From Streptomyces sp. MBT53 (GTDB lineage: Bacteria; Actinomycetota; Actinomycetes; Streptomycetales; Streptomycetaceae): 64,000 nt of DNA. Below are positions 1 through 64,000 of this stretch, one piece after another. Under the pieces are notes generated by a model. The model was given only the letters and a program-made list of their open reading frames with translations. It was not told where the DNA came from and searched no databases. The stretch lies in contig NZ_JAEQAZ010000020.1 in assembly GCF_016654115.1 (NCBI RefSeq), positions 1-64,000 of the forward strand, read 5' to 3'. How positions within the stretch are numbered: the stretch's first letter is position 1; every line of letters begins with the position of its first letter. The position numbers and the translations under genes were made by a program.

Positions 1-42
1 GCCCCCCACCCCACCCCATCCCCTGCGCAAAGGAGCCCCCGC

Positions 43-849
43 ATGAGCACGCTCGCCTTCAAGGTCCTCGACCTCGACTTCCCGGCCGGCAGCAAGAACA
101 AGACAGCCACCCTCGTCACCGGCGAAAACGAGGCGCTGCTGGTCGACGCCGCCTTCACCCGCGCCGACGGCCACCGCCTCGCCGCCGAGATCCTCGACTC
201 CGGCAAGAAGCTCACCACCGTCTTCGTCAGCCACGCCGACCCCGACTTCTACTTCGGCGCCGAGGTGATCGCCGACGCCTTCCCCGACGCGACGTTCCTC
301 GCCACCCCACTCGTCATCGAGCACATCCGGCACTCCTACGAAGGCAAGCTCAAGGCATGGGCGGCCCTCGGCCCCAACCTCCCCACCCGCCTGGTCGACC
401 TCACCCCACTGACCGGCGACCTCACCCTGGAAGGCCACACCTTCCAGCTCAAGGGCGGCCCGGCCGCCCTGCCCGACCGCCACTACCTCTGGCAGGCCGA
501 GCACCGCGCACTCCTCGGCGGCGTCCTGCTCTTCCAGCAGGAACACGTCTGGGTCGCCGACACCCCCACCCCGGACGACCGCGCATCCTGGGTCGACCTG
601 CTGGACGAAATGACCGCCCTGAAACCGGAGTTGGTCGTCCCCGGCCACCGCCTGCCCGGCACCGCCGCCGACGCCTCCGCCATCACCGCCACCCGCGACT
701 ACCTCCTCGCCTTCGAGGAGGAACTCGGCAAGGCGACCGACGGCGCCGCGCTCACCGAGGCACTGGTCAAGCGCTACCCCGACAACGGCATGCTGATCGC
801 CGCCCAGATCGGGGCGAAGGTCGCCAAGGGCGAGATGAAGTGGGGCTGA
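43..849 (+). CDS. MBL-fold hydrolase-like protein, variant metal site
   Basis: 268-aa cytoplasmic protein that reads as a metallo-beta-lactamase-fold hydrolase: an N-terminal beta-rich half, a metal-motif region SHADPDFYFG and a late VPGHRLPG motif. The first motif departs from the classical HxHxDH: the second His is Asp and the last His is Phe, so metal binding may be altered or lost. The substrate is unknown. The start is supported by AAAGGAG at 29-35. The NTF2-like gene follows after 2 bases, so the two are co-transcribed and the neighbour may be a partner. The fold call is good; catalytic activity is uncertain. Confidence 0.8.
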   Translation: MSTLAFKVLDLDFPAGSKNKTATLVTGENEALLVDAAFTRADGHRLAAEILDSGKKLTTVFVSHADPDFYFGAEVIADAFPDATFLATPLVIEHIRHSYEGKLKAWAALGPNLPTRLVDLTPLTGDLTLEGHTFQLKGGPAALPDRHYLWQAEHRALLGGVLLFQQEHVWVADTPTPDDRASWVDLLDEMTALKPELVVPGHRLPGTAADASAITATRDYLLAFEEELGKATDGAALTEALVKRYPDNGMLIAAQIGAKVAKGEMKWG

Positions 850-851
850 CC

Positions 852-1262
852 ATGACCGAGTTCGACACATCCACGGCACCTGCGGATGTCGTACGCCGCC
901 AGTACCTGGCCTCCGCCGCCGGTGACCTCGAAGCCCTCCGCGCCACCCTCGCCCCCGACGTGGAGTGGACGGAGATGGCCGGCTTCCCCCTCGCCGGCAC
1001 CTACCGCACCCCCGACGCGGTCACCTCCCACGTGATGGAGAACCTCGGCCAGGACTGGGACGACTGGACCGCCCACGACGACACCTACGTCGTCGACGGC
1101 GAGAACATCGTCGTCCTGGCCCGCTACACCGCCGTCAACAAGTCCACCGCCAAGCCGATCGACGTCCGCGTCGCGCACCACTTCGTCGTACGCGGCGGAC
1201 TCATCGTGCGCTTCGAGCAGTTCGTCGACACCGCACTCGTCCGCGACGCCATGACCCGCTGA
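852..1262 (+). CDS. SnoaL/NTF2-like protein
   Basis: 136-aa single-domain protein with the cone-shaped NTF2-like pattern: an N-terminal helix (VVRRQYLASAAGDLEALRA), then DVEWTEMAGFPLAGTYR, and C-terminal strands ending in RFEQFVDTALV. SnoaL-like proteins act as small hydrolases or isomerases, or only bind small molecules, so no reaction can be assigned. The ATG at 852 lies 2 bases after the stop of the MBL-fold gene, which fits translational coupling. The reading frame continues upstream through that gene, but the homology starts here. It converges on the MmyB-type regulator at 1285. Confidence 0.8.
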   Translation: MTEFDTSTAPADVVRRQYLASAAGDLEALRATLAPDVEWTEMAGFPLAGTYRTPDAVTSHVMENLGQDWDDWTAHDDTYVVDGENIVVLARYTAVNKSTAKPIDVRVAHHFVVRGGLIVRFEQFVDTALVRDAMTR

Positions 1263-1284
1263 GCGAACGGGAGTTCTCTGCTGC

Positions 1285-2211
1285 TCAGTCGGCCGCCCGG
1301 CGCCGGGACAGCTGCCCCTCCTCCACGTCGAGCCCCAACTCCCCACGTTCCGCGTCGAGTTGGATCAGCTTGTCGTGGTCGGAGGTGCCCGGCTCGGCGA
1401 AGAACACGACGAGCCGCTGCTTGTGGCTGTGCTCCAGCGGCATCGACTCGTAGCCGAGGTGGAGGTCGCCGACCTCGGGGTGGTGGAAGGTCTTGGGGTC
1501 CGGGGCGTGCGGTTTGACGTCGAAGCGGTTCCACAGGTCGGCGAAGTCCGGGCTCTTCGCCAGGAGTTCGCCGACCAGGTCGGCCAGGTCCGGGGCATCC
1601 GGTTCGGTGCCTGCCAGGGCGCGCAGCCGGCCGACGCAGGCACGGGCCTGCTCGTCCCAGTCGTCGAGTACGTCGCGGGCGAGGGGGTGGAGGAAGGCGT
1701 AGCGGGCGAAGTTCCGCCGCGGCGGCGGCCAGTCGGCCAGGCCGGCGAAGAGCCGGAGCGCGCCGGGGTTGAAGGCGAGCAGGTCCAGGGTGCGGCTGAC
1801 GACGTAGGCCGCGTTCGGGCGCACGGATTCAAGGAGCGCCAGCAGCTGTGGTCTCACGGTGTGGCCGGGTGCGGGCGGCGCTACGGGGGCGTAGGCGGCA
1901 CGGGAAGCGAGCTCGCGCAGGTGCCCGTGCTCGGACGCGTCCAGGAGCAGGGCGCGGGCGAGGGCGTCGACGACCGTGGGACCGGGGCGGGTCTCCTTGC
2001 CGCGTTCCAGGCGTACGTAGTAGTCGATGCTGATCCCGGCGAGTGTGGCCAGCTCCTCGCGGCGCAGGCCCGGCGTGCGGCGCGGGCCGGGGGCTGCGGT
2101 CAGCCCGGCCCGCTCGGGGGTGACCTGCGCACGGCGGGCGCGCAGATAGGCACCGAGGTCGCTCGTGGCACCGGTTGGGTGGCCCTTGGACTTCTCCGTT
2201 GCGCGCTCCAT
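1285..2211 (-). CDS. XRE-family regulator with MmyB-type ligand-binding domain (copy 1)
   Basis: 308-aa DNA-binding regulator. Residues about 15-90 form an XRE helix-turn-helix (RTPGLRREELATLAGIS, then DYYVRLERG). The rest is the MmyB-like PAS-type ligand domain common in actinobacteria, with FNPGALRLFAGLADWPP and DPKTFHHPEVGDL. It is a close paralogue of the upstream gene ending at 2216; only 4 bases separate them, so they form an operon. Proteins of this type often repress a neighbouring short-chain dehydrogenase or aldo/keto reductase gene. Both kinds of enzyme are present here, and a 21-bp repeated element lies in their promoters. The ligand is unknown. Confidence 0.9.
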   Translation of the reverse strand: MERATEKSKGHPTGATSDLGAYLRARRAQVTPERAGLTAAPGPRRTPGLRREELATLAGISIDYYVRLERGKETRPGPTVVDALARALLLDASEHGHLRELASRAAYAPVAPPAPGHTVRPQLLALLESVRPNAAYVVSRTLDLLAFNPGALRLFAGLADWPPPRRNFARYAFLHPLARDVLDDWDEQARACVGRLRALAGTEPDAPDLADLVGELLAKSPDFADLWNRFDVKPHAPDPKTFHHPEVGDLHLGYESMPLEHSHKQRLVVFFAEPGTSDHDKLIQLDAERGELGLDVEEGQLSRRRAAD

Positions 2212-2215
2212 GCGT

Positions 2216-3115
2216 CTATTTTGCCCGCTCTTGAAGGGATGTGGGCCGCCTGCCGGGGTCGGGAACGGTCATGTCCAGCAGGAGCAGGGCGTCGTGGTCG
2301 GGGGTGCCGGGTTCGGCGGCGTAGGCGACGAGGCGCTGGCCCGGTGTGCCGTCCAGGTCCATGGACTGGGCGGCCAGGGTGACGTCGCCGACCTGTGGGT
2401 GGTGGAACGTCTTGTGGGTGGCCTTGCGGCCCGTGACGTCGTAGCGGTCCCACAGCCTGGCGAAGTCGGGGCTCTTGAGGACGAGTTCGCCGACGAGGGT
2501 GGTCAGGTCGGGGGCGTCGGGGGCGGTGCCGGCCAGGGCGCGCAGCCGGGCGATGCAGGCGCGTGTCTGGATGTCCCAGTCGGGGAACAGCTCGCGGGCC
2601 GCGGGGTGCAGGAAGAGATAGCGGGCGAGGTTGCGCTGGGTGGCGGGCCAGTCGTCGAGGCCCGCGTACAGGGCGAGGCCGCCGGGGTTGAAGGCGAGCA
2701 GGTCCATGCTGCGGCTGACGACGTACGCCGGGTTCGGACGCATCGCATCGAGCAGCAGCTTCAGGTGCGGGCGCACCGTCCGGCTCGGGGCGGGCGGCGG
2801 CTCGGGGGCGTACCGCGCGGCGCGGACGGCCAGTTCGCGCAGGTGCTGGTGTTCGGCGTCGTCCAACTGCAGGGCGCGGGCGAGGGCGTCGACGACGGAG
2901 GGACTGGGCCGGGTCTCCTTGCCGCGTTCCAGGCGTACGTAGTAGTCGATGCTGACCCCGGCGAGCGTGGCCAGCTCCTCGCGGCGCAGGCCCGGCGTGC
3001 GGCGCAGGCCAGTGCCTGCCTTGAGGCCGACCTGTTCGGGTGCCGTCTGTGTGCGGCGGGCACGCAGGAACCGGCCCAGCTCGGCGCCGCCGTCACTGCT
3101 CTGCTCAGCTGCCAT
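2216..3115 (-). CDS. XRE-family regulator with MmyB-type ligand-binding domain (copy 2)
   Basis: 299-aa paralogue of the downstream regulator with the same architecture: XRE helix-turn-helix near residues 15-80 (RTPGLRREELATLAGVS, DYYVRLERG), then the MmyB ligand domain (AFNPGGLALYAGLDDWP, THKTFHHPQVGDV). It is first in a two-gene operon and divergent from the aldo/keto reductase at 3357. I chose the ATG at 3115, with AAGGG just ahead; an in-frame GTG at 3130 would add five residues and cannot be excluded. The repeated element at 3158-3178 lies in its promoter. Tandem duplication of the regulator is the notable feature. Confidence 0.88.
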   Translation of the reverse strand: MAAEQSSDGGAELGRFLRARRTQTAPEQVGLKAGTGLRRTPGLRREELATLAGVSIDYYVRLERGKETRPSPSVVDALARALQLDDAEHQHLRELAVRAARYAPEPPPAPSRTVRPHLKLLLDAMRPNPAYVVSRSMDLLAFNPGGLALYAGLDDWPATQRNLARYLFLHPAARELFPDWDIQTRACIARLRALAGTAPDAPDLTTLVGELVLKSPDFARLWDRYDVTGRKATHKTFHHPQVGDVTLAAQSMDLDGTPGQRLVAYAAEPGTPDHDALLLLDMTVPDPGRRPTSLQERAK

Positions 3116-3157
3116 GCCCTTCAGTGTCACACCGCTCTGACCTGCGCGGCAGGGATG

Positions 3158-3178
3158 TGAGGGGCCCTGTCACTACCC
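3158..3178. promoter_or_regulatory. 21-bp repeated element, copy 1
   Basis: A 21-base block beginning TGAGGGGCCCTGTCACT lies between the divergent MmyB-type operon and the aldo/keto reductase. The identical 21 bases recur at 7551-7571, in the other divergent aldo/keto reductase promoter region. The AGGGGCCCT core is nearly palindromic. The position suggests an operator for one of the local regulators, most simply the MmyB pair. This is inference. Confidence 0.5.
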
Positions 3179-3356
3179 GGCTCGCCACCCCCTGGCACGG
3201 CTCGGCCTGCCACCGGCGGCGAAAGAGCGCGAAGGTGAATTCCGGCGGGCTTCGCACCGGTCGCGTATGGACCTACCTCCCGCCCGTGTTCGAGCGTCGC
3301 CCGGCATCCGGCCCGTGCTTGCTCCACACCCGCGTCCCGCTCGAAAGGCACCCCTC

Positions 3357-4208
3357 ATGCAGAGCGTCACCCTGAACAACGGTGTCGACATGCCGATCCT
3401 CGGCTTCGGCGTCTTCCAGATCCCGGCGGAGCAGACCGAACAGGCCGTCGCCGAGGCCCTCGCGGCCGGCTACCGGCTGCTCGACACGGCCGCCTCCTAC
3501 GAGAACGAGGAGGCCGTCGGCCGCGCCATCAAGAACAGCGGCGTACCGCGCGAGGACCTGTTCGTCACCACCAAGTTGTACGTCCAGGACGCACCGGCCG
3601 AGGAGAACACCAGGCGGGCGTTCGAGACGTCGCTGGCCAAGCTCGGCCTGGACCACGTCGACCTGTATCTGATGCACCAGCCCTACGGCGATGTGTACGG
3701 CCAGTGGCGTGCCATGGAGGCGCTGAACCGAGAGGGCCTGGCCAAGGCCATCGGTGTCGCCAACTTCTACCCCGACCGGCTCCTCGATCTGATCATCAAC
3801 AACGAGATCACCCCGGCGGTCAACCAGATCGAGACCCACCCCTTCTTCCAACGCGCCGACTACCAGGATCTGATGCGCGAGCACGGGGTCCGGATCCAGT
3901 CCTGGGGCGGGTTCGCCGAGGGCAGGAACGACCTGTTCACCAACCCGCTGCTGAGTGAGATCGGCAAGCAGCACGACAAGTCCGTGGCCCAAGTGGTTCT
4001 GCGCTGGCTGGTCCAGCGGGACGTCGTCGCGATTCCCAAGTCGGTCCGGCCCGAGCGCATGGCGGAGAACCTCGACGTCTTCGGCTTCGAGCTCACCGAC
4101 GAACAGATGTCGGCCATCGCCACCCTGGACACTGGCGCCTCGCTGTTCTTCGACCACCGCGACCCGGCGATGGTCCAGTGGCTCAGCGCGCGACGCGTGA
4201 ACGGCTGA
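3357..4208 (+). CDS. Aldo/keto reductase
   Basis: 283-aa NADPH-dependent oxidoreductase of the AKR5-like (2,5-diketogluconate reductase type) group. The catalytic tetrad is visible: Asp43 and Tyr48 in [10 protein letters not shown], Lys73 in TTKLYV and His107 in LYLMHQP. The C-terminal [17 protein letters not shown] is the cofactor phosphate-binding segment. The ATG at 3357 is preceded by GAAAGG; the frame is open further upstream but has no family similarity there. The Tat lipoprotein flavodoxin follows after 13 bases, so the two form an operon. It is transcribed away from the MmyB pair. The natural substrate is unknown. Confidence 0.92.
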
Positions 4209-4221
4209 GCGAGCACCGGCG

Positions 4222-4908
4222 ATGAGTCGTACCCCTCGCCGCGCGGTGCTCCGCGGCCTGCTCACAGGAGGAACCGTCATGACGGCCGGTGCCGCGATCG
4301 GCGCTTGTTCCGCCTCACCTGCCTCACCCCGACCGGACGAATCCGAGTCAGCCGCACGGTCCGGCACACGCACACCGGGTGCCCGCACCGTCCTGCTGGC
4401 CTACTTCTCCCGGCCGGGTGAGAACTACTACAACGGCGGCCGCCGGACCATCGAGATCGGCAACACCGAGGTCCTGGCCCGGATGATCGCGGACCGGATC
4501 GACTGCGACGTCCACCGCATCCGGGCCGCGGACCCCTACCCGTCCGGCTACGACGCGACGGTCCGACGCAACGTCCGCGAGCAGGACACCGACGCACGTC
4601 CGGCCGTCGCCAACCCGCTGGCCGCCATCGGCCGTTACGACACGATCCTGCTCGGCAGCCCCGTCTGGAACGTCCGCGCCCCCATGATCATGACGACGTT
4701 CACCGAAGCCCTCGACTTCCGCGGCAGGGCCGTCGTCCCGTTCACCACCCACGCGATGAGCGGCCTGGGCACCATCGCACGCGACTACGCCGCCTCCTGC
4801 CCCGGCGCGACGATCGCCGAGGGCCTCGCGGTACGCGGCGAGGAAGTCCGGGACGCCGCTGCCGCCGTCGACGCCTGGCTGCGGCGCATCGGACTGCCCG
4901 CCGCGTGA
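4222..4908 (+). CDS. Flavodoxin-like Tat lipoprotein
   Basis: 228-aa secreted flavodoxin-fold protein. The N-terminus has a twin-arginine motif (TPRRAVLRG), a hydrophobic stretch and a lipobox-like AIGAC with Cys29, so it is probably exported folded by Tat and lipid-anchored. From residue about 57 comes the FMN-binding start (VLLAYFSRPGENYY), then IEIGNTEVLARMIA and LLGSPVWNVRAPM, as in Flavodoxin_4 proteins. It probably takes part in low-potential electron transfer or quinone reduction at the membrane. It is the second gene after the aldo/keto reductase and converges on the SDR operon. Confidence 0.82.
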   Translation: MSRTPRRAVLRGLLTGGTVMTAGAAIGACSASPASPRPDESESAARSGTRTPGARTVLLAYFSRPGENYYNGGRRTIEIGNTEVLARMIADRIDCDVHRIRAADPYPSGYDATVRRNVREQDTDARPAVANPLAAIGRYDTILLGSPVWNVRAPMIMTTFTEALDFRGRAVVPFTTHAMSGLGTIARDYAASCPGATIAEGLAVRGEEVRDAAAAVDAWLRRIGLPAA

Positions 4909-4948
4909 CCGGACACAGGACCTTCGGCCGGGACGGGGGCCCCGCCGG

Positions 4949-5686
4949 TCACCGCTGCTGACGGGTCGGACGGAACAGGATCTCGTTGACGTCGACTTCC
5001 TGGGGCTGGCTCATGGCGAACTCCACGCAGCGGGCGAAGCTGTCCGCGGGGATGGCGTAGTCCTGGTAGAGGCCGGCGACCGCCTCCGCGACGCCTTCGG
5101 CCTTGACCGAGGCGGGCAGTTCGGTGTCCACCGCGCCGGGCGAGATGACCGTGGTGCGGATGTCGTACGGCTTGACCTCCTGGCGCAGTGCCTCGGAGAT
5201 GACGCGCACGGAGTACTTGGTCGCCGAGTAGATCGCTCCGCCGGGGCTGATGACGTGTCCGGCCACCGACGAGACGTTGATGAAGTGGCCGGACCGCTGC
5301 TCCTTGAAGTGCGGCAGGGCCGCCGCGATGCCCCACAGAACGCCCTTGATGTTGACGTCGATGGCCTGTTCCCACTCGTCGAACCGCTCCATCTCCAGTG
5401 GGGACAGCGGCATGAGACCGGCGTTGTTGAGCATGACGTCGATGCGGCCGTGCAGGTCGACGGCTCGCTGGACCAGCGCCTTCACCTGCTCGCGGTCGCT
5501 AACGTCGGTCCGCACGACCGCCTTGCGGTCAAGGCCGAGTTCGTCGGCGAGTTCCTCCAGCCGCTCCAGACGGCGGGCTCCGAGCACGACCTTGGCACCG
5601 CATGCGGTCAAGTGCCGGGCGGTCGCCGCGCCAAGTCCGCTGCTGGCGCCCGTGATGACGACGACTTTGCCGGTGATGTTCTCCAC
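4949..5686 (-). CDS. Short-chain dehydrogenase/reductase
   Basis: 245-aa classical SDR. It shows the Rossmann motif TGASSGLG near residues 11-18, LNNAG, and the catalytic Ser plus YSATK (Tyr-x3-Lys), followed by [12 protein letters not shown] chose the GTG at 5686 because a GGGAGG ribosome site lies 6 bases upstream and the fold begins there; the open frame runs further up to 5812 without similarity. It is the last gene of the aldo/keto reductase - NmrA-like - SDR operon, 22 bases after the NmrA-like gene. The substrate is unknown. Confidence 0.9.
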
Positions 5687-5708
5687 GATGGGCCTCCCTG
5701 AGAAGCGG

Positions 5709-6518
5709 TCAGGCGGGCCGGACGGCTTCCAATTCCTGCCGTACGGCTGCGGGTTCGGCGTCGAGCGGCATGTTGGCGCTGTCCAGGGCGGCGTCGAGGG
5801 AGCCGGGCGCATCGGCGGTGAGGCCGGCGAACAGCGGGTCGAGGTCGGAGGGGGCGGGCCCCTGCTCGGCGACGAGTTCGAGGGTCTTGTGGTCGGCCTC
5901 GGGCGAGGTGAGCGCGGAGACGAGGACCTGGGCGATCTGCCGACGGGAGATGACGCCGTCGGCAGGGCTGCCGGCGTGCCGGGTGTCGCCCTGAAGCATC
6001 GTCAGGGCGAGCTGGCCGGGAGCGTTGTAGTCGAACCAGCCCGGGCGGACGATCGTGTACGGACGCCCACTGGCGCGGACCAGGCGTTCCCCGCGGCGCT
6101 TCCACGCGTGGGCGTCGGTGATCATGTCGTCGCAGACCGTGCCGTCGGTGTTCCTGGGGCGGCCCGTGACGCCGATCGCGGTCATCAGCGAGATCCGGGC
6201 CGGCTGGTCGCCCAGTGCCGCCAGGGTGTTGCGGCCGGCCCCGTAGTCGATGCGTTCCGCCTGGCCGGGCCCACCGTGGGAGCCGTGGGTGAAGACCACG
6301 GCGTCGATGCCGTCGACGGCCTCCTTGAGGGAGTCGGCATCGGTGAGGTCCCCGCCGACGAGCCGAGCGGCCTCAGGCAGCACGGCCCGGGCGCGCCCGG
6401 GATCGCGGACGAGGGCTTTCACCTGGTGGCCCTGTTCGAGGGCTTCGGCGACGACGAGGGTGCCGACGCTGCCGGTGGCGCCGACGACCAGGACGGTCAG
6501 AGGGGTGGGGCGGGTCAT
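5709..6518 (-). CDS. NmrA-like NAD(P)-binding protein
   Basis: 269-aa atypical SDR. The N-terminal nucleotide motif is [17 protein letters not shown] (GxxGxxG), followed by ALVRDPGRA and [10 protein letters not shown]. The catalytic Tyr-Lys pair of classical SDRs is not obvious, as expected for NmrA/HSCARG-like sensors or NADH:quinone reductases of the YtfG type. The segment [15 protein letters not shown] is typical. It sits in the middle of a minus-strand operon with an aldo/keto reductase upstream (108-base gap) and an SDR downstream (22 bases). It may sense or use NADPH. Confidence 0.85.
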
Positions 6519-6626
6519 GGCGGAGGCTCTTCCGTGACGTGAGGACGGGAGTCAGCGGTACGTCGGTGTGCTGAGTCGATGTGCAGAGGGGAGGCGTCGG
6601 CGAACTGCACCGCCTGCACAGCGACT

Positions 6627-7508
6627 TCACGCCTCGGGAATCTCGATGCCGTAGGCCTCAAGGGTGATGGCGTCCGGCTCCGGACCACCACGTACGCCGG
6701 TGTCGAGCGCGTCGATCGCGGCGAGCTGCTCGGTGGTCAGCTCGAAGTCGAAGACGTCGAAGTTCTCGGCGATACGGGCGGGCTTGACCGACTTCGGGAT
6801 CGCGGAGCGGCCCTCCTGCAGATGCCAGCGCAGCATCACCTGCGCGGCCGACTTGCCGTGCCGCCCGGCGATCTCCAGCAGGACCGGGTCGTCAAAGGTC
6901 CGCTTCTCGCCGCCGCGGTAGGAGGTGATGCCGCCGATGGGCGACCACGCCTGGGTCAGGATGCCGTGCCGGCCGTGCAGGCGCTGCAGCGCGGTCTGCT
7001 GGAAGTAGGGGTGGACCTCGATCTGGTTGACCACGGGCACGGCGGACGTCTCGGCCAGCAGCCGTTCCAGGTGCTCGGGCATGAAGTTGCTGACGCCGAT
7101 GGCCCGTACCCGGCCGTCGGCGAGCAGCTTCTCCAGCGCCCGGTAGGCGTCGAGGGTGCGCTCGAAGGCGGAGGGCAGGGGCTGGTGGAGCAGCAGCAGG
7201 TCGAGCTGGTCGACGCCGAGCTTGCCCGCGCTCTTGTCGAAGGCGTGCAGCGCGCTGTCGTAGCCGTAGTCGCTGATCCACAGCTTCGTCTCGATGAATA
7301 CCTCGTCGCGGGCCAGGCCGGAGCGGCGGATGCCCTCGCCGACCTCCCGCTCGTTGCCGTAGGCGGCGGCCGTGTCGATGTGGCGGTAGCCGACGCGCAG
7401 GGCCTCCTCGACCGAGGCGGTCGTGACATCGGGCGGTGTCTGGAAGACGCCGAGCCCGAGAGCGGGCATCTCCACACCGTTGCTGAGAGTGATCGTGAGG
7501 GGGGACAT
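6627..7508 (-). CDS. Aldo/keto reductase
   Basis: 293-aa aldo/keto reductase, paralogous to the protein at 3357. The tetrad is Asp45 and Tyr50 (YRHIDTAAAYGN), Lys75 (IETKLWI) and His108 (LLLLHQP); the cofactor segment is AIPKSVKPARIAENFDVF. The ATG at 7508 fits the family N-terminus (MSPLTITLSNGVEMP). It is the first gene of the operon that also encodes the NmrA-like protein and the SDR, and it is divergent from the DHA2 efflux gene at 7666. The shared promoter region holds the second copy of the 21-bp element. Confidence 0.92.
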   Translation of the reverse strand: MSPLTITLSNGVEMPALGLGVFQTPPDVTTASVEEALRVGYRHIDTAAAYGNEREVGEGIRRSGLARDEVFIETKLWISDYGYDSALHAFDKSAGKLGVDQLDLLLLHQPLPSAFERTLDAYRALEKLLADGRVRAIGVSNFMPEHLERLLAETSAVPVVNQIEVHPYFQQTALQRLHGRHGILTQAWSPIGGITSYRGGEKRTFDDPVLLEIAGRHGKSAAQVMLRWHLQEGRSAIPKSVKPARIAENFDVFDFELTTEQLAAIDALDTGVRGGPEPDAITLEAYGIEIPEA

Positions 7509-7550
7509 GTTTCGACGATAGGCAGGCGTCCGACGCCCCCGCATCTCATC

Positions 7551-7571
7551 TGAGGGGCCCTGTCACTACCC
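7551..7571. promoter_or_regulatory. 21-bp repeated element, copy 2
   Basis: Same 21 bases as 3158-3178, in the same orientation, between the divergent aldo/keto reductase (start 7508) and MFS (start 7666) genes. It is 43 bases upstream of the reductase start codon. Being identical at two promoters 4.4 kb apart, and not inside any gene, it is probably an operator shared by the cluster. Confidence 0.5.
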
Positions 7572-7665
7572 CGCATCCCACACCCCCGCACAACCCGGCC
7601 TGGAACACCCGCCGCTCCGCTCCCACGCTGAGAGCTCGAAGGATCACGTCACCAGGAGAGTCCCG

Positions 7666-9069
7666 ATGACCAGCACGCAGGCGCCCGCTCCGGGCAGCGC
7701 CGCCACCACTCCGGCCGACCGGGGCAGGACCGCCGCCCCCGCCTTCGCGCTCGGTGCCGCACTGCTCGGCTTCTTCGTCATCACCCTGGACGCGCTGATC
7801 GTCAGCGTGGCCCTGCCCACCGTCGGCGCCGATCTCGGCGGTGGTATGACCGGGCTGCAGTGGGTCGTCGACGGCTACACCCTGGTGCTCGCCGCGCTGC
7901 TGCTGTCCGCCGGGTCCGTCTCGGACCGGATCGGCGCCCGGCAGGCGTTCGGCGTGGGCATGGGGCTGTTCCTGATCGCCTCGGCGGCCTGCGGCCTGGC
8001 GCCCACGCTGCCCGTCCTGGTCGCGGCCCGCCTGGTCCAGGGCGCGGGCGCGGCGGTCATGATGCCCGCCACCCTCGCCCTGATCCGCGAGGCGTACCCG
8101 GACGCCGCCCAGCGCGCTCGCGCCCTCGGGTTCTGGGCGCTGGGCGGCTCGGTCGGCTCGGCGGCGGGACCGCTGCTCGGCGGTGCGCTCAGCGCCGTGG
8201 ACTGGCGGTGGATCTTCTTCATCAACCTGCCGGTCGGCGCCGTGGCCCTGGCACTGCTCACCCGCGTGGCCCGCTCCCCGCGGCGGCCCGTGCCCTTCGA
8301 CTGGACCGGCCAGCTCAGCGCGGTCCTGGCGATGGGCGGTGTGACGTACGCGCTGATCGAGGGCGGCGAGTACGGCTTCAGCGACACCCCGGTGATCGCC
8401 GCCTTCGCGGTCGCGGCACTGTCCCTCACGGTGTTCCTGCGCTCCCAGGCCCGCGGCCGCCACCCGATGCTGCCGCTCGCCTTCTTCCGCTCCCGCCCGG
8501 TGACCGTCACCCTGCTGGCCGGGTTCACCCTCAACATCGGCTTCTACGGCCTGACGTTCCTGCTCAGCCTCTACTTCCAGCAGCTGCGCGGCCTGTCCGC
8601 GCTCGCCACCGGCATCGCGTTTCTGCCGATGACGCTGCTGACCGGCGTCGTGGCCCTCCAAACTGCCCGACTGGTACGGAAGTTCGGCGCCCGGCTCGTC
8701 ATGACCGCCGGAATGTGGATCATGGCGGCGGGCCTGCTGCTCCTGTTCTTCCTGCCCGGGACGACCCCCGTCCGGCTGGTCGCGGTCCTGATGATCCCGG
8801 TCTCACTCGGCGGCGCCCTCGCCGTACCCGCGATGACCGGACTGATGCTGGAGAGCGTGCGGCCGGAGCAGGCGGGCCTGGCCAGCGGCGCCCTCAACAC
8901 CTCCCGCCAGTTCGGCGGGGCCCTCGCCGTCGCCGTCTTCGGCGCCCTGATCGCCGACCGGGCCGACTTCCTGCACGGCATGCGCGTCAGCCTGTTCATC
9001 GGCGCGGCACTGCTGGTGGCGACCGCCACGGCCGGCGGACTGCTGCTCAGGCCGACGGCGAGCCGGTGA
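7666..9069 (+). CDS. DHA2-family MFS efflux transporter
   Basis: 467-aa integral membrane protein with about 14 predicted membrane segments, typical of the EmrB/QacA drug:H+ antiporters. Motifs: LDALIVSVALPTV in the first segment, SVSDRIGARQ (motif A, residues about 84-93) after the second, and GGSVGSAAGPLLGG (antiporter motif C) in the fifth. It probably exports a toxic small molecule, perhaps a product or substrate of the neighbouring reductases. It is divergent from the aldo/keto reductase operon. The stop codon lies inside a small inverted repeat (TGATCC-GGC-GGATCA, 9067-9081) that may help termination. Confidence 0.92.
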   Translation: MTSTQAPAPGSAATTPADRGRTAAPAFALGAALLGFFVITLDALIVSVALPTVGADLGGGMTGLQWVVDGYTLVLAALLLSAGSVSDRIGARQAFGVGMGLFLIASAACGLAPTLPVLVAARLVQGAGAAVMMPATLALIREAYPDAAQRARALGFWALGGSVGSAAGPLLGGALSAVDWRWIFFINLPVGAVALALLTRVARSPRRPVPFDWTGQLSAVLAMGGVTYALIEGGEYGFSDTPVIAAFAVAALSLTVFLRSQARGRHPMLPLAFFRSRPVTVTLLAGFTLNIGFYGLTFLLSLYFQQLRGLSALATGIAFLPMTLLTGVVALQTARLVRKFGARLVMTAGMWIMAAGLLLLFFLPGTTPVRLVAVLMIPVSLGGALAVPAMTGLMLESVRPEQAGLASGALNTSRQFGGALAVAVFGALIADRADFLHGMRVSLFIGAALLVATATAGGLLLRPTASR

Positions 9070-9338
9070 TCCGGCGGATCAGAGCAGGGACTCGGCAGAG
9101 ATGGGCAGCTCGCCCTGGCCTACGACGCCTGCCACTGCGGCGAGAGCGACGGCAAGCCGCGCTTGGACGAGGTCCCCGGCGACCGCGTCGAGGACATCCG
9201 CTGCGGCGTCGGCTTACTCCCCCATCGCCCGCGAGGCCGTCGACACCATCCAACAGAGCCTCACCCGGGCCGAGCAGAAGAACCACCGGCAGGCCCGGCT
9301 GAAAGGCCTGCGACCACCACCCCCGCAGACACGACAAA
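9070..9338. other. Gene-poor stretch between MFS gene and tRNA
   Basis: About 270 bases with no convincing gene. Plus-strand frames contain protein-like but broken segments (around 9103-9220 in one frame and 9210-9300 in another, the latter with TIQQSLTRAEQKNHRQAR). They overlap the tRNA terminator and have no ribosome site or start. They could be a decayed fragment of a mobile element that once used the tRNA 3' end, but I cannot identify the family. Confidence 0.3.
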
Positions 9339-9368
9339 GACCGCTCTCCCATCGCCGAGAAAACGGCC
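9339..9368 (-). terminator. Terminator of tRNA-Pro
   Basis: Just past the 3' end of the tRNA, the minus strand reads GGCCGTTTTCT, a short loop, then a GC-rich arm ending AGCGGTC, and TTT. The arms pair over about 11 positions with some G-U pairs. This is the usual layout of tRNA terminators in Streptomyces. Confidence 0.55.
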
Positions 9369-9389
9369 TCTGACCTGCGACTTCAAAAG

Positions 9390-9463
<74 letters not shown>

Positions 9464-9583
9464 TTGCCCGTCTGACCTGGGGTTTCCCCTGGTCGAACGT
9501 GCATGGAAACAATACCGCACTCGCGTCGTTGATCGCGCACGCCTTTATCGGGGGCGGCTTCCCGCCGACCCGCCCCGCAGCGC

Positions 9584-9614
9584 TTGACCTGAAGTTTGGT
9601 TGAGGTTGCACGAT
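9584..9614 (+). promoter_or_regulatory. MerR-type promoter of the transketolase operon
   Basis: A -35 box TTGACC (9584-9589) and a -10-like CACGAT (9609-9614) are 19 bases apart, the over-long spacing typical of MerR-activated promoters. The spacer is nearly a perfect dyad, ACCTGAA...TTGAGGT (9587-9606). The start codon at 9622 would be within a few bases of the transcription start, suggesting a leaderless mRNA. No MerR gene is in the window. Confidence 0.55.
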
Positions 9615-9621
9615 CGTCCGC

Positions 9622-10329
9622 ATGACCACCACCACGGAACACAGCCGCCCGTACACGCACGGCGACCTGCCCCGGCTCATGAGCCTGATGACCGGCGACG
9701 AGAAGCACGGTCCGGCGGCGACCTCGACGCTGGATGTCCTGTGGGTGCTCTACGACCGGGTGCTGCGGGTCGACCCGGAACGCATGGGCGACCCGGAACG
9801 GGACCGGTTCCTGCTCTCCAAGGGGCACGGGCCGATGGCGTACTACGCCGTACTGGCCGCGAAGGGATTCGTCCCGGTGGATTGGCTCCCGGACTTCGGC
9901 TCGTACGACTCTCCGCTCGGGCACCACCCGGACCGGGTGCTCGTGCCGGGTGTCGAGATCGGCAGTGGGTCGTTGGGGCACGGGCTGCCGATCGGCGTCG
10001 GGACGGCACTGGGGCTGCGCGCGCAGGGGCTCGCCGAGCCGCGGGTCTGGGTGCTGGTCGGGGACGCCGAGCTGGACGAGGGCAGCAACCACGAAGCCAT
10101 CGCCTTCGCCGGGCCCGCCGGACTGGACCGGCTGGGCACCGTCGTCGTCGACAACTCCTCGGCCACTCATGCCCGGCCGGGCGGCATCGCCGCCCGCTTC
10201 GAGGCCGCGGGCTGGTCGACGGTGACGGTCGACGGCCGCGATCACGACGCGCTGTACGCAGCCTTCACCGCGCCGCATCCCGGGCGGCCTCATGTGGTCG
10301 TGGCCCGGGTGGAGCCCAAGTCCGCCTGA
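9622..10329 (+). CDS. Transketolase, N-terminal (TPP-binding) subunit
   Basis: 235-aa N-terminal half of a split transketolase. It holds the thiamine-diphosphate domain: KGHGPMAYYAVLA, GSLGHGLPIGVG and the TPP/Mg motif GDAELDEGSNHEA ending in VVDNSS. With the next gene it would form a complete enzyme for two-carbon ketol transfer between sugar phosphates or related compounds. At 235 residues it is slightly shorter than usual for such halves. The C-terminal half starts 55 bases downstream. A MerR-type promoter directly precedes it, and no other pentose-pathway gene is near, so the pair may serve a specialised pathway. Confidence 0.9.
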   Translation: MTTTTEHSRPYTHGDLPRLMSLMTGDEKHGPAATSTLDVLWVLYDRVLRVDPERMGDPERDRFLLSKGHGPMAYYAVLAAKGFVPVDWLPDFGSYDSPLGHHPDRVLVPGVEIGSGSLGHGLPIGVGTALGLRAQGLAEPRVWVLVGDAELDEGSNHEAIAFAGPAGLDRLGTVVVDNSSATHARPGGIAARFEAAGWSTVTVDGRDHDALYAAFTAPHPGRPHVVVARVEPKSA

Positions 10330-10384
10330 TCGTCCGTCCGTTCACCCACCCACTCACCGATGACTCAAGAAGGGCTCCTTCTCC

Positions 10385-11305
10385 ATGGACACCATGCGTG
10401 ACCGCTTCGCCCCGGTCGTCTCCCGGCTTCTCGACGAGGATCCACGCGTCGCGGTCGTCCTCGCCGAGATCGGCGTGGCCACTCTCGCCGAGGCTCAACT
10501 CCGCCACCCGGACCGGGTGATCAACGTCGGGATCCGCGAGCAGCTCCTCGTCGGGGCGGGCGCGGGACTCGCGCTGACCGGGATGCGGCCCGTTCTGCAC
10601 ACCTTCGCGAGTTTCCTCGTCGAGCGGCCCTTCGAGCAGGTCAAGCTGGACCTCGGGCATCAGGGCGTCGGCGCGGTGCTGGTGAGCGCGGCGGCCTCGT
10701 TCGACTGGCCCGCCGGCGGGATGACGCACATGGCTCCGGGCGATGTGGCCCTCCTCGACACACTCGACGGCTGGACCGTGCATGTGCCGGGCCACCCGGA
10801 CGAGGCCGAGACCCTGCTGCGGCACGCGGTCGCCGCGGGCGACGACAAGGTGTACGTACGGCTGTCGGTGCAGTCGAACGCCGACGGTCTCCCGGTCGAC
10901 GGCGAGCACTTCATAGCCGTCCGCGAGGGCCGCTCCGGTGTGGTCGTCGCGGTCGGGCCGATGCTCGGCGCCGTGCTCGACGCGACGGAGGGCCTCGACG
11001 TCACCGTCCTGTATGCCACGACCGTACGGCCTTTCGACGCGCCCGCGTTGCGCCGTGCCACGCGGACGGCCGGGACGGATGTCGTCCTCGTCGAGCCGTA
11101 TCTCGCCGGCACCTCGACGGCCGCCGCGAACGACGCCCTCGCCGACCGGCCCCACCGGGTACTGGGCCTGGGTGTGTCCCGTCCCGAACTGCGCCGCTAC
11201 GGCACGGTCGAGGAACACCTGGCCGCCCACGGGCTCGACGCCCGGTCACTGCGCGAACGCATCGCCGGTTTCGTCGGGGGCGGGCGCGCCGGTACGCGGG
11301 GCTGA
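10385..11305 (+). CDS. Transketolase, C-terminal (pyrimidine-binding) subunit
   Basis: 306-aa C-terminal half of the split transketolase. The Pyr domain comes first (VINVGIREQLLVGAGAGLAL, which contains the catalytic Glu; then HTFASFLVERPFEQVKLDLG), then the C-terminal domain (VLYATTVRPFDAPALRRA, VVLVEPYLAGT). AGAAGGGCT about 12 bases upstream supplies the ribosome site. It belongs with the N-terminal subunit at 9622 and has no meaning alone. It converges on the YjbR-like gene. Confidence 0.9.
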   Translation: MDTMRDRFAPVVSRLLDEDPRVAVVLAEIGVATLAEAQLRHPDRVINVGIREQLLVGAGAGLALTGMRPVLHTFASFLVERPFEQVKLDLGHQGVGAVLVSAAASFDWPAGGMTHMAPGDVALLDTLDGWTVHVPGHPDEAETLLRHAVAAGDDKVYVRLSVQSNADGLPVDGEHFIAVREGRSGVVVAVGPMLGAVLDATEGLDVTVLYATTVRPFDAPALRRATRTAGTDVVLVEPYLAGTSTAAANDALADRPHRVLGLGVSRPELRRYGTVEEHLAAHGLDARSLRERIAGFVGGGRAGTRG

Positions 11306-11328
11306 GACCGGCCGGCGCCTACGGAGGC

Positions 11329-11700
11329 TCAGCCGTCGGACGGCAGGCCCAACTCCGGGTAGGACTCCAGGAGTCGGGGCGGGGCCGCCTGGCGCCAGGA
11401 GTCGGCGAGGATGTCACGCAGTTCCTCCTCGCTGTCCAGCGCGGCGAGCCGGGCCCGGACCCAGGCGAAGCCCGCCTCGTGGTCGGCGACCCAGAACTTC
11501 TCCGGCTCGGCCAGGACGAGTTCGTCGCGCTCCTCCTTGGGGCAGCGCACGGCGATGGAGGTCTCCTCCTCGGGCAGCGTGACGAACATCTTCCCGGCGA
11601 CCCGGAACGTGGGCATGCTCCAGGCGATCTTCTCCGTCGTGTCCGGGAGGGAGAGGGCGATACGGCGTACGTCTTCGGCATCCGGCATGACACGCAACAT
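11329..11700 (-). CDS. MmcQ/YjbR-family protein
   Basis: About 123-aa protein of the MmcQ/YjbR (DUF419) family, a small fold related to CyaY that is often a DNA-binding-like or structural protein. Typical segments: IALSLPDTTEKIAW, FRVAGKMFVTLPEE, AVRCPKEERDELV and WVRARLAAL near the C-terminus. The exact start is unclear: ATG at 11700, ATG at 11688 (giving MPDAEDVRR) and TTG at 11718 are all possible, with no clear ribosome site. It is downstream of a GNAT gene on the same strand. Function unknown. Confidence 0.8.
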   Translation of the reverse strand: MLRVMPDAEDVRRIALSLPDTTEKIAWSMPTFRVAGKMFVTLPEEETSIAVRCPKEERDELVLAEPEKFWVADHEAGFAWVRARLAALDSEEELRDILADSWRQAAPPRLLESYPELGLPSDG

Positions 11701-11718
11701 AGCGGCCGACACTGACAA

Positions 11719-12261
11719 TCACCTGGTGGGAGTGCGTACCCCCGCCCCCACCTTCTTGTAGTAGAGCGTCGTCGGCCGCAGCACCCCGCCCGGACTCGCC
11801 GCGTAGTCGGGGATCACGCCCGCCCGGGTCCAGCCGGCCGAGTCGTAGAGGTGCTCGGCGGCGCTGTCCGTCTCGGTGTCCAGGTGGAGGAGGGTGATGC
11901 CGGCCGCCACCGCCGCGTCCTCCGCGACGGTCAGGAGTCCGCGCCCGAGGCCCTGTCCGCGGGCGTCCCGGTGCACCATCAGTTTGACCAGCTCGGCTCG
12001 GTGGCGGCTGTTGGGCTTGTCGGCGAAGGCGAGGCTCACGGTGCCGACGACCCGTTCGCCAACCCTCGCCGCCCATACGGCGAGCCGCCCGGCGCTCACC
12101 GCGTCGGCGCGCTCCCGCCACCAGGCGACGGCCGCAGCACGGTCGAGCGGCGCGAGGAATCCGATCGACGCTCCGTCGTGCACCGTGTCGGTCAGCAGGT
12201 CCGCCAACTCCTCCGCTACGGAGAGCAGTTGGGGTGCGTCCAGTCGCTCCGTCCTCATCAT
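11719..12261 (-). CDS. GNAT-family N-acetyltransferase
   Basis: 180-aa single-domain acetyltransferase. The acetyl-CoA pyrophosphate loop RDARGQGLGRGLL (motif A) is clear, followed by LDTETDSAAEHLYDSAGW (motif B). The ATG at 12261 follows the stop of the cupin regulator gene; an overlapping GTG at 12267 (GTGA overlap) is also possible. Either way translation is coupled to that regulator, so the regulator probably controls this enzyme. The acceptor is unknown; GNAT proteins in this setting often give resistance by acetylating a small molecule. Confidence 0.88.
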   Translation of the reverse strand: MMRTERLDAPQLLSVAEELADLLTDTVHDGASIGFLAPLDRAAAVAWWRERADAVSAGRLAVWAARVGERVVGTVSLAFADKPNSRHRAELVKLMVHRDARGQGLGRGLLTVAEDAAVAAGITLLHLDTETDSAAEHLYDSAGWTRAGVIPDYAASPGGVLRPTTLYYKKVGAGVRTPTR

Positions 12262-12263
12262 CC

Positions 12264-12842
12264 TCACGGCAGCACCACCGCCAGTACGTAGCGGACCCCG
12301 TCCGGACCGGCGCAGCGGAACTGTGTCGGGCCCCACACCCGCAGCCGTAGACAGTCGCCGGTGTCGAGATGGTGGTCGGTGTTCCCGGCCGTCACGTCGA
12401 GGGTGCCTTCCAGGACCCAGATGTGCTGTTCGAGGCCGGGAACGGGCGGGCGGTCGTAGGCGATGTCGGCGCCCGGCGTCAGTCGTCCCTCGACGAGTTC
12501 GCCTCGCAGGCCGGTGTGCGGGGGCGAGACGGAGCGTCGTAGGAAGCCGGAGGTGCGGTCCTCCCACACCGGTTGGTCGGCGGTGCGCAGCAGCGGGGTG
12601 GGCTCGGCCTCCACCTCGCTGAGGAGTTGGGACATGGTCCGGCCGTAGACGCCGCACAGGCGGTTGAGGAGGGCGGCGGTGGGGCTGGTCTCGGCGCGTT
12701 CGGCACGGGAGAGGGTCGACCGGCTCACTCCGCTGCGTTCCGCCAACTCCCCTAGGGACCAGCCGCGTTGGGCCCGCAGTTCGGCAAGGCGGGCGCCGAG
12801 GCGGGCGTCCATGGGGTCCGGAACCTCGTCTTCGTGCTTCAT
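12264..12842 (-). CDS. XRE regulator with C-terminal cupin sensor
   Basis: 192-aa repressor-type regulator. An XRE helix-turn-helix at residues about 12-68 (LAELRAQRGWSLGELAERSGVSRSTLSRAE) is followed by a cupin ligand domain (LEQHIWVLEGTLDVTAGN, LDTGDCLRLRV). The start is ATG at 12842. A perfect 10-bp inverted repeat (12841-12865) overlaps this start codon, implying tight autoregulation. The GNAT gene overlaps its stop. It is the classic pairing of a cupin regulator with the acetyltransferase it controls; the inducer is unknown. Confidence 0.9.
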   Translation of the reverse strand: MKHEDEVPDPMDARLGARLAELRAQRGWSLGELAERSGVSRSTLSRAERAETSPTAALLNRLCGVYGRTMSQLLSEVEAEPTPLLRTADQPVWEDRTSGFLRRSVSPPHTGLRGELVEGRLTPGADIAYDRPPVPGLEQHIWVLEGTLDVTAGNTDHHLDTGDCLRLRVWGPTQFRCAGPDGVRYVLAVVLP

Positions 12843-12865
12843 ATCCGGGACGGTATCCCGGATAT
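12841..12865. promoter_or_regulatory. Perfect inverted repeat over the cupin regulator start codon
   Basis: Arms ATATCCGGGA (12841-12850) and TCCCGGATAT (12856-12865), with 5 bases between. The left arm includes the ATG of the regulator read on the minus strand. An operator in this place would block both transcription and, in a near-leaderless mRNA, initiation. The LysR gene ends 13 bases away at 12878. Confidence 0.7.
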
Positions 12866-12877
12866 GAGACGGCGAGG

Positions 12878-13780
12878 TTACGTCCGTGCCACTTCCGCCA
12901 GCGCGTCCAGGACCGGGCGGATCAGCGGGTGCTCCTCCGTGCCGCGCCGTACGGCCGCGAAGACCCGGCGGGTCGGCGCCACCCCGTCGACGGGCCGTAC
13001 GACGACTCCCGTCAGGTCCATGCCGCGCAGGGCGGAGCGCGGAACGAGGGCGACACCCGCGTCGGCAGACGCGAGAGCGACGACGGCTCGGAAGTCGTCC
13101 GAAGAGTGCTCCAGGCGGGGCTGGAATCCGGCGTTCTCGCAGGCCAGGACGACGACCTCGTGGCAGGGGTTGCCGGGGTAGGGGCCGATCCACGGGTCCT
13201 TGGCCAGTTCGGCGAGGGGGACCTCGTCGGCGCCGGCGAGGCGGTGGGCGAGCGGGACGACCGCGTCGAAGGGCTCGGCGTAGAGCGGGACATGGATCAG
13301 GCGCGGGTCGTCGGCGGGCGGGGCGCCGCGGTACTCGACGGCGACCGCGACATCCACCTGCCGGTCCAGCACCATCGGCAGACTGGCGTCGCCCTCGGCG
13401 TCCTGGACGCGGATGCGGATGCCGGGCGCGAGCGCAGAGAGTCGGACCACTGCCGGTGCCACGACCTGTGCGATGCCCGTCGCGAACGCGGCGACCGTGA
13501 CCGTGCCGGCCTCGCCCGAGCTGTAGGCGGCGAGTTCCGCCTCGGCCCGCTCCAGCTGGGCGAGGACGACGTTGGTGTGGCCGAGCAGGATCTCGCCGGC
13601 CGGGGTCAGCCGTACCCCCTTGGCGCCGCGCTCGACCAGGCGGTGGCCGGTCTCCTGCTCCAGGGCGGCGAGCTGCTGGGAGACCGCCGAGGGGGTGAGG
13701 TACAGCGCGGCGGCTGCCGCCGTCACGGTGCGGTGGTCGGCCACCGCACGGAGGATATGGAGCCGCCGCGCTTCGATCAT
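12878..13780 (-). CDS. LysR-family regulator
   Basis: 300-aa LysR-type regulator: an N-terminal winged helix (MIEARRLHILRAVADHRTVTAAAAALYLTPSAVSQQLAALE is its diagnostic region, residues 1-41) and a C-terminal periplasmic-binding-like effector domain. It lies downstream of kbl on the same strand with a 60-base gap, so it may be co-transcribed with tdh-kbl or have its own promoter. A short dyad at 13787-13801 (around ATTATCGCAATA) lies just before the ATG and could be its operator. Whether it controls threonine breakdown is a guess from position. Confidence 0.88.
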   Translation of the reverse strand: MIEARRLHILRAVADHRTVTAAAAALYLTPSAVSQQLAALEQETGHRLVERGAKGVRLTPAGEILLGHTNVVLAQLERAEAELAAYSSGEAGTVTVAAFATGIAQVVAPAVVRLSALAPGIRIRVQDAEGDASLPMVLDRQVDVAVAVEYRGAPPADDPRLIHVPLYAEPFDAVVPLAHRLAGADEVPLAELAKDPWIGPYPGNPCHEVVVLACENAGFQPRLEHSSDDFRAVVALASADAGVALVPRSALRGMDLTGVVVRPVDGVAPTRRVFAAVRRGTEEHPLIRPVLDALAEVART

Positions 13781-13840
13781 GGGACCGATTATCGCAATAT
13801 GTCCGAGACTCCGGACGAACCCGGGCCCGGGACGAACGAA

Positions 13841-15034
13841 TCAGCCCTCCAGCTCCGCCCGCGCCGCCACGAACGCGTCCACCGCCCGGTTCACGTCGTC
13901 CGTCGAGTGCGCGGCGGAGAGCTGGACCCGGATACGGGCCTTGTCCTGCGGCACGACCGGGTACGAGAAGCCGATCACGTACACGCCCCGCTCCAGCAGC
14001 AGCTCCGCCATCCGGCCGGCCACGGCCGCGTCGCCGATCATCACGGGGGCGATGGCGTGGTCGCCGGGGAGGATGTCGAAGCCCTCCTCGGTCATCCGGC
14101 GCCTGAACAGGGCGGTGTTCTCGGCGAGTTGGACGCGCAGGTCGTCCGCCGACTCCAGCAGGTCGAGCACCTTGAGGGAGGCCGCGGCGATCACCGGGGC
14201 GAGGGTGTTCGAGAAGAGGTACGGCCGGGAGCGCTGGCGCAGCAGTGCGACGATCTCGGCGCGGGCGGCGACGTAACCGCCGGAGGCGCCGCCGAGCGCC
14301 TTGCCGAGGGTGCCGGTGATGATGTCGACGCGGTCCATGACGCCGTGCAGTTCGGGGGTGCCCCGGCCGCCGGGGCCGACGAAACCGACGGCGTGGGAGT
14401 CGTCGACCATGACCATCGCGTCGTAGCGGTCGGCGAGGTCGCAGATCTCGCGCAGCGGGGCGACGTAACCGTCCATGGAGAAGACGCCGTCGGTGACGAT
14501 CAGCTTGCGCCGGGCGCCCGCCGCTTCCTTCAACTGCTGTTCCAGGTCGGCCATGTCACGGTTGGCGTACCGGTAACGGCGGGCCTTGGAGAGACGGATG
14601 CCGTCGATGATCGACGCGTGGTTGAGGGCGTCGGAGATGACCGCGTCCTCGGGGCCCAACAGGGTTTCGAAGACACCTCCGTTGGCGTCGAAGCAGGAGG
14701 AGTAGAGGATCGTGTCCTCCTGGCCGAGGAAGGAGGACAGGCGCGCCTCAAGTTCCTTGTGGACCTCCTGCGTTCCGCAGATGAAGCGGACCGACGCCAT
14801 GCCGTAGCCCCAGCGGTCGAGGGCCGCGTGGGCGGCGGCCACGACCTCGGGGTGGTCGGCGAGGCCGAGGTAGTTGTTGGCGCAGAAGTTGAGGACCTCG
14901 CCGGGGCGGCCGCCCGAGGTGACGTTCACCGTCGCGGACTGCGGGGAGCCGATCACCCGCTCGGGCTTGTGGAGTCCGGCGGCGCGGATCTCGTCGAGGG
15001 TGGCGCCGATGTCGTCGCGCACGGAGTCGAACAT
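13841..15034 (-). CDS. kbl: 2-amino-3-ketobutyrate CoA ligase (glycine C-acetyltransferase)
   Basis: 397-aa PLP enzyme that cleaves 2-amino-3-oxobutyrate with CoA to glycine and acetyl-CoA, the second step of threonine degradation. Alpha-oxoamine synthase motifs: [34 protein letters not shown] and the PLP lysine Lys245 in GTLGKALGG. The length equals that of the E. coli enzyme. AGGAG lies 7 bases before the ATG. It follows tdh by 36 bases on the same strand, giving the usual tdh-kbl operon although in the order tdh first. Confidence 0.95.
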
Positions 15035-15070
15035 GGGGGAAGCTCCTAAAGTTCCTTCGCCGAAAGGGAG

Positions 15071-16099
15071 TTACGCGGTCCAGTCGAGGATGACCTTGCC
15101 GCCGCGTCCGCTCGCCGCGTCCGCGAACGCCGCCTCGAAGTCGCGGTGTCCGTACCGGCCGGTGATCACGGGCGCGAGATCCAGGCCGCCTTCCAGCAGG
15201 ACCGACATCGCGTACCAGGTCTCGAACATCTCACGGCCGTAGATGCCCTTGATGGTGAGCATCGAGGTGACGATGCGGGACCAGTCGACGGGGAACTCCT
15301 GGGAGGGCAGTCCCAGCATGGCGATCCGGCCGCCGTGGGTCATGTTGGCGATCATGTCGCGCATGGCCTCGGGGCGGCCGGACATCTCCAGGCCGATGTC
15401 GAAGCCCTCGCGCAGGCCCAACTCCCGCTGGCCGTCCGCGATCTGAGCGTCTGTCACGTTCAGGGCGAGGGTCACGCCGATCTTGCGGGCCAGGGCGAGG
15501 CGTTCCTCGCTGACGTCGGTCACCATGATGTTGCGTGCGCCGGCGTGCCGGGCAACGGCCGCCGCCATCAGGCCGATCGGCCCCGCCCCGGTGATGAGGA
15601 CGTCCTCGCCGACGAGCGGGAACGACAGCGCGGTGTGCACGGCGTTGCCGAACGGGTCGAAGATCGCGGCCACATCGAGGTCGACGGGGACGCGGTGCAC
15701 CCATACGTTGGCGGCGGGCAGTGTGACGTACTCCGCGAAGGCGCCGTCCCGGCCGACGCCGAGTCCGACCGTGGCACGGCACAGGTGGCGGCGTCCGGCG
15801 AGGCAGTTGCGGCACTTGCCGCACACCAAGTGGCCCTCGCCGCTGACCAGTTCACCCACGGCGATGTCGGCGACGTCCCGGCCTGTCCCGACCACCTCGC
15901 CGACGAACTCGTGCCCGAGCACGAGCGGTGTGCTGATCGCCTGTTGCGCCCAGCCGTCCCAGGCCCGGATGTGCAGGTCGGTGCCGCAGATCCCGGTGCG
16001 CAGCACCTTGATCAGTACGTCGCCGGGTCCGACGGCGGGCTCCGGAACGTCCACGAGCCACAGCCCGGGCTCCGCCTTCTCCTTGACCAGCGCCTTCAA
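15071..16099 (-). CDS. tdh: L-threonine 3-dehydrogenase
   Basis: 342-aa zinc-dependent medium-chain dehydrogenase that oxidises L-threonine to 2-amino-3-oxobutyrate with NAD+. Catalytic zinc residues Cys38, His63 and Glu64 and the structural zinc cysteines (Cys92, 95, 98, 106) line up with the E. coli enzyme; the Rossmann motif is [10 protein letters not shown]. The start is TTG at 16099 with AGGAG about 9 bases upstream. It is the first gene of the tdh-kbl operon. The 164 bases upstream hold its promoter but no motif I can name. Confidence 0.95.
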
Positions 16100-16263
16100 C
16101 GCTACGGCTCCTGTGCGTGAGGCCCGGGGCCGGGCTCGGTCCGGGCATGCCGGACGAGCCCGTTCCGGGGTGGGGGGTGGATTGTGCTAGCAATCTGCCC
16201 TACCGGAGCGCCCGGGTCCATCGAGGTTTTCTTAAGCGGTGTCGCAGCTTTCCTTCACACCTG

Positions 16264-16638
16264 TCACCCGTCCAGCCGCGACACCTGGTAGTGGGCGATG
16301 TACCAGCCGTCGGCCAGCCTCCGCACCAGCACGGCGAGCTTGACGTCGACCGGCGGCCGGTCGGTGAACGTGAACTCCGTGTCCAGGTAACCGAGTACGA
16401 GGTCGTCGGCGTAGCGCCGGGTCTCCAGAACCTCGTAGGCGGCCTTCATTCCGAGCGGCTGGGAGGCGTAGTACTCGGCGACGCCCGCCCGGCCGACGCC
16501 GTAGGGGTGCAGGCCCTGGAAGATCGCGTCCTCGGTGAAGAGTCGGGCCACCTGCTCCGGCTCGTGGGCGTCGACGGCCGCTTTCCAGGGGTCGAGAACA
16601 CCGCGCAGGATTTGTTCGTCGTCGTTCCCGCTGTTCAT
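16264..16638 (-). CDS. SgcJ/EcaC-type NTF2-like protein
   Basis: 124-aa cystatin/NTF2-like protein of the SgcJ/EcaC kind: helix ILRGVLDPWKAAVDAHEPEQVARLF, then EDAIFQGLHPYGVGRAGVAEYY, and final strands GWYIAHYQVSRLDG. Such proteins have uncertain functions (binding or isomerase-type). It lies 15 bases downstream of the SDR gene and so belongs to its operon, under the promoter region that carries TetR-type and LysR-type sites. Confidence 0.8.
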   Translation of the reverse strand: MNSGNDDEQILRGVLDPWKAAVDAHEPEQVARLFTEDAIFQGLHPYGVGRAGVAEYYASQPLGMKAAYEVLETRRYADDLVLGYLDTEFTFTDRPPVDVKLAVLVRRLADGWYIAHYQVSRLDG

Positions 16639-16653
16639 CTCCGTCGACCTTTC

Positions 16654-17367
16654 TCAGTGACCGGCGCTCATGCCGCCGTCGACATGGAGGATCTCGCCGG
16701 TGACGAAGGGAGCGTTCTCCAAGAAGACCACGGCGTCGACGATGTCGCTCACCTCACCCATCCGGCCGACCGGGTGCAGGGCGGAGAGGAAGTCGTGGGT
16801 CTCCTCCGCGTGCATCGGCGTCTTGATGGTGCCCGGCGACACGGCGTTGACGCGGATGCCCCGGGTGGCGTACTCGATGGCGAGGGACTTGGTGGCGGAC
16901 TGGATTCCGCCCTTCGTCAGCGAGGCCAGGACGGAGGGCACGCGAGCGTCCGCGTTGTCGACCATGCTGGTGGTGACGCTGACGATGTGGCCGCCGCCCT
17001 GGGTGAGCAGGTGCGGAACGGCCAGCTGGGTGAGCCGGAAGAACCCGGCCAGGTTGATGCCGAGCACGCTCGCGTAGTCGTCGGCCGTGTAGTCCGTGAA
17101 GGGCTTGGCGACGAAGACGCCCGCGTTGTTGACCACGGTGTCGATCCGGCCGAACCGCTCGATCGCGGCGGCCACGACCCGCTCGGCGGTGGCCGGGTCG
17201 GCGATGTCGCCCTGGACGGTCAGGATGTCCGCGTCGTCGGCGGGGGCGATGGTGCGCGAGGTGGCGACGACGGCGTGGCCGAGCTTGCGGTAGGCGTCGA
17301 CGACGCCCGCTCCGATGCCCTGCGAGGCGCCGGTGACGATCGCGACCTTCTGCTGCTGCGTGCTCAT
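16654..17367 (-). CDS. SDR-family oxidoreductase lacking the catalytic Tyr
   Basis: 237-aa short-chain dehydrogenase fold: TGASQGIG near residue 11, VNNAG, ITRVNAVSPG-like segment RGIRVNAVSPGTIKTP and a C-terminal VTGEILHVDGG. In the active-site region the Lys is present (LTKGG) but the residue four before it is Ala, not Tyr, so the usual YxxxK is absent. It may be a binding protein or use another residue. Start ATG 17367 with GGAGAAGG ahead. It heads the operon with the NTF2-like gene. Upstream lie a TetR-type palindrome (17425-17434) and a LysR-type dyad (17514-17534). Confidence 0.88.
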   Translation of the reverse strand: MSTQQQKVAIVTGASQGIGAGVVDAYRKLGHAVVATSRTIAPADDADILTVQGDIADPATAERVVAAAIERFGRIDTVVNNAGVFVAKPFTDYTADDYASVLGINLAGFFRLTQLAVPHLLTQGGGHIVSVTTSMVDNADARVPSVLASLTKGGIQSATKSLAIEYATRGIRVNAVSPGTIKTPMHAEETHDFLSALHPVGRMGEVSDIVDAVVFLENAPFVTGEILHVDGGMSAGH

Positions 17368-17420
17368 GGTGACCTTCTCCGATGTAGTGGTACTTGGCTG
17401 GGCGCTTCCGGTCGAGTTAC

Positions 17421-17438
17421 TAGCCGACCGGTCGCCTA
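17421..17438. promoter_or_regulatory. TetR-type operator upstream of the SDR operon
   Basis: TAGCCGACCGGTCGCCTA, centred on the palindrome CGACCGGTCG (17425-17434), 54 bases before the SDR start codon. The 14 bases CGACCGGTCGGCTA, read on the minus strand here, are repeated exactly just upstream of the TetR gene at 20053-20652. The pair suggests that this TetR represses both itself and the SDR operon. Confidence 0.6.
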
Positions 17439-17513
17439 TTCGTGAAGGTAGGTGATCTGGCGCAGTGAAAGCAAAGGTCAGATGGGCTTTCTCCAGGACC
17501 GGAATCCTCGCTG

Positions 17514-17534
17514 CTGGGAGGCCTGGCCTCCCAG
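17514..17534. promoter_or_regulatory. Dyad CTGGGAG-N7-CTCCCAG, possible LysR site or terminator
   Basis: Perfect dyad of 10-bp arms with a single central base, between the LysR stop (17541) and the SDR promoter. The same 7-7-7 layout with CTGGGAG and CTCTCAG occurs at 18472-18492, in front of the LysR gene. Because it is repeated at the regulator's own promoter, a binding site seems at least as likely as a terminator for the LysR mRNA. Confidence 0.5.
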
Positions 17535-17540
17535 TCCACG

Positions 17541-18461
17541 TCAGCGGTGCGGGTCGCCCGCCGGCAGCCAGGCGTCGGGGGCGCGCAGCCCGAGGTCGCC
17601 GACGCCGTCGCACAGCGCGTCCACGACGGCGAGGACGGCGGCTCGCGTCTCGTCCTCGCGCCACACCAGGGACCAGGTCCAGTGGACCGACGGTCCGGCG
17701 ACCTCTCGTCGTACGAGGTCGGGCGGGAGCGGAGTGGTCTGTCCCTTGGGCGAGTTGACGACCGGGCGGCGGCTGCGGCGGACGTGGTCGAAGAAGGCGG
17801 GGCCGGTGATCCCGCCGTCGGAGATCGCCACCGCGTGCGCCCCGGTGTCGTGGGCCAGTTCCTCGGCGTAGACGTTCCAGGACGACCAGGACTGGGTGTC
17901 GTCGTCGAGGAGGACGGACGTGTCCCGGGCGCGTACGTCACCGGTGTCGGTGCCCGTGGCCACCGCGTACAGCCGGTCGGCGCCGAGGAGGCGGGCCCGC
18001 AGTCCGTGCCGTTTCAGATCCTCGTCCCGTACCCAGCACACCGCGAGGTCCAGGCTGCCGTCCGCGACCCGGGCGGCCTGGGTGTGCGAGGGCGCGATCC
18101 AGGCGTCCACATGGACCTGGGCCACACCCGCGGTGCGCGCGGTCAGGTCCGCGGGGAGCCAGTTGACGTAGCCGAGCCGGACCGCCTCCGAGCCCGCGAG
18201 CCGGCCGGCCCGGCGCCGGAGGTCGTCGGCGCGCTCCAGCAGGGCGCGGGTGTGCGGGAGCAGGGCGGCACCGGCGGGGGTGAGCGAGACCGAGCGGCGG
18301 TCGCGGTCGAAGAGCCGTACGCCCAGATCGCGTTCGAGGGCCTTGATCTGCTGGGAGAGGGAGGGTCCCGCGATCAGGAGGCGGTCGGCGGCCCGGCCGA
18401 AGTTCAGCTCCTCGGCGACGGCGACGAAGTACTTCAGTTGGCGCAGCTCCACCCCCGTCAT
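17541..18461 (-). CDS. LysR-family regulator
   Basis: 306-aa LysR-type regulator. The winged helix is at residues 1-65 (LRQLKYFVAVAEELNFGRAA, then GPSLSQQIKALERDLGVRLF), followed by the effector-binding domain. It is divergent from the muconolactone-isomerase-like gene (start 18600), the standard arrangement for a LysR protein and its target. Matching dyads lie 11 bases upstream of its own start and about 150 bases upstream of the SDR operon, so it may control both. Aromatic-acid catabolites are typical inducers in such settings, but that is a guess. Confidence 0.9.
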   Translation of the reverse strand: MTGVELRQLKYFVAVAEELNFGRAADRLLIAGPSLSQQIKALERDLGVRLFDRDRRSVSLTPAGAALLPHTRALLERADDLRRRAGRLAGSEAVRLGYVNWLPADLTARTAGVAQVHVDAWIAPSHTQAARVADGSLDLAVCWVRDEDLKRHGLRARLLGADRLYAVATGTDTGDVRARDTSVLLDDDTQSWSSWNVYAEELAHDTGAHAVAISDGGITGPAFFDHVRRSRRPVVNSPKGQTTPLPPDLVRREVAGPSVHWTWSLVWREDETRAAVLAVVDALCDGVGDLGLRAPDAWLPAGDPHR

Positions 18462-18471
18462 GCTACGCGGG

Positions 18472-18492
18472 CTGGGAGGCCGGAACTCTCAG
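18472..18492. promoter_or_regulatory. Dyad CTGGGAG-N7-CTCTCAG in the LysR divergent promoter
   Basis: Seven-base arms CTGGGAG and CTCTCAG (one mismatch) with a 7-base spacer, in the gap between the LysR gene and the divergently transcribed muconolactone-isomerase-like gene. It matches the dyad at 17514-17534 in sequence, arm length and spacing. Probably the autoregulatory LysR binding site. Confidence 0.5.
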
Positions 18493-18599
18493 CAGGGAGC
18501 GAGCCCGTCGTGGCGCCCGCGCCGGTCCCGGGCCACGATGAGGGCATGGAGACCCGGCACCCTGTCGCCTGGCCGGGCGGGCCCGAACGGAGCGAGGTC

Positions 18600-18893
18600 A
18601 TGCGAGAGTTCCTGGTCGAGATCACCACCACCGTCCCGGAGGGCACCCCGCCGGAGGAGGTCGACCGGCGCCGCGCCGCCGAGGCCGTCCGCTCCCGCGA
18701 ACTGGCCGCGACCGGCCACCTGGGACGGCTGTGGCGCCCGGTCGGCGAACGGCGCAGCATCGGCATCTGGCTCGCCGACGACGAGGACCAGCTCCACGAG
18801 AAGGTGCTCGGCACGCTGCCCCTCGCCCCGTGGATGACCTTCGCCGTCACCCCGCTGGAACCGCACCCGAACGACCCCGGCCATGCGGAGTAA
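18600..18893 (+). CDS. Muconolactone delta-isomerase-like protein
   Basis: 97-aa ferredoxin-like alpha+beta barrel protein of the muconolactone isomerase family: EFLVEITTTVPEGTPPEEVDRRRAAEA at the N-terminus, then ELAATGHLGRLWRPVGE and a C-terminal strand pair. Family members isomerise muconolactone in the beta-ketoadipate pathway, but no other gene of that pathway is present, so the real substrate is open. The ATG at 18600 has GGAG about 8 bases upstream; an ATG at 18546 would add 18 residues without similarity. Divergent from the LysR gene. Confidence 0.75.
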   Translation: MREFLVEITTTVPEGTPPEEVDRRRAAEAVRSRELAATGHLGRLWRPVGERRSIGIWLADDEDQLHEKVLGTLPLAPWMTFAVTPLEPHPNDPGHAE

Positions 18894-18923
18894 CTCCCCC
18901 TGCTTGTAAGGGATTTGTCTGTC

Positions 18924-19951
18924 ATGAGCCCCAGCGCTCCGGTCCCCTCGGCCCGGACGGAGGGCCCCTTCCTGTCGCCCTGGGCGCATGTCGCACGGGT
19001 CGCCGCGGCGCTCGCGGCGGGCATGGGGGTCGGTCGCTTCGTCTACACCCCGATCCTCCCGCTGATGCACGACCGGGCGGGCCTGTCCACCGGCGCCGGC
19101 GCCCACCTGGCCACCGCCAACTACGTCGGCTACCTCGTCGGCGCGCTCGCGGGCACCCTCTCCCCCGCCCTGGTCCGCTCCCGCGCGACCCTGCGCGGCG
19201 CGCTCGTCCTGCTGATCGGCACGCTGGCCGCGATGCCCGCCACACAGCACACCGGGGTGTGGCTCACGCTGCGACTGCTGGCGGGCGTGGCGAGCGCGCT
19301 GATCTTCGTCGTCGCGGTCAACTCGCTCCTCGGCCACCTCCGGGACCACCCGCCGCATCTGCCCGGCTGGGGCTTCGGCGGTGTCGGCGCCGGGATCGCG
19401 CTCTCCGGCCTCCTGGTCCTCGCCCTGCGCCCGATCGCGGACTGGCGGACGGCGTGGTGGGCAGCGGCCGCGCTCACCGTCGCCCTGACGGCGGCCTCGT
19501 GGAATCTACGGCCGGAGGTGGCAGCCGCGACTGTGTCTGCCCCGGCTGTGTCTGCCGCACCTGTGTCTGCGGCGCACATGTCGACGGGGCCCATGTCGGC
19601 CACCCACATGTCGGCCGAGCGCGTGCCGTCCGGACATACGTCGACCGCGCACGTGTCGACAGACCACGTGTCGTCCGCCCACATACCGTCCGGGCACGGG
19701 ACGCCAGACCACATGTCGTCCGCGCACATGCCGGAAGCCGCTACGGCGACGGTCGACCGCCGTTTCGTCGCCCTGTTCGTCAGCTACAGCCTGGAGGGGG
19801 TCGGGTACATCGTCGCCGGGACGTTCCTGGTCGCCGCGATCGCGCAGGGCTCCCCCGGCTGCGGGCCGGCTTCCCGCACCACGCGGTGGCGGTACGACAG
19901 TCGGTGCCGGAGCAGGAACGGCGGACCGCGCCCACCGACGCGGGCCGCTGA
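18924..19951 (+). pseudogene. Broken YbfB/YjiJ-type MFS transporter with a pentad-repeat insert
   Basis: The N-terminal part is a clear YbfB/YjiJ-type MFS protein (AALAAGMGVGRFVYTPILPLM, then several membrane segments to about residue 195). A 70-residue insert of about 14 five-residue units (AAHMS, ATHMS, TDHVS, SAHIP and similar) follows. The family sequence resumes at RRFVALFVSYSLEGVGYIVAGTFLVAA and is lost after AQGSPG near base 19855. A short segment in another frame (RAGFPHHAVAVRQSV) may be the old C-terminus, ending at the TGA at 19949-19951. About 150 codons appear deleted with a frame change, so the transporter is probably dead. Confidence 0.7.
19506..19736 (+). repeat. 15-bp tandem repeat encoding His-rich pentads (MFS gene)
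   Basis: About 14 imperfect tandem units of 15 bases, in frame with the MFS reading frame, with consensus close to CACATGTCG plus six variable bases. Each unit encodes one pentad with His, Met/Val and Ser at fixed places. A similar 15-base periodicity with CAC-ATG units occurs in the conservon kinase gene at 23029-23403. Confidence 0.8.
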
Positions 19952-20114
19952 TCAAGCGGGGTGGGCCCGAGCAGGACACGGCAGTCGACCCACAGGAGGG
20001 CTCAGCCACCCGGCCGGATCGACGGACCGCACCCACCGACGCCGACCGCTGTTCAAGCGGCGCTCGCCCCCAACAGGGCGCGGCAGTTGGCCCAGAGGGG
20101 GGTCAGCCGACCGG
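19922..20114. repeat. Degenerate tandem duplication of the TetR gene 3' end
   Basis: Two similar copies of about 92 bases, 19922-20013 and 20023-20114, both start with CGGACCGC and share CCCACCGACG, TCAAGCGG and CGGCAG in register. The second copy contains the last codons and stop of the TetR gene. The first, read on the minus strand, gives a C-terminal peptide of the same length with several identities and its own stop at 19952. It is a relic, adjoining the broken MFS gene. Confidence 0.65.
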
Positions 20115-20652
20115 TGTTGTTGTAGAGCTTGGCGAACATCACCTGGCCCTCCAACTGCGCGACGACGGACCGTGCCGCCTCCCCGGTGTCCGTGACGGTG
20201 ACGTCGCCGCGGTCGCGGGCCTCGGTGACGACCGCGTCGACCATCTCGACCTGGGCGTCGAAGATCTCCTGGAGCCGGGTGCGGACGGCCTCGGTCTGGT
20301 TGCTCATCTCCAGGCTGAGGTTGCCGAACAGGCAGCCCAGTACGGTGCCGCAGCCCTGTTGTCCGGTGCGCAGGCCCGCCTCCGTCTCCTCGAACAACCG
20401 CCGCAGCCGCTCCAGCGGTTCGGCGTCCCCGCCGAGGACACGGGTCCAGTCCCGCCGCTGCTCCGCCCAGTGCTCGTCGACGACGGCCAGCGCGAGGGCC
20501 TCCTTCGACTCGTAGAAGTAGTAGAAGCTGCCCTTCGGCACCCCGGCCGCCCGGCAGATCTCGGCCACTCCCAGCGCCGAGTAGCCGCGCGCCTCGAAGA
20601 GCGAGCGCCCGGCGGCGAGGATCTTCTCTCCGGCATCACTGGTCCTACCCAT
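20053..20652 (-). CDS. TetR-family repressor
   Basis: 199-aa TetR-type regulator. The N-terminal helix-turn-helix is GRSLFEARGYSALGVAEICRAAGVPKGSFYYFYESKEAL (residues about 14-52, diagnostic part only), followed by a ligand domain of the AcrR/YcdC type with a Gly-Cys rich turn (QQGCGTVLGCLFGN). The ATG at 20652 is 12 bases from the palindrome CGACCGGTCG at 20665-20674. The same site lies before the SDR operon at 17425, pointing to autorepression and control of that operon. It converges on the broken MFS gene, whose loss may have left the repressor with one target. Confidence 0.9.
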   Translation of the reverse strand: MGRTSDAGEKILAAGRSLFEARGYSALGVAEICRAAGVPKGSFYYFYESKEALALAVVDEHWAEQRRDWTRVLGGDAEPLERLRRLFEETEAGLRTGQQGCGTVLGCLFGNLSLEMSNQTEAVRTRLQEIFDAQVEMVDAVVTEARDRGDVTVTDTGEAARSVVAQLEGQVMFAKLYNNTGRLTPLWANCRALLGASAA

Positions 20653-20664
20653 ACGGCAACTATA

Positions 20665-20674
20665 CGACCGGTCG
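20665..20674. promoter_or_regulatory. TetR autoregulatory operator
   Basis: CGACCGGTCG palindrome with flanking GCTA, 13 bases before the TetR start codon and immediately after the stop of the GAF gene (20676). Together with the flank, 14 bases are identical to the site at the SDR promoter. Confidence 0.6.
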
Positions 20675-20675
20675 G

Positions 20676-21251
20676 CTATGAGCCACTCAGCCCCTCCAGC
20701 CGGGCCACCAGTTCCGCCGCGGTCGACTTGATCGTCTCCAGCCCCGGCCTCCCCCACGGCCGCGGCTCCGTGTCGACGACACACACGGTGCCGAGCACCA
20801 TCCCCGTGGAGTCGATGAGCGGCGCCCCCAGGTAGGACCGGATGCCGAACTCGTCGACGACCGGATTCCCCGCGAACCGCGGATAGTCGCAGACATCCTC
20901 AAGAACCAGCGCCTTGCGTCGGACCACCACATGGGGGCAGAACCCATATTCACGCGCCAACTGCCGACCCACCTCGGGCTTGGCATGCTCCCCTCCCTTG
21001 GCGGCCCGGGGCAGCCTCGCACCGCCAGGAGTGTGCAGACCGGCGAAGAACTGCCGGTTCTCGTCAATGAAGTTGACCATGGCGTACGGCGCCCCGGTGA
21101 GCTCGGCGAGATGGTCCGCGAAGGCGTCGAGCGCCGGGTCCGAGTGCTTGCCCAGGCCCAACCCCCGCAGCCGCCGCACCCGTTGGGGCGCCTCCTTGTC
21201 CTCGGGCGTGAGCAGCAGACGACCGGCCGGACGCGGCGGGTCGTAGCTCAT
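20676..21251 (-). CDS. GAF-domain protein
   Basis: 191-aa protein consisting mainly of one GAF domain (residues about 40-185: LAELTGAPYAMVNFIDENRQFF, CPHVVVRRKALVLEDVCDYPRF, SYLGAPLIDSTGMVLGTVCVVD). It probably binds a small ligand or chromophore. The start at 21251 is preceded by GGACGGAG. It lies 61 bases after the conservon GTPase on the same strand, so it is likely a fifth conservon gene that senses or modulates the GTPase module. No output domain is present. Confidence 0.85.
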   Translation of the reverse strand: MSYDPPRPAGRLLLTPEDKEAPQRVRRLRGLGLGKHSDPALDAFADHLAELTGAPYAMVNFIDENRQFFAGLHTPGGARLPRAAKGGEHAKPEVGRQLAREYGFCPHVVVRRKALVLEDVCDYPRFAGNPVVDEFGIRSYLGAPLIDSTGMVLGTVCVVDTEPRPWGRPGLETIKSTAAELVARLEGLSGS

Positions 21252-21312
21252 GGGCGTACTCCGTCCCTGTGGACGTATGTCATAGACGAACTCCGTGAAG
21301 GGTGTGCGGGGA

Positions 21313-21930
21313 TCACATGTGGGCACCATGGCTCGGCGCGTGCGCCGGGGCGTGCTCGATGAGATGGCGTACGAGGGTCAGCAGGGTCTGCACCCCGGAA
21401 CTGGAGATCCGCGCGTCGCAGCGCACGACCGGGATCCCGGGGTCGAGATCTATGGCGGCCCGCACCTCCTCGGGGTCGTAGCGGTAGGAGCCGTCGAACT
21501 GGTTGATCGCGATGATGAATCCGAGGCCGCGCTGCTCGAAGAAGTCGACGGCGGCGAAGCACTCCTCCAGGCGGCGGGTGTCGGCGAGGATGACCGCGCC
21601 GAGCGCGCCCTCGGACAACTCGTCCCACATGAACCAGAACCGCTCCTGTCCGGGCGTGCCGAACAGATAGAGCACGTGTTCCGGGTCGAGGGTGATCCGG
21701 CCGAAGTCCATCGCCACGGTCGTCTCGACCTTGTTCTCGATGCCTTCGAGATCGTCGGTCGCGGCACTGACCGTGGTGAGCAACTCCTCCGTGCTGAGCG
21801 GCGCGATCTCGCTCACCGCGCCGACGAAGGTCGTCTTGCCGACGCCGAAGCCGCCCGCCACCAGGATCTTCAGCGCGGTGGGGAAGGGATCGTGGCCGCT
21901 CACGTAGTCAGAGCTGTCGTCGTAGTCCAT
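21313..21930 (-). CDS. cvnD: Conservon GTPase CvnD
   Basis: 205-aa small Ras-like GTP-binding protein. The P-loop GGFGVGKTT is near residues 25-33, the G3-like region is VAMDFGRI followed by LFGTPGQERF, and the G4-like region is AINQFDG, all as in Streptomyces conservon GTPases. It acts with CvnA-C in a membrane-associated complex likened to a GPCR-type module. It overlaps the DUF742 gene by 23 bases, so the two are translationally linked. Confidence 0.95.
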   Translation of the reverse strand: MDYDDSSDYVSGHDPFPTALKILVAGGFGVGKTTFVGAVSEIAPLSTEELLTTVSAATDDLEGIENKVETTVAMDFGRITLDPEHVLYLFGTPGQERFWFMWDELSEGALGAVILADTRRLEECFAAVDFFEQRGLGFIIAINQFDGSYRYDPEEVRAAIDLDPGIPVVRCDARISSSGVQTLLTLVRHLIEHAPAHAPSHGAHM

Positions 21931-22285
21931 CGAGCACTGCCTCCAGAAGAGACCGGTCAGTGGGGTTGTGGTGGAACTCGGGCGGCTTGGTGGTCAGCGC
22001 TCCGCAGTCGACCAGGTCCGACAGCAGCACCTTGGTGACCACCGCCGGCAGCTTCAGGTGGGCGGCGACCTCGGCGACCGAGACGGGCGCGCGGCACAGG
22101 TCGAGCGCCTGCGCGTGCTCGGGGCCGAGATAGCCGAGGGGGGTGGAACCGGTGGCCATCACCTGCGACAGGAGGTCGAGCGCGATGGACGGCCGGGTAC
22201 GGCCGTTGCTGACCGTGAAGGGGCGCACAAGACGTCCGGCCGCGTCGTCCAACCAAGGCCCGTCGCCGGCCGTCGCCACGCTCAA
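21908..22285 (-). CDS. cvnC: Conservon DUF742 protein CvnC
   Basis: 125-aa DUF742 protein, a winged-helix-like fold and the third member of every conservon: RLVRPFTVSNGRTRP, AQALDLCRAPVSVAEVAAHLKLPAVVTKVLLSDL. It starts with TTG at 22285 overlapping the TGA of the roadblock gene (or GTG at 22279), and overlaps the GTPase gene at the other end. Such overlaps imply stoichiometric synthesis. Confidence 0.93.
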   Translation of the reverse strand: MSVATAGDGPWLDDAAGRLVRPFTVSNGRTRPSIALDLLSQVMATGSTPLGYLGPEHAQALDLCRAPVSVAEVAAHLKLPAVVTKVLLSDLVDCGALTTKPPEFHHNPTDRSLLEAVLDGLRRQL

Positions 22286-22716
22286 GGCCTCATCGCAGGG
22301 GATTCGACGGCGTGCTGGCGGGGCGCGGTCACGAGGTAGGGGCGGACGCTCTTGACCAGCATCGCCATCTCGTAGCCCAGCACGGCGGCGTCGGCCTCGC
22401 GGCCGGCCAGCACGGCGAGACAGGTGCCGGAGCCGGCGGTGGTCACGAACAGCAGCGTCGAGTCGAGCTCGACGACGACCTGCCGGACGTCCCCGCCGTC
22501 ACCGAAGCGGACGCCCGCGCTCCGGCCGAGGGAGTACAGGCCGGAGGCCAGGGCCGCCATGTGGTCGGCACTGTCGGGGTCGAGCCCGTGGACCGACTTC
22601 ACGAGGCCGTCGCAGGAGAGCAGTACCGCGCTGGTGGTGTGCGGTACGCGCTGCACGAGGCCGCTCATCAGCCAGTCGAGATCGGATACATGGCCGGTCG
22701 GCGCGTCGCTCGCCAT
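22282..22716 (-). CDS. cvnB: Conservon roadblock/LC7 protein CvnB
   Basis: 144-aa roadblock/LC7-domain protein: DLDWLMSGLVQRVPHTTSAVLLSCDG, AALASGLYSLGRSAG and LLFVTTAGSGTCLAVLAG. Roadblock proteins of this type act as GTPase-activating or scaffold partners of CvnD. The ATG at 22716 with AAGGAG 10 bases upstream is preferred over an upstream in-frame start at 22791 that lacks family similarity. It lies 71 bases downstream of the kinase gene. Confidence 0.93.
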   Translation of the reverse strand: MASDAPTGHVSDLDWLMSGLVQRVPHTTSAVLLSCDGLVKSVHGLDPDSADHMAALASGLYSLGRSAGVRFGDGGDVRQVVVELDSTLLFVTTAGSGTCLAVLAGREADAAVLGYEMAMLVKSVRPYLVTAPRQHAVESPAMRP

Positions 22717-22787
22717 GGTGGATCGACTCCTTGGGGTACGAAGGTCTGCGGGAGCGCGGGTGGGGGTGAGGGTGGGGGCGTGCGTGG

Positions 22788-25250
22788 TCATCCGGCTGAT
22801 GCGCTCCCGTCGTGCCGGGCGGTGAGGTCGTGACCGGGCGTATGCACGTGGGCTTCGGCTATGGGGGCCGCGTCCATGTGGGGGGCGAGGAAGAAGTGGT
22901 CCGTGCCGGTGCCTGCGGCGGAGAGGGCTGAGCTGGTGCCGGTGCCTGCGTCGGTGCCCGCACTGGTGCTGGCGCCTGTGCCGGTGCCCGCGCTGGTGTC
23001 GGAACCTGCGTGGGCGGGGCCCGTGTGGTCGGAGCCCATGTGGTCGGAGCCCATGTGAGGCTGGCTCATATACACCCCGCCCGTGTGCACGCCGTTCGTG
23101 TGCACTCCGTTCGTGTGCACTCCGTTCGCATGCACCCCGTTCGTGTGCGGGAACTCCGTGTGGCCTGCCTCCGTGTGGGCCGACTCCATGTGCGCCGTGT
23201 CCATGTGTGACCCGTCCATGTGTGGCAGCTCCGCATGCGGCACCTCCACGCGCCGGACGTCCATGTGCGGGACCTCCACGTGCGGGACCTCCACGTGCCC
23301 GAGGTCCACGTGCCCGAGGTCCACGTGCCCGAGGTCCACGTGAGGTGCCTCCGCGTGCGGCACCTCCACATGAGGTGACGCCATGTCGGTCCCCTCCACC
23401 AACTCCGTTGCTTCCATGTGCTGTTGTGCCTCCGCGAGGCCGATCCCGCGTTGGAAGGCCGCCATCAGGTCCGGGTCGTGGCCGACGGGGTGCTCGGAGT
23501 CCTGGCGGGGTGCGGGGCCGTCGCGGAGTTGGGGTGCGATGTGTTCCTGGGCGCGGCGCCGGGGCAGTTGGGGCGGCTTGCCCATGGTGCCGCGTACCGC
23601 GCCGCCTCGCGGGACGGGCGGTGTGGTCGCGTTCGCCGCCACGGTGGGCCGGTCGTCGGGCCGGATGCCGGGGACGGCCTCCGCAGGGTTGGCCCGTTCC
23701 GCGTGGGCGCCGCGCACGGGCAGCGGTACCGGTCCGCCGCCGTTCGGCACCGGCGCGACGGGCGGTGCGGAGTCCCGTCGTTGATGCCGTCCCGGTGCCC
23801 CGGACTCACGCTGGTGCCGCCCGGGCGCGGCAGGTGTCGCCGCGGGCGCACCGCGCCGGCCGGCGGTCCGCCTACCACCTTCGGCACCACTTTCGGCACC
23901 TCCCTGGACCCCTCCCGCCCGATCCTGCGTCCCGCCCTGCGTCCCGCCTTGTGATCCGCCCTGCGGGGACTGCTGCGGAGGCAGAAGCGGTCGCCCCCCG
24001 CCCATCGTGTCCTCCGGTCGGCCTACGGCTCCGGGAGCACCCGGCGCCGTACCCAACAAGGCCTGTGGCACGACGAGTACGGCCTGTACGCCGCCGTAGA
24101 TGTTGGTCTGGAGGCGAACGTGGATGCCGTGGCGGCGGGCGAGTTGGGAGACCACGAACAGGCCGATGCGGCCGTCGGCCAGCAGGCTGGCGACGTTGAC
24201 CTGGTCGGGGTCGGTGAGCAGGGCGTTCATCCGGCTCTGTTCGCCGACGGGCATGCCGAGTCCGCGGTCCTCGACCTCGACGGCCAGTCCCGAGGTCACG
24301 AGGTTGGCGCGGAGCAGGACTTGGGTGTGCGGGGCGGAGAACACTGTGGCGTTCTCGACGAGTTCGGCCAGCAGGTGGATCACGTCGGCGACGGCGTGGC
24401 CGCGCAGGGTGCCGTCGATGGGCGGCACGAGTTTGACGCGGGAGTACTGCTCGACCTCGGCGATGGCGGAACGCAGCACCTCGGTCATGGAGACCGGGTT
24501 GCTCCACTGTCTGCGGGAGACGGCGCCGCCGAGGACGGCGAGGTTCTCGGCGTGGCGGCGGATGCGGGTGGCGAGGTGGTCGACGTGGAAGAGGCCCTTG
24601 AGCAGGTCGGGGTCCTCGATCTCGTTCTCCAGTTCGTCGAGGATGGAGATCTCGCGGTGCACGAGGGACTGCAGGCGCCGGGCGAGGTTGACGAAGACCT
24701 CGACCTTCTGTTCGCTGCCGGCCTGGCTGGAGAGCTGGGAGGCGGACACGACGGCGGTGACGGCGCCGTCGTGGGCGCGTGCCAGGTCGGCGGCGAGCAG
24801 GTCGAAGTCGTCGGCGTCCCCCGGCGGCCGGCCGCGCGGTTTGCGCTGGGGCGGGCCCTCGCCGCGGCGCAGCGCTTCGACCAGGTCGCGCAGATCGGCC
24901 TCGCCGCGCGCGCTGTCGCGGCGCAGGGAGCCGATGCGGTCGCTGACGGAACCGGCGGCGCGACCGGCGGCCACGGCGGCGATCAGAATGCCCGCGAACG
25001 TCACCGACGTGGCTCCGGCGAGGACGCCCCAGAGGGTGAGGCTGGTGCGTGCTCCGGTGGAGCGGACGGTGAACAGGACGGCCGCGCTGGCGCTCAGCGC
25101 GACCGCGACGGGCGGGAGCACGGCGAGGCGCAGGAGCTGGGATCGTATGTGCGTCTCGGGCAGTGCGGGCACGGGGCGGGCGGCCGGTCGCCCGTGCCGG
25201 CCGCCCTCACGGCGGTCTGCGCGTGCGGCCGGTGCACGGAGTTGAGACAT
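22788..25250 (-). CDS. cvnA: Conservon sensor kinase CvnA with His-rich pentad tail
   Basis: 820-aa sensor histidine-kinase-like protein. Two membrane segments lie near residues 40-62 and 72-95, with a very short loop, so it has no large external sensor. A dimerisation-type helix (HREISILDELENEIEDPD) and a HATPase domain (N-box LLAELVENAT; G1 VEDRGLGMP) follow. Residues after about 400 are disordered Gly/Pro-rich, then about 25 consecutive five-residue units with His in nearly every one (GHVDL, AHMES, VHTNG, DHMGS), residues about 615-740. The start is ATG 25250. The tail is unusual for this family and may bind metal ions. Confidence 0.92.
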   Translation of the reverse strand: MSQLRAPAARADRREGGRHGRPAARPVPALPETHIRSQLLRLAVLPPVAVALSASAAVLFTVRSTGARTSLTLWGVLAGATSVTFAGILIAAVAAGRAAGSVSDRIGSLRRDSARGEADLRDLVEALRRGEGPPQRKPRGRPPGDADDFDLLAADLARAHDGAVTAVVSASQLSSQAGSEQKVEVFVNLARRLQSLVHREISILDELENEIEDPDLLKGLFHVDHLATRIRRHAENLAVLGGAVSRRQWSNPVSMTEVLRSAIAEVEQYSRVKLVPPIDGTLRGHAVADVIHLLAELVENATVFSAPHTQVLLRANLVTSGLAVEVEDRGLGMPVGEQSRMNALLTDPDQVNVASLLADGRIGLFVVSQLARRHGIHVRLQTNIYGGVQAVLVVPQALLGTAPGAPGAVGRPEDTMGGGRPLLPPQQSPQGGSQGGTQGGTQDRAGGVQGGAESGAEGGRRTAGRRGAPAATPAAPGRHQRESGAPGRHQRRDSAPPVAPVPNGGGPVPLPVRGAHAERANPAEAVPGIRPDDRPTVAANATTPPVPRGGAVRGTMGKPPQLPRRRAQEHIAPQLRDGPAPRQDSEHPVGHDPDLMAAFQRGIGLAEAQQHMEATELVEGTDMASPHVEVPHAEAPHVDLGHVDLGHVDLGHVEVPHVEVPHMDVRRVEVPHAELPHMDGSHMDTAHMESAHTEAGHTEFPHTNGVHANGVHTNGVHTNGVHTGGVYMSQPHMGSDHMGSDHTGPAHAGSDTSAGTGTGASTSAGTDAGTGTSSALSAAGTGTDHFFLAPHMDAAPIAEAHVHTPGHDLTARHDGSASAG
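23029..23403 (-). repeat. 15-bp tandem repeat encoding His-rich pentads (conservon kinase)
   Basis: About 25 in-frame units of 15 bases, several nearly identical (three copies encoding GHVDL, and VHTNG in three of four consecutive units). The period is five codons with His at the same place in all but two units. Expansion by slippage or unequal recombination is likely, since the nearly identical units are adjacent. Confidence 0.85.
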
Positions 25251-25628
25251 CGGCGTCCTCGTACTGGTGCGTCGGACCTGTTTGCTCGCGCGGGGTGCGC
25301 GATTCGGGCATACGCCATCGCGGTGCCGGTCGGGAGAGCCGAAAAAATCGGCCCCGCGTCGCCCGGCGGACACTCACAGTAGTCGTCAACGCATCAGGTG
25401 CGGTGGGCAGTTGACAAAGTCCCCCGGGGAGCGTCCCGCTCTGGTATGAGGCTTCGCACGACAGACCGATAACCCCGGCGGCCGTATGCCGAAGAAGGAC
25501 AAAGAATCGATCGCCCCTGATCGGAACCGGTCACGAACGGGCGTCGAGGGCCGGGGAGTTCGATGCCGCCAGGCTCCGCCGTCCGCGTGCTCGGGGCCCC
25601 CGCGTCCGGGTCGGCGGAGTGATTTCGG
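25251..25628. other. Intergenic region between conservon and membrane-protein gene
   Basis: 378 bases between divergent genes, so it must hold both promoters. A TTGACA is present at 25410-25415 on the plus strand but has no convincing -10 partner. I see no repeat, hairpin or small gene here; the open frames are antisense artefacts of high GC. Confidence 0.5.
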
Positions 25629-26186
25629 GTGATCCGTCCCACCGTCCGCCGCAACCCCGGCACGTCACTGGCAGTGTCCGCCGGAGGGCGTCCGCTGAGC
25701 GTGCGGAACCGATCCTGTCCGGGTGGTGTCCGGACAGGAGTGGCGTCTCTTCTGTTTCTGATCCTGGCGCTCTCGCCGTTCGTGACACCGTTCGTGTGCG
25801 TGGCCGCGGCCGTGGGACTCGCCTGGCGGGCCTGCCATCGGCTGCCGGTCAGCGGATGGTGGCGGCTGCCGAGCGTCGGGACCTGTGCGCTGGTGGCGAT
25901 ACTGGCCGGCTCGGCGACGCTCGGTGCGTACGCGTGGGGCGCCATGTCGGGGTTCTACGTCCTGGACCCGGACCAGATGTGTGCGGCGATGGGTGCGGCG
26001 GGCGATCACGTCGTGACGCGGATGACGCTGCCGGTCAGTTCGCAGTGCGTCACGTCGGGCGGCGTGGGCACCGAGCTGGTGCCGGACTGGGTGAACCCGG
26101 TGATCTTCCTGGGGCTCCCCGTGCTGATGCTCGCGCTCACCACGGGGACCTACACAGGTGTACGGCGGCTCCGCGCCCTGCGGTGA
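25629..26186 (+). CDS. Conserved membrane protein
   Basis: 185-aa protein with probably four membrane segments (around residues 38-68, 83-103 and 158-175). Between the last two is an extracytoplasmic loop with two cysteines (DPDQMCAAMG and VSSQCVTSGG) that could form a disulfide. The GTG start at 25629 is tentative; the first 35 residues are basic and cytoplasmic. It is a single gene, convergent with the MBL hydrolase. I do not recognise a function. Confidence 0.75.
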   Translation: MIRPTVRRNPGTSLAVSAGGRPLSVRNRSCPGGVRTGVASLLFLILALSPFVTPFVCVAAAVGLAWRACHRLPVSGWWRLPSVGTCALVAILAGSATLGAYAWGAMSGFYVLDPDQMCAAMGAAGDHVVTRMTLPVSSQCVTSGGVGTELVPDWVNPVIFLGLPVLMLALTTGTYTGVRRLRALR

Positions 26187-26189
26187 GAC

Positions 26190-26248
26190 GTCCCCTTCGA
26201 CGACACGGCGGATCCGGCCGTCGACGCCATCGGCGCCGTCGAGGGGAC
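26190..26248. terminator. Bidirectional terminator-like stem
   Basis: Arms GTCCCCTTCGACG (26190-26202) and CGTCGAGGGGAC (26237-26248) pair over 12 positions with one bulged base; the loop can fold further. The stem lies between two convergent stop codons (26186 and 26260), a suitable place for shared termination. Confidence 0.6.
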
Positions 26249-26259
26249 TGTCGCCCGTG

Positions 26260-27486
26260 TCAGCGCTCGTTCGCCAGGTCGAGTTCCGCCTGGGTGGCCG
26301 CCGCCTTCGGCTCCGGTTCGGACCCCGCGCCCGACTCCGCCCCCACCGGTTCGGCGCCCCGCCAGGGACGCGCGAGTGTGCCTCCGAAAGGACCCCACCA
26401 ACGGTCCGTCGTCAGTTCGGCGCCCGGTTCGAAGGGCTCGCCCGGCCTCGGGGTGGCCACCGCCTGGCCCGCCGCTTGTGCCGCGTCCGCGGTCCACTCG
26501 CCGGGCTCGGCCCATGCGTGCAGCGCCAGATTGAACGTGGCCCAGTGGATGGGCAGCAGCACCCCGTGCGCCTGCCCGCCCTGGAGGTCGAGGTGGGCGC
26601 GCATGCCCTCCTCGGGTGTCATGTGGATGTCGGGCCAGAACTCGCTGTAGGCGCCGATCTGGATCATCGTGGCGTCGAACGGGCCGTGCGCGGCACCGAT
26701 GTCCTTGAAGCCCTCGAAGTAGCCGGTGTCGCCGCTGTGGTAGATCCGGTGCTCGTCACCGACGACGACCCAGGAGGCCCACAGGGTGTGCTGGGTGTTG
26801 CGCAGGCCCCGGCCGCAGAAGTGGCGGGCCGGGGTCGCGGTGAGGGTGAGGCCGCCGACCTTGGTCTCCTCGTTCCAGTCCAGCTCGCGCAGCCGGTCCG
26901 GGGAGACACCCCAGTGCTCCAGGTGGGCGCCGACGCCCAGCGGCACGGCGAACAGGGTGTCCGTGTCGGCCAACGCCTTGATCGAGGGCATGTCCAGGTG
27001 ATCGTAGTGGTCGTGCGAGATGACCACGACGTCGACGGGACCGAGGGCGGCGAGCGGCAGGGGCACCGGGTGCAGCCGCTTGGGGCCGGCGAACGGGAAG
27101 GGGGAGCAGCGCTCGCCCCAGACCGGGTCGAAGAGGACCCGGTGGCCGTCGATCTCCGCGAGCACGCTGGAGTGGCCCATCCAGGTCAGGCGCAGCCCGG
27201 TGGCGGCGGGTTTGGCCAGGTCGGCGAGGGTGGTGGCGTGCACCGGCAGCGTGCCGTCGGGGGCACGGCGGACGCGCGCCTCCTTGTCCAGGTAGGCCTT
27301 GCCCATCTCGCGCATCGTGCCGCCGGACGGGCGGACGTTCGTGTTGCCCCCGGGGTTCTGGAAGACCCCGTCCTTGAAGTGGGGCGATCTGCGGATGCGC
27401 GCCAGGCGCTCGCCGCTCGGGTCCGCGCCGAAGGCCGCGGGCTGCAGCGCGCGGAGCCCGGAGCTCAGGGTACGGATTCCGGTCAC
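26260..27486 (-). CDS. UlaG/RomA-type MBL-fold metallohydrolase
   Basis: 408-aa metallo-beta-lactamase-fold hydrolase of the NAPE-PLD/UlaG/RomA group. The metal motif ISHDHYDHLD (HxHxDH) is intact, preceded by TWMGHSSVLAEIDGHRVLFDPVWGERCSP and followed by ARHFCGRGL and YHSGDTGYFEGFKDI. The C-terminal 60 residues are acidic, Pro/Ala-rich and probably disordered. Start GTG at 27486 with TGGAGG 6 bases upstream. It may act on a phosphodiester or lactone, perhaps a membrane lipid; the substrate is unknown. Single gene, divergent from the dehydrogenase at 27742. Confidence 0.9.
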   Translation of the reverse strand: MTGIRTLSSGLRALQPAAFGADPSGERLARIRRSPHFKDGVFQNPGGNTNVRPSGGTMREMGKAYLDKEARVRRAPDGTLPVHATTLADLAKPAATGLRLTWMGHSSVLAEIDGHRVLFDPVWGERCSPFPFAGPKRLHPVPLPLAALGPVDVVVISHDHYDHLDMPSIKALADTDTLFAVPLGVGAHLEHWGVSPDRLRELDWNEETKVGGLTLTATPARHFCGRGLRNTQHTLWASWVVVGDEHRIYHSGDTGYFEGFKDIGAAHGPFDATMIQIGAYSEFWPDIHMTPEEGMRAHLDLQGGQAHGVLLPIHWATFNLALHAWAEPGEWTADAAQAAGQAVATPRPGEPFEPGAELTTDRWWGPFGGTLARPWRGAEPVGAESGAGSEPEPKAAATQAELDLANER

Positions 27487-27741
27487 GATGCCTCCAGGTG
27501 GAGTCGGTCAGGCTTTCCATTATGGTCGACCCCTGTGACAACGCCGGTGCATGGGCGTCACGGGGCCGTCATTCCAAGGAAAGACCAAAGTTCCGTGCCC
27601 GGGGTTGACACCACGGACTGGAATTCGATCTTCCGTTGACAGGACCCGACCCTACTTCCGATACTGACTCGCCGTTCAGTACCCGCCGTCCGGTACGCGC
27701 TTCCGCACCTGCCCTGTCGGCCGTCGCCGCGAGGAGTCCGT

Positions 27742-28920
27742 ATGACCGCCCCCCTGATGTCGCTCACCTGGACCGACCACGTCACCGGCCGCCAGGGCTT
27801 CCTGGTCGTCGACCGCCTGGTGCGCGGGGTGTCCAGCGGCGGACTGCGGATGCGGCCGGGCTGCACCCTCGACGAGGTGGCCGGGCTCGCCCGCGGCATG
27901 ACCATGAAGGAGGCGCTGCACTACGACCCGGCGGGGCGCTACATCCCGCTGGGCGGCGCCAAGGGCGGCATCGACTGCGACCCCCAGGACCCGGTGTCGT
28001 ACGGCCTCCTCGTGCGCTATCTGCGGGCCATGCGGCCGTACGTCGAGAGTTTCTGGACGACGGGTGAGGACCTCGGGCTCACTCAGGACCTGGTGGACCG
28101 GGCCGGGGCGGAGGCGGGGCTGGTGTCGTCGATCCAGGCCGTGTATCCGCTGCTCGACGACGAGGCCGCGGCGCGGCGGCGGCTCGCGGACGCGTTCGCG
28201 GTCGAGGTGGACGGGATCGGTCTCGACGAGCTGGTCGGCGGCTGCGGGGTCGCCGAGTCGGTGCTAGCGGCGCTGGACCGGGCGGGCGTGCCGTACGCGG
28301 GGACGCGGGTCGCCGTGCAGGGGCTGGGCACCATGGGCGGGGCCACGGCACGGTTCCTCGCGCGCGCGGGGCTGACGATCGTCGCCGTCGCCGACGTCAA
28401 GGGCACGATCGTGAACCCGGCCGGGCTCGACGTGGACGCGCTGCTCGCGGCGCGGGACGCGTACGGCACCGTGGACCGGTCCGCACTGCGCCCCGGCGAC
28501 CGCGAACTCCCGGGCGGGGACTGGCTGTCCGTCGAGGCGGAGGTGCTGGTTCCGGCGGCCGTGTCGTACGCCGTCGACACCACGAACCAGGGGGCGATCA
28601 CCGCGCGCTGGATCGTCGAGGCGGTCAACATGCCGGTGCTGCCGGAGGCGGAGGAGCTGCTCTCCGCGCGCGGTGTCGTCGTACTGCCGGACGTGGTCGT
28701 GAACTCGGGGACGAACGCCTGGTGGTGGTGGACCCTGTTCGGCGACATCGGTGCGGACGCGGACGAGGCGTTCGCGCACACCCGGCGTTCGATGCGCGCC
28801 CTGATCGAGCTGATGCTGGCCCGCGCGGAGGCCGACGGGACGACACCGCGCGCCGCCGCGCACGCCATCGTCGCCGACCGGCTGCCGGTCATCGCGGAGC
28901 GGTTCGGCTGGTACCGGTGA
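27742..28920 (+). CDS. Glu/Leu/Phe/Val dehydrogenase
   Basis: 392-aa amino-acid dehydrogenase that would reversibly deaminate an amino acid to its 2-oxo acid with NAD(P)+. The catalytic region has MTMKEAL (Lys56) and GGAKGGIDCDP (Lys74); the Rossmann motif is VQGLGTMGGATA; and PDVVVNSGTNAWWWW is typical of the actinobacterial subgroup. It is somewhat shorter than classical glutamate dehydrogenases. GAGGAG lies 6 bases before the ATG. A TetR gene follows 44 bases downstream on the same strand and may control it. The amino acid is not predictable. Confidence 0.9.
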   Translation: MTAPLMSLTWTDHVTGRQGFLVVDRLVRGVSSGGLRMRPGCTLDEVAGLARGMTMKEALHYDPAGRYIPLGGAKGGIDCDPQDPVSYGLLVRYLRAMRPYVESFWTTGEDLGLTQDLVDRAGAEAGLVSSIQAVYPLLDDEAAARRRLADAFAVEVDGIGLDELVGGCGVAESVLAALDRAGVPYAGTRVAVQGLGTMGGATARFLARAGLTIVAVADVKGTIVNPAGLDVDALLAARDAYGTVDRSALRPGDRELPGGDWLSVEAEVLVPAAVSYAVDTTNQGAITARWIVEAVNMPVLPEAEELLSARGVVVLPDVVVNSGTNAWWWWTLFGDIGADADEAFAHTRRSMRALIELMLARAEADGTTPRAAAHAIVADRLPVIAERFGWYR

Positions 28921-28964
28921 GGTACGGGGCAACGCCTTCGCGGGTCACGGAATAGGGTGACGTC

Positions 28965-29579
28965 GTGGCGAGAGTGCGGTTGGGCGTGGCGGAGCGGCGG
29001 GCGGAGTTGCTGCGGGCCGCCGTGGAGCAGATCGAGGCGCGGGGCGTGGCGGCGGTCAGGATCGCCGACGTGGCCTCGGCGCTCGGGGTGAGCAACGCGC
29101 TGGTGCTCTATCACTTCTCGACCAAGGAGAAGCTGGTCGCCGCCGCGTTCACGTATGCCGCCGAGGACGATCTCGCGCATCTGCGCAAGCTGCTCGGCCG
29201 CCGTACGACCGCGCTGCGCCGGCTGCGGGCGGCGGTGCGCTGGTACGCGCCGACCGGGCAGGCCAAGGGCTGGCGGCTGTGGATCGAGGGCTGGGCGGCG
29301 GCGCTGCGCGAGCCCGCGCTGCTGGAGGTGACGCGCGATCTCGACCGGCAGTGGAAGCGGGCGCTCGCGGAGGTCGTCGCCGAGGGAGTGATCGCGGGCG
29401 AGTTCCACTGCGCGGACCCGAACGCGGCGGCCCTGCGCCTCACGGCCCTCCTGGACGGCCTGGCCGTACAGATGACGGCGTACGGGGGCGCGGTGTCGCG
29501 GACGCGGGCCCTGGAGTGGGTCGACGAGGCGCTCGCGCGGGAACTCGGCCTGGAGCGGGCTGCGTTGACCGCGTCCTGA
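28965..29579 (+). CDS. TetR-family regulator (BetI-like)
   Basis: 204-aa TetR-type regulator. The helix-turn-helix is near residues 10-55 (AAVEQIEARGVAAVRIADVASALGVSNALVLYHFSTKEKLVAAAF, of which GVSNALVLYHF is the recognition part), followed by a BetI-type C-terminal domain (WRLWIEGWAAALREPAL, ALLDGLAVQM). Start GTG at 28965. It is probably in an operon with the dehydrogenase. No operator-like palindrome is evident in the short gap. Confidence 0.88.
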   Translation: MARVRLGVAERRAELLRAAVEQIEARGVAAVRIADVASALGVSNALVLYHFSTKEKLVAAAFTYAAEDDLAHLRKLLGRRTTALRRLRAAVRWYAPTGQAKGWRLWIEGWAAALREPALLEVTRDLDRQWKRALAEVVAEGVIAGEFHCADPNAAALRLTALLDGLAVQMTAYGGAVSRTRALEWVDEALARELGLERAALTAS

Positions 29580-29818
29580 GTCGGCCCTCCGCAGACGCGC
29601 GGTCCCGTTCGTGGACGGCGAGGAGAGCACGGCGGGCACGGCGGCCAGTCGGGGCGACAGGGCGGCCACGCGCGCGTGCGGACATCGCGGCGAGGGCCGG
29701 ATCCCCTCGTCCGGCAGGGCGGCCGCGCGCGGACCCACGGGTCCGTCCGCCGTTCACCACTCCCGCGCGGCCACCTCACCGGCCACGTCCGCCGGCACTC
29801 CCTGGGCCTCCCGCCCCG

Positions 29819-30646
29819 TCAGGCCACCCAATCGATCCGCATCTTGATGTCGTCGGGCGACAGCGCGCCCTTGGCCTCCACGTGGTCGCCGGAGGACTCG
29901 CCGCGCAGTCGGCGGCCGATCCAGGGCACCAGGTACTCGCGCGCCCAGTGCACGTCGTCGCGGCGGATGTCGAGCGTGCCGCGCGGGGGCAGGGGCGGCC
30001 AGGGCTGGTCCGGGTCGGCCGGGACCTCGATGCCGAGGACCTGGCCGGCGCGGAGCGCCACGCGCGTGTGGCCCTCGGGAGAGAGGTGGAGCCGGTCGCC
30101 GTCCCAGGCCCGCCGGTCCTGGACCGTCTTGAGGGACCACAGGTCGAGCACGGGGCAGCCGTAGCGGTCGGCGATGGCCCGCACATGTCCGTTGTAGGTG
30201 GCGATCTTGCCGCGCAGATGCTTGAGCACGGGCACGTTGCGGGTGTCGAAGCCGGTCGTCACCAGGACGGAGCCGACGGCGGAGGTGAGGTCGGCGACCG
30301 CGCGTTCGAAGCGCTCGGCGACCTCGTCGGGGTCGGTGCCGGGACGGATGATGTCGTTGCCGCCCGCGCAGAAGGAGACCAGGTCCGGGCCGATCTCCTT
30401 GGCCCGGGTGAGCTGGTCGGCCACGATCTGGTCGAGCAGTTTCCCGCGCACCGCGAGGTTGGTGTACTCGAAGTCGCCCTCGGGCCGCCGGTCCGCGAGC
30501 AGTACCGCGAACCGGTCGGCCCAGCCGACCATCGCCCCGTCGGGCCCAGGGTCGCCGACGCCCTCGGTGAAGCTGTCCCCCACCGCCACGTACGACCCGA
30601 TCACTGATCTGTTGTCACTCTTCGAATCGTTAGCCACGGCAACCAT
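29819..30646 (-). CDS. SGNH/GDSL hydrolase
   Basis: 275-aa esterase or lipase of the SGNH class. The four blocks are visible: GDSFTEG (Ser nucleophile near residue 24), NLAVRGK (Gly), GGNDI (Asn) and DRLHLSPEGH (Asp/His). There is no signal peptide, so it acts in the cytoplasm. The ATG at 30646 has AGGGTGA upstream. A 239-base gap separates it from the TetR gene on its downstream side and holds nothing I can identify. The substrate is unknown; relatives deacylate polysaccharides or small esters. Confidence 0.92.
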   Translation of the reverse strand: MVAVANDSKSDNRSVIGSYVAVGDSFTEGVGDPGPDGAMVGWADRFAVLLADRRPEGDFEYTNLAVRGKLLDQIVADQLTRAKEIGPDLVSFCAGGNDIIRPGTDPDEVAERFERAVADLTSAVGSVLVTTGFDTRNVPVLKHLRGKIATYNGHVRAIADRYGCPVLDLWSLKTVQDRRAWDGDRLHLSPEGHTRVALRAGQVLGIEVPADPDQPWPPLPPRGTLDIRRDDVHWAREYLVPWIGRRLRGESSGDHVEAKGALSPDDIKMRIDWVA

Positions 30647-30741
30647 AGTTCACCCTGGACTGTGACCTACGCGATCGTATTTTGGGGTTGACGGGCGGTG
30701 AGATAAGCCACTCGTAAAGGGTTGCCCAAAGTCGGAATACC

Positions 30742-30755
30742 CCCCTGGCCAGGGG
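30742..30755. terminator. Palindrome downstream of the M23 gene
   Basis: CCCCTGGCCAGGGG, a perfect 14-base palindrome about 40 bases past the stop of the peptidase gene. It can form a short GC-rich hairpin and may terminate that mRNA; it could also be an operator for the SGNH gene, which starts 96 bases away. Confidence 0.4.
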
Positions 30756-30793
30756 TGTTGACGTCGGGAACTGCCCTGCGCCGGGCTCCGGAG

Positions 30794-31720
30794 TCAGCCG
30801 ACGGTGACGCCGTGCGAGCGGAGGTAGGCGACCGGGTCCACGTCCGAGCCGTAGTACGGAGTGGTCCGGATCTCGAAGTGCAGGTGCGGGCCGGTGACGT
30901 TGCCGGTCGCGCCGGAGAGGCCGATCTGCTGGCCCTCGGTGACGGTCTGGCCGGCCGAGACGGACAGCTGCGACATGTGGGCGTACTGCGAGTACTCGCC
31001 GTCCGCGTGCCGGATGACTACCTCGTTGCCGTAGGCCCCGTCGTAGGCCGCCGAGACGACCGTGCCCGCGGCGACCGCCTTGACGGTGGTGCCGGTCGGG
31101 ACGACGAAGTCGACGCCGGTGTGATAGCCGCTGGACCACATGCTGCCCGCGACGTGGTAGCCGGTGCCGATGGTGCCGCCGGTCACGGGGAGGGTGTAGC
31201 CGCTGGAGGTGCTGGTGGTGTCGGCGCTCTGGGTGGCGGTCGACTTCTTCGACGAGGAGGAGGAAGACGACGAAGAGGACGAACCGGTCGACGAACCGGA
31301 CGACTTGGTCGTGCTCGTCGTGCTGGTCGTGGCCTTCTCGCCGAGCGAGAGCTTCAGGCCCGGGTGGATCAGCGACGGGTCGGCGCCAATGGCCTCGCGG
31401 TTGTCCTGGTAGATCTTCTTCCAGCCGCCGGTGACGTCCTGGTCCTCGGCGATCTTCGCGAGCCAGTCGCCCGCCTTCACCGAATACGTCTTCACGCCCT
31501 CGGTCTTGGCGATCGCCGCCTTCTCCGTCACCGTTTTCTCGGCGGCCGGAACCGACTGAACGGCCTTTTCCGGAGCGGAAGTCGAAGGGGCCGCATGGGC
31601 GCCGGTGGCCCCCATGAGCGGAAGGGCGAGCGCGGCGCCGCCGGTTCCGGCTACGGCTACGGCTATCGAGCGGCTGAGGCGCTGGGACTTGGGACGGCGG
31701 TGCTTACCCTTCGCGGGCAT
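30794..31720 (-). CDS. Secreted LysM-M23 peptidoglycan endopeptidase
   Basis: 308-aa cell-wall hydrolase. A basic, Ala-rich signal peptide (residues about 15-45, ending GAHAAPS) is followed by a LysM domain (TYSVKAGDWLAKIAEDQDV), a long Ser/Thr-rich linker with 12 consecutive Ser, and a C-terminal M23 peptidase domain with zinc-site motifs YHTGVDF and PHLHFEI. It would cleave peptidoglycan cross-links outside the cell during growth or spore formation. GGAGAGG lies upstream of the ATG. A c-di-AMP riboswitch precedes it, as for other Streptomyces wall hydrolases such as Rpf proteins. Confidence 0.95.
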   Translation of the reverse strand: MPAKGKHRRPKSQRLSRSIAVAVAGTGGAALALPLMGATGAHAAPSTSAPEKAVQSVPAAEKTVTEKAAIAKTEGVKTYSVKAGDWLAKIAEDQDVTGGWKKIYQDNREAIGADPSLIHPGLKLSLGEKATTSTTSTTKSSGSSTGSSSSSSSSSSSKKSTATQSADTTSTSSGYTLPVTGGTIGTGYHVAGSMWSSGYHTGVDFVVPTGTTVKAVAAGTVVSAAYDGAYGNEVVIRHADGEYSQYAHMSQLSVSAGQTVTEGQQIGLSGATGNVTGPHLHFEIRTTPYYGSDVDPVAYLRSHGVTVG

Positions 31721-31737
31721 GACGAATTCCTCTCCGG

Positions 31738-31912
31738 CGCCTGCGGGGTGAGCTGTCGGGTGCGGGCTGGAGATGCCCGGCCGCGCACTGGTCGCGGCTT
31801 TACCCCAAGCCCGTTCCGGAGACCGGAACAGGCGTCCTACCTGTGGGTCCCCCGCTCCTGCCGCATACGGGTGGGTGTGTGCGGAGTCCGGTCGGCGGCA
31901 GGATTGGGCGTC
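31738..31912 (-). promoter_or_regulatory. c-di-AMP (ydaO/yuaA) riboswitch
   Basis: The leader of the M23 gene shows the conserved blocks of this class, in order: GGCAGGAGCGGGGGACCCA, CTTGGGGT, CATCTCCAGCCCG and ACCCGACAGCTCACC, ending in GCAGGCG. The terminal pairing CCTGC (5' side) with GCAGG (3' side) closes the structure. In Streptomyces these RNAs switch off wall-hydrolase genes when c-di-AMP is high. The aptamer ends 17 bases before the start codon, so the switch may also affect ribosome access. Confidence 0.87.
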
Positions 31913-32188
31913 CGTCCGGATTGGTGGCGAACGTAAGCGAGGAAGACGCAAAGGGACAAGCAGGAGGTTCCACGGTTTTGGGTTTCTTGTGACTTCCTGT
32001 GGGAATTCACAGTCACCCTCCGTGAATTCCCACAGGACTTCGACCTCAATTCCCCTGGAAAAGCACGTCAATTACGTGAACATGACGAGCGACGTACGGT
32101 CACGGATATGACGCTGCTCACGTACAACCCCTCAGGTTCCCTTAATCCAGAGCGAGTTGTAACGAAGGCTGCAATTCGGGCAGAAGGC
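31913..32188. other. Region upstream of riboswitch with a long inverted repeat
   Basis: About 275 bases between the alpha-galactosidase stop and the riboswitch. It must contain the M23 promoter. The only strong structure is the 16-bp inverted repeat at 31995-32037. No convincing gene. Confidence 0.5.
31995..32037. repeat. Perfect 16-bp inverted repeat
   Basis: Arms TCCTGTGGGAATTCAC (31995-32010) and GTGAATTCCCACAGGA (32022-32037), 11-base loop. It is AT-richer than its surroundings. It may end the alpha-galactosidase transcript, which stops 150 bases upstream, though no T-run follows on either strand; or it may be an operator upstream of the riboswitch promoter. Confidence 0.75.
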
Positions 32189-34261
32189 TCAGATGCGACG
32201 CAGCCGGAGAACCGTCGCATCGAGGTCACCGCGCAGCCCGGTCCGCAGCCCGTGGTGCAACAGCACGGCACCCCGGTGGACTTCGCCCGTTTCGAGGCAT
32301 TCGTACGACGCCGTCGGGTCGAGCCCGCGCAGCCGGAGCGCCGGGACCGGCTCGCCGTAGTGCTGTGCCTGGAGCAGGGCGAGGACGACGCTCTCGTCGC
32401 CGCGCGTGTACTGGACGGCGCTCAGTCCGCCGGTCGGCGGGCGCAGCCGGTAAAGGTCGCCGCGCTGCACGAGCGGCCGGATCTCCTTGTAGAGGGCGAT
32501 CCACTCGCGGGCCTCGGCGAGCTCCTCCCCGGTCCACTCGGAGAGGTCGCCGCCGACGCCGAGCACCCCGGCCATGGCGCTCACGAACCGGAAGCGCAGG
32601 CTGCTGACCCGGTCGTTGAGCTGGGTGTTGGGGCTGTCGGTGACCCAGGCGGCCATCACGCGCGCGGGATGGATCTGGCTGAAGCCGTGCTGGATGGCGA
32701 GCCGGTCGAGCGGGTCGGTGTTGTCCGAGGTCCACACCTGGTCCGTACGGCTGAGGATGCCGAGGTCGATCCGGCCGCCGCCGCCCGAGCAGGACTCGAA
32801 GGCCACACCGGGGTGGGCCTCCCGCAGCCGGTCCAAGAGGGCGTACAGGGCGCGCACATGGTCGACCCAGAGGCGCTGCGGATAGGCGTCGCCGGGCCAG
32901 CCCGCGTCGGTGAAGCAGCGGTTGAAGTCCCACTTCACATAGTCGATCGGGGCGCTGGAGAGGAGTCCGTCGAGCTGCTCCCAGAGGTACTCCTGAACGT
33001 CCTCGCGGGCCAGGTTGAGGACGAGCTGATTGCGGAACTCCGTCCGCTTTCGTCCCTCTTGGTACTGCACCCAGTCCGGGTGGGCGCGGTACAGGTCGCT
33101 GTCCGGGTTGATCATCTCGGGCTCGACCCAGATGCCGAACTGCATGCCCAGTGAGTGGACGCGGTCCGCAAGGGGCTTGAGGCCGGCGGGGAAGCGGTCC
33201 GGGTTGGGGGTCCAGTCGCCGAGTCCGGCGCGGTCGCTGGTGCGGGCGCCGAACCAGCCGTCGTCGACCACGAACAGCTCGACGCCGGCCGCCGCCGCAC
33301 GCTGGGCGAGCACCTCCTGCTGCTCCTCGGAGATGTCGAACTGGGTGGCCTCCCAGGAGTTGTAGAGCACCGGCCGGTCCTGGTCCGCGTCCGGGATGAT
33401 GTACGTCCGCTGGTAGGCGTGCCAGGTGCGGCTGGCGCCGCCGAAGCCGGCGTCGCTCCACAGGGCCGCGAAGAGGGGTGTCGTGAAGGACTCCCCGGCC
33501 GCGAGGCTCAGCAGCCCGGACTCGTCGTACCCGGCGCCGCCGGTGATCTGCACGCGCGCGTCCGGGAGTTGGGCCACGGCGATCCGCCAGGATCCCGACC
33601 AGCCGAGGGCGCAGCCGTAGACCTCGCCGCGTTCCTCGGTCGCGTCGGTGTCGAGCGCGACCCAGGGGAGGTACTGGTGTCCGGTGTGGCCGCGGCGGCT
33701 GCCGATGACCTTCTCACCGTAGGTGAGGGGGGAGCGTACGAGCCGTGACTCGGCGGCCCAGCGGCCGTGCACGTGCGACAGCTGCCACTCCTCCCGGTCG
33801 GGCAGTGTCCAGGTGGCGGAGTCGGCGCGCAGCAGCTCCAGGGGCTCGGTCCCCTCGTTGTCGAGGACCGTCCAGCGCTCCACGACGTCGCCGCGCGTCC
33901 GGTAGTGCAGGGTGATCGTCAGTCCGGCGTCGCGGAAGCGCAGCCGCAGTTCGTCGCCGTCCGTGTCGTAGCGGTCGAAGGTCCACTCGGTGCCGCGCCG
34001 CTCCGGGGTGCGCACCGACAGGGCGGGGCGGACGAAGCGGGGGCCGCCCTCGACCGGGTACTCCTCGTGTCCGTCGAGCGGGGCCTCGAAGGAGGCGCCG
34101 CTGGAGAGCGGGCGGGCGGCGATTTCCTCGGCGTCGGCGAGCGCGATGCGAGGGCCCCAGTGGAGATGGAGCAGTTCGTCGCGCTCGGTGAGATGGACGG
34201 CGTAACTGCTCGTGGGTCCGGACAGCACCCACGTACGGCCGTTCTCGGCGGTCTCCAGCAT
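32189..34261 (-). CDS. Alpha-galactosidase, GH36
   Basis: 690-aa glycoside hydrolase family 36 enzyme that releases alpha-linked galactose from oligosaccharides. An N-terminal beta-supersandwich is followed by the barrel with DDGWFGARTSDRAGLGDW, the nucleophile Asp in VKWDFNRCF (near residue 443), GGGGRIDLG and the acid/base Asp in SDNTDPLDR (about 70 residues later, as in the family). No signal peptide, so it is cytoplasmic. I chose the ATG at 34261, which has GAGGGA 7 bases upstream; a GTG at 34291 is possible. Single gene; no sugar transporter is nearby. Confidence 0.92.
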   Translation of the reverse strand: MLETAENGRTWVLSGPTSSYAVHLTERDELLHLHWGPRIALADAEEIAARPLSSGASFEAPLDGHEEYPVEGGPRFVRPALSVRTPERRGTEWTFDRYDTDGDELRLRFRDAGLTITLHYRTRGDVVERWTVLDNEGTEPLELLRADSATWTLPDREEWQLSHVHGRWAAESRLVRSPLTYGEKVIGSRRGHTGHQYLPWVALDTDATEERGEVYGCALGWSGSWRIAVAQLPDARVQITGGAGYDESGLLSLAAGESFTTPLFAALWSDAGFGGASRTWHAYQRTYIIPDADQDRPVLYNSWEATQFDISEEQQEVLAQRAAAAGVELFVVDDGWFGARTSDRAGLGDWTPNPDRFPAGLKPLADRVHSLGMQFGIWVEPEMINPDSDLYRAHPDWVQYQEGRKRTEFRNQLVLNLAREDVQEYLWEQLDGLLSSAPIDYVKWDFNRCFTDAGWPGDAYPQRLWVDHVRALYALLDRLREAHPGVAFESCSGGGGRIDLGILSRTDQVWTSDNTDPLDRLAIQHGFSQIHPARVMAAWVTDSPNTQLNDRVSSLRFRFVSAMAGVLGVGGDLSEWTGEELAEAREWIALYKEIRPLVQRGDLYRLRPPTGGLSAVQYTRGDESVVLALLQAQHYGEPVPALRLRGLDPTASYECLETGEVHRGAVLLHHGLRTGLRGDLDATVLRLRRI

Positions 34262-34382
34262 CAAGTCCCTCACAGATTCGAACAAGTCCACTCAAGCGCC
34301 AACATCATCAATGGTGCGGGACCTGCGAGGCAACGCCTGTGGAGAACTCATAACCTGTGGAAACCCGTGTCACGCGTCCGGG

Positions 34383-37300
34383 TCAGCGATGCCGGCCCGG
34401 TCCGGTCAGCACTCCGCTGAAGCCGGCCAGCACGGAGGGGTTGTCGACGAGCCAGGCCCGCACCCGGTCCGCCCCGTGCCCGTCGGCCGGACCGGACCGG
34501 AAACAGGTGTCCAGGGTGTCGAGGAGGGCGCCGACCGCGCGGCGGGCCAGTGGCTCGCGCACCCGGTCGTGCGCCTTGGCGGCGCGGTCCCTCCACAGCC
34601 GGGTCTCGTCGGCCGCCGATGGGCTGGGCGGGCCGAACGCCGCGACGACCATCAGGCCGAGGGCGGACATCGCCCTGCGGTCGAGCGGTGCCGTGGGGCT
34701 GTCCCAGACACCGGCGAAGATCGTCCGGGCCTCCGGGAAGCGGCCCCCGTGGAAGGCGAGCGCTCCGCGCAGGACGGCCGCGGCGGCGCGGACGTCGTCC
34801 GCGCCCAGTTCGTCGGCGAGCCGCGCCACCTCCGCGAGCCGGTGCTCGGCCGTCGCGACCGCGCCCTCCCCGATGTCCAGGCACACGATCCGCAGCGCGG
34901 TGTAGGCGTGGAGGGCGCCCGCGCCGATGGAGCGCAGGGCGAGGACCGCCTCGGACCAGTGTTCGCGGGCCCGGTCACGGAAGCCGCCGCTCTCGTCCGC
35001 GTCGCCGCAGAGCACGAGGGAGAACGCCCGCGCGTAGTCGTCGCCCGCTGCGCGCGCCGCCGCGACGGCGGTCCGGCCGTGCGCGCGGGCGCCGTCGATG
35101 TCGCCGCGCTGGAGGCAGTACGTCGTCCAGTTGGTCTGCAGGACCGCCCTGTCCCAGTGGAAGGCGGTGCCCGCGATGCCGTTCTCGGCCCGTACGAAGA
35201 GTTCCTCCACGTCGGCGTGGCGTCCGCTGAGCATGGCGTGGAACGGTTCGTGGCAGGCTCCCAGGACGGCGACGTCGGGGTTCTTCGCGCGCCGGCACGT
35301 CACCTGGTACTGGTCGATGAAGAGGCCGGCCTCGGCGTGCCGGCCGACGACGTGACTGAGCCAGACGAGCCAGGTGAGCGCGCGGAAGAGCGCCAACTCG
35401 TCCTCCTCGGTGGGCTCCACGACGTCATAGGCCCGCAGGCCGCGGCGGAGTCGGTCGATGCCCTCCTCCTCCCGGCCGCTGATGGTCCAGTAGTAGGCCC
35501 GTCCCGCTTCCAGGCCCAGGGCCTCGGATGTTCTCGCCCGGGCCATCAGGAGGTCGGAGGCCGCCCTGACGTTGGCGGACTCCGCGGTGTGCCGACTGAT
35601 CCACTCCCCTTGGCCGCCTGGCGCGCTGTCGTGCACGAAGCGCAGGGCCCACGCCATGAAGCGTTCCTCCGCCTCGGCCTCCCGTCCTTCGGCCCTGAGC
35701 CGGTCCAGCGCGTACTCGCGGACCGTCTCCAGCATCCGCAGTCGGCTCCCCTCGGGCGTCGGGACGGTGAACAGGAGGGATTTGTCGACCAGTTGGGCCA
35801 GTATTCGCAGGGTCTCGTGGCGGTCCGCCCCGGGGAGGGAGAGCGCCGTCTCCGCCGTGTCGAGGGAGCAACCGCCCACGTACAGGGCGAGTTCGGTCAG
35901 CACCCGCTGTTCGGTGGCGTCCAGGAGGGCGTAACTCCAGTCGAGGACGGCACGCAGGGTGCGGTGCCGGGCGGGCGCGGTCCGCTTCCCCTTGGACAAC
36001 AGGGCGAAGCGGTTGTCGAGGCGGCGCTCGATCTCGCGCACGGGCAGCAACCGGACGTGCGCGGCGGCGAGTTCGACCGCGAGCGGCAGACCGTCGAGTC
36101 CCCGGCACAGCGAGCGGACGGCGTCCAGCTCCGGCCCCTCCGCGCTGAAATTCGGGTCGATCATGAGGGCCCGGACACCGAAGAGTTCGGCGGCCTCTCC
36201 GTCGGACATCGGCGCCAGCGGGAACAGCCGCTCGCCCGCGACGGCCAGCGGCGCCCTGCTGGTGGCCAGGACGGTCAGCGCGGGGCACCGGCCGAGCAGG
36301 ACCGCCACGAGCGGGGCGACCGTGTCGAGCAGGTGCTCGCAGTTGTCGAGCACGAGCACGGTCTGACGCTCCGTCAAGAACGAGGTGAGCCGGTGCACAT
36401 AGTCGTGCGGCGGCTGGTCCGGCCGTACCGAGGCGTCCGACAGCCCGAGGGCCGCGGCGATCGCAGGGAGGACACCCGTGCCGTCCACCGCGGCCAGATC
36501 GACCCACCACGCGGCGTCGTACGAGGACGCCATCGACGCACAAGTCTCCAGCACCAGCCGCGTCTTGCCGACACCACCGGGCCCTACGACGGTCACCAGC
36601 CGCTCCCGCTCCAGGGCCGCCCGCAACCCGTCGAGGTCCGCCCCACGGCCGACGAACGGGCCGAGGGGATGGTCGGGCCCGCCCCGCCCGGGCGCCGGAC
36701 GGGAGTCGGCGGATGCCGGGACCAGTCGTACGGCGTCCCTGGCCGCCGTCGCGGGAGACCGGTCGCGGGTGAGCAACTCCTCGTACAGGGAGCGCAGTTC
36801 CGGGGAGGGATCGACGCCCAGCTCGGAGCGGAGCAGTCGGCGGCCCGCCTCGTAGACGTCCAGGGCCTCGGCGTGGCGCCCGCTGCGGTGGAGGGCGAGC
36901 ATGAGGCGGGCCCGGGACCGTTCGCGCAGGGGTGCGCCGGCCACAAGTGCCGTGAGTTCGGGGACCAGTTCGGCGGCGCGGCCGAGTTCGAGACCGGCGG
37001 CGGCCGCGTCCTCCCGTGCGTCCACGCGCAGTTCCTCGAGGCGCAGCCGTTCGGCGTCGAAGACCCGGCCCTTCAGATCGTCCAGGGCGCGGCCCCGCCA
37101 CAGCTCAAGTCCCCGCCGCAGAACGTCTTCCGCCTCCCGGTACGCGCCCGCCGCCAGGTGCTCGCGGCCCTCCTGGACCGCCGCCTCGAAGCGGACCGTG
37201 TCGAGTTCGTCCTCCGGAGCCAGCACCAACTGGTAGCCGCCGTAACGGGATTGGAGGCGCCGGTCCCCGCCGTGCGCCGCGAGGGCCGCGCGCAGTTTCG

Positions 37301-37514
37301 TCATCTGGACCTGGAGGGCGTTGACGGGGTCCTTCGCGCCGCGCTCCTCCCACAGTTCGTCGATGAGCGTGTCGCGGTGCACCACCGCTCCCCCGGCCAG
37401 CAGGAGCCGGCCGACGACGGCGCGGGAGACGGCACCCGGCAGCGCGACGGCACCGCTCGCGTCGGCGAGTTCCAGACGGCCGAGGAGTCGGAAGTGGATG
37501 CCGTCATCGTTCAT
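34383..37514 (-). CDS. AfsR/SARP-like BTAD-ATPase regulator (copy 1)
   Basis: 1043-aa transcription regulator. An OmpR-type winged helix (residues about 5-95) and BTAD domain (about 98-240) are followed by an NB-ARC-type ATPase (P-loop GPGGVGKTR near 309; Walker B VLVLDNCEHLL near 384) and a long helical, TPR-like C-terminus. Such proteins activate secondary-metabolite or stress genes. ATG 37514. It is divergent from the HxlR gene at 37604. The paralogue at 43182-46307 is nearly equal in length and domain layout, with long identical DNA stretches in the ATPase part. Confidence 0.92.
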   Translation of the reverse strand: MNDDGIHFRLLGRLELADASGAVALPGAVSRAVVGRLLLAGGAVVHRDTLIDELWEERGAKDPVNALQVQMTKLRAALAAHGGDRRLQSRYGGYQLVLAPEDELDTVRFEAAVQEGREHLAAGAYREAEDVLRRGLELWRGRALDDLKGRVFDAERLRLEELRVDAREDAAAAGLELGRAAELVPELTALVAGAPLRERSRARLMLALHRSGRHAEALDVYEAGRRLLRSELGVDPSPELRSLYEELLTRDRSPATAARDAVRLVPASADSRPAPGRGGPDHPLGPFVGRGADLDGLRAALERERLVTVVGPGGVGKTRLVLETCASMASSYDAAWWVDLAAVDGTGVLPAIAAALGLSDASVRPDQPPHDYVHRLTSFLTERQTVLVLDNCEHLLDTVAPLVAVLLGRCPALTVLATSRAPLAVAGERLFPLAPMSDGEAAELFGVRALMIDPNFSAEGPELDAVRSLCRGLDGLPLAVELAAAHVRLLPVREIERRLDNRFALLSKGKRTAPARHRTLRAVLDWSYALLDATEQRVLTELALYVGGCSLDTAETALSLPGADRHETLRILAQLVDKSLLFTVPTPEGSRLRMLETVREYALDRLRAEGREAEAEERFMAWALRFVHDSAPGGQGEWISRHTAESANVRAASDLLMARARTSEALGLEAGRAYYWTISGREEEGIDRLRRGLRAYDVVEPTEEDELALFRALTWLVWLSHVVGRHAEAGLFIDQYQVTCRRAKNPDVAVLGACHEPFHAMLSGRHADVEELFVRAENGIAGTAFHWDRAVLQTNWTTYCLQRGDIDGARAHGRTAVAAARAAGDDYARAFSLVLCGDADESGGFRDRAREHWSEAVLALRSIGAGALHAYTALRIVCLDIGEGAVATAEHRLAEVARLADELGADDVRAAAAVLRGALAFHGGRFPEARTIFAGVWDSPTAPLDRRAMSALGLMVVAAFGPPSPSAADETRLWRDRAAKAHDRVREPLARRAVGALLDTLDTCFRSGPADGHGADRVRAWLVDNPSVLAGFSGVLTGPGRHR

Positions 37515-37577
37515 GTCTCGACCTTCGTGCACGTCGGCCACCGTACGGAAACGGTGGCGGTTACCCGCAAGGGTTGC

Positions 37578-37596
37578 TGGTACCCGTTGGGTACCA
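37578..37596. promoter_or_regulatory. HxlR operator, site 1
   Basis: Perfect dyad TGGTACCC-GTT-GGGTACCA, 8-base arms, 7 bases before the HxlR start codon and 64 bases from the divergent AfsR-like start. A second dyad with the same central CCCG(T/A)TGGG lies before the oxidoreductase at 37979. Probably autoregulatory. Confidence 0.65.
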
Positions 37597-37603
37597 TCGC
37601 TGG

Positions 37604-37966
37604 ATGACGAAGACATCGGGCCTCTGCGACGACCCCAAGAGCGTCTATCTTGCCGCCTGCCCCTGCCGCGACATGCTGGACCTGCTGGCCAACAAGTGGA
37701 GCGCCCTCGCTCTCGGCGCTCTGGAGGACGGTCCGCAGCGCTTCGGCGCGCTGCGCTCCCGGCTCCAGGGCGTGAGCCCCAAGGTTCTCACCCAGACGCT
37801 GCGCCGTCTGGAGGACCACGGTCTGGTCGACCGCCGGATCTACGCCGAGGTGCCGCCCCGGGTCGAGTACAGCCTGACCCCGCTCGGCCTGGACGCCTGC
37901 GCGCCGCTCGCCCATCTGCGCACCTGGGTGGAGCAGAACATCGACCGTTTTCCCGACGCCGCCTAA
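37604..37966 (+). CDS. HxlR-family regulator
   Basis: 120-aa winged-helix regulator of the HxlR/YodB family. Core: CPCRDMLDLLANKWSALALGAL, RFGALRSRLQGVSPKVLTQTLRRLEDHGLVDR and SLTPLG. Three cysteines (Cys9, Cys20 and Cys22; CPC near residue 20) could sense quinones, diamides or oxidants, as in YodB and HypR. The ATG at 37604 suits the family length; dyads flank the gene on both sides. The zinc-type oxidoreductase follows 120 bases downstream on the same strand and is the obvious target. Confidence 0.9.
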   Translation: MTKTSGLCDDPKSVYLAACPCRDMLDLLANKWSALALGALEDGPQRFGALRSRLQGVSPKVLTQTLRRLEDHGLVDRRIYAEVPPRVEYSLTPLGLDACAPLAHLRTWVEQNIDRFPDAA

Positions 37967-37978
37967 TCTGACCTGGAC

Positions 37979-37995
37979 ACTTCCCGATGGGAAGT
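37979..37995. promoter_or_regulatory. HxlR operator, site 2
   Basis: Perfect dyad ACTTCCC-GAT-GGGAAGT between the HxlR gene and the oxidoreductase gene. Same 3-base spacer and nearly the same centre as site 1. Arms of 7 bases. Likely where HxlR represses the oxidoreductase. Confidence 0.6.
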
Positions 37996-38086
37996 AGGCT
38001 CCCTTGCTGGTTACTACCTCCCGGTGGATACCGTTCGGAGCGTGGCCGCGGCCCTTCACCGGCCACCGCACGAACCGAGGAGATCC

Positions 38087-39118
38087 ATGATGAGCGTGAC
38101 CCCGAAGACGATGCCCGCGGTCGGCTACCTCAAGAGCCTGCCGGTCGACGACGACGAAAGCCTGCTGGACCTCGAACTGCCCGTCCCCGAGCCAGGTCCG
38201 CACGATCTGCTGGTCCAGGTCGAGGCGATCGCGGTCAACCCGGTGGACTACAAGGTCCGGCAGGGCAACGACCCGGGCGGCGAGCCCAAGGTGCTGGGCT
38301 GGGACGCCGCCGGCACGGTCGTCGCGGTCGGCGACGAGGTGGAGCTGTTCGCGGTCGGCGACGAGGTCTTCTACGCCGGCGCGATCGACCGGCCGGGCAC
38401 CAACTCCCGCTTCCACGCCGTCGACGAGCGCATCGTCGGCCGCAAGCCCAGCACGCTCTCCTTCGCCGACGCGGCGGCACTGCCGCTGACCTCGCTCACC
38501 GCCTGGGAGGGTCTGTTCGAGCGCCTGGGTCTGCGGCAGAGTCCGGAACAGACCGGCACACTGCTGGTGACCGCGGCGGCGGGCGGGGTCGGGGCCATGG
38601 TGGCCCAGCTGGCCCGCGCTCTCACCGGACTGACGGTGATCGGCACCGCCTCCCGCCCGGAAACCGTCGAGTTCGCCCGCCGTATGGGCGTGACACATGT
38701 GGTCGACCACCATCACCCCCTGCCCGCACAGGTGGCCGAGGTAGCACCCGATGGGGTGAACCACATCTTCGGCACCGCAGGCACGGACCGGAACCTCGCC
38801 GCGTACGCCGAGATCCTCAAGCCGTTCGGCGACCTGCTCGCCATCGACGACTTCGGTGCCGTCGAGATCGGTCTGCTGAAGTCGAAGAGCATCTCCTTCC
38901 ACTGGGAGCTCATGTTCACCCGCTCCCTGTACCGGACCCCGGATCTGGCGGCGCAGCACCACATCCTCGGCGAGATCGCCCGGCTGGTGGACGCGGGCAG
39001 CCTGCGGACCACGGCCACCCGGGATCTCGGCACGATCAACGCCGCCCATCTGCGCGAGGCGCACCGCATCCTCGAATCCGGCGCCACCATCGGCAAGGTG
39101 ACGCTCACCGGATTCTGA
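38087..39118 (+). CDS. Quinone-oxidoreductase-like NADP-dependent MDR protein
   Basis: 343-aa medium-chain reductase of the zinc-type alcohol dehydrogenase-like group (ZADH, YogA-like) that lacks zinc ligands. GroES-like N-terminal part: AIAVNPVDYKVRQG, VLGWDAAGTVVAVG. Cofactor part: VTAAAGGVGAMVAQLAR, then a C-terminal LDLE-type dimer region. Such enzymes reduce quinones or alpha,beta-unsaturated carbonyls with NADPH and are classic HxlR/YodB targets. GAGGAG is upstream of the ATG at 38087; a second ATG follows immediately at 38090. Confidence 0.9.
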   Translation: MMSVTPKTMPAVGYLKSLPVDDDESLLDLELPVPEPGPHDLLVQVEAIAVNPVDYKVRQGNDPGGEPKVLGWDAAGTVVAVGDEVELFAVGDEVFYAGAIDRPGTNSRFHAVDERIVGRKPSTLSFADAAALPLTSLTAWEGLFERLGLRQSPEQTGTLLVTAAAGGVGAMVAQLARALTGLTVIGTASRPETVEFARRMGVTHVVDHHHPLPAQVAEVAPDGVNHIFGTAGTDRNLAAYAEILKPFGDLLAIDDFGAVEIGLLKSKSISFHWELMFTRSLYRTPDLAAQHHILGEIARLVDAGSLRTTATRDLGTINAAHLREAHRILESGATIGKVTLTGF

Positions 39119-39125
39119 TCGGCCT

Positions 39126-39152
39126 GTGAACCTCCTCGTTCCTCGTCCCGTT
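39126..39152 (+). promoter_or_regulatory. ECF-type promoter, site C
   Basis: GTGAACC (39126-39132), 16 bases, CGTT (39149-39152), pointing toward the 88-aa ORF. Same -35 as the three other sites in this region; the -10 has T where the others have A. The -10 lies 14 bases before the first ATG of that ORF. Confidence 0.5.
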
Positions 39153-39165
39153 TACCAAGCGGAAG

Positions 39166-39432
39166 ATGAAAAGGCTTTCTCGTAACCACGGAAAGATGAC
39201 GAGCATGCGGGTCATGAGGTTCACGCCGGAGCAGCGCATCGATCACCTGCTCCGCTGGGCGGCGGAATGGAACGGGACGCGACGGGGGCGAAGTATGTGG
39301 GCCTACTCGCTCAGCCTGGGAGGCTCCCACGCCCTGCTGAACGACTGGGTCAACAACGAGCGGCTCATGGATCTCCTCACCTCCGAGGAGAGGAGATCGG
39401 TACATGAGGCACGCGAGCGGGCGAGACAATAG
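39166..39432 (+). CDS. Small hypothetical protein
   Basis: 88-aa soluble protein of unknown function (MRFTPEQRIDHLLRWAAEW, then SLGGSHALLNDWVNNERLMDLL). Mixed helical, rather basic, no membrane segment and no motif I recognise. Codon use in its later part fits the genome. Later ATGs at 39196 or 39205 are plausible starts: GGAAAG lies 9 bases ahead of 39205, while the ATG at 39166 has GGAAG almost touching it. It follows an ECF-type promoter and precedes a strong terminator, which supports it being a real gene of the sigma regulon. Confidence 0.55.
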   Translation: MKRLSRNHGKMTSMRVMRFTPEQRIDHLLRWAAEWNGTRRGRSMWAYSLSLGGSHALLNDWVNNERLMDLLTSEERRSVHEARERARQ

Positions 39433-39449
39433 CCTTCCCCAGTATTCCG

Positions 39450-39491
39450 AAGAGCGACGGGCACCGGAGACATCCGGTGCCCGTCGCTCTT
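39450..39491. terminator. Strong bidirectional terminator
   Basis: Perfect 19-bp stem (arms beginning AAGAGCGACGGGCACC and ending GGTGCCCGTCGCTCTT) with a 4-base loop GACA, between the convergent 88-aa ORF and the catalase-like gene. The plus strand continues TCTCC, the minus strand CGGAATA. Its perfection and place make a bidirectional terminator very likely. Confidence 0.85.
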
Positions 39492-39502
39492 CTCCGTCCT
39501 GT

Positions 39503-40435
39503 TCAGCGATTCCGGCTGCGCCGGCGGTAGGACTCTGCGTACGCCCGGGCGCGGAAGGCGAGCACCGGGTCGTCGGAGAGCTCTATTCCGGCGGTGACCC
39601 GGGTGGGGTCGAACCGCTGCGCTGCCCAGTAGTCCTGGTCGTCGACCGGTGCGACGATTTCCAGGCGTCCGGCGGTGATCTCCTTGCGCCGCTCCGGCCA
39701 GGCGACGGCAGGGTCGTGCGTCGGATCGTCCTCCTCGGCCGGCTGGACCTGGAGCGTGAACGCCAACGGGCCCTGCCCTAGGCGCTGGTGGAGTTCCTCG
39801 GTCAGGTACTGGTCAGGGCGCCCGGCCGCCTCCTCGGCGGTCAGTTCCGCGCGGCCGGCCTCCGGCTCCCAGCGGTAGCGCACCGGCTGCCTGTTGCCCG
39901 CCGCGTCGGTCCAGACGAACGCGTGGATCGCCCAGTAGGCGGCGGTGCCGTAGCCGACCGGTATAGGTGGGACCTGCGTCACGGCCCCGGCGAGATGCGG
40001 ATGGGCCGCGACGTAGGCCTGCACCCTGCTCAGGTCGGGCACCCCGGTGGCGGGGTCCGGCCGCAGCGCCTCGGTCAGTTCGAGGAACTGCCCCGGGGTG
40101 GAGGCGACGAACAGCGGCACCGTCATCGCGACGAGGTCGGTGTCGCCGCCGTCGGGCAGCTGGAAGCGTACGGCCATCCCGCGGGCCACCGGCACGGTGT
40201 CGCGTGAGCGCGGATTCCCCTCCGAGTTGGAGAACCGTACGACGACGGGGGTCGGCGCGCCCTGGAGATGGGCCGCCGTGGTGAGGCCAGCCGCGTCCCC
40301 GGTCGGGGTGAACGTCGCCTTGAAGCAGACGCCCCGCGCGCCGGAGCGCCGGTGTCCCGGATACAGGCCGTGCATGCGCTCCATGCTGTCGACGACCTGC
40401 TCGGCGGTGGGCGGGGCTGCGGGGGTGCTCGACAT
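39503..40435 (-). CDS. Small catalase-like heme protein lacking the distal His
   Basis: 310-aa protein of the small catalase-related peroxidase family (SrpA/KatE-like core). Conserved parts: GVCFKATFTPTGDAAGLTTA, VVVRFSNSEGNPRSRD, GMAVRFQLPDGG and near the C-terminus DPVLAFRARAYAESYRRR, which holds the probable heme-ligand Tyr. In relatives I recall the segment HARGVC with the distal catalytic His; here it reads SGARGVC, so that His is absent. Catalase activity is therefore doubtful; peroxygenase or other heme chemistry is possible. GGAGG precedes the ATG. A sigma-type promoter (site B) lies upstream. Confidence 0.85.
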   Translation of the reverse strand: MSSTPAAPPTAEQVVDSMERMHGLYPGHRRSGARGVCFKATFTPTGDAAGLTTAAHLQGAPTPVVVRFSNSEGNPRSRDTVPVARGMAVRFQLPDGGDTDLVAMTVPLFVASTPGQFLELTEALRPDPATGVPDLSRVQAYVAAHPHLAGAVTQVPPIPVGYGTAAYWAIHAFVWTDAAGNRQPVRYRWEPEAGRAELTAEEAAGRPDQYLTEELHQRLGQGPLAFTLQVQPAEEDDPTHDPAVAWPERRKEITAGRLEIVAPVDDQDYWAAQRFDPTRVTAGIELSDDPVLAFRARAYAESYRRRSRNR

Positions 40436-40514
40436 TCGTTCCTCCACGACGGAAGTGAGGTGCTCGTCCGAGCCGGCGCGGAAGAGCCGGTCGCCGGACC
40501 CGTCACGTGCGGTA

Positions 40515-40542
40515 TACGAGGAGGGCCGCAGAAACGGTTCAC
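40515..40542 (-). promoter_or_regulatory. ECF-type promoter, site B
   Basis: On the minus strand GTGAACC (40542-40536), 17 bases, CGTA (40518-40515), 80 bases before the catalase-like start codon and in the gap downstream of the sigma gene. It matches sites A, C and D. It would give the catalase-like gene its own sigma-dependent transcript. Confidence 0.65.
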
Positions 40543-40569
40543 GCGCCCGAGGCACCCGCCCGGCATCCC

Positions 40570-41145
40570 CTACGGCGTGTAGCCCCGCTCCGTCAGCGCG
40601 GCCCGAAGTGCCTTGAGGGCCAGGTGTGTTCGGGACTTGACCGTGCCCGGCGGGATGCCCAGCATGCTCGCCGTGCGGGCCACCGACTGGTCGAGGAACT
40701 CGACGTGGACGAGGATCTCGCGATGCTGCAGCGTCAGGTCCGCCAGGGCCTCGCGGACGATCTTCCTGGTGAGCGCGGGGTCCATGTGTTCCGGTCCCGG
40801 CAGGTCCCGCAGCGCGGTGTCGGCCGTCTCCGGTGGGCGGGCCTGGCGGGCGCGGTAGCCGTCGATGACGAGGTTGCGGACCACGGTGACGAGCCAGGGC
40901 CGGATGCCCTCGGCTCCCGGGTCGAGGATGTCGGTGTGCTGCCAGGCGCGCAGGACCGCTTCCTGGACCAGGTCCTGGGCCTGGTGGCCGTCGCCCCGGA
41001 GCAGTCCGGTGGCCACTCGCAGCAGATACGCGCCGTGCTTGTCGTAGACGGCGCGGATGAACGCCTCGTCCCGGGCCCGGTCACGCGCCCCGCCGTCGGG
41101 GCGGGTCGGCCGTATGTCCCGGATCGTTGTGCTGTGTTGCCTCAT
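40570..41145 (-). CDS. ECF RNA polymerase sigma factor, SigL-like
   Basis: 191-aa extracytoplasmic-function sigma factor. Region 2 at residues about 30-90: YDKHGAYLLRVATGLLRGDGHQAQDLVQEAVLRAWQH and VTVVRNLVIDGYRAR. Region 4 at about 125-185: LTLQHREILVHVEFLDQSVARTASMLGIPPGTVKSR. It resembles M. tuberculosis SigL, whose promoters I recall as TGAACC-N16-CGT. Start ATG 41145. The anti-sigma gene lies upstream on the same strand (177-base gap), the reverse of the usual order, and the catalase-like gene lies downstream. Four matching promoters occur within 8 kb. Confidence 0.93.
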   Translation of the reverse strand: MRQHSTTIRDIRPTRPDGGARDRARDEAFIRAVYDKHGAYLLRVATGLLRGDGHQAQDLVQEAVLRAWQHTDILDPGAEGIRPWLVTVVRNLVIDGYRARQARPPETADTALRDLPGPEHMDPALTRKIVREALADLTLQHREILVHVEFLDQSVARTASMLGIPPGTVKSRTHLALKALRAALTERGYTP

Positions 41146-41303
41146 TGCCACGTTCCCCCAGTGCGCCGTGGGTCCTGCGCGGCGCACCAATTCGTTGAAC
41201 TCTGAACGGGGAAACCTTGGGAGGCACCTCTTGCCGGCCGCTTGATGTCCGCTTTCCCCGCCCGCGCCCCCGAGGACAGGAGCGGGAAAGGAAACGGACA
41301 GCG

Positions 41304-41319
41304 GGCACGCGCGCGTGCC
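41304..41319. terminator. Palindrome after the anti-sigma gene
   Basis: GGCACGCGCGCGTGCC, a perfect 16-base palindrome directly after the anti-sigma stop. It may weaken read-through into the sigma gene and so set the sigma to anti-sigma ratio. It could equally be a protein site. Confidence 0.35.
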
Positions 41320-41322
41320 GGC

Positions 41323-41589
41323 TCACTGACGACGGGGTACGGGCGGGACCTCGGCCAGGGCGGCCCGGACCGCCGCCTCCCGCAGTTCGAAGAGCCGGTC
41401 GGACCAGTCGCCCAGCAACTCCTCGTCGGGCAGCAGCCGGACGGCGGCGAGCGCGGTGCGGATCTCGTCCACCTCGCCCGCGCAGCCCGGGCACGCCCGC
41501 ACATGGCGGCCGACGCGTACGGTCTCCCCGGGATCGAGGGCCGCCATGGCGTAGGCGGCCAGTTCGGTTGTCTCCTGCTCGCATGTCAC
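41323..41589 (-). CDS. Soluble zinc-binding anti-sigma factor (ZAS type)
   Basis: 88-aa cytoplasmic anti-sigma factor with a zf-HC2/ZAS domain: Cys3, then His29-x3-Cys33-x2-Cys36 (GRHVRACPGCAGE). The spacing Cys-26-His-4-Cys-3-Cys equals that of RsrA (Cys11, His37, Cys41, Cys44), so thiol oxidation could release the sigma factor. No membrane segment. GTG start at 41589 with GGAG ahead; the frame is open far upstream but that is antisense to other coding. It lies 44 bases after the FAD oxidase and 177 bases before the sigma gene. Confidence 0.85.
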   Translation of the reverse strand: MTCEQETTELAAYAMAALDPGETVRVGRHVRACPGCAGEVDEIRTALAAVRLLPDEELLGDWSDRLFELREAAVRAALAEVPPVPRRQ

Positions 41590-41633
41590 CGCGGTCTCCA
41601 GCCTGCCTACGCCGTCCGTCCCTCGGTCCCGGT

Positions 41634-43028
41634 CTATTCCGGGGCGATGGTGTGGTTGTTCACCCGGAAGAGGTTCCGCGGGTCGTACCGCCGCTTCAGT
41701 CGGCGCAGCCGGGCCAGGTCGGCGTCGGTGAACACGTTCTCCGCCCGGTCGTCGCGGCCCGCGAAGTTCGTGTACGTGAGACCCGTGGACCACGGGCGCA
41801 ACCGCTCGACCAGCCCGCCCAGCATCGCCGTGCCGGCCTCGACGACCTCCGGCGGGCCCACCGTCGCTCCCCACACGTTGAACACCGCGTCCCGCGCGGC
41901 GACGGGAGCGGCCGCGGCGGGTCGGGCCGACAGCGCCCCGCCGAGATGCCTCAGCTCCAGGACCGTGACGAGACCCCAGGCGGCGATCTGGGCGCTCTCC
42001 ACCAGGGAGTCGACGGCGGCGGCCGGCAACTCGGCCAGCAGGGCGCCCTGTTCCTCGTACGGGAAGGGTTCCGCCGGGTCGGTGTGCACGAGGGCGTACG
42101 AGCCGTAGGGGTGCCGGGCGATCGTGTCGAGGATCCCCGAACCGATGGCCCGGAAGGGGGCGATGAGCTTCTCGGCGTCCTCGTCGGTGCCCAGGTGGGT
42201 CACCCGGACGTGGGCGAGGAACCGGCCGCGCAGCGGTTCGGGCACCTGCGGGACCGGCGGGAAGTTCAGCAGCGCCACCGAGCAGGTGAAGGCGTCGGGT
42301 GCGGCGCGGACCACCTCGGGGAAGGCGCGGAGCACGGCCTCGACGTCCTCGGCGGGGAAGTAGATGCCGCCGCCGTAGAAGGAGGTCACGGGGAAGAGCC
42401 CGATCTCCAGTGCGGTCACGACACCGAAGTTGCTGCGTCCGCCGCGCAGGGCCCAGAAGAGGTCCGGTTCGGCCTCCGCCGACACCCGGCGCGGGACGCC
42501 GTCCGGCGTGACCACCTCGATCGCCACGACGTGGTCGGCGGCCCAGCCGTGGGACCGGCCCAGGAAGGGGCTGAGTCCGCCGCCGAGGGTGAAGCCCACG
42601 ACCCCCACGTCCGGGCTGGACCCGTTCAGCGGTGCGAGCCCTTCCTCCTGGGCCGGTCCCACGACGTCCGACCAGCGCGCGCCCGCGCCGACTCGGGCCA
42701 CCCCGCGCTCGATATCGATGTCGACCGTGCGCATCGCGCCCGTCGTGACGAGCAGGAAATCCTCCTCGTCCGGGAACGGCTGGTGTCCGGTGGCCAGCAC
42801 CCCGACGGGCAGGTCGTGCGCGGCGGCGAAGGCGACCGCGGTCTGCACATCGGCGGCGCCGCCGGCCGCGACGACCATGCGGGGCCGCTGCCGCGAGCGC
42901 AAGTTGAACCCCGCGACCGCCGCCTCGTAGCCCTCGTCGCCGGGGACGAACACGGATCCCCCGATCCGGTCGGCCAGTTCGGTGACGGCTGCTGCGCCGA
43001 CAACGGTCCGGCGCTGGTACTCGGTCAT
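41634..43028 (-). CDS. FAD-binding oxidoreductase, BBE family
   Basis: 464-aa flavoprotein oxidase of the berberine-bridge-enzyme/6-hydroxynicotine-oxidase type. The FAD domain (RPRMVVAAGGAADVQTAVAFAA, VLATGHQPF, RVGAGARWSDV, GFTLGGGLSPFLGRSHG) is followed by the substrate domain and the terminal BBE motif YDPRNLFRVN. It oxidises sugars, alcohols or amines and gives hydrogen peroxide; the substrate is unknown. It is the first gene of an operon with the anti-sigma factor, with a sigma-type promoter (site A) 89 bases upstream. Confidence 0.9.
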   Translation of the reverse strand: MTEYQRRTVVGAAAVTELADRIGGSVFVPGDEGYEAAVAGFNLRSRQRPRMVVAAGGAADVQTAVAFAAAHDLPVGVLATGHQPFPDEEDFLLVTTGAMRTVDIDIERGVARVGAGARWSDVVGPAQEEGLAPLNGSSPDVGVVGFTLGGGLSPFLGRSHGWAADHVVAIEVVTPDGVPRRVSAEAEPDLFWALRGGRSNFGVVTALEIGLFPVTSFYGGGIYFPAEDVEAVLRAFPEVVRAAPDAFTCSVALLNFPPVPQVPEPLRGRFLAHVRVTHLGTDEDAEKLIAPFRAIGSGILDTIARHPYGSYALVHTDPAEPFPYEEQGALLAELPAAAVDSLVESAQIAAWGLVTVLELRHLGGALSARPAAAAPVAARDAVFNVWGATVGPPEVVEAGTAMLGGLVERLRPWSTGLTYTNFAGRDDRAENVFTDADLARLRRLKRRYDPRNLFRVNNHTIAPE

Positions 43029-43116
43029 GCTGCTGTGCCTTTCGTCGGAGCGTCGGCCGCCCGGAAAGCAGACGGAAACGGCTCCCCGACGCGACCGGGT
43101 GCCGTCCGATGGCTGC

Positions 43117-43143
43117 TACGGCGCACACTCCGAAGAGGTTCAC
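43117..43143 (-). promoter_or_regulatory. ECF-type promoter, site A
   Basis: On the minus strand GTGAACC (43143-43137), 16 bases, CGTA (43120-43117), upstream of the FAD oxidase/anti-sigma operon. Matches the other sites in sequence and spacing. If used, it forms the feedback loop in which the sigma factor makes its own anti-sigma factor. Confidence 0.65.
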
Positions 43144-43181
43144 GGCGTGCGCGTGCCGCCTTGACGAAAGTTCGAGGACGG

Positions 43182-46100
43182 TCAGCAGAAGGCGGCGAGC
43201 ACCGAGGGACCGCCCGCGAGCCAGGCGCAGACCTGGTTCGGGTCGCCCCGCCCGCTCCCCCCGGAGCGGTGGTGGGTGTCGAGCCTCTCCAGCAGGACGC
43301 CCACCGCGTGCCGGGCCAGCGGCTCCAGCAGTCCGCCCTGGGTCCGGCGGGCCCGGTCGGTCCAGGTCCGCGCGTCGGCGGCGGAGCCGGGCGGGCCGAA
43401 GGCCGCCAGGACCGCGAGTCCTACGGCGGAGACCGCTCTGCGGTCGGCCGGTGCCGCCGGACAGTGCCAGACCCCGTCGAAGATCGTCGCCGCGTCCGTG
43501 AAACGGCCGTCGTGGAAGGCCAGCACTCCGCGCAGGTTGGCCACGGCCGCCTGGAGGTCGTCCGCGCCGAGTTCGTCCGCGAGCCTGCGGACGTCGACGA
43601 GCCGCCCCTCGGCGGTGGCGAACTCCCGCTCGGCGATGTCCAGGCAGGCCAGTCTGAGCACGGTGTAGGCCCAACGGGTGCGCGCTCCGACGGCGCGCAG
43701 GATGCGGGCCGCCTCGGTCCACTGCTCGCGGGCCCGGTCGCGGAGGCCGTCGCTCTCGTCCGCGTCTCCGCACAGGGTGAGGGAGAAGACCCGGAGGAAG
43801 TCGTCCTCGGCCGCGCGGGAGGCCGCCACGGCGAGCAGACCGTGGCGGCGGGCCCCCTCGACGTCCCCGCGCTGCAGGCAGTAGGTCGACCAGTTCGTCT
43901 GCAGGACCGCCCGGTCCCAGTGGAACTCGGTGTGCGCCACGGCGGTCTCGGCCGAGGCGAACCGTTCCTCCACATCGTCGCGGCCGTCGAGCATCGCGTG
44001 CAGCGCGTCGTAGCACCGGCCCAGGACCACGAGGTCGGGGTTCTTCGCCTGCTGCCAGACCGCTGTGTGCCGTTCCCCATAGGAACCGGCTTCCGTGTGG
44101 TGCCCGGCGACATGGTTGAGCCAGGTGAGCCAGGCGATGGTGTAGAAGAGGGCCCACTCGTCCTCCTCGGTGGGCTCTGCCGTCCGCCGGCCCGCCGCGG
44201 CGTCGTAGGCGAGCAGGGTGCGGTGGAGGCGGTCGATGCCCTCCTCCTCCCGGCCGCCGATGAACCAGAAGTAGCCCAGTCGCGCTTCCAGCAGCAGTGC
44301 CTCGGCCTCCCTGGACCTGGCCGTCATCAGGTCGGAGGCCGCCCGGATGTTGGCGGACTCCTCGGTGAGCCGGCGGGTCCACTCCTTCTGGGCGGGGGAC
44401 GAGAGGCCCGCGCTGCCGTCGCGGACGAAGTGGGCGGCCCAGGCCATGAGCCGTTCCTCGGCGTCCGGCGCGCGGCCTTCCTCGCGGAGCCGGGCGAGGG
44501 CGTACTCGCGGACCGTCTCCAGCATCCGCAGCCGGGTCCCGTCCGGGGTGGAGAAGGGGACGACGAGGGACTTGTCGACCAACCGCGCCAGTACGTGCAG
44601 CAGTTGGGCACCGTCGGCCCCGTGCAGCGCGGCGGCGGACTCCACCATGTCGAGGGAGCAGCCGCCGACGTAGAGGGCCAGTTCCGTGAACAGCCGCTGC
44701 TCGGTGCCGTCGAGGAGGGCATAGCTCCAGTCGAGGACGGCGCGCAGGGTGCGGTGTCTGGCCGGTGCGGTGCGGTCCCCCTTGGTGAGCAGGGCGAAGC
44801 GGTTGTCGAGGCGGGCCTCGATCTGCCGCACGGACAGCAACCGGACGTGGGCGGCGGCGAGTTCGACCGCCAGCGGCAGTCCGTCGAGTCTGCGGCACAG
44901 GGAGCGGATGTCGCGCAGCGCGGCCTCGTCCGGGGCGAAGGACGGGTCGATCATGGCGGCGCGGGCACCGAACAGGTCCGCGGCCTCCTCGTCCGCCATG
45001 GGTGCCAGCGGGTACATCACCTCGGCCGGGACCTCCAGCGGCGCCCGGCTGGTGGCCAGCACGGTCAGCGCGGGGCACCGGCCCAGCAGTGTCGCCACGA
45101 GCGGGGCCACGGCGTCGAGGAGATGCTCGCAGTTGTCGAGCACGAGCACCGCCTGACGAACCGTCAGGAACGAGGTGATCCGGTGCACATAGTCGTGCGG
45201 CGGCTGGTCCGGCCGGACGGACGCGTCGGAGAGGCCGAGTGCGGCGGCGACCACGGCGAGCGCGTTCGCGTCGTCGGCGGGGGCCAGGTCGACCCACCAG
45301 ACATGGCCCCGGGAGGGTTGCAGGAGCGCGCACACCTCCAGTGCCAGCCGCGTCTTGCCGACACCGCCCGGCCCCAGCACGGTCACCAGCCGCTCGCGGT
45401 CGACGACCTCCCGCAGCGCGCCGAGTTCCCTGTGTCTGCCGACGAACGGGCCGAGCGGCCGGATCGGACCGCCTTCGCCGACCGCCGGCCGGACGTCCGT
45501 ACGGACGGAGGACAGCGCGGACGGACAACCGGACGCGGCGGCGGGCCCTTGGAGAGCCGGGTCCTGGCGGATCATCGCGGTGTGCAGGGAGCGCAGCTCC
45601 GACGAGGGCACGGCGCCGAGCTCGGTCCGCAGCAGCAGCCGGCCCGTCTCGTAGATCTCGAGGGCCTCGGCGGTCCGCCCGCAGCGGTGCAGCGCGAGCA
45701 TGAGGCGGGCCCAGGACCGCTCGCGCAGCGGTGCGAGGGAGACCAGGGCCGTCAGTTCGGGGACCAGTTCCCGCGCCCGGCCGAGGGCGAGACCGGCGGT
45801 GGCCACGTCCTCCAGGGCGCCCAGCCGCAGCTCCTCGAGACGGGTCCGCTCGGCTTCGAAGAACCGTCCCTCCAGGCCGTCCAGGGCGCGCCCCCGCCAC
45901 ATCGCGAGCGCCGACCGCAGCTCGACCTCGGCCTTCTCCCACTCCTCCGCCGCCAGATGCTCACGGCCCGCCCGGACCGCCGCCTCGAAAGCGGTTGCGT
46001 CGATCTCGTCGTCCGGACCCAGGACGATCCGGTACCCGCCGTGCCCGAACAGCAGCCGCGTGTCCTCGCCGCCGGCCGCGAGCGCCGACCGCAGTTTGGC

Positions 46101-46307
46101 CATCTGGACCTGGAGCGCGTTGACCGGATCCTTCGCCCCGCGCTCCTGCCACAGCTCCTCGATGAGCGTGTCCCGCCGCACGACGGCTCCGTGGGCGAGC
46201 AGCAGCCGCCCCACGATCGCCCGGGAGACGGCGCCGGGCAGGGCGATCGCGCCGTTGCCGTTCACCAACTCCGGGCGGCCGAGCAGTCGAAAGAGCATGG
46301 CCGCCAT
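43182..46307 (-). CDS. AfsR/SARP-like BTAD-ATPase regulator (copy 2)
   Basis: 1041-aa paralogue of the regulator at 34383-37514 with the same domains: winged helix, BTAD, ATPase (P-loop GPGGVGKTR near residue 310; VLVLDNCEHLL) and a helical C-terminal part. Start ATG at 46307 (or 46298, giving MLFRLLGRPEL). Divergent from the Dabb gene, with the sigma-type site D in the shared gap. The two copies share almost identical DNA in the ATPase region. Its targets may include the FAD oxidase and the catalase-like gene, but that is inference from position. Confidence 0.92.
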   Translation of the reverse strand: MAAMLFRLLGRPELVNGNGAIALPGAVSRAIVGRLLLAHGAVVRRDTLIEELWQERGAKDPVNALQVQMAKLRSALAAGGEDTRLLFGHGGYRIVLGPDDEIDATAFEAAVRAGREHLAAEEWEKAEVELRSALAMWRGRALDGLEGRFFEAERTRLEELRLGALEDVATAGLALGRARELVPELTALVSLAPLRERSWARLMLALHRCGRTAEALEIYETGRLLLRTELGAVPSSELRSLHTAMIRQDPALQGPAAASGCPSALSSVRTDVRPAVGEGGPIRPLGPFVGRHRELGALREVVDRERLVTVLGPGGVGKTRLALEVCALLQPSRGHVWWVDLAPADDANALAVVAAALGLSDASVRPDQPPHDYVHRITSFLTVRQAVLVLDNCEHLLDAVAPLVATLLGRCPALTVLATSRAPLEVPAEVMYPLAPMADEEAADLFGARAAMIDPSFAPDEAALRDIRSLCRRLDGLPLAVELAAAHVRLLSVRQIEARLDNRFALLTKGDRTAPARHRTLRAVLDWSYALLDGTEQRLFTELALYVGGCSLDMVESAAALHGADGAQLLHVLARLVDKSLVVPFSTPDGTRLRMLETVREYALARLREEGRAPDAEERLMAWAAHFVRDGSAGLSSPAQKEWTRRLTEESANIRAASDLMTARSREAEALLLEARLGYFWFIGGREEEGIDRLHRTLLAYDAAAGRRTAEPTEEDEWALFYTIAWLTWLNHVAGHHTEAGSYGERHTAVWQQAKNPDLVVLGRCYDALHAMLDGRDDVEERFASAETAVAHTEFHWDRAVLQTNWSTYCLQRGDVEGARRHGLLAVAASRAAEDDFLRVFSLTLCGDADESDGLRDRAREQWTEAARILRAVGARTRWAYTVLRLACLDIAEREFATAEGRLVDVRRLADELGADDLQAAVANLRGVLAFHDGRFTDAATIFDGVWHCPAAPADRRAVSAVGLAVLAAFGPPGSAADARTWTDRARRTQGGLLEPLARHAVGVLLERLDTHHRSGGSGRGDPNQVCAWLAGGPSVLAAFC

Positions 46308-46363
46308 TCTGCCGTCGGCGGCCGATTGCGCCGAAAGGGCTTGTCGGCGCGTCGCGCCGGCAG

Positions 46364-46390
46364 GTGAACCGAGTCGCCGGAGGCCCCGTA
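46364..46390 (+). promoter_or_regulatory. ECF-type promoter, site D
   Basis: GTGAACC (46364-46370), 16 bases, CGTA (46387-46390), 46 bases before the Dabb start. The sequence lies upstream of the AfsR-like start and is not within a gene. Fourth match to the same bipartite promoter in the region. Confidence 0.65.
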
Positions 46391-46435
46391 GACGTCCACG
46401 TCCACCGAGACGCGACATCGACGGCAGGAGCGGAA

Positions 46436-46732
46436 ATGATCCGGAACCTCGTCTTCTTCAAGCTGAACGACGGTCTCACCCGCGAGTCCCCGGAGGTTGT
46501 GGAGGGATTCGAGCTCGTACGGAACCTGGAGCGCGAGATCCCCGAGATCCGGCAGTGGGAAGTGGGATGGCACGCGTTCGACGAGACGCCCGTCTCCTAC
46601 GACTTCGCCCTGAACAGCCTCTTCGACGACACCGCCGCCTTCCAGCGGTACTTCAACCACCCCGCGCACCTGGCCGCCATCGCCCACTGGATGGACCACG
46701 CGACCTGGGTGGTCGTCGACATGCACGTCTAG
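46436..46732 (+). CDS. Dabb-domain (stress-responsive A/B barrel) protein
   Basis: 98-aa dimeric alpha/beta-barrel protein: MIRNLVFFKLNDGLTRES, LEREIPEIRQWEVGWH, SYDFALNSLFDDTAAFQRYFNHPAH, ending VVVDMHV. Dabb proteins are small enzymes or binding proteins linked with stress or polyketide steps. GGAG lies 6 bases before the ATG at 46436. The SDR gene follows after 110 bases on the same strand, so both may be under the sigma-type promoter. Confidence 0.88.
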   Translation: MIRNLVFFKLNDGLTRESPEVVEGFELVRNLEREIPEIRQWEVGWHAFDETPVSYDFALNSLFDDTAAFQRYFNHPAHLAAIAHWMDHATWVVVDMHV

Positions 46733-46842
46733 CGGGGCGGGCAGCAGCCGAAGTGGCGGGCCGGTCGTGCTGCCGCCAGGCTGACGGCAGACGTACCGGC
46801 ACGCAGGACGGACAGACGGACGCACCGAGGGACTGGTTCCAC

Positions 46843-47637
46843 ATGCAGATCGATCTGACGGGACGCACCGCGCTGGTGACGGGTTCGACGCAGGGCATCG
46901 GCGCGGCGATCGCGGCCGGACTCGCGCCCTCGGGCGCCCGGGTGGGGGTGAACGGCCGCAACGAACAGCGAGTCGCGGAGGGCGTGGCACGGCTGGCGTC
47001 CGAGGTGCCGAGCGGCGCCTTCGTGCCCGTGACCGCCGACGTGACGACCGAGGAGGGCGCCGCCCGCGTCCTGGAGGCGCTGCCGGAGGTGGACGTCCTC
47101 GTCAACAACCTCGGTGTGTTCGGCGCCGCCGACCCGCTGGAGATCAGCGACGAGGAGTGGCGCCGCTATTTCGAGGTGAACGTGCTGGCCGCCGTACGGC
47201 TGATCCGTATGTACCTGCCCGGCATGACGGGACGCGGCCGGGGCCGGATCCTGAACATCGCCAGCGACTCGGCGATCGTCATCCCGGCCGAGATGATCCA
47301 CTACGGCATGTCCAAGACCGCGCTCCTCGCCGTGAGCCGCGGCTTCGCGAAGCAGGCGGCGGGCACGGGCGTGACGGTCAACTCGGTGATCGCGGGCCCC
47401 ACGCACACGGGCGGCGTCGAGGACTTCGTCTACGAACTCGTCGACCGCGAGCTGCCGTGGGACGAGGCGCAGCGCGAGTTCATGCGCAGGCACCGGCCGC
47501 AGTCCCTGCTGCAACGGCTGATCGAGCCCGAGGAGATCGCCAACATGGTCGTCTACCTCAGCTCCGACCAGGCCTCGGCGACGACGGGCGGTGCGCTGCG
47601 GGTCGACGGGGGTTACGTCGACTCGATCCTGCCCTGA
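46843..47637 (+). CDS. Short-chain dehydrogenase/reductase
   Basis: 264-aa classical SDR with all catalytic elements: TGSTQGIG, VNNLGVFG, NIASDSAI, HYGMSK (Tyr-x3-Lys) and IAGPTHTGG. The C-terminal TTGGALRVDGGYVDS is typical. The ATG at 46843 is chosen at the start of the fold (MQIDLTGRTALVTG); an upstream GAGGGA is some 12 bases away. It probably oxidises or reduces a hydroxy compound; the specific substrate is unknown. It may be co-transcribed with the Dabb gene. Confidence 0.9.
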   Translation: MQIDLTGRTALVTGSTQGIGAAIAAGLAPSGARVGVNGRNEQRVAEGVARLASEVPSGAFVPVTADVTTEEGAARVLEALPEVDVLVNNLGVFGAADPLEISDEEWRRYFEVNVLAAVRLIRMYLPGMTGRGRGRILNIASDSAIVIPAEMIHYGMSKTALLAVSRGFAKQAAGTGVTVNSVIAGPTHTGGVEDFVYELVDRELPWDEAQREFMRRHRPQSLLQRLIEPEEIANMVVYLSSDQASATTGGALRVDGGYVDSILP

Positions 47638-47760
47638 CACCTCTCGGAAGAGAGCCAGGTCAGCGCCTCTGGGGCATCCCGGGACGCGGTACGCATGTCG
47701 TATCGTCGACAGGGTGCCCGCCGGTGAGCCGCGCCGTCGGGCCGAGTGGGAGGAGCCCTC

Positions 47761-48558
47761 GTGACGCAGCAGATTCCGTCGACCGAGCCGGAGTTGTCCG
47801 GAGTGCGCAATTTCCGGGACGTCGGCGGGCTCCCGACGGTGGACGGACGGCGGGTGCGGTACGGCGTGCTGTTCCGCAGCGGCCATCTCGCGCACGCGAC
47901 CGAGGAGGACGCCGCGTTCCTCGACTCATTGGGCCTGCACACGATCTTCGACTTCCGCAACGCGTCGGACCAGAAGCTGGAGGGCCCCGACGTCGAGCTG
48001 CCCGGCGTGCGCAACGTGAACCTGCCGCTGAGCGACCCGGCGGACGGCTCCGAGTTCTGGAAGATGGTCCGCGACGGCGAGATAGAGCAACTGCGCGAGA
48101 TCCTCGGCGGCGACAAGGGCGCCAACCGCATGATCGCCTCGTACCGCACGATCATCAAGGAGCGGACCGCCGAGCACTCCCAGGTGCTCCACTCACTCGC
48201 CGAGGACAGCGTTCCCGCGCTGATGCACTGCGCGGCGGGCAAGGACCGCGCGGGCCTGTCGATAGCCGTGACGCTGCTCGCCGTCGGCGTGGAGCGCGAG
48301 GCGATCGTCGCCGACTACCTGGAGTCGAACGCGAAGCACCGCCGCTACCAGGTCCGCCGCAGCAACTCCTCCGTCGCCGGCTACTCCCCCGAGGTGATGG
48401 AACTCCTCAGCCCCCTCTTCGACGCCCGCGCCGCGTATCTGACGGCGGCCTTCGACACCGTCGAGGAGACCTGGGGCAGCGTGGACGCCTACCTGGAACA
48501 GGGGCTCGGCATCACCCCGGAGATCCGGGAGCGGCTGCGCGAGCGCCTGCTCGACTGA
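47761..48558 (+). CDS. Tyrosine-protein phosphatase (DSP-like)
   Basis: 265-aa phosphatase of the Y_phosphatase3 family: GVRNFRDVGGLPTVDGRRV, VLFRSGHLAHATEED, and the catalytic CX5R loop in HCAAGKDRAGLS. It could act on phosphotyrosine, phosphoserine or phosphoinositides. Start GTG at 47761 with GGGAGGAG ahead. Single gene that converges on the small membrane protein. From memory this gene neighbours the hopanoid cluster in other streptomycetes, but a functional link is unknown. Confidence 0.92.
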   Translation: MTQQIPSTEPELSGVRNFRDVGGLPTVDGRRVRYGVLFRSGHLAHATEEDAAFLDSLGLHTIFDFRNASDQKLEGPDVELPGVRNVNLPLSDPADGSEFWKMVRDGEIEQLREILGGDKGANRMIASYRTIIKERTAEHSQVLHSLAEDSVPALMHCAAGKDRAGLSIAVTLLAVGVEREAIVADYLESNAKHRRYQVRRSNSSVAGYSPEVMELLSPLFDARAAYLTAAFDTVEETWGSVDAYLEQGLGITPEIRERLRERLLD

Positions 48559-48587
48559 CCACTCTCTGAACTCGCGCCCGCAGTACG

Positions 48588-48713
48588 CTACTTGGCGCCC
48601 ACGGAGAACAACAGATAGATGAAGGCCGCGAAGAGGTGGCCGACGGCGATGTAGATGAGCAGCCGTACCCACAGGGCACGGGGGAACCTGTCCTCGATGT
48701 TGTTGCCGCTCAT
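48588..48713 (-). CDS. DUF6126-like 41-aa membrane protein
   Basis: A 41-residue protein MSGNNIEDRFPRALWVRLL and so on: a short charged N-terminus followed by one membrane segment (LLIYIAVGHLFAAFIYLLF, residues about 18-36). Its start overlaps the last codon and stop of the cupin regulator by 4 bases (ATGA), so they are co-translated. The regulator/membrane-peptide pair is common in Streptomyces; the function is unknown. Confidence 0.82.
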   Translation of the reverse strand: MSGNNIEDRFPRALWVRLLIYIAVGHLFAAFIYLLFSVGAK

Positions 48714-49342
48714 GGTGTGTCTCCGGTGATCGGGCCCAGGCACAGGGTGGCCGTGGGACTCTGCAGCAGGGTGTGGACGAAGAGCACCTCGACGCCGTCC
48801 TCGTCGGCGGCGGCGAGGCGGTGCGGGGTGAGCGAGTCGAAGTGCGCGCTGTCGCCGGGCGCGAGGATGTGCGCGGTGTCGCCGAGGCGCAGCCGCAGCC
48901 GCCCGGTGAGGACGTACAGCCATTCCTCGCCGGGGTGCACGCGCACGATGTCGCCCTGGGAGCCGTGCGGGATGCGGACGCGCAGCGACTGCATCCCGCG
49001 GCCGGGGGCGCCGGCCTGCCAGTACGTCCAGCCGCCCGCCCGGGTCGGTTCCATGTCGGCGGCGCGTACGACGGCTTCCCGGTCGGTGACCGTCTCGCCG
49101 AGCAGATCCGAGACTGTCGTACCGTAGATGCGGGCGAGCGCGAGCAGCATCGGCAGCGAGGGCTGGCGCTGCCCGGTCTCCAGGCGGGAGAGATGGGCGG
49201 GCGAGAGTCCGGCCGAGCGGGCGGCGGTCTCCAGGGTGAGGGAGGCGCGGCGGCGCAGGGCGCGGAGCTGGGGTGCGACGGTGGCCGGCAGGTCGTCGGC
49301 CGGTCCGGCCGGGGGTTCCGGCTCGGTCTCGGAGGAGCTCAT
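48710..49342 (-). CDS. XRE regulator with cupin domain
   Basis: 210-aa regulator: helix-turn-helix at residues about 22-78 (LRALRRRASLTLETAARSAGLSPAHLSRLETGQRQPSL) and a C-terminal cupin (VHPGEEWLYVLTGRLRLRLGD, LAPGDSAHFDSLTPHRL). It lies at the end of the hopanoid block, 74 bases after the aminotransferase gene on the same strand, and is coupled to the DUF6126 gene. Two dyads TTTGCC/GGCAAA lie in the gap ahead of it, probably its own operator. It may or may not control the hopanoid genes. Confidence 0.9.
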   Translation of the reverse strand: MSSSETEPEPPAGPADDLPATVAPQLRALRRRASLTLETAARSAGLSPAHLSRLETGQRQPSLPMLLALARIYGTTVSDLLGETVTDREAVVRAADMEPTRAGGWTYWQAGAPGRGMQSLRVRIPHGSQGDIVRVHPGEEWLYVLTGRLRLRLGDTAHILAPGDSAHFDSLTPHRLAAADEDGVEVLFVHTLLQSPTATLCLGPITGDTP

Positions 49343-49361
49343 GCCTCCATTCAGCCGGACT

Positions 49362-49397
49362 TTTGCCCCTGCGGCAAATTTCTTGTCACAGAGGCAA
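49362..49397. promoter_or_regulatory. Twin dyads upstream of the cupin regulator
   Basis: Site 1, TTTGCC-N5-GGCAAA (49362-49378), is perfect. Site 2, TTGTC-N5-GGCAA (49383-49397), has one mismatch. Centres are 20 bases apart, about two helical turns, placing two dimers on the same face. They lie 20-55 bases before the regulator start codon. Confidence 0.6.
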
Positions 49398-49416
49398 AAA
49401 TCTCGGTTCTCGCAGC

Positions 49417-50802
49417 TCAGCGGTTGGCGACCGCCTGCTTCACGAGCGTCCGGCTGAAGTCCCACATCAGCCCGCCGCCGCTGTGCGCGTCGTCCATCAC
49501 GGCCGTGAAGGCCTCGACGAACCGGTCCACCTCGCGCTCCCCGACGATCAGCGGCGGGATCAGCTTGATGACCTCCAGGTGGTCGCCGGAGACCTGGGTG
49601 AGGATGCGGTGCCGCTGGAGCAGCGGTACGACCACCATCTGCGCGAACAGGCCCTTGCGCGCGGCCTGCAGCATGGTCCAACGGCTGCGCAGCTTCAGCG
49701 ACTTGGGCTTCCCGAACTCGATGCCGATCATCAGGCCCCGGCCGCGTACGTCGGCGAGCAGCTCGTACTTGTCGACGAGCGCCGCGAGCCGGGTCCTCAA
49801 CTGGTCCCCGGTGGCACGGGCGTTGGCGACGATCTGCTCGTTCTCCATGACGGACAGCACCGCGAGTCCGGCCGCCATGGCCTGGGCGTTGGACCCGAAG
49901 CTCGCCGAGTGGACCAGGACGCGGTCCATGGACGAGTAGACCTTCTTGAAGATCCAGTCCTTGCCGAGGGTGGCGCCGACCGGCACATAGCCGCCGGACA
50001 GCGCCTTGGCCACGCACACCAAGTCCGGTTCCACGCCGTCCTCGTGTTGGTAGGCGTAGAAGTCGCCGGTGCGGCCGAGCCCGGTCTGCACCTCGTCGGC
50101 GATGAGCAACGCCTTGTGCCGGCGCAGGAGTTCCTGCGCCGAGCGCAGATAGCCGGGCGGTGCCTCGTGGACGCCCTTGCCCTGGATCGGTTCGACGACG
50201 AGGGCGGCGACGTCGCCCTTCTTCAACTCCCGTGCCAGGGCGTCGAGATCACCGAGCGGTACGGCGGTGTCGGGCAGCAGCGGGGCGAAGCCGTCCCGGA
50301 AGCCGTCCTCGCCGTTGACCGAGAGCGAGCCGGTGGTCAGACCGTGAAAGGCGTGGTCGCAGTACAGGACGCGCGGCTTCCCGGTGGCGTACCGGGCGAA
50401 CTTGAGCGCGGTCTCGACCGCCTCGGTACCGCTGTTGCCGAAGAAGACCCGGTCCAGGTGCGGGCTGTGGGTGAGGAGCTTCTCGGCGAGCAGGCCGGGC
50501 AGCGGCTGGCAGTCGAAGCGGGTGAGGTCGGCGAGCTGGGCGTCAAGGACGTCGTGCAGCGCCTTGCGGACGACGGGGTGGTGGCGGCCGAGGCCCATCA
50601 CCCCGAACCCGGCGAGCATGTCCAGGTAGTCGTTGCCGTCCGCGTCCCAGAAGTAGGCGCCCTCGCCCCGCTCGTAGACCTTGTCGAAGCCGATGGTGTG
50701 CAACATGCGCGGGAGCTGGTGGTTGAGGTACTTGCTGTGCAGCTCGTAGCGCTCGGCTCCGCGCTCGGCCAAGAGCGCGGTGAGGTCGAACTCCTTGGTC
50801 AT
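49417..50802 (-). CDS. hpnO: Class III aminotransferase of the hopanoid cluster
   Basis: 461-aa PLP-dependent aminotransferase of the ornithine/acetylornithine type. Motifs: [46 protein letters not shown] and the PLP Lys in [15 protein letters not shown]. In hopanoid loci this protein aminates the ribose-derived side chain to give aminobacteriohopanetriol (HpnO role). ATG 50802 overlaps the dxs stop (ATGA), with AAGGAG ahead. The function is assigned from family plus position. Confidence 0.85.
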
Positions 50803-52706
50803 TCGGGTTTCTCCTTGGCTGCGTGGCCGGTCGCGTCCTTGACCGCCAGGCTTGCGCTGATCCGTCCGGCGACCTCGACGGGTGTGAGGCCGATGTCGGC
50901 GAGCACCTCGCCACGTTTGGCGTGCGCGAGGAACTGCTCCGGGATGCCGAACCGCCGTACGGGGACGTCGACTTCGGCGTCTCCCAGGGCCAGCGCCACG
51001 GCGGCGCCGACCCCGGAGGCACGGCTGTTGTCCTCCACGACGGCTACGAGGCGGTGTTCGGCGGCGAGGCCGGGCAGCGCCGGGTCGACGGGTTTGACCC
51101 AACGGGGGTCCACGACCGTGCAGTTGATGCCCCGGGCTTCGAGGAGTTCGGCGGCCTGGAGGCAGACGGGCGCCATGACTCCTACGGCGACGAGCAGCAC
51201 CTCGGGTGTCTCCGCGCCCCGGTGCAGGACGTCGAGGCCGCCCACGCGGTCGATCGCGGAGATCTCCGGTCCGACCGACTCCTTCGGGAAGCGGACGAGG
51301 GTCGGCGCGTCGTCCACGGCGACGGCTTCCCGCAGCTGGGCGCGGAGTTGGTCGGCGTCACGGGGAGCGGCGATCCGCAGGCCGGGCACGACTTGGAGGA
51401 TGGACATGTCCCACATGCCGTTGTGTGACGCTCCGTCAACTCCCGTGACCCCGGCGCGGTCCAGGACGAACGTCACCCCGCAGCGGTGCAGCGCCACGTC
51501 CATCAGGAGTTGGTCGAAGGCGCGGTTGAGGAAGGTGGCGTAGACGGCGACGACGGGATGCAGTCCACCGGTCGCGAGCCCGGCCGCCGACACGGCCGCG
51601 TGCTGCTCGGCGATGCCGACATCCCACACCCGGTCGGGGAACCTCGCGGCGAACTTGCCGAGGCCGACCGGGTGCAGCATGGCCGCCGTGATGGCCACGA
51701 CGTCGTCCCGTTCCTCCCCGATGCGCAGGATCTCGTCGCCGAACACACTGGTCCAGGAAGGGCCGTTGGAGGGCACGAGGGGCTCGCAGGTGAGCGGGTC
51801 CATCACGCCGACGGTGTGGAAGTGGTCCTCCTCGTGGGCGAGGGCGGGTTCGTAGCCGCGCCCCTTCTCCGTGAGGCAGTGGACCAGGACCGGGCCGTGG
51901 AAGCGTTTCGCGCGGCGCAGCGCGGACTCGACGGCGCCGATGTCGTGTCCGTCGATCGGGCCGACGTACTTGAGGCCCAGATCCTCGAACATGCCCTGCG
52001 GGTTGAACGCGTCCTTGAAGCCCTTCTTCGCGCCGTGCAGCGACTCGTAGACGGTGTTGCCGACGACCGGGGTGCGCAGCAGGACGTCCTTGCCCCAGGC
52101 GAGAACCTTCTCGTAGCTGTCGGTCGTGCGCAGGGTCGCCAGGTGGTTGGCGAGGCCGCCGATCGTGGGCGAGTAGGAGCGCTCGTTGTCGTTGACGACG
52201 ATGATCAGCGGGCGGTCCTTGGCGGCGGCGATGTTGTTCAGCGCCTCCCAGGCCATGCCGCCGGTGAGGGCGCCGTCGCCGATGACCGCGACGACATGGC
52301 CCTTCTTCCCTTGCACCTGGCGGGCCTTGGCGAGTCCGTCGGCCCAGCCGAGCGCGGTGGAGGCGTGGCTGTTCTCGACGATGTCGTGCTCGGACTCCTC
52401 GCGCGAGGGGTAGCCGGACAGGCCGCCCTTGCCGCGCAGCTTGGAGAAGTCCTGACGGCCCGTCAGGAGCTTGTGCACATAGCTCTGGTGGCCGGTGTCC
52501 CAGACGATGCGGTCGACCGGTGACTCGAAGACCCGGTGGAGCGCGATGGTCAGTTCCACCACGCCCAGGTTGGGCCCGAGGTGGCCGCCGGTCCTGGCCA
52601 CCGCGTGCACCAGGAACTCCCTTATCTCTTCGGACAGTTCGCCGAGTTCCGCCTCGGACAGCCCTTTCAGGTCGCGTGGTTGACGGATGCTCTCCAGAAT
52701 CGTCAC
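50799..52706 (-). CDS. dxs: 1-deoxy-D-xylulose-5-phosphate synthase
   Basis: 635-aa TPP enzyme that condenses pyruvate and glyceraldehyde 3-phosphate, the first step of the MEP isoprenoid pathway. Motifs: [16 protein letters not shown], the TPP-Mg region [16 protein letters not shown] and the transketolase-type [19 protein letters not shown]. Length is normal. It begins with an ATG at 52706 and ends overlapping the aminotransferase gene. It is probably a second, hopanoid-dedicated dxs in the genome, raising flux to squalene. Confidence 0.95.
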
Positions 52707-52732
52707 GTCGGGCCCCCTTCGGTCCGTGCTGT

Positions 52733-53890
52733 TCAGCTCACGGTGACGGCCGGCTCCCCCGCCGCGACGCCGTCCTGCTCCATCTGCTCGGCGATCTTCA
52801 TCGCCTCCTCGATGAGGGTCTCCACGATCTTCGACTCGGGGACGGTCTTGACGACCTCGCCCTTGACGAAGATCTGGCCCTTGCCGTTGCCGGAGGCGAC
52901 GCCGAGGTCCGCCTCCCGCGCCTCACCGGGTCCGTTGACGACGCAGCCCATGACCGCGACGCGCAACGGCACCTCCATGCCTTCCAGACCCGCCGTGACC
53001 TCGTCGGCGAGCTTGTAGACGTCCACCTGGGCGCGCCCGCAGGACGGGCACGACACGATCTCGAGACGGCGGGGCTTGAGGTTCAGCGACTCCAGGATCT
53101 GGAGGCCGACCTTGACCTCCTCCACCGGCGGGGCGGACAGCGACACCCGGATCGTGTCGCCGATGCCCTCGCTGAGCAGCGCCCCGAAGGCGACCGCCGA
53201 CTTGATCGTGCCCTGGAAGGCGGGCCCGGCCTCGGTGACCCCGAGGTGCAACGGGTAGTCGCTCTGCGCGGCCAGCAGCCGGTAGGCGTTGACCATCACC
53301 ACCGGGTCGTTGTGCTTCACGGAGATCTTGATGTCACTGAAGCCGTGCTCCTCGAAGAGCGAGGCCTCCCACAGGGCCGACTCGACGAGCGCCTCGGGCG
53401 TCGCCTTGCCGTACTTCTGGAGCAACCGCCGGTCCAGGGAACCGGCGTTGACCCCGATGCGGATCGGCGTGCCGTGGTCCTTGGCGGCCCGCGCGATCTC
53501 CTTGACCTTGTCGTCGAACTGCTTGATGTTGCCGGGGTTCACGCGAACTGCCGCGCACCCGGCCTCGATTGCGGCGAAGACGTACTTGGGCTGGAAGTGG
53601 ATGTCCGCGATCACCGGGATCTGCGACTTGCGCGCGATGGTGGCCAGCGCGTCCGCGTCGTCCTGCGTGGGGCAGGCGACGCGGACGATCTGGCAGCCGG
53701 ACGCGGTGAGTTCGGCGATCTGCTGGAGGGTGGCGCCGATGTCCGACGTACGGGTCGTGGTCATCGACTGGACCGACACGGGGGCCCCGCCCCCGACCGC
53801 CACCGGCCCGACCTGGATCTGCCGCGACACACGTCGCGCGGCGATCGGCCGGACCGGCATCTCGGGGACGCCCAGGGACACTGCGGTCAT
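52733..53890 (-). CDS. ispG: (E)-4-hydroxy-3-methylbut-2-enyl-diphosphate synthase
   Basis: 385-aa iron-sulfur enzyme (GcpE) that converts methylerythritol cyclodiphosphate to HMBPP, the sixth committed step after Dxs. N-terminal barrel: [43 protein letters not shown]-terminal [4Fe-4S] ligands: [10 protein letters not shown] and CVVNGPGEA. It lies 26 bases ahead of dxs and 4 bases after hpnH. A cluster copy like dxs, it supports isoprenoid supply for hopanoids. Confidence 0.95.
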
Positions 53891-53894
53891 GACG

Positions 53895-54917
53895 TCAGTC
53901 GCGGTTTCCGGCGACGGTCTCGCGCATGGCCCGCAGCGACTCCTTGAGGGAGCCCATGGTGGCGAGGACGGCGGTGGGCTCGTAGCCGCAGTGCGCCATG
54001 CAGTTGGCGCAGCGCGGGTCCTTGCCGCGGCCGTACTTGTCCCAATCGGTCTCCTCGATCAGCTCCCGGTACGTGGGCACGTACCCGTCGCTCATCAGGT
54101 AGCAGGGGCGCTGCCAGCCGAAGAGCGAGTAGTTCGGGATCGCCCAGGCCGTGCACGGGAAGTCGACCTTGCCCTCCAGGAAGTCCAGGAAGAGCGGGGA
54201 GTGGTTGAGCCGCCACTTGCGGCGGTTGCCGCCCGCGAAGGCCTTCTTGAACAGCTCGTGGGTCTGCGCGACACCCAGGAAGTGCTCCTGGTCGGGCGCC
54301 TTCTCGTAGGCGTAGGCGGGCGAGATCATCATCTCGTCGACCTTGATGTCGTCGTTGAGGAAGTTCAGGACCTCGATGATGGTCTGCGGGGTGTCCGTGT
54401 TGAAGAAGGTCGAGTTGGTGGTGACCCGGAAGCCGCGCTTCTTGGCCTCCTTCATCGCCTCCACGGCCTCGTCGAACACACCCTCCTTCGCGACGGACTC
54501 GTCGTGCCGCTCGCGCAGCCCGTCGATGTGCACCGCGAAGGCGAAGTACGGGGAGGGCGTGAACTTGTCGAGCTTCTTGCGCAGCAGCATGGCGTTGGTG
54601 CAGAGGAAGACGTACTTCTTCTTCGCCACCAACTGCCGCACGATCTCGTCGATCTGAGGGTGCATCAGGGGCTCGCCGCCCGCGATGGACACCATCGGCG
54701 CACCGGACTCGAGCACCGCCCCGACGGCCTGGGCGACCGGCATGCGCTGCTTGAGCACACCCGCCGGGTGCTGGATCTTGCCGCAGCCCTCGCACTTCAG
54801 ATTGCACGCGAAGAGAGGTTCCAGCTCCACGATCAGGGGGAACTTGTCCCGCTTGCGGAGCTTTTGTTCAGCCAAGTATGTAGCGACCTTGATTGTCTGG
54901 CGCAGCGGCATGGCCAT
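53895..54917 (-). CDS. hpnH: Adenosyl-hopene transferase HpnH (radical SAM)
   Basis: 340-aa radical SAM enzyme that joins the 5'-deoxyadenosyl group to diploptene, the first side-chain step. [4Fe-4S] cysteines Cys38, Cys42 and Cys45 ([10 protein letters not shown]) with GGEPLMHPQ, and a C-terminal cysteine cluster ([10 protein letters not shown]). Start ATG 54917, with a strong GGAGGTGA ribosome site inside the end of hpnG, 5 bases away. The order hpnG-hpnH-ispG-dxs is the conserved one in Streptomyces. Confidence 0.95.
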
Positions 54918-54922
54918 CTGGC

Positions 54923-55564
54923 TCACCTCCGAGGGAGCAGCAAAGAACGGTGCCATTCGAAAAAAGCGGGAAGAACGGAACGAAGAACGCGGAAAGCCGA
55001 TATTCCACCGCGCACCGTGCCGATCCGGACGAGTTCATGTTCAGGAGCGTCCACGACCACCCGTACGGCCGCAACCGGGCGCGCGCCCGTGCGCACGGCG
55101 CTCAGCAGCGTGGCCGCCGACTCCATGTCGACCGCGATTGCGCCGGTCGCGAGCAGATCCGACCGTTCCTGACCGCGGACGACATGATCGGAGCCGGTCA
55201 GGGGGCCGGTGTGGACGGTGCGTCCGGGGAGGGCCCGCACCAGTTCCTTGACGAGCAGTTCGGTGGCGACGCACGGAACGGTTCCGCGCGGGTCCCGGGT
55301 CTCCTCGGCGACCACCAGGTCGCCGGGGTGCATGCCGGGGGCTAGTCCGGCGCAGAAGCCCGTGGCCAGTACGGCGGCCTCGGACAGCGCCGGGTCGGTG
55401 AGGCGCCGGGTGACGGCCGTTTCGGCCGCCGCGGGCCCCATGCCCGTCCGCAGGACGGTGACCTGCCCGCCGGCGCCGGAGCGGTCGCCGGTGCGCAGGG
55501 CGAGGTGCTCGATGCCGAGCGCGCAGGCGATCAACAGTGGCGGAGCGGCGGGCCGGGTGCTCAT
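54923..55564 (-). CDS. hpnG: Phosphorylase-family hopanoid protein HpnG
   Basis: 213-aa nucleoside-phosphorylase-like protein that removes adenine from adenosylhopane to give ribosylhopane. Motifs: VLRTGMGPAAAETAV, VLATGFCAGLAPGMHPGDLVVAEET and the ribose-binding IAVDMESAATL. Its ATG overlaps the last base of the shc stop (TGATG). The fold and position give the assignment; biochemical proof comes from other bacteria. Confidence 0.9.
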   Translation of the reverse strand: MSTRPAAPPLLIACALGIEHLALRTGDRSGAGGQVTVLRTGMGPAAAETAVTRRLTDPALSEAAVLATGFCAGLAPGMHPGDLVVAEETRDPRGTVPCVATELLVKELVRALPGRTVHTGPLTGSDHVVRGQERSDLLATGAIAVDMESAATLLSAVRTGARPVAAVRVVVDAPEHELVRIGTVRGGISAFRVLRSVLPAFFEWHRSLLLPRR

Positions 55565-57579
55565 CAGCCCCCCTTGGTCGGGGAGACGGCCGGGGAGACG
55601 GTCCGGGTGAACGGTTCTCCGTGGACGTAGCGCCCGAGCGCGGTGAGCGGGAAGACCTGCCGGTAGAGGTGGTAGTTGATGGAGAAGTCCCACGGGAAGC
55701 CGGTCCCCGTGAAGTAGGGCTCGTCCCAGGAGCCGTCCTCCCGCTGGGTGGCCGCGAGCCATTCGATGCCGCGCTCGACGGCCTTGGAGTCGTGCTCCCC
55801 GGCCGCCAGCAGGGCCATCAGCGCCCAGGCCGTCTGCGAGGCGGTCGAGGCGCCCCGGCCGCTCCACTCCTTGGCGTACTTGTAGGAACGCAGATCCTCG
55901 CCCCAGCCGCCGTCGTCGTTCTGCACGGTCTCCAGCCAGGTCACCGCGCGCCGGATCGCCGGATGCGAGCCGGGGATCCCGGCCGCGGCGAGGGCGGGCA
56001 CCACGGACCCTGTGCCGTAGACGTAGTTGACGCCCCAGCGCCCGAACCACGAGCCGTCCGGCTCCTGTTCGGCGAGGAGCCACTCGATGCCGCGCCGGGT
56101 GCGCGGGTCGTGGGCGAGGCCCTCGACGGCGAGCATCTCGACGACGTGCGCGGTGACGTCCGCCGACGGCGGGTCGATGACCTCGCCGAAGTCGCAGAAC
56201 GGGAGCCGGTTGGGGAAGGGGCTGGTGTTGTCGACGTCGAAGGCGCCCCAACCGCCGTTCTTGGACTGCATTCCGAGGTTCCAGCGGACTCCGCGTCCGA
56301 CGGCCCGGTCGAGGCGTTCCGGGTCGTGATGTCTGACCCGGCGCAGCGCGAGCACGACCTCGGCGGTGTCGTCGATGTCGGGGTAGTTGTCGTTGTGGAA
56401 CTCGAACGCCCAGCCGCCGGGCGGCAGTTGGGGCCGTTTGACCGCCCAGTCGCCGGGGCGGACGATCTCCTCCCCGAGCATCCAGTCGGCGGCCTTGACC
56501 AGTTGGGGGTGGTCGGCGGGCACGCCCGCGTCGGCGAGCGCGATGGTCGCGAGGCAGGTGTCCCACACCGGGGACTGGCATGCCTCGATCATCCGGGCCC
56601 CGTCCTCGCGCCAGATCGCGAACCGGTCCAGCGACTCAAGTCCCGCGCGCATCACGGGGTGTTCGAGGTCGTAGCCCAGCAGGTGCAGGGCGATCACCGA
56701 GTACACGGCCGGCGGCTGGATGCCGCCCCAGCAGCCGTCGTTCTCCTGCCGCTCGATGATCCAGCGCGCCGCCGTGTTCATCGCGGACTTGCGCAGCTTG
56801 CGCGGGGCGACCTTGCGGTAGAGGTGCAGTGCCTTGTCGAGGCGTTGGAAGGCGCCGTCCCAACTCGCCACCTTGGCGAGGGGCTTGACCGGGTTCGGGT
56901 CGTTCGCGTCGGTGTGGAGTTCGTCGAGGGGGAAGGGCGCGGGCCGTACCGGCCGCTTCGCGGAGACCACCGTCAGCGGCACGATGGTCTGCCGGGCCCA
57001 GCACCCGAAGTCGTAGATGTTGAGGGGTACCCAGGTGGGGAAGTAGATGAGTTCCGGCGGGAGTTCGGGCAGGTCGTCCCACTTCCACCAGCCGAACAGC
57101 GCGAGCCAGATGCGGGTGAAGACGCGGGCCGAGGCGATGCCGCCGCGCTCGCGGACCCACGCGGAGGCCTTCGCCATGTGCGGGGCGTCCGGCGCGTCAC
57201 CGGCGAGCCGGAGGGCGACGTACGCCTCGATGGTGGTGGAGAGTTCGCCGGGTCCGCCGTAGAAGCTGGCCCAGGTGCCGTCCTCGCGCTGCTCGCCGCG
57301 GATGAAGAGTGCGGCGGCCCGGGTCGTCGACTCGTCGCGGATGCCCAGGAACTGACGGAGCAACAGATCCTCGGCGTCCATCGTGACGTTCGTGTCGAGG
57401 TCGCCCTTCCACCAACCCTGGGGGTCCTGCTGCGAGAGCAGGAAGTCGGTGGCGCGTTGCACGGCGAGTGCGGCGGCGTCGTGCACCCCGGCCGCCGCGG
57501 GGGTGTTGATGTCGGTTTCGCTGGCCGCGGCAACACGGGGCTGGATGGCCCCGGTGCTTCCGTCGGTCGTCGCTGTCAT
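55564..57579 (-). CDS. shc: Squalene-hopene cyclase
   Basis: 671-aa membrane-associated cyclase that turns squalene into hopene and diplopterol. The catalytic DxDD is DIDDTAE near residue 400. Repeated QW-type motifs are spread along the protein (QDPQGWW, QENDGCWGG, GGWGAFD, EPDGSWFGRWG, DDGGWGED, EDGSWDE). Start ATG 57579 with AGGGGAAG ahead; an upstream open frame has no family similarity. A 112-base gap separates it from the prenyl synthase gene. Confidence 0.96.
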   Translation of the reverse strand: MTATTDGSTGAIQPRVAAASETDINTPAAAGVHDAAALAVQRATDFLLSQQDPQGWWKGDLDTNVTMDAEDLLLRQFLGIRDESTTRAAALFIRGEQREDGTWASFYGGPGELSTTIEAYVALRLAGDAPDAPHMAKASAWVRERGGIASARVFTRIWLALFGWWKWDDLPELPPELIYFPTWVPLNIYDFGCWARQTIVPLTVVSAKRPVRPAPFPLDELHTDANDPNPVKPLAKVASWDGAFQRLDKALHLYRKVAPRKLRKSAMNTAARWIIERQENDGCWGGIQPPAVYSVIALHLLGYDLEHPVMRAGLESLDRFAIWREDGARMIEACQSPVWDTCLATIALADAGVPADHPQLVKAADWMLGEEIVRPGDWAVKRPQLPPGGWAFEFHNDNYPDIDDTAEVVLALRRVRHHDPERLDRAVGRGVRWNLGMQSKNGGWGAFDVDNTSPFPNRLPFCDFGEVIDPPSADVTAHVVEMLAVEGLAHDPRTRRGIEWLLAEQEPDGSWFGRWGVNYVYGTGSVVPALAAAGIPGSHPAIRRAVTWLETVQNDDGGWGEDLRSYKYAKEWSGRGASTASQTAWALMALLAAGEHDSKAVERGIEWLAATQREDGSWDEPYFTGTGFPWDFSINYHLYRQVFPLTALGRYVHGEPFTRTVSPAVSPTKGG

Positions 57580-57691
57580 GGCTTCCCCTTCGTGCAGTGG
57601 CATGTCTCTGCTGTGGGTCCGCCGTCGGCCGGTACTCGTATCTCCGCAGCACCGGCCGGCGACTACGCGAGGGCTATTCGACCGATAGTGA

Positions 57692-58825
57692 TCATCTCTT
57701 TCGTACGACGACGAAGTCGGCGAGCGCCGTGAACTGCGCCCGAACCCGGTCGGGCATGGCGATGGCGTCCAGGACCTCGATGGCGATGGTGTGCTGACGG
57801 CGTGCCTCTTCGGCGGTCCACTCGCGGCCGCCGGCCTCCTCGATGAGCGCGGCGCGGGCGGCGAACTCCTCCTCGGAGAAGTTCTCGAAGTCGCTGCTCT
57901 TGGCGTCGGCGGCGAGGATCTCGCCGAGCCGCTCGGAGGCGGGTCCGCCCGCCGCGAGCGCCGCCACCACGGGCAGGGACTTCTTGCGCTGGCGCAGATC
58001 GCTCCAGGTCTGCTTCCCGGTGGCCTCCGGGTCGCCCCAGATGCCGAGGAGGTCGTCGACGGCCTGGAAGGCCAGGCCGAGGTGGTGGCCGTACTTCTCC
58101 AGGACGTCCGCGGTGCGGTCGTCCGCACCGCCGAGCACGGCCCCGATGGAGGAGGCGCAGGCGAGCAGGGCGCCGGTCTTGTTGCCCTCCATCTCCAGGC
58201 ACTCCTCGACGCTGACGCGGTCGCGGTGCTCGTAGGAGATGTCCTGCGCCTGGCCGTCGATGAGGGCGCGGGTCGCGGTGGTGAGGCGGCGGGTGGCGCG
58301 GCCGGCCTCGACGGTGCCGAGCTCCAGCAGGACCTCGTTGGCGAGCGCGAACAGGGCGTCGCCGACCAGGATGGCCTGCGCGGGGCCGTGCACCTTCCAC
58401 ACGGTGTCGCGGTGCCGGCGCTGTTCGTCGCCGTCCATCAGGTCGTCGTGCAGCAGCGAGAAGTTGTGGACCAGCTCGACGGCGACGGCACCCGGGATGC
58501 CGACCTCGGGCGCGGCACCGGTGACCTCGGCGGAGAGCACGGCGAGCGCGGGGCGCACGGCCTTGCCGCCGTCGCCGGCGGCCGGGTTGCCCTCGGCGTC
58601 GATCCAGCCGAAGTGGTAGGCGGAGACGGTGTCCATGGGCGGTGCCAGACGGTCAACGGCTGCGCGCAGCACCGGTGTGGCAAGGGTCCGGCCGCGCTCC
58701 AGGAGCGCGGACACGTCCACCGCGGTCCTCGCAGCGGCCGTCTCGGCCGGGGGCACAGTGGGCACAGTCTCTCCTCTTGTCGCGGTACCGGGGGTGCGGG
58801 GGCCTGCCGCGTGCTCGTCGAGCAT
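57692..58825 (-). CDS. Polyprenyl diphosphate synthase
   Basis: 377-aa trans-prenyltransferase. First Asp-rich motif: HDDLMDGD in NFSLLHDDLMDGDEQRRH; second: VDDLLGIWGD; also GKAVRPALAVLS (the GGKRxRP-like motif reads GGKAVRP). It probably makes farnesyl diphosphate for squalene, although GGPP synthase activity cannot be excluded. The N-terminal 50 residues are a low-complexity extension. ATG 58825 overlaps the hpnE stop (TGATG). Its place between hpnE and shc is standard for Streptomyces. Confidence 0.92.
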   Translation of the reverse strand: MLDEHAAGPRTPGTATRGETVPTVPPAETAAARTAVDVSALLERGRTLATPVLRAAVDRLAPPMDTVSAYHFGWIDAEGNPAAGDGGKAVRPALAVLSAEVTGAAPEVGIPGAVAVELVHNFSLLHDDLMDGDEQRRHRDTVWKVHGPAQAILVGDALFALANEVLLELGTVEAGRATRRLTTATRALIDGQAQDISYEHRDRVSVEECLEMEGNKTGALLACASSIGAVLGGADDRTADVLEKYGHHLGLAFQAVDDLLGIWGDPEATGKQTWSDLRQRKKSLPVVAALAAGGPASERLGEILAADAKSSDFENFSEEEFAARAALIEEAGGREWTAEEARRQHTIAIEVLDAIAMPDRVRAQFTALADFVVVRKR

Positions 58826-60258
58826 CACGCCGCCTCCTCGAACTCGAAGAGCCGATGGGGGCGGGGCCGGCCCAGGGCAGCGAGCGCGGCATCCGCGGCG
58901 CTCACCCCACTGCGGACCGCACTTTCCATGGTCGCGGGCCACCCTGTGGCGGTCCACGCTCCGGCCAGGTACAGGCCGGGGGCCTTGGTGCGGGCGCCGG
59001 GCCGCAGCCGTCCGACGCCGGGGGCGGGAGCGAACGTCGCCGTGCGCTCCCTGGTCACGAAGAAGTCCCTCACCTCGGCGCCGCGCGCACCGGGCAGCAG
59101 CCGTTCCAGTTCGGGGAGATAGCGCTCGCGCAGTTCGGCGACGGTCTCGTCGATCTCGTCGTGCGCGGCGGACTGGGACAGCGCCAGGTACTGGCCGTCC
59201 TTCAGCCCGGACGCGTCGGTCCGGTCGAACACCCACTGCACGGGGCTGCCCAGCGCGGCGAAGAAGGGCCGGGCGAGCACCTTGCGGTCGTAGACGACGT
59301 GGACGTTGAGGATCGGCGCGGTGTCGATGGCGAGCAGCCGCTCAGGGGCGTCGAGGGCCCCGTCGGGCAGCAGATCGTGGGCCTCGCGCTGGGGTACGGC
59401 GAGGACGACGGCGTCGGCCTCGATGCTCTCGCCGGGAACCTGGACGGTCCAACGCCCGTTCTCCTCAGTGGAGACGGAGGTGACGCGTGTACGGACTTCG
59501 GTGCGCACGCCCGCGGAGTCGAGCGCCTTGCGGGCCAGCCGGTCGTGCAGTTCGCCCAGCGGCACATGGGCCCAGCCGATGTCGGCCGCGCCCGGGTCGG
59601 AGAGCAGACCGGTCTTGAACACCATCGCGGCCAGCGCCAGCGAGGAATCGCCGGCCACCGCGTTGAGGGTGGCGACCCCCACCAGGTCCCACAGTGCCTC
59701 GACGGCACGCGCCGACTGACCGTGGGCGGCCAGCCAGCTGCCGAAGTCCTGCGCGTCCAGGGCCGGATCGTTGAGGTCGAGCGCTTTGAGCGCGAGAGCG
59801 GCACGGCCGACTTTGACGCGCTCGGCGAGCGAGAGATGCGGGTAGGTCGCGAGGCTGCGCCCGAGATGCAGCGGCACGGGCAGCGCATCGCGCCGCAGTC
59901 TGCCGAGCCTGCGTCCCTCGGGGCGGTTCGCGTCGAGTACGGGCACGTCGAGACGATCCTGCAGCGGCGACAGCGCCGAGCCCTCGATGCGGTCGAGGAA
60001 CCAGCGGTAGGCGGTGCAACAACGCAGATACACGTGCTGGCCGTTGTCGACGGTCAGGTCGCCGCGCTGGAAGGAGAAGGCGAGTCCGCCCAGGCGCGGA
60101 CGGCCTTCGAGCAACGTCACACGGACTCCGGCATCGGCGAGCGCGAGCGCGGTGGTGACGCCGGCCAGCCCGCCGCCGACCACGACGGCATGGCGCCCGG
60201 CCCCGCCCGTCGATGGATCCGAGGGCAGCCCGTCGCCGCCCTGCGTCCCGTCGCTCAT
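58825..60258 (-). CDS. hpnE: Hydroxysqualene/squalene-associated FAD desaturase HpnE
   Basis: 477-aa FAD-dependent amine-oxidase-family protein that reduces hydroxysqualene to squalene, the last squalene step after HpnC/D. N-terminal dinucleotide motif: VVVGGGLAGVTTALALADAG, followed by RPRLGGLAFSF. C-terminal FAD region: GLYLAGAWTATGWPATMESAVRSG. ATG 60258 with a GGGGGGAG ribosome site. A 118-base gap precedes it from hpnD; no promoter motif is visible there. Confidence 0.93.
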   Translation of the reverse strand: MSDGTQGGDGLPSDPSTGGAGRHAVVVGGGLAGVTTALALADAGVRVTLLEGRPRLGGLAFSFQRGDLTVDNGQHVYLRCCTAYRWFLDRIEGSALSPLQDRLDVPVLDANRPEGRRLGRLRRDALPVPLHLGRSLATYPHLSLAERVKVGRAALALKALDLNDPALDAQDFGSWLAAHGQSARAVEALWDLVGVATLNAVAGDSSLALAAMVFKTGLLSDPGAADIGWAHVPLGELHDRLARKALDSAGVRTEVRTRVTSVSTEENGRWTVQVPGESIEADAVVLAVPQREAHDLLPDGALDAPERLLAIDTAPILNVHVVYDRKVLARPFFAALGSPVQWVFDRTDASGLKDGQYLALSQSAAHDEIDETVAELRERYLPELERLLPGARGAEVRDFFVTRERTATFAPAPGVGRLRPGARTKAPGLYLAGAWTATGWPATMESAVRSGVSAADAALAALGRPRPHRLFEFEEAA

Positions 60259-60376
60259 CGTGCACTCCCCCCTGTGCGCCCACCGTGGCAGGTCGTTGCA
60301 GTCAGGGACGCGACTTCACACCGGAGGGTTGCGTGCCGCATTTCTCCGGTGACATCACCTTGGCCCACTTTGTCCA

Positions 60377-61327
60377 TCAGGTGCGCCTCCTGAGGGTCCT
60401 GCGCGTGACGTGACGGGTGTCCAGTCCGGACAGGCCGCGTACGGCGACGTAGGCCTTCTCGCGGCCGGGCAGCGAGACGCGGCCGCGCAGCACGGCCTCC
60501 GGCTCGCGCTCGATGCGGTCCAGGAGGCGGCGGTAGATGCCGGCCATGGCGGCGACACAGGCGCCGCTGCGGCGGTCGAGCATGGGGAGCAGCCGGTAGC
60601 CCTCGGCGAAAAGGGTGCGGGCCCGGCGCACCTCGAAGTGCACGAGACCCGCGAAGTCGGAGCCCTCCGGCGGAGTCGGCCCGTTGAACCCGGCCGAGCA
60701 GCCGAATTTCGCGAGGTCGTCGGCGGGCAGGTAGGTACGGCCGCCCTCGGCGTCCTCGCGGACGTCTCTCAGGATGTTGGTGAGCTGGAGCGCAAGCCCC
60801 AGCGTGTCGGCGTACTCCGAGGCGCGTTCGGAGCCGCGCGCCCCCGCCTCCGTGCCGAACACGCCGAGCGAGAGCCGCCCGATCGCGCCCGCGACACAGC
60901 GGCAGTAGACCTTCAGGTCGTCCCAGGTCTCGTAGGTCTCGCCCTGGACGTCCATCAGGACGCCGTCGATCAGCTCGTCCAGGCCGCCGAGCGGGATCGG
61001 GAAGGCCTCGGCGGCATGCGCCAGGGCGACCGCGACCGGGTCGGTGTCGTCCTCCTCGACCTTGCCCTCGCGGACCCGGGTCAGCAGCGCCCGGGTGTCC
61101 TCCAGCCGCGCCGACTTCACCTCGGTCGCCAGCGTGCCGTCGCCGATGTCGTCGACACGCCGCGAGAAGGCGTACAGCGCCGACATGGCGCGGCGCTTGG
61201 GCGTGGGCAACAGTCTGATGCCGTACGCGAAATTGCGCGCCTGTTGTCCGGTGACGGCCTCGCAGTAGCTGTAGGCGGCGAGTACCGGCGCGGACATGTG
61301 CGGTGCAGACTCCACGGTCCGGATCAC
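60377..61327 (-). CDS. hpnD: Presqualene diphosphate synthase HpnD
   Basis: 316-aa trans-isoprenyl (squalene/phytoene-synthase type) enzyme that joins two farnesyl diphosphates to presqualene diphosphate. Two Asp-rich motifs: SRRVDDIGDGT and LRDVREDAEGGRTYLP. GTG start at 61327 overlaps the hpnC stop (GTGA). Length and motif spacing are normal. Confidence 0.94.
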   Translation of the reverse strand: MIRTVESAPHMSAPVLAAYSYCEAVTGQQARNFAYGIRLLPTPKRRAMSALYAFSRRVDDIGDGTLATEVKSARLEDTRALLTRVREGKVEEDDTDPVAVALAHAAEAFPIPLGGLDELIDGVLMDVQGETYETWDDLKVYCRCVAGAIGRLSLGVFGTEAGARGSERASEYADTLGLALQLTNILRDVREDAEGGRTYLPADDLAKFGCSAGFNGPTPPEGSDFAGLVHFEVRRARTLFAEGYRLLPMLDRRSGACVAAMAGIYRRLLDRIEREPEAVLRGRVSLPGREKAYVAVRGLSGLDTRHVTRRTLRRRT

Positions 61328-62226
61328 CCCTCTCCTCGCAGAGTCACGCCCACCTCACGCAGCAACTGGATCTTGCCGGGCTTGGGCGGGCCGGGAAGTA
61401 CGTCGTATTCGGCGGCGACGATCGCTCTGACCGCCGCCCGTCCCCCCGCCACGAACCCCGCGAGCAGCAGCTTCAGTCTGCCGTGGACGCTACCCACCAG
61501 GGGGGCGCCTTCATTCAGGAGATCGCGGGCGCGTTCTGCTTCGTATGCAACCAGTGCGCGCACCGATGCGCCCGCGGAGGGCGTGGCGAGATCCGCTTCC
61601 TGGACGTGAAAGCGCTTCATGTCCTGGGCGGGCAGGTAGATGCGGTCGCGGCCGAGGTCCTCGGTCACGTCCTGAAGGTGTTCGACGATCTGCAGTGCGG
61701 TGCAGACCGCGTCGGAGAGCCGGACCCGCTCGGGGGTCTCGGTGCCGGTGACGCCGAGGACGAGACGGCCGACCGGGTTCGCGGAGAGTTCACAGTAGGC
61801 AAGGAGATCGTCGTAGGTCTCGTAGCGCGTGACGAGCTGGTCCTGGCGGTTCGCCGCGATCAGGCCGAGGAAGGGTTCCGGGGTGAGCGCGCACCGGCGG
61901 ACGGTCGGCTGGAGGCGGCGCAGCAGGGGGTGGTGCGGGGTGCCGTCGAAGACCCGGCGCAGATCGGCCTCGAAGGCGTCGAGGAGGAGCAGGCGGTCCT
62001 CCGCGTCCTCGGGCGACACGCCGAGCAGCCTGGCGTCGGCGCCGCCGGGGGCGAGGTCGCCGTCGCCGATGTCGTCGACGAGGCGGGCGAATCCGTAGAC
62101 CGCCATGAGGTCGGTGCGCCAGGCCCTGGGCAGGAAGAAAGGCGCCACGGGGAAGTTCTCGCCCGCGGCCTTGTCGAGTGTGCCGCGCTCCGGATCACCG
62201 GTGGCGGCGGTGCCGCTTCCCGTCAC
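61324..62226 (-). CDS. hpnC: Hydroxysqualene synthase HpnC
   Basis: 300-aa paralogue of HpnD that converts presqualene diphosphate to hydroxysqualene. Asp-rich motifs: ARLVDDIGDGD and LQDVTEDLGRDRIYLP. First gene of the hopanoid operon: the 386 bases before it are promoter-bearing non-coding DNA. Start GTG at 62226 without a strong ribosome site, so the exact start is a little uncertain. It overlaps hpnD by four bases. Confidence 0.92.
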   Translation of the reverse strand: MTGSGTAATGDPERGTLDKAAGENFPVAPFFLPRAWRTDLMAVYGFARLVDDIGDGDLAPGGADARLLGVSPEDAEDRLLLLDAFEADLRRVFDGTPHHPLLRRLQPTVRRCALTPEPFLGLIAANRQDQLVTRYETYDDLLAYCELSANPVGRLVLGVTGTETPERVRLSDAVCTALQIVEHLQDVTEDLGRDRIYLPAQDMKRFHVQEADLATPSAGASVRALVAYEAERARDLLNEGAPLVGSVHGRLKLLLAGFVAGGRAAVRAIVAAEYDVLPGPPKPGKIQLLREVGVTLRGEG

Positions 62227-62429
62227 CGCTCACTGCCCGGGGCGGGGACGGCACATGCTTCGGTGAGCCGGGGAGTTTCCGTAGCCATTGCCGTCACATC
62301 TCCCGTTCTACACTGCCGACCCAATACACACTATTTCGGACACGCCGCCCAGTCGTCCGCACGGTGACCCGTATTTGGGTGTCGCGCATTATCGCCCCAC
62401 TTGCCGCTATTCGGCACCGGTACAGCTTA

Positions 62430-62441
62430 CGTTGTACAACG
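62430..62441. promoter_or_regulatory. Palindrome CGTTGTACAACG
   Basis: Perfect 12-base palindrome in the long gap upstream of hpnC. It looks like a TetR/GntR-type half-site pair and is a candidate operator, but no copy elsewhere in the window supports it. Confidence 0.35.
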
Positions 62442-62541
62442 CAGCGAGCTTCCTCGGGGTGTCCTGCACATCACAACAACACACCGATTGGCGTCAAGAT
62501 TCCTTGGGCCGGGCCGAGTTGACGTTTCCTTTGCAGACGCG

Positions 62542-62572
62542 GGGCCCCGCCGGAGCAGTTCCGGCGAGGCCC
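62542..62572 (-). terminator. Terminator of the ABC export genes
   Basis: Arms GGGCCCCGCCGGA (62542-62554) and TCCGGCGAGGCCC (62560-62572) pair at 12 of 13 positions with a 5-base loop. It lies 41 bases beyond the stop of the ATPase gene. Confidence 0.7.
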
Positions 62573-62612
62573 TGGGAAGCGTTCCGGGCTTTTGCGCCCA
62601 TACGCGAGTGGA

Positions 62613-63419
62613 CTACTTGCCCGTGAACTTCTCGTACTCCTTGATGACCTCGTCGGTCGGCCCGTCCATCCGCAGCTCGCCGCGTTCCAGCCACAGCACC
62701 CGGTCGCAGGTGTCGCGGATCGACTTGTTGTTGTGGCTGACCAGGAACACCGTGCCCGCGGACTTGCGCAGTTCACGGATGCGTTCCTCGGAGCGGACCT
62801 GGAACTTGCGGTCGCCGGTGGCCAGTGCCTCGTCGATCATCAGGACGTCGTGGTCCTTGGCGGCGGCGATGGAGAAGCGCAGCCTGGCCGCCATTCCGGA
62901 GGAATAGGTGCGCATGGGAAGGGTGATGAAGTCGCCCTTCTCGTTGATCCCGGAGAAGTCGACGATCTGCTGGTAGCGCTCCTTGACCTGCTCGCGGGAC
63001 ATGCCCATGGCGAGACCGCCCAGGATGACGTTCCGCTCGCCGGTGAGGTCGTTCATCAGGGCCGCGTTGACGCCCAGCAGCGAGGGCTGGCCGTTCGTGT
63101 AGACGCGGCCGCTCTCGGCCGGGAGCAGACCGGCGATGGCGCGCAGCAGGGTCGACTTGCCGGAGCCGTTGGAGCCGATCAGGCCGACGGCCTCGCCCCG
63201 GTAGGCGACGAAGGAGACGCCCCTGACGGCGTGCACCTTGCGCACCCCGCGCTCCTCGCCGCGCTTGACTATGCGGCTGAGGGCCGAGGTGGCGCTGCCC
63301 TTGCCGGTCTTGGCGCCGTGCACGCGGTAGACGATGTGCAGTTCGTCCGCGATGACGGTGGGGATCAGCGACCCCGGGGTCTGGTCCACCGGGTTCTGCT
63401 CGGTGCTGGGCTCAGCCAC
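62613..63419 (-). CDS. ABC transporter ATPase, polysaccharide/teichoic-acid exporter type
   Basis: 268-aa ATPase of the TagH/Wzt/RfbE class. Walker A is GSNGSGKST, the signature YSSGMAARLRF, Walker B VLMIDEALATGD and the switch region VSHNNKSI. The segment AVRGVSFVAYRGEAVGLIG is typical of polymer exporters. With the permease next to it, it would export a wall polysaccharide or teichoic-acid-like polymer. Its start overlaps the end of the permease gene by 8 bases. Confidence 0.92.
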   Translation of the reverse strand: MAEPSTEQNPVDQTPGSLIPTVIADELHIVYRVHGAKTGKGSATSALSRIVKRGEERGVRKVHAVRGVSFVAYRGEAVGLIGSNGSGKSTLLRAIAGLLPAESGRVYTNGQPSLLGVNAALMNDLTGERNVILGGLAMGMSREQVKERYQQIVDFSGINEKGDFITLPMRTYSSGMAARLRFSIAAAKDHDVLMIDEALATGDRKFQVRSEERIRELRKSAGTVFLVSHNNKSIRDTCDRVLWLERGELRMDGPTDEVIKEYEKFTGK

Positions 63420-64000
63420 GGCCGTACCTCTCCTCCGCCTGCCAGAAGTACACGAAACCGCCGGTGAACAGGACCACGGCCCAGAAGGTGGCGATGGCCC
63501 AGACGTGCGGCGGGAGGTTCGAGGAGCCGTAGCCGTCGATGAGCGCGAAGCGCATCAGGTCCATGTAGATGGCGGCCGGGTTCACCTGGAGCAGGCGGAC
63601 GAACACCTCGGAGCGGCCCTCCATCATCTTGCTGATGGAGAACATGACGCCGGACGTGTACATCCAGGTACGCAGGATGAACGGCATCAGCTGGGCGAGG
63701 TCCGGGGTCTTGGCGCCCATCCGCGCCACGATCAGCGCGAGCCCGGTGTTGAAGAGGAACTGCAGCAGCAGGACCGGGAGGATCAGCAGCCACGACAGGC
63801 TCGGATAGCTGCCGAAGCCGACCACGATGAGGAACAGCACGGTCATCGAGAACAGCAGCTGCTGGAGCTGCTGGAGCGCGAAGGAGATCGGCAGCGAGGC
63901 CCGCGGGAAGTGCAGCGCGCGCACCAGGCCCAGGTTGCCGGAGATCGCGCGGACGCCCGCCATGATCGAGCTCTGCGTGAAGGTGAACACGAAGACGCCC
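63412..64000 (-). CDS. ABC-2 type permease, C-terminal part (truncated by window edge)
   Basis: About 196 residues of an ABC-2 (TagG/Wzm-type) export permease run off the end of the window, so the N-terminus and start are not visible. Membrane segments: about four (LLFSMTVLFLIVVGFGSYPSLSWLLILPVLL, then LIVARMGA, WMYTSGVMFSISK, AIATFWAVVLFTGGFVYFW). The loop VRALHFPRASLPISFALQQLQQLL is typical. Overlaps the ATPase gene, showing one operon. Confidence 0.88.
   Translation of the reverse strand, partial: GVFVFTFTQSSIMAGVRAISGNLGLVRALHFPRASLPISFALQQLQQLLFSMTVLFLIVVGFGSYPSLSWLLILPVLLLQFLFNTGLALIVARMGAKTPDLAQLMPFILRTWMYTSGVMFSISKMMEGRSEVFVRLLQVNPAAIYMDLMRFALIDGYGSSNLPPHVWAIATFWAVVLFTGGFVYFWQAEERYGRG

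Follow-up and report, generated by a model that had tools for sequence, protein, structure and literature searches.

The C-terminal tail of a conservon sensor kinase encoded in the 64,000-nucleotide stretch of Streptomyces sp. MBT53 DNA analysed here (the window) contains a long array of histidine-led pentads. We consider it reasonably probable (about 0.6) that this array arose through the in-frame expansion of a 15-bp minisatellite, which would have built a hypervariable tail onto the protein. Among orthologous kinases such arrays differ from species to species and turn over quickly, and the same unit is found at other loci and in apparently non-coding DNA. Since the 15-letter repeat recurs elsewhere in Streptomyces, the tail histidines may reflect repeat expansion more than a role in metal binding.

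The array occupies positions 22998 to 23372 on the complementary strand and was delimited from the 15-bp tandem arrays that TRF found in the window and by unit-by-unit reading. It comprises 25 in-frame pentads with a period of 15 bp, of which 23 lead with His; the exceptions are RVEVP and YMSQP. A preliminary description of this DNA had claimed a five-residue period with His in 23 of about 25 units, and the count agrees with it; the array is indeed in the kinase tail, but the interval originally assigned to it (23029-23403) was off by 31 bases. With His at the 3.0% of the upstream protein, the binomial probability of finding at least 23 His-led units in 25 is 2.6e-33; the array holds 23 His in 125 residues. 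These are written CAC in 20 units and CAT in three. The second codon is ATG, GTG, ACG or GCG in 24 of the 25 units, in keeping with the Met, Val or Thr said to follow His, and the third codon starts with G or A in every one. Neighbouring units identical at the DNA level, also remarked upon before, are three HVDLG and two HMGSD units. With 25 units of 15 bp in register, the array has the head-to-tail, constant-length organization of a minisatellite. Directly after the His pentads, the kinase tail carries a 30-bp repeat encoding a stretch rich in Ser, Ala, Gly and Thr (22933-23011).

The source genome (11.3 Mb) is assembled in 543 contigs. A sequencing artefact is an unlikely source of the array because orthologues from two genomes of one or two contigs (G049 and G104) have the same kind of tail. 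An AlphaFold2 model obtained with 20 close orthologues was poor (mean pLDDT 41.8, pTM 0.22) and placed no secondary structure in the tail; since the kinase domain was poorly modelled too, the model says little on whether the tail is disordered.

The kinase ORF extends from 22788 to 25373 on the complementary strand, with a likely start at 25250 (MSQLRAPAAR), as relatives begin with the same residues. Its single Pfam domain, above cut-off, is HATPase_c (PF02518); Pfam detected no sensory domain, and a Kyte-Doolittle analysis revealed two hydrophobic segments, near residues 80-103 and 112-137. The protein thus combines the ATPase domain and membrane segments of a conservon (CvnA-type) sensor kinase. 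Alignment of 20 orthologues identified conserved columns just before the array, forming the motif LPRRRAQEHIAPQLR...GHDPDLMAAFQRG (23445-23567), and a nearly invariant C-terminal anchor, RHDGSASAG, after it (22791-22817). Behind the kinase gene, in order and on the same strand, lie genes for a CvnB-type roadblock protein (Robl_LC7, PF03259; 22282-22791), a CvnC-type DUF742 protein (PF05331; 21908-22285), a CvnD-type small GTPase (ATP_bind_1, PF03029; 21313-21930) and a GAF protein (PF01590; 20676-21329) that is CvnF-like by domain and place and lacks an NCBIfam name. The operon is a complete conservon with a putative GAF accessory, and the HATPase_c domain together with the roadblock, DUF742 and GTPase genes upholds the earlier identification of the kinase. 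A study of Cvn8 of S. coelicolor describes a GAF accessory activating a CvnA kinase without sensory domain (PMC13343842). The window operon shares with Cvn8 a kinase devoid of a sensory Pfam domain, the roadblock, DUF742 and GTPase proteins, and an adjoining GAF protein as the putative accessory. The construct in that study ends at residue 505, and its main text contains none of the words tail, repeat, disordered, C-terminal and histidine-rich (PMC13343842).

Tails of orthologous and paralogous kinases

A 901-bp probe running from the 3' end of the kinase gene through most of the CvnC gene matched every one of the 199 genomes searched within the genus at E <= 0.001. Tails were read at the stronger matches, the weaker ones possibly being paralogues. 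From 110 tail regions read, the window included, six were set aside for want of a kinase ORF and seven for failing a stricter anchor, leaving 97 usable tails, that of the window among them. Another 80 named loci, six of them without the anchor, contributed 74, bringing the total to 171 tails, 160 of them distinct; one species may occur in both sets with unlike assemblies. The nearest named relatives by kinase sequence were Streptomyces.

Measured from the conserved MAAFQRG segment, the 160 distinct tails range from 29 to 343 residues (median 131.5), and in many orthologues (R)HDGSAPAG or a close variant forms the C-terminus. His-His identity in these tails was 0.453 at lag 5, 0.393 at lag 10, 0.347 at lag 15, 0.316 at lag 20 and 0.293 at lag 25, as against about 0.09 in shuffled tails, and lay below the shuffles at all other lags up to 24. 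Runs of at least four period-5 His were present in 59 of the 160 tails, compared with 1.2 per 160 after shuffling; 52 tails had no period-5 His pair. The number of consecutive His pentads varied from 0 to 15, a change in copy number such as a minisatellite undergoes, seen here between species. The kinase of S. hokutonensis is 98% identical to the window kinase over 419 residues; its tail (117 residues) has five period-5 His, versus 23 in the window tail (225 residues). Distant orthologues had short tails or other pentads, and two of them (L125 and L115) carried pentads of the PEQYV and PDQPV types, without a leading His. Over 499 units, codon 2 was mostly ATG or a codon one step away from it, among these the rare AGG (13 of 17 Arg codons) and ATA (6 of 13 Ile codons). 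Four draft contigs end in or just before the tail (L071, L080, L102 and L105).

The same genome encodes 13 paralogous kinases, whose tails could be read by motif in seven cases. A period-5 His pair occurred in none of these seven tails, where the longest period-5 His run was 1 (the other six of the 13 were unreadable). An array of this kind as a general trait of conservon tails is therefore not supported by the seven readable paralogues, and the notion that the window array is unlike other conservon tails gained support within the same seven of 13. A tail motif resembling LPRR..Q..LAPQL is common to the window kinase (23523-23567) and three paralogues (L311, L312 and L314); it could possibly be a docking site. 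L311 has a ten-residue tail repeat of its own, of the type GSR.G..PS.

The CACATGG unit across genomes and reading frames

Three copies of CACATGG at 15-bp spacing gave 113 matches, distributed over 45 of 392 Streptomyces genomes, compared with six matches in three genomes for the same pattern written backwards; most genomes thus lack an array of the exact core. Patterns with the first C replaced by A, G or T together matched 18 of 384 genomes (39 matches, about 20 loci). When gaps of 1 to 30 bases were allowed, CACATGG repeats occurred in 33 of 121 genomes versus eight for the backwards pattern (own count), and the commonest spacing was 15 bases or a multiple, other spacings occurring too. 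In a class-wide sample, the array was present in 5 of 33 genomes of the same genus versus 1 of 312 others, many of which are smaller. Looser patterns behaved differently. Four copies of CACRYG were found in 41 of 199 genomes (170 matches), and the backwards control in 45 (own count; 104 matches); ATGG x4 matched 43 of 121 genomes and its control 44 of 121 (own count). CAC x6, a pattern identical to its own backwards control, matched 97 of 121 genomes, mostly in other sequence among the matches listed. Since neither CACRYG x4 nor ATGG x4 was clearly commoner than its control, only the full CACATGG core stands out, arrays with a 15-bp period and varied sequence being widespread in Streptomyces.

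Kinases contain 21 of the 62 arrays with three core units and a family of small membrane proteins contains 12, the other 29 lying elsewhere; the patterns with A, G or T as first base together give about 20 loci for comparison. Much of the core excess therefore falls in two gene families (33 of the 62 arrays), with many matches shared by descent; because species share units in this way, the array counts do not represent independent events. The identity of the spacers between cores was 0.593 inside an array, falling to 0.364 when loci of the same genome were compared and to 0.348 across genomes. Copying of whole arrays between loci is not supported, as spacers are alike within arrays only. In non-coding arrays the corresponding values were 0.625 within and 0.334 between. 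In one 6.9-Mb genome (G176), CACATG-type arrays of 15-bp period were fetched from 12 loci (L160-L168, L176, L225 and L226), several of them apparently non-coding.

A simple gene caller based on codon usage assigned 74 fetched arrays as follows: 42 fully and three partly in sense frame 0 (His-Met), four in sense frame 2 (His-Gly; one partly), nine antisense (three partly) and 16 intergenic. All 16 intergenic and all nine antisense arrays belong to the 40 arrays outside the two families. A stricter flank test, which moved several coding cases to one-sided or non-coding, classified these 40 as 18 without a coding frame, eight with coding sequence on both sides and 14 with it on one side. The rule by which arrays were extended favours CAC, CAT and ATG units, and CAC is fixed in the search patterns. 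Hosts with coding sequence on both sides include the C-terminus of an ABC exporter-like protein (L170), an unnamed membrane protein (L162 and L208; the L162 protein received no name from Pfam or NCBIfam) and an EF-G-like protein (L158), where the array is read in frame 2. Two arrays stand at the ORF start, one in an aldolase (L167) and the other in an ECF sigma factor (L177); for these and three other N-terminal arrays (L148, L155 and L222), the true start of the protein may be downstream of the array. A sister kinase (L210, genome G363) has the unit in frame 0 in its tail and in frame 2 in a linker before the conserved motif. Ten of the 11 His codons of the frame-2 copy are CAT, a codon used for 11% of the His of these kinases.

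The small membrane-protein family has pentad loops rich in Met and His and is represented by L172, L173, L174, L186, L188, L189, L202, L216, L217, L226, L227, L169 and L142. It received no Pfam name (L172, L189 and L226 scanned) and no NCBIfam name (L172 and L189 scanned). We presume that it resembles DUF6153; one might guess at a link with copper.

Retention of histidine and the origin of the array

Where His-led neighbours also agree at one of the other positions, the unit between them more often retained its His than that second residue, for each of the four (70:13, 51:19, 43:22 and 59:26). Of 53 units flanked on both sides by His-Met units, 20 had retained only the His and three only the Met. 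CAC also outlasted ATG in non-coding arrays (8:3), a sample too small to separate from the 20:3 of the kinases. The 463 middle codons standing between two CAC comprised 313 CAC, 35 CCC, 24 TAC, 22 CAT and 14 CGC. The change from His to Tyr was thus as frequent as the silent change, a comparison that is weakened because codon bias runs against CAT. Outside the two families, a His-giving frame was used in 21 of the 22 arrays with at least one coding flank (72% expected from codon usage, P 0.006) and in all eight with both flanks coding (P 0.07). Beyond the seeds, the G and C positions of the core were matched more often than its A and T positions, and core loss in non-coding arrays follows base composition. 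Together, these results suggest that selection for His probably acts on top of the expanding repeat, and that it is at most weak.

We propose that the unit is a degenerate minisatellite, made up of CACATGG or a one-step variant and eight free bases, which would arise repeatedly in Streptomyces. In one set of orthologous conservon kinases it would occupy a permissive C-terminal extension, between two conserved anchors, and there local duplication of units (the presumed mechanism) combined with point mutation would cause fast turnover. Codon 2 would drift from ATG to its neighbours while His (CAC) would last longest, probably under weak His selection. The product would most likely be an unstructured, length-variable appendage on the cytoplasmic side, and any binding of metal or protons by its histidines would be incidental or of minor advantage.

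If instead the kinase were tuned in the cytoplasm by metal (Ni, Cu, Zn or heme iron) that the spaced histidines chelate, with repeat number setting the capacity, one would understand both the His content of the array and the fact that His is the longest-lived pentad position. Bacterial low-complexity segments rich in His are enriched in metal-binding annotations (PMC6821194). The window tail resembles such regions in its high His content within a low-complexity segment, and differs from them in having one His per five residues and a hypervariable length. Metal binding by the tail may be possible. Nonetheless, a sensor tail of this kind seems unlikely: arrays are nearly absent from many orthologues, close ones included, replacement of His by Tyr is as common as silent change, and no metal gene among those examined ties to the operon. 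Pentapeptide His repeats, of unit GHHPH, also occur in human histidine-rich glycoprotein, a protein unrelated to the kinase, whose repeats reportedly bind zinc. His and Tyr could alternatively act as stickers through which a disordered tail of tunable valence clusters the kinase at the membrane. Both residues show strong periodicity (lag-5 enrichment of 5.5 for His and 9.3 for Tyr) and Tyr is a common replacement for His, but so are Pro and Arg (the CCC and CGC codons above), and several orthologues have no array; we regard this explanation as very unlikely.

The array might also serve as DNA, the CACATGG repeat being a binding or recombination site and its translation incidental. Such a function would suit the fixed 15-bp spacing, the common core with unrelated spacers, non-coding arrays included, and the presence of the unit in other reading frames. 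Yet coding arrays favour the His frames, core loss in non-coding arrays tracks base composition, and most genomes lack the exact core; we know of no protein that binds a CACATGG array. This explanation appears improbable. A DNA activity or structure tied to CACATGG could instead make the 15-bp tandem duplications wherever the core is present, arrays being kept by proteins that tolerate or profit from His-led pentads, the conservon kinase and the small membrane-protein family among them. Though we find this quite unlikely, it would account for arrays with a common core and unrelated spacers both in and between genes, and would endow Streptomyces with a standing generator of His-rich disordered tails. 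Non-coding and other-frame copies, swings in length, and Tyr replacement as frequent as silent change make a drifting minisatellite a better fit than a conserved metal site. The preliminary description had counted random lengths and occurrence in non-expressed frames across the genus against a meaningful array; in part this is the case, as lengths vary and the unit exists in apparently non-coding DNA and in other frames.

According to a survey, prokaryotic satellites lie mostly in genes and mostly have lengths that are multiples of three, S. coelicolor appears in a table of satellite-bearing bacteria, and transposed non-coding satellite families are rare and confined to long repeats (PMC6749651). 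The present repeat is like these coding amino-acid repeats in being mostly genic and a multiple of three in length; unlike the satellites described there, it combines dissimilar spacers with a 7-bp core that is common to many unrelated loci within one genus. A literature search, in which subscription journals were thinly covered, found no account of the CACATGG repeat or of the kinase tail. If the expanding minisatellite is the correct reading, a less understood bacterial signalling system carries a fast-changing tail of variable length, and new His-rich protein segments arise time and again in Streptomyces from a single short DNA unit. It would then be advisable, on meeting a regular His array in one genome, to check for non-coding copies and other frames before assuming a metal role.

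A second array in the window

Another 15-bp array with His pentads, missed by the preliminary description, lies 3.3 kb from the kinase array, on the forward strand (19533-19739) inside the ORF of an MFS_4 transporter. It has nine His in 14 pentads. Matches occurred in 17 of 61 genomes, and none of 11 transporter relatives taken from them had a His array in the same loop. Its units are mostly CACATGTC, not CACATGG, and a common origin of the two window arrays is not shown. The MFS_4 ORF (18915-20195, forward strand) seems broken: it diverges from its relatives after AIAQGSPG, the usual second half being missing. An imperfect 101-bp duplication is found in the same region, at 19915-20108.
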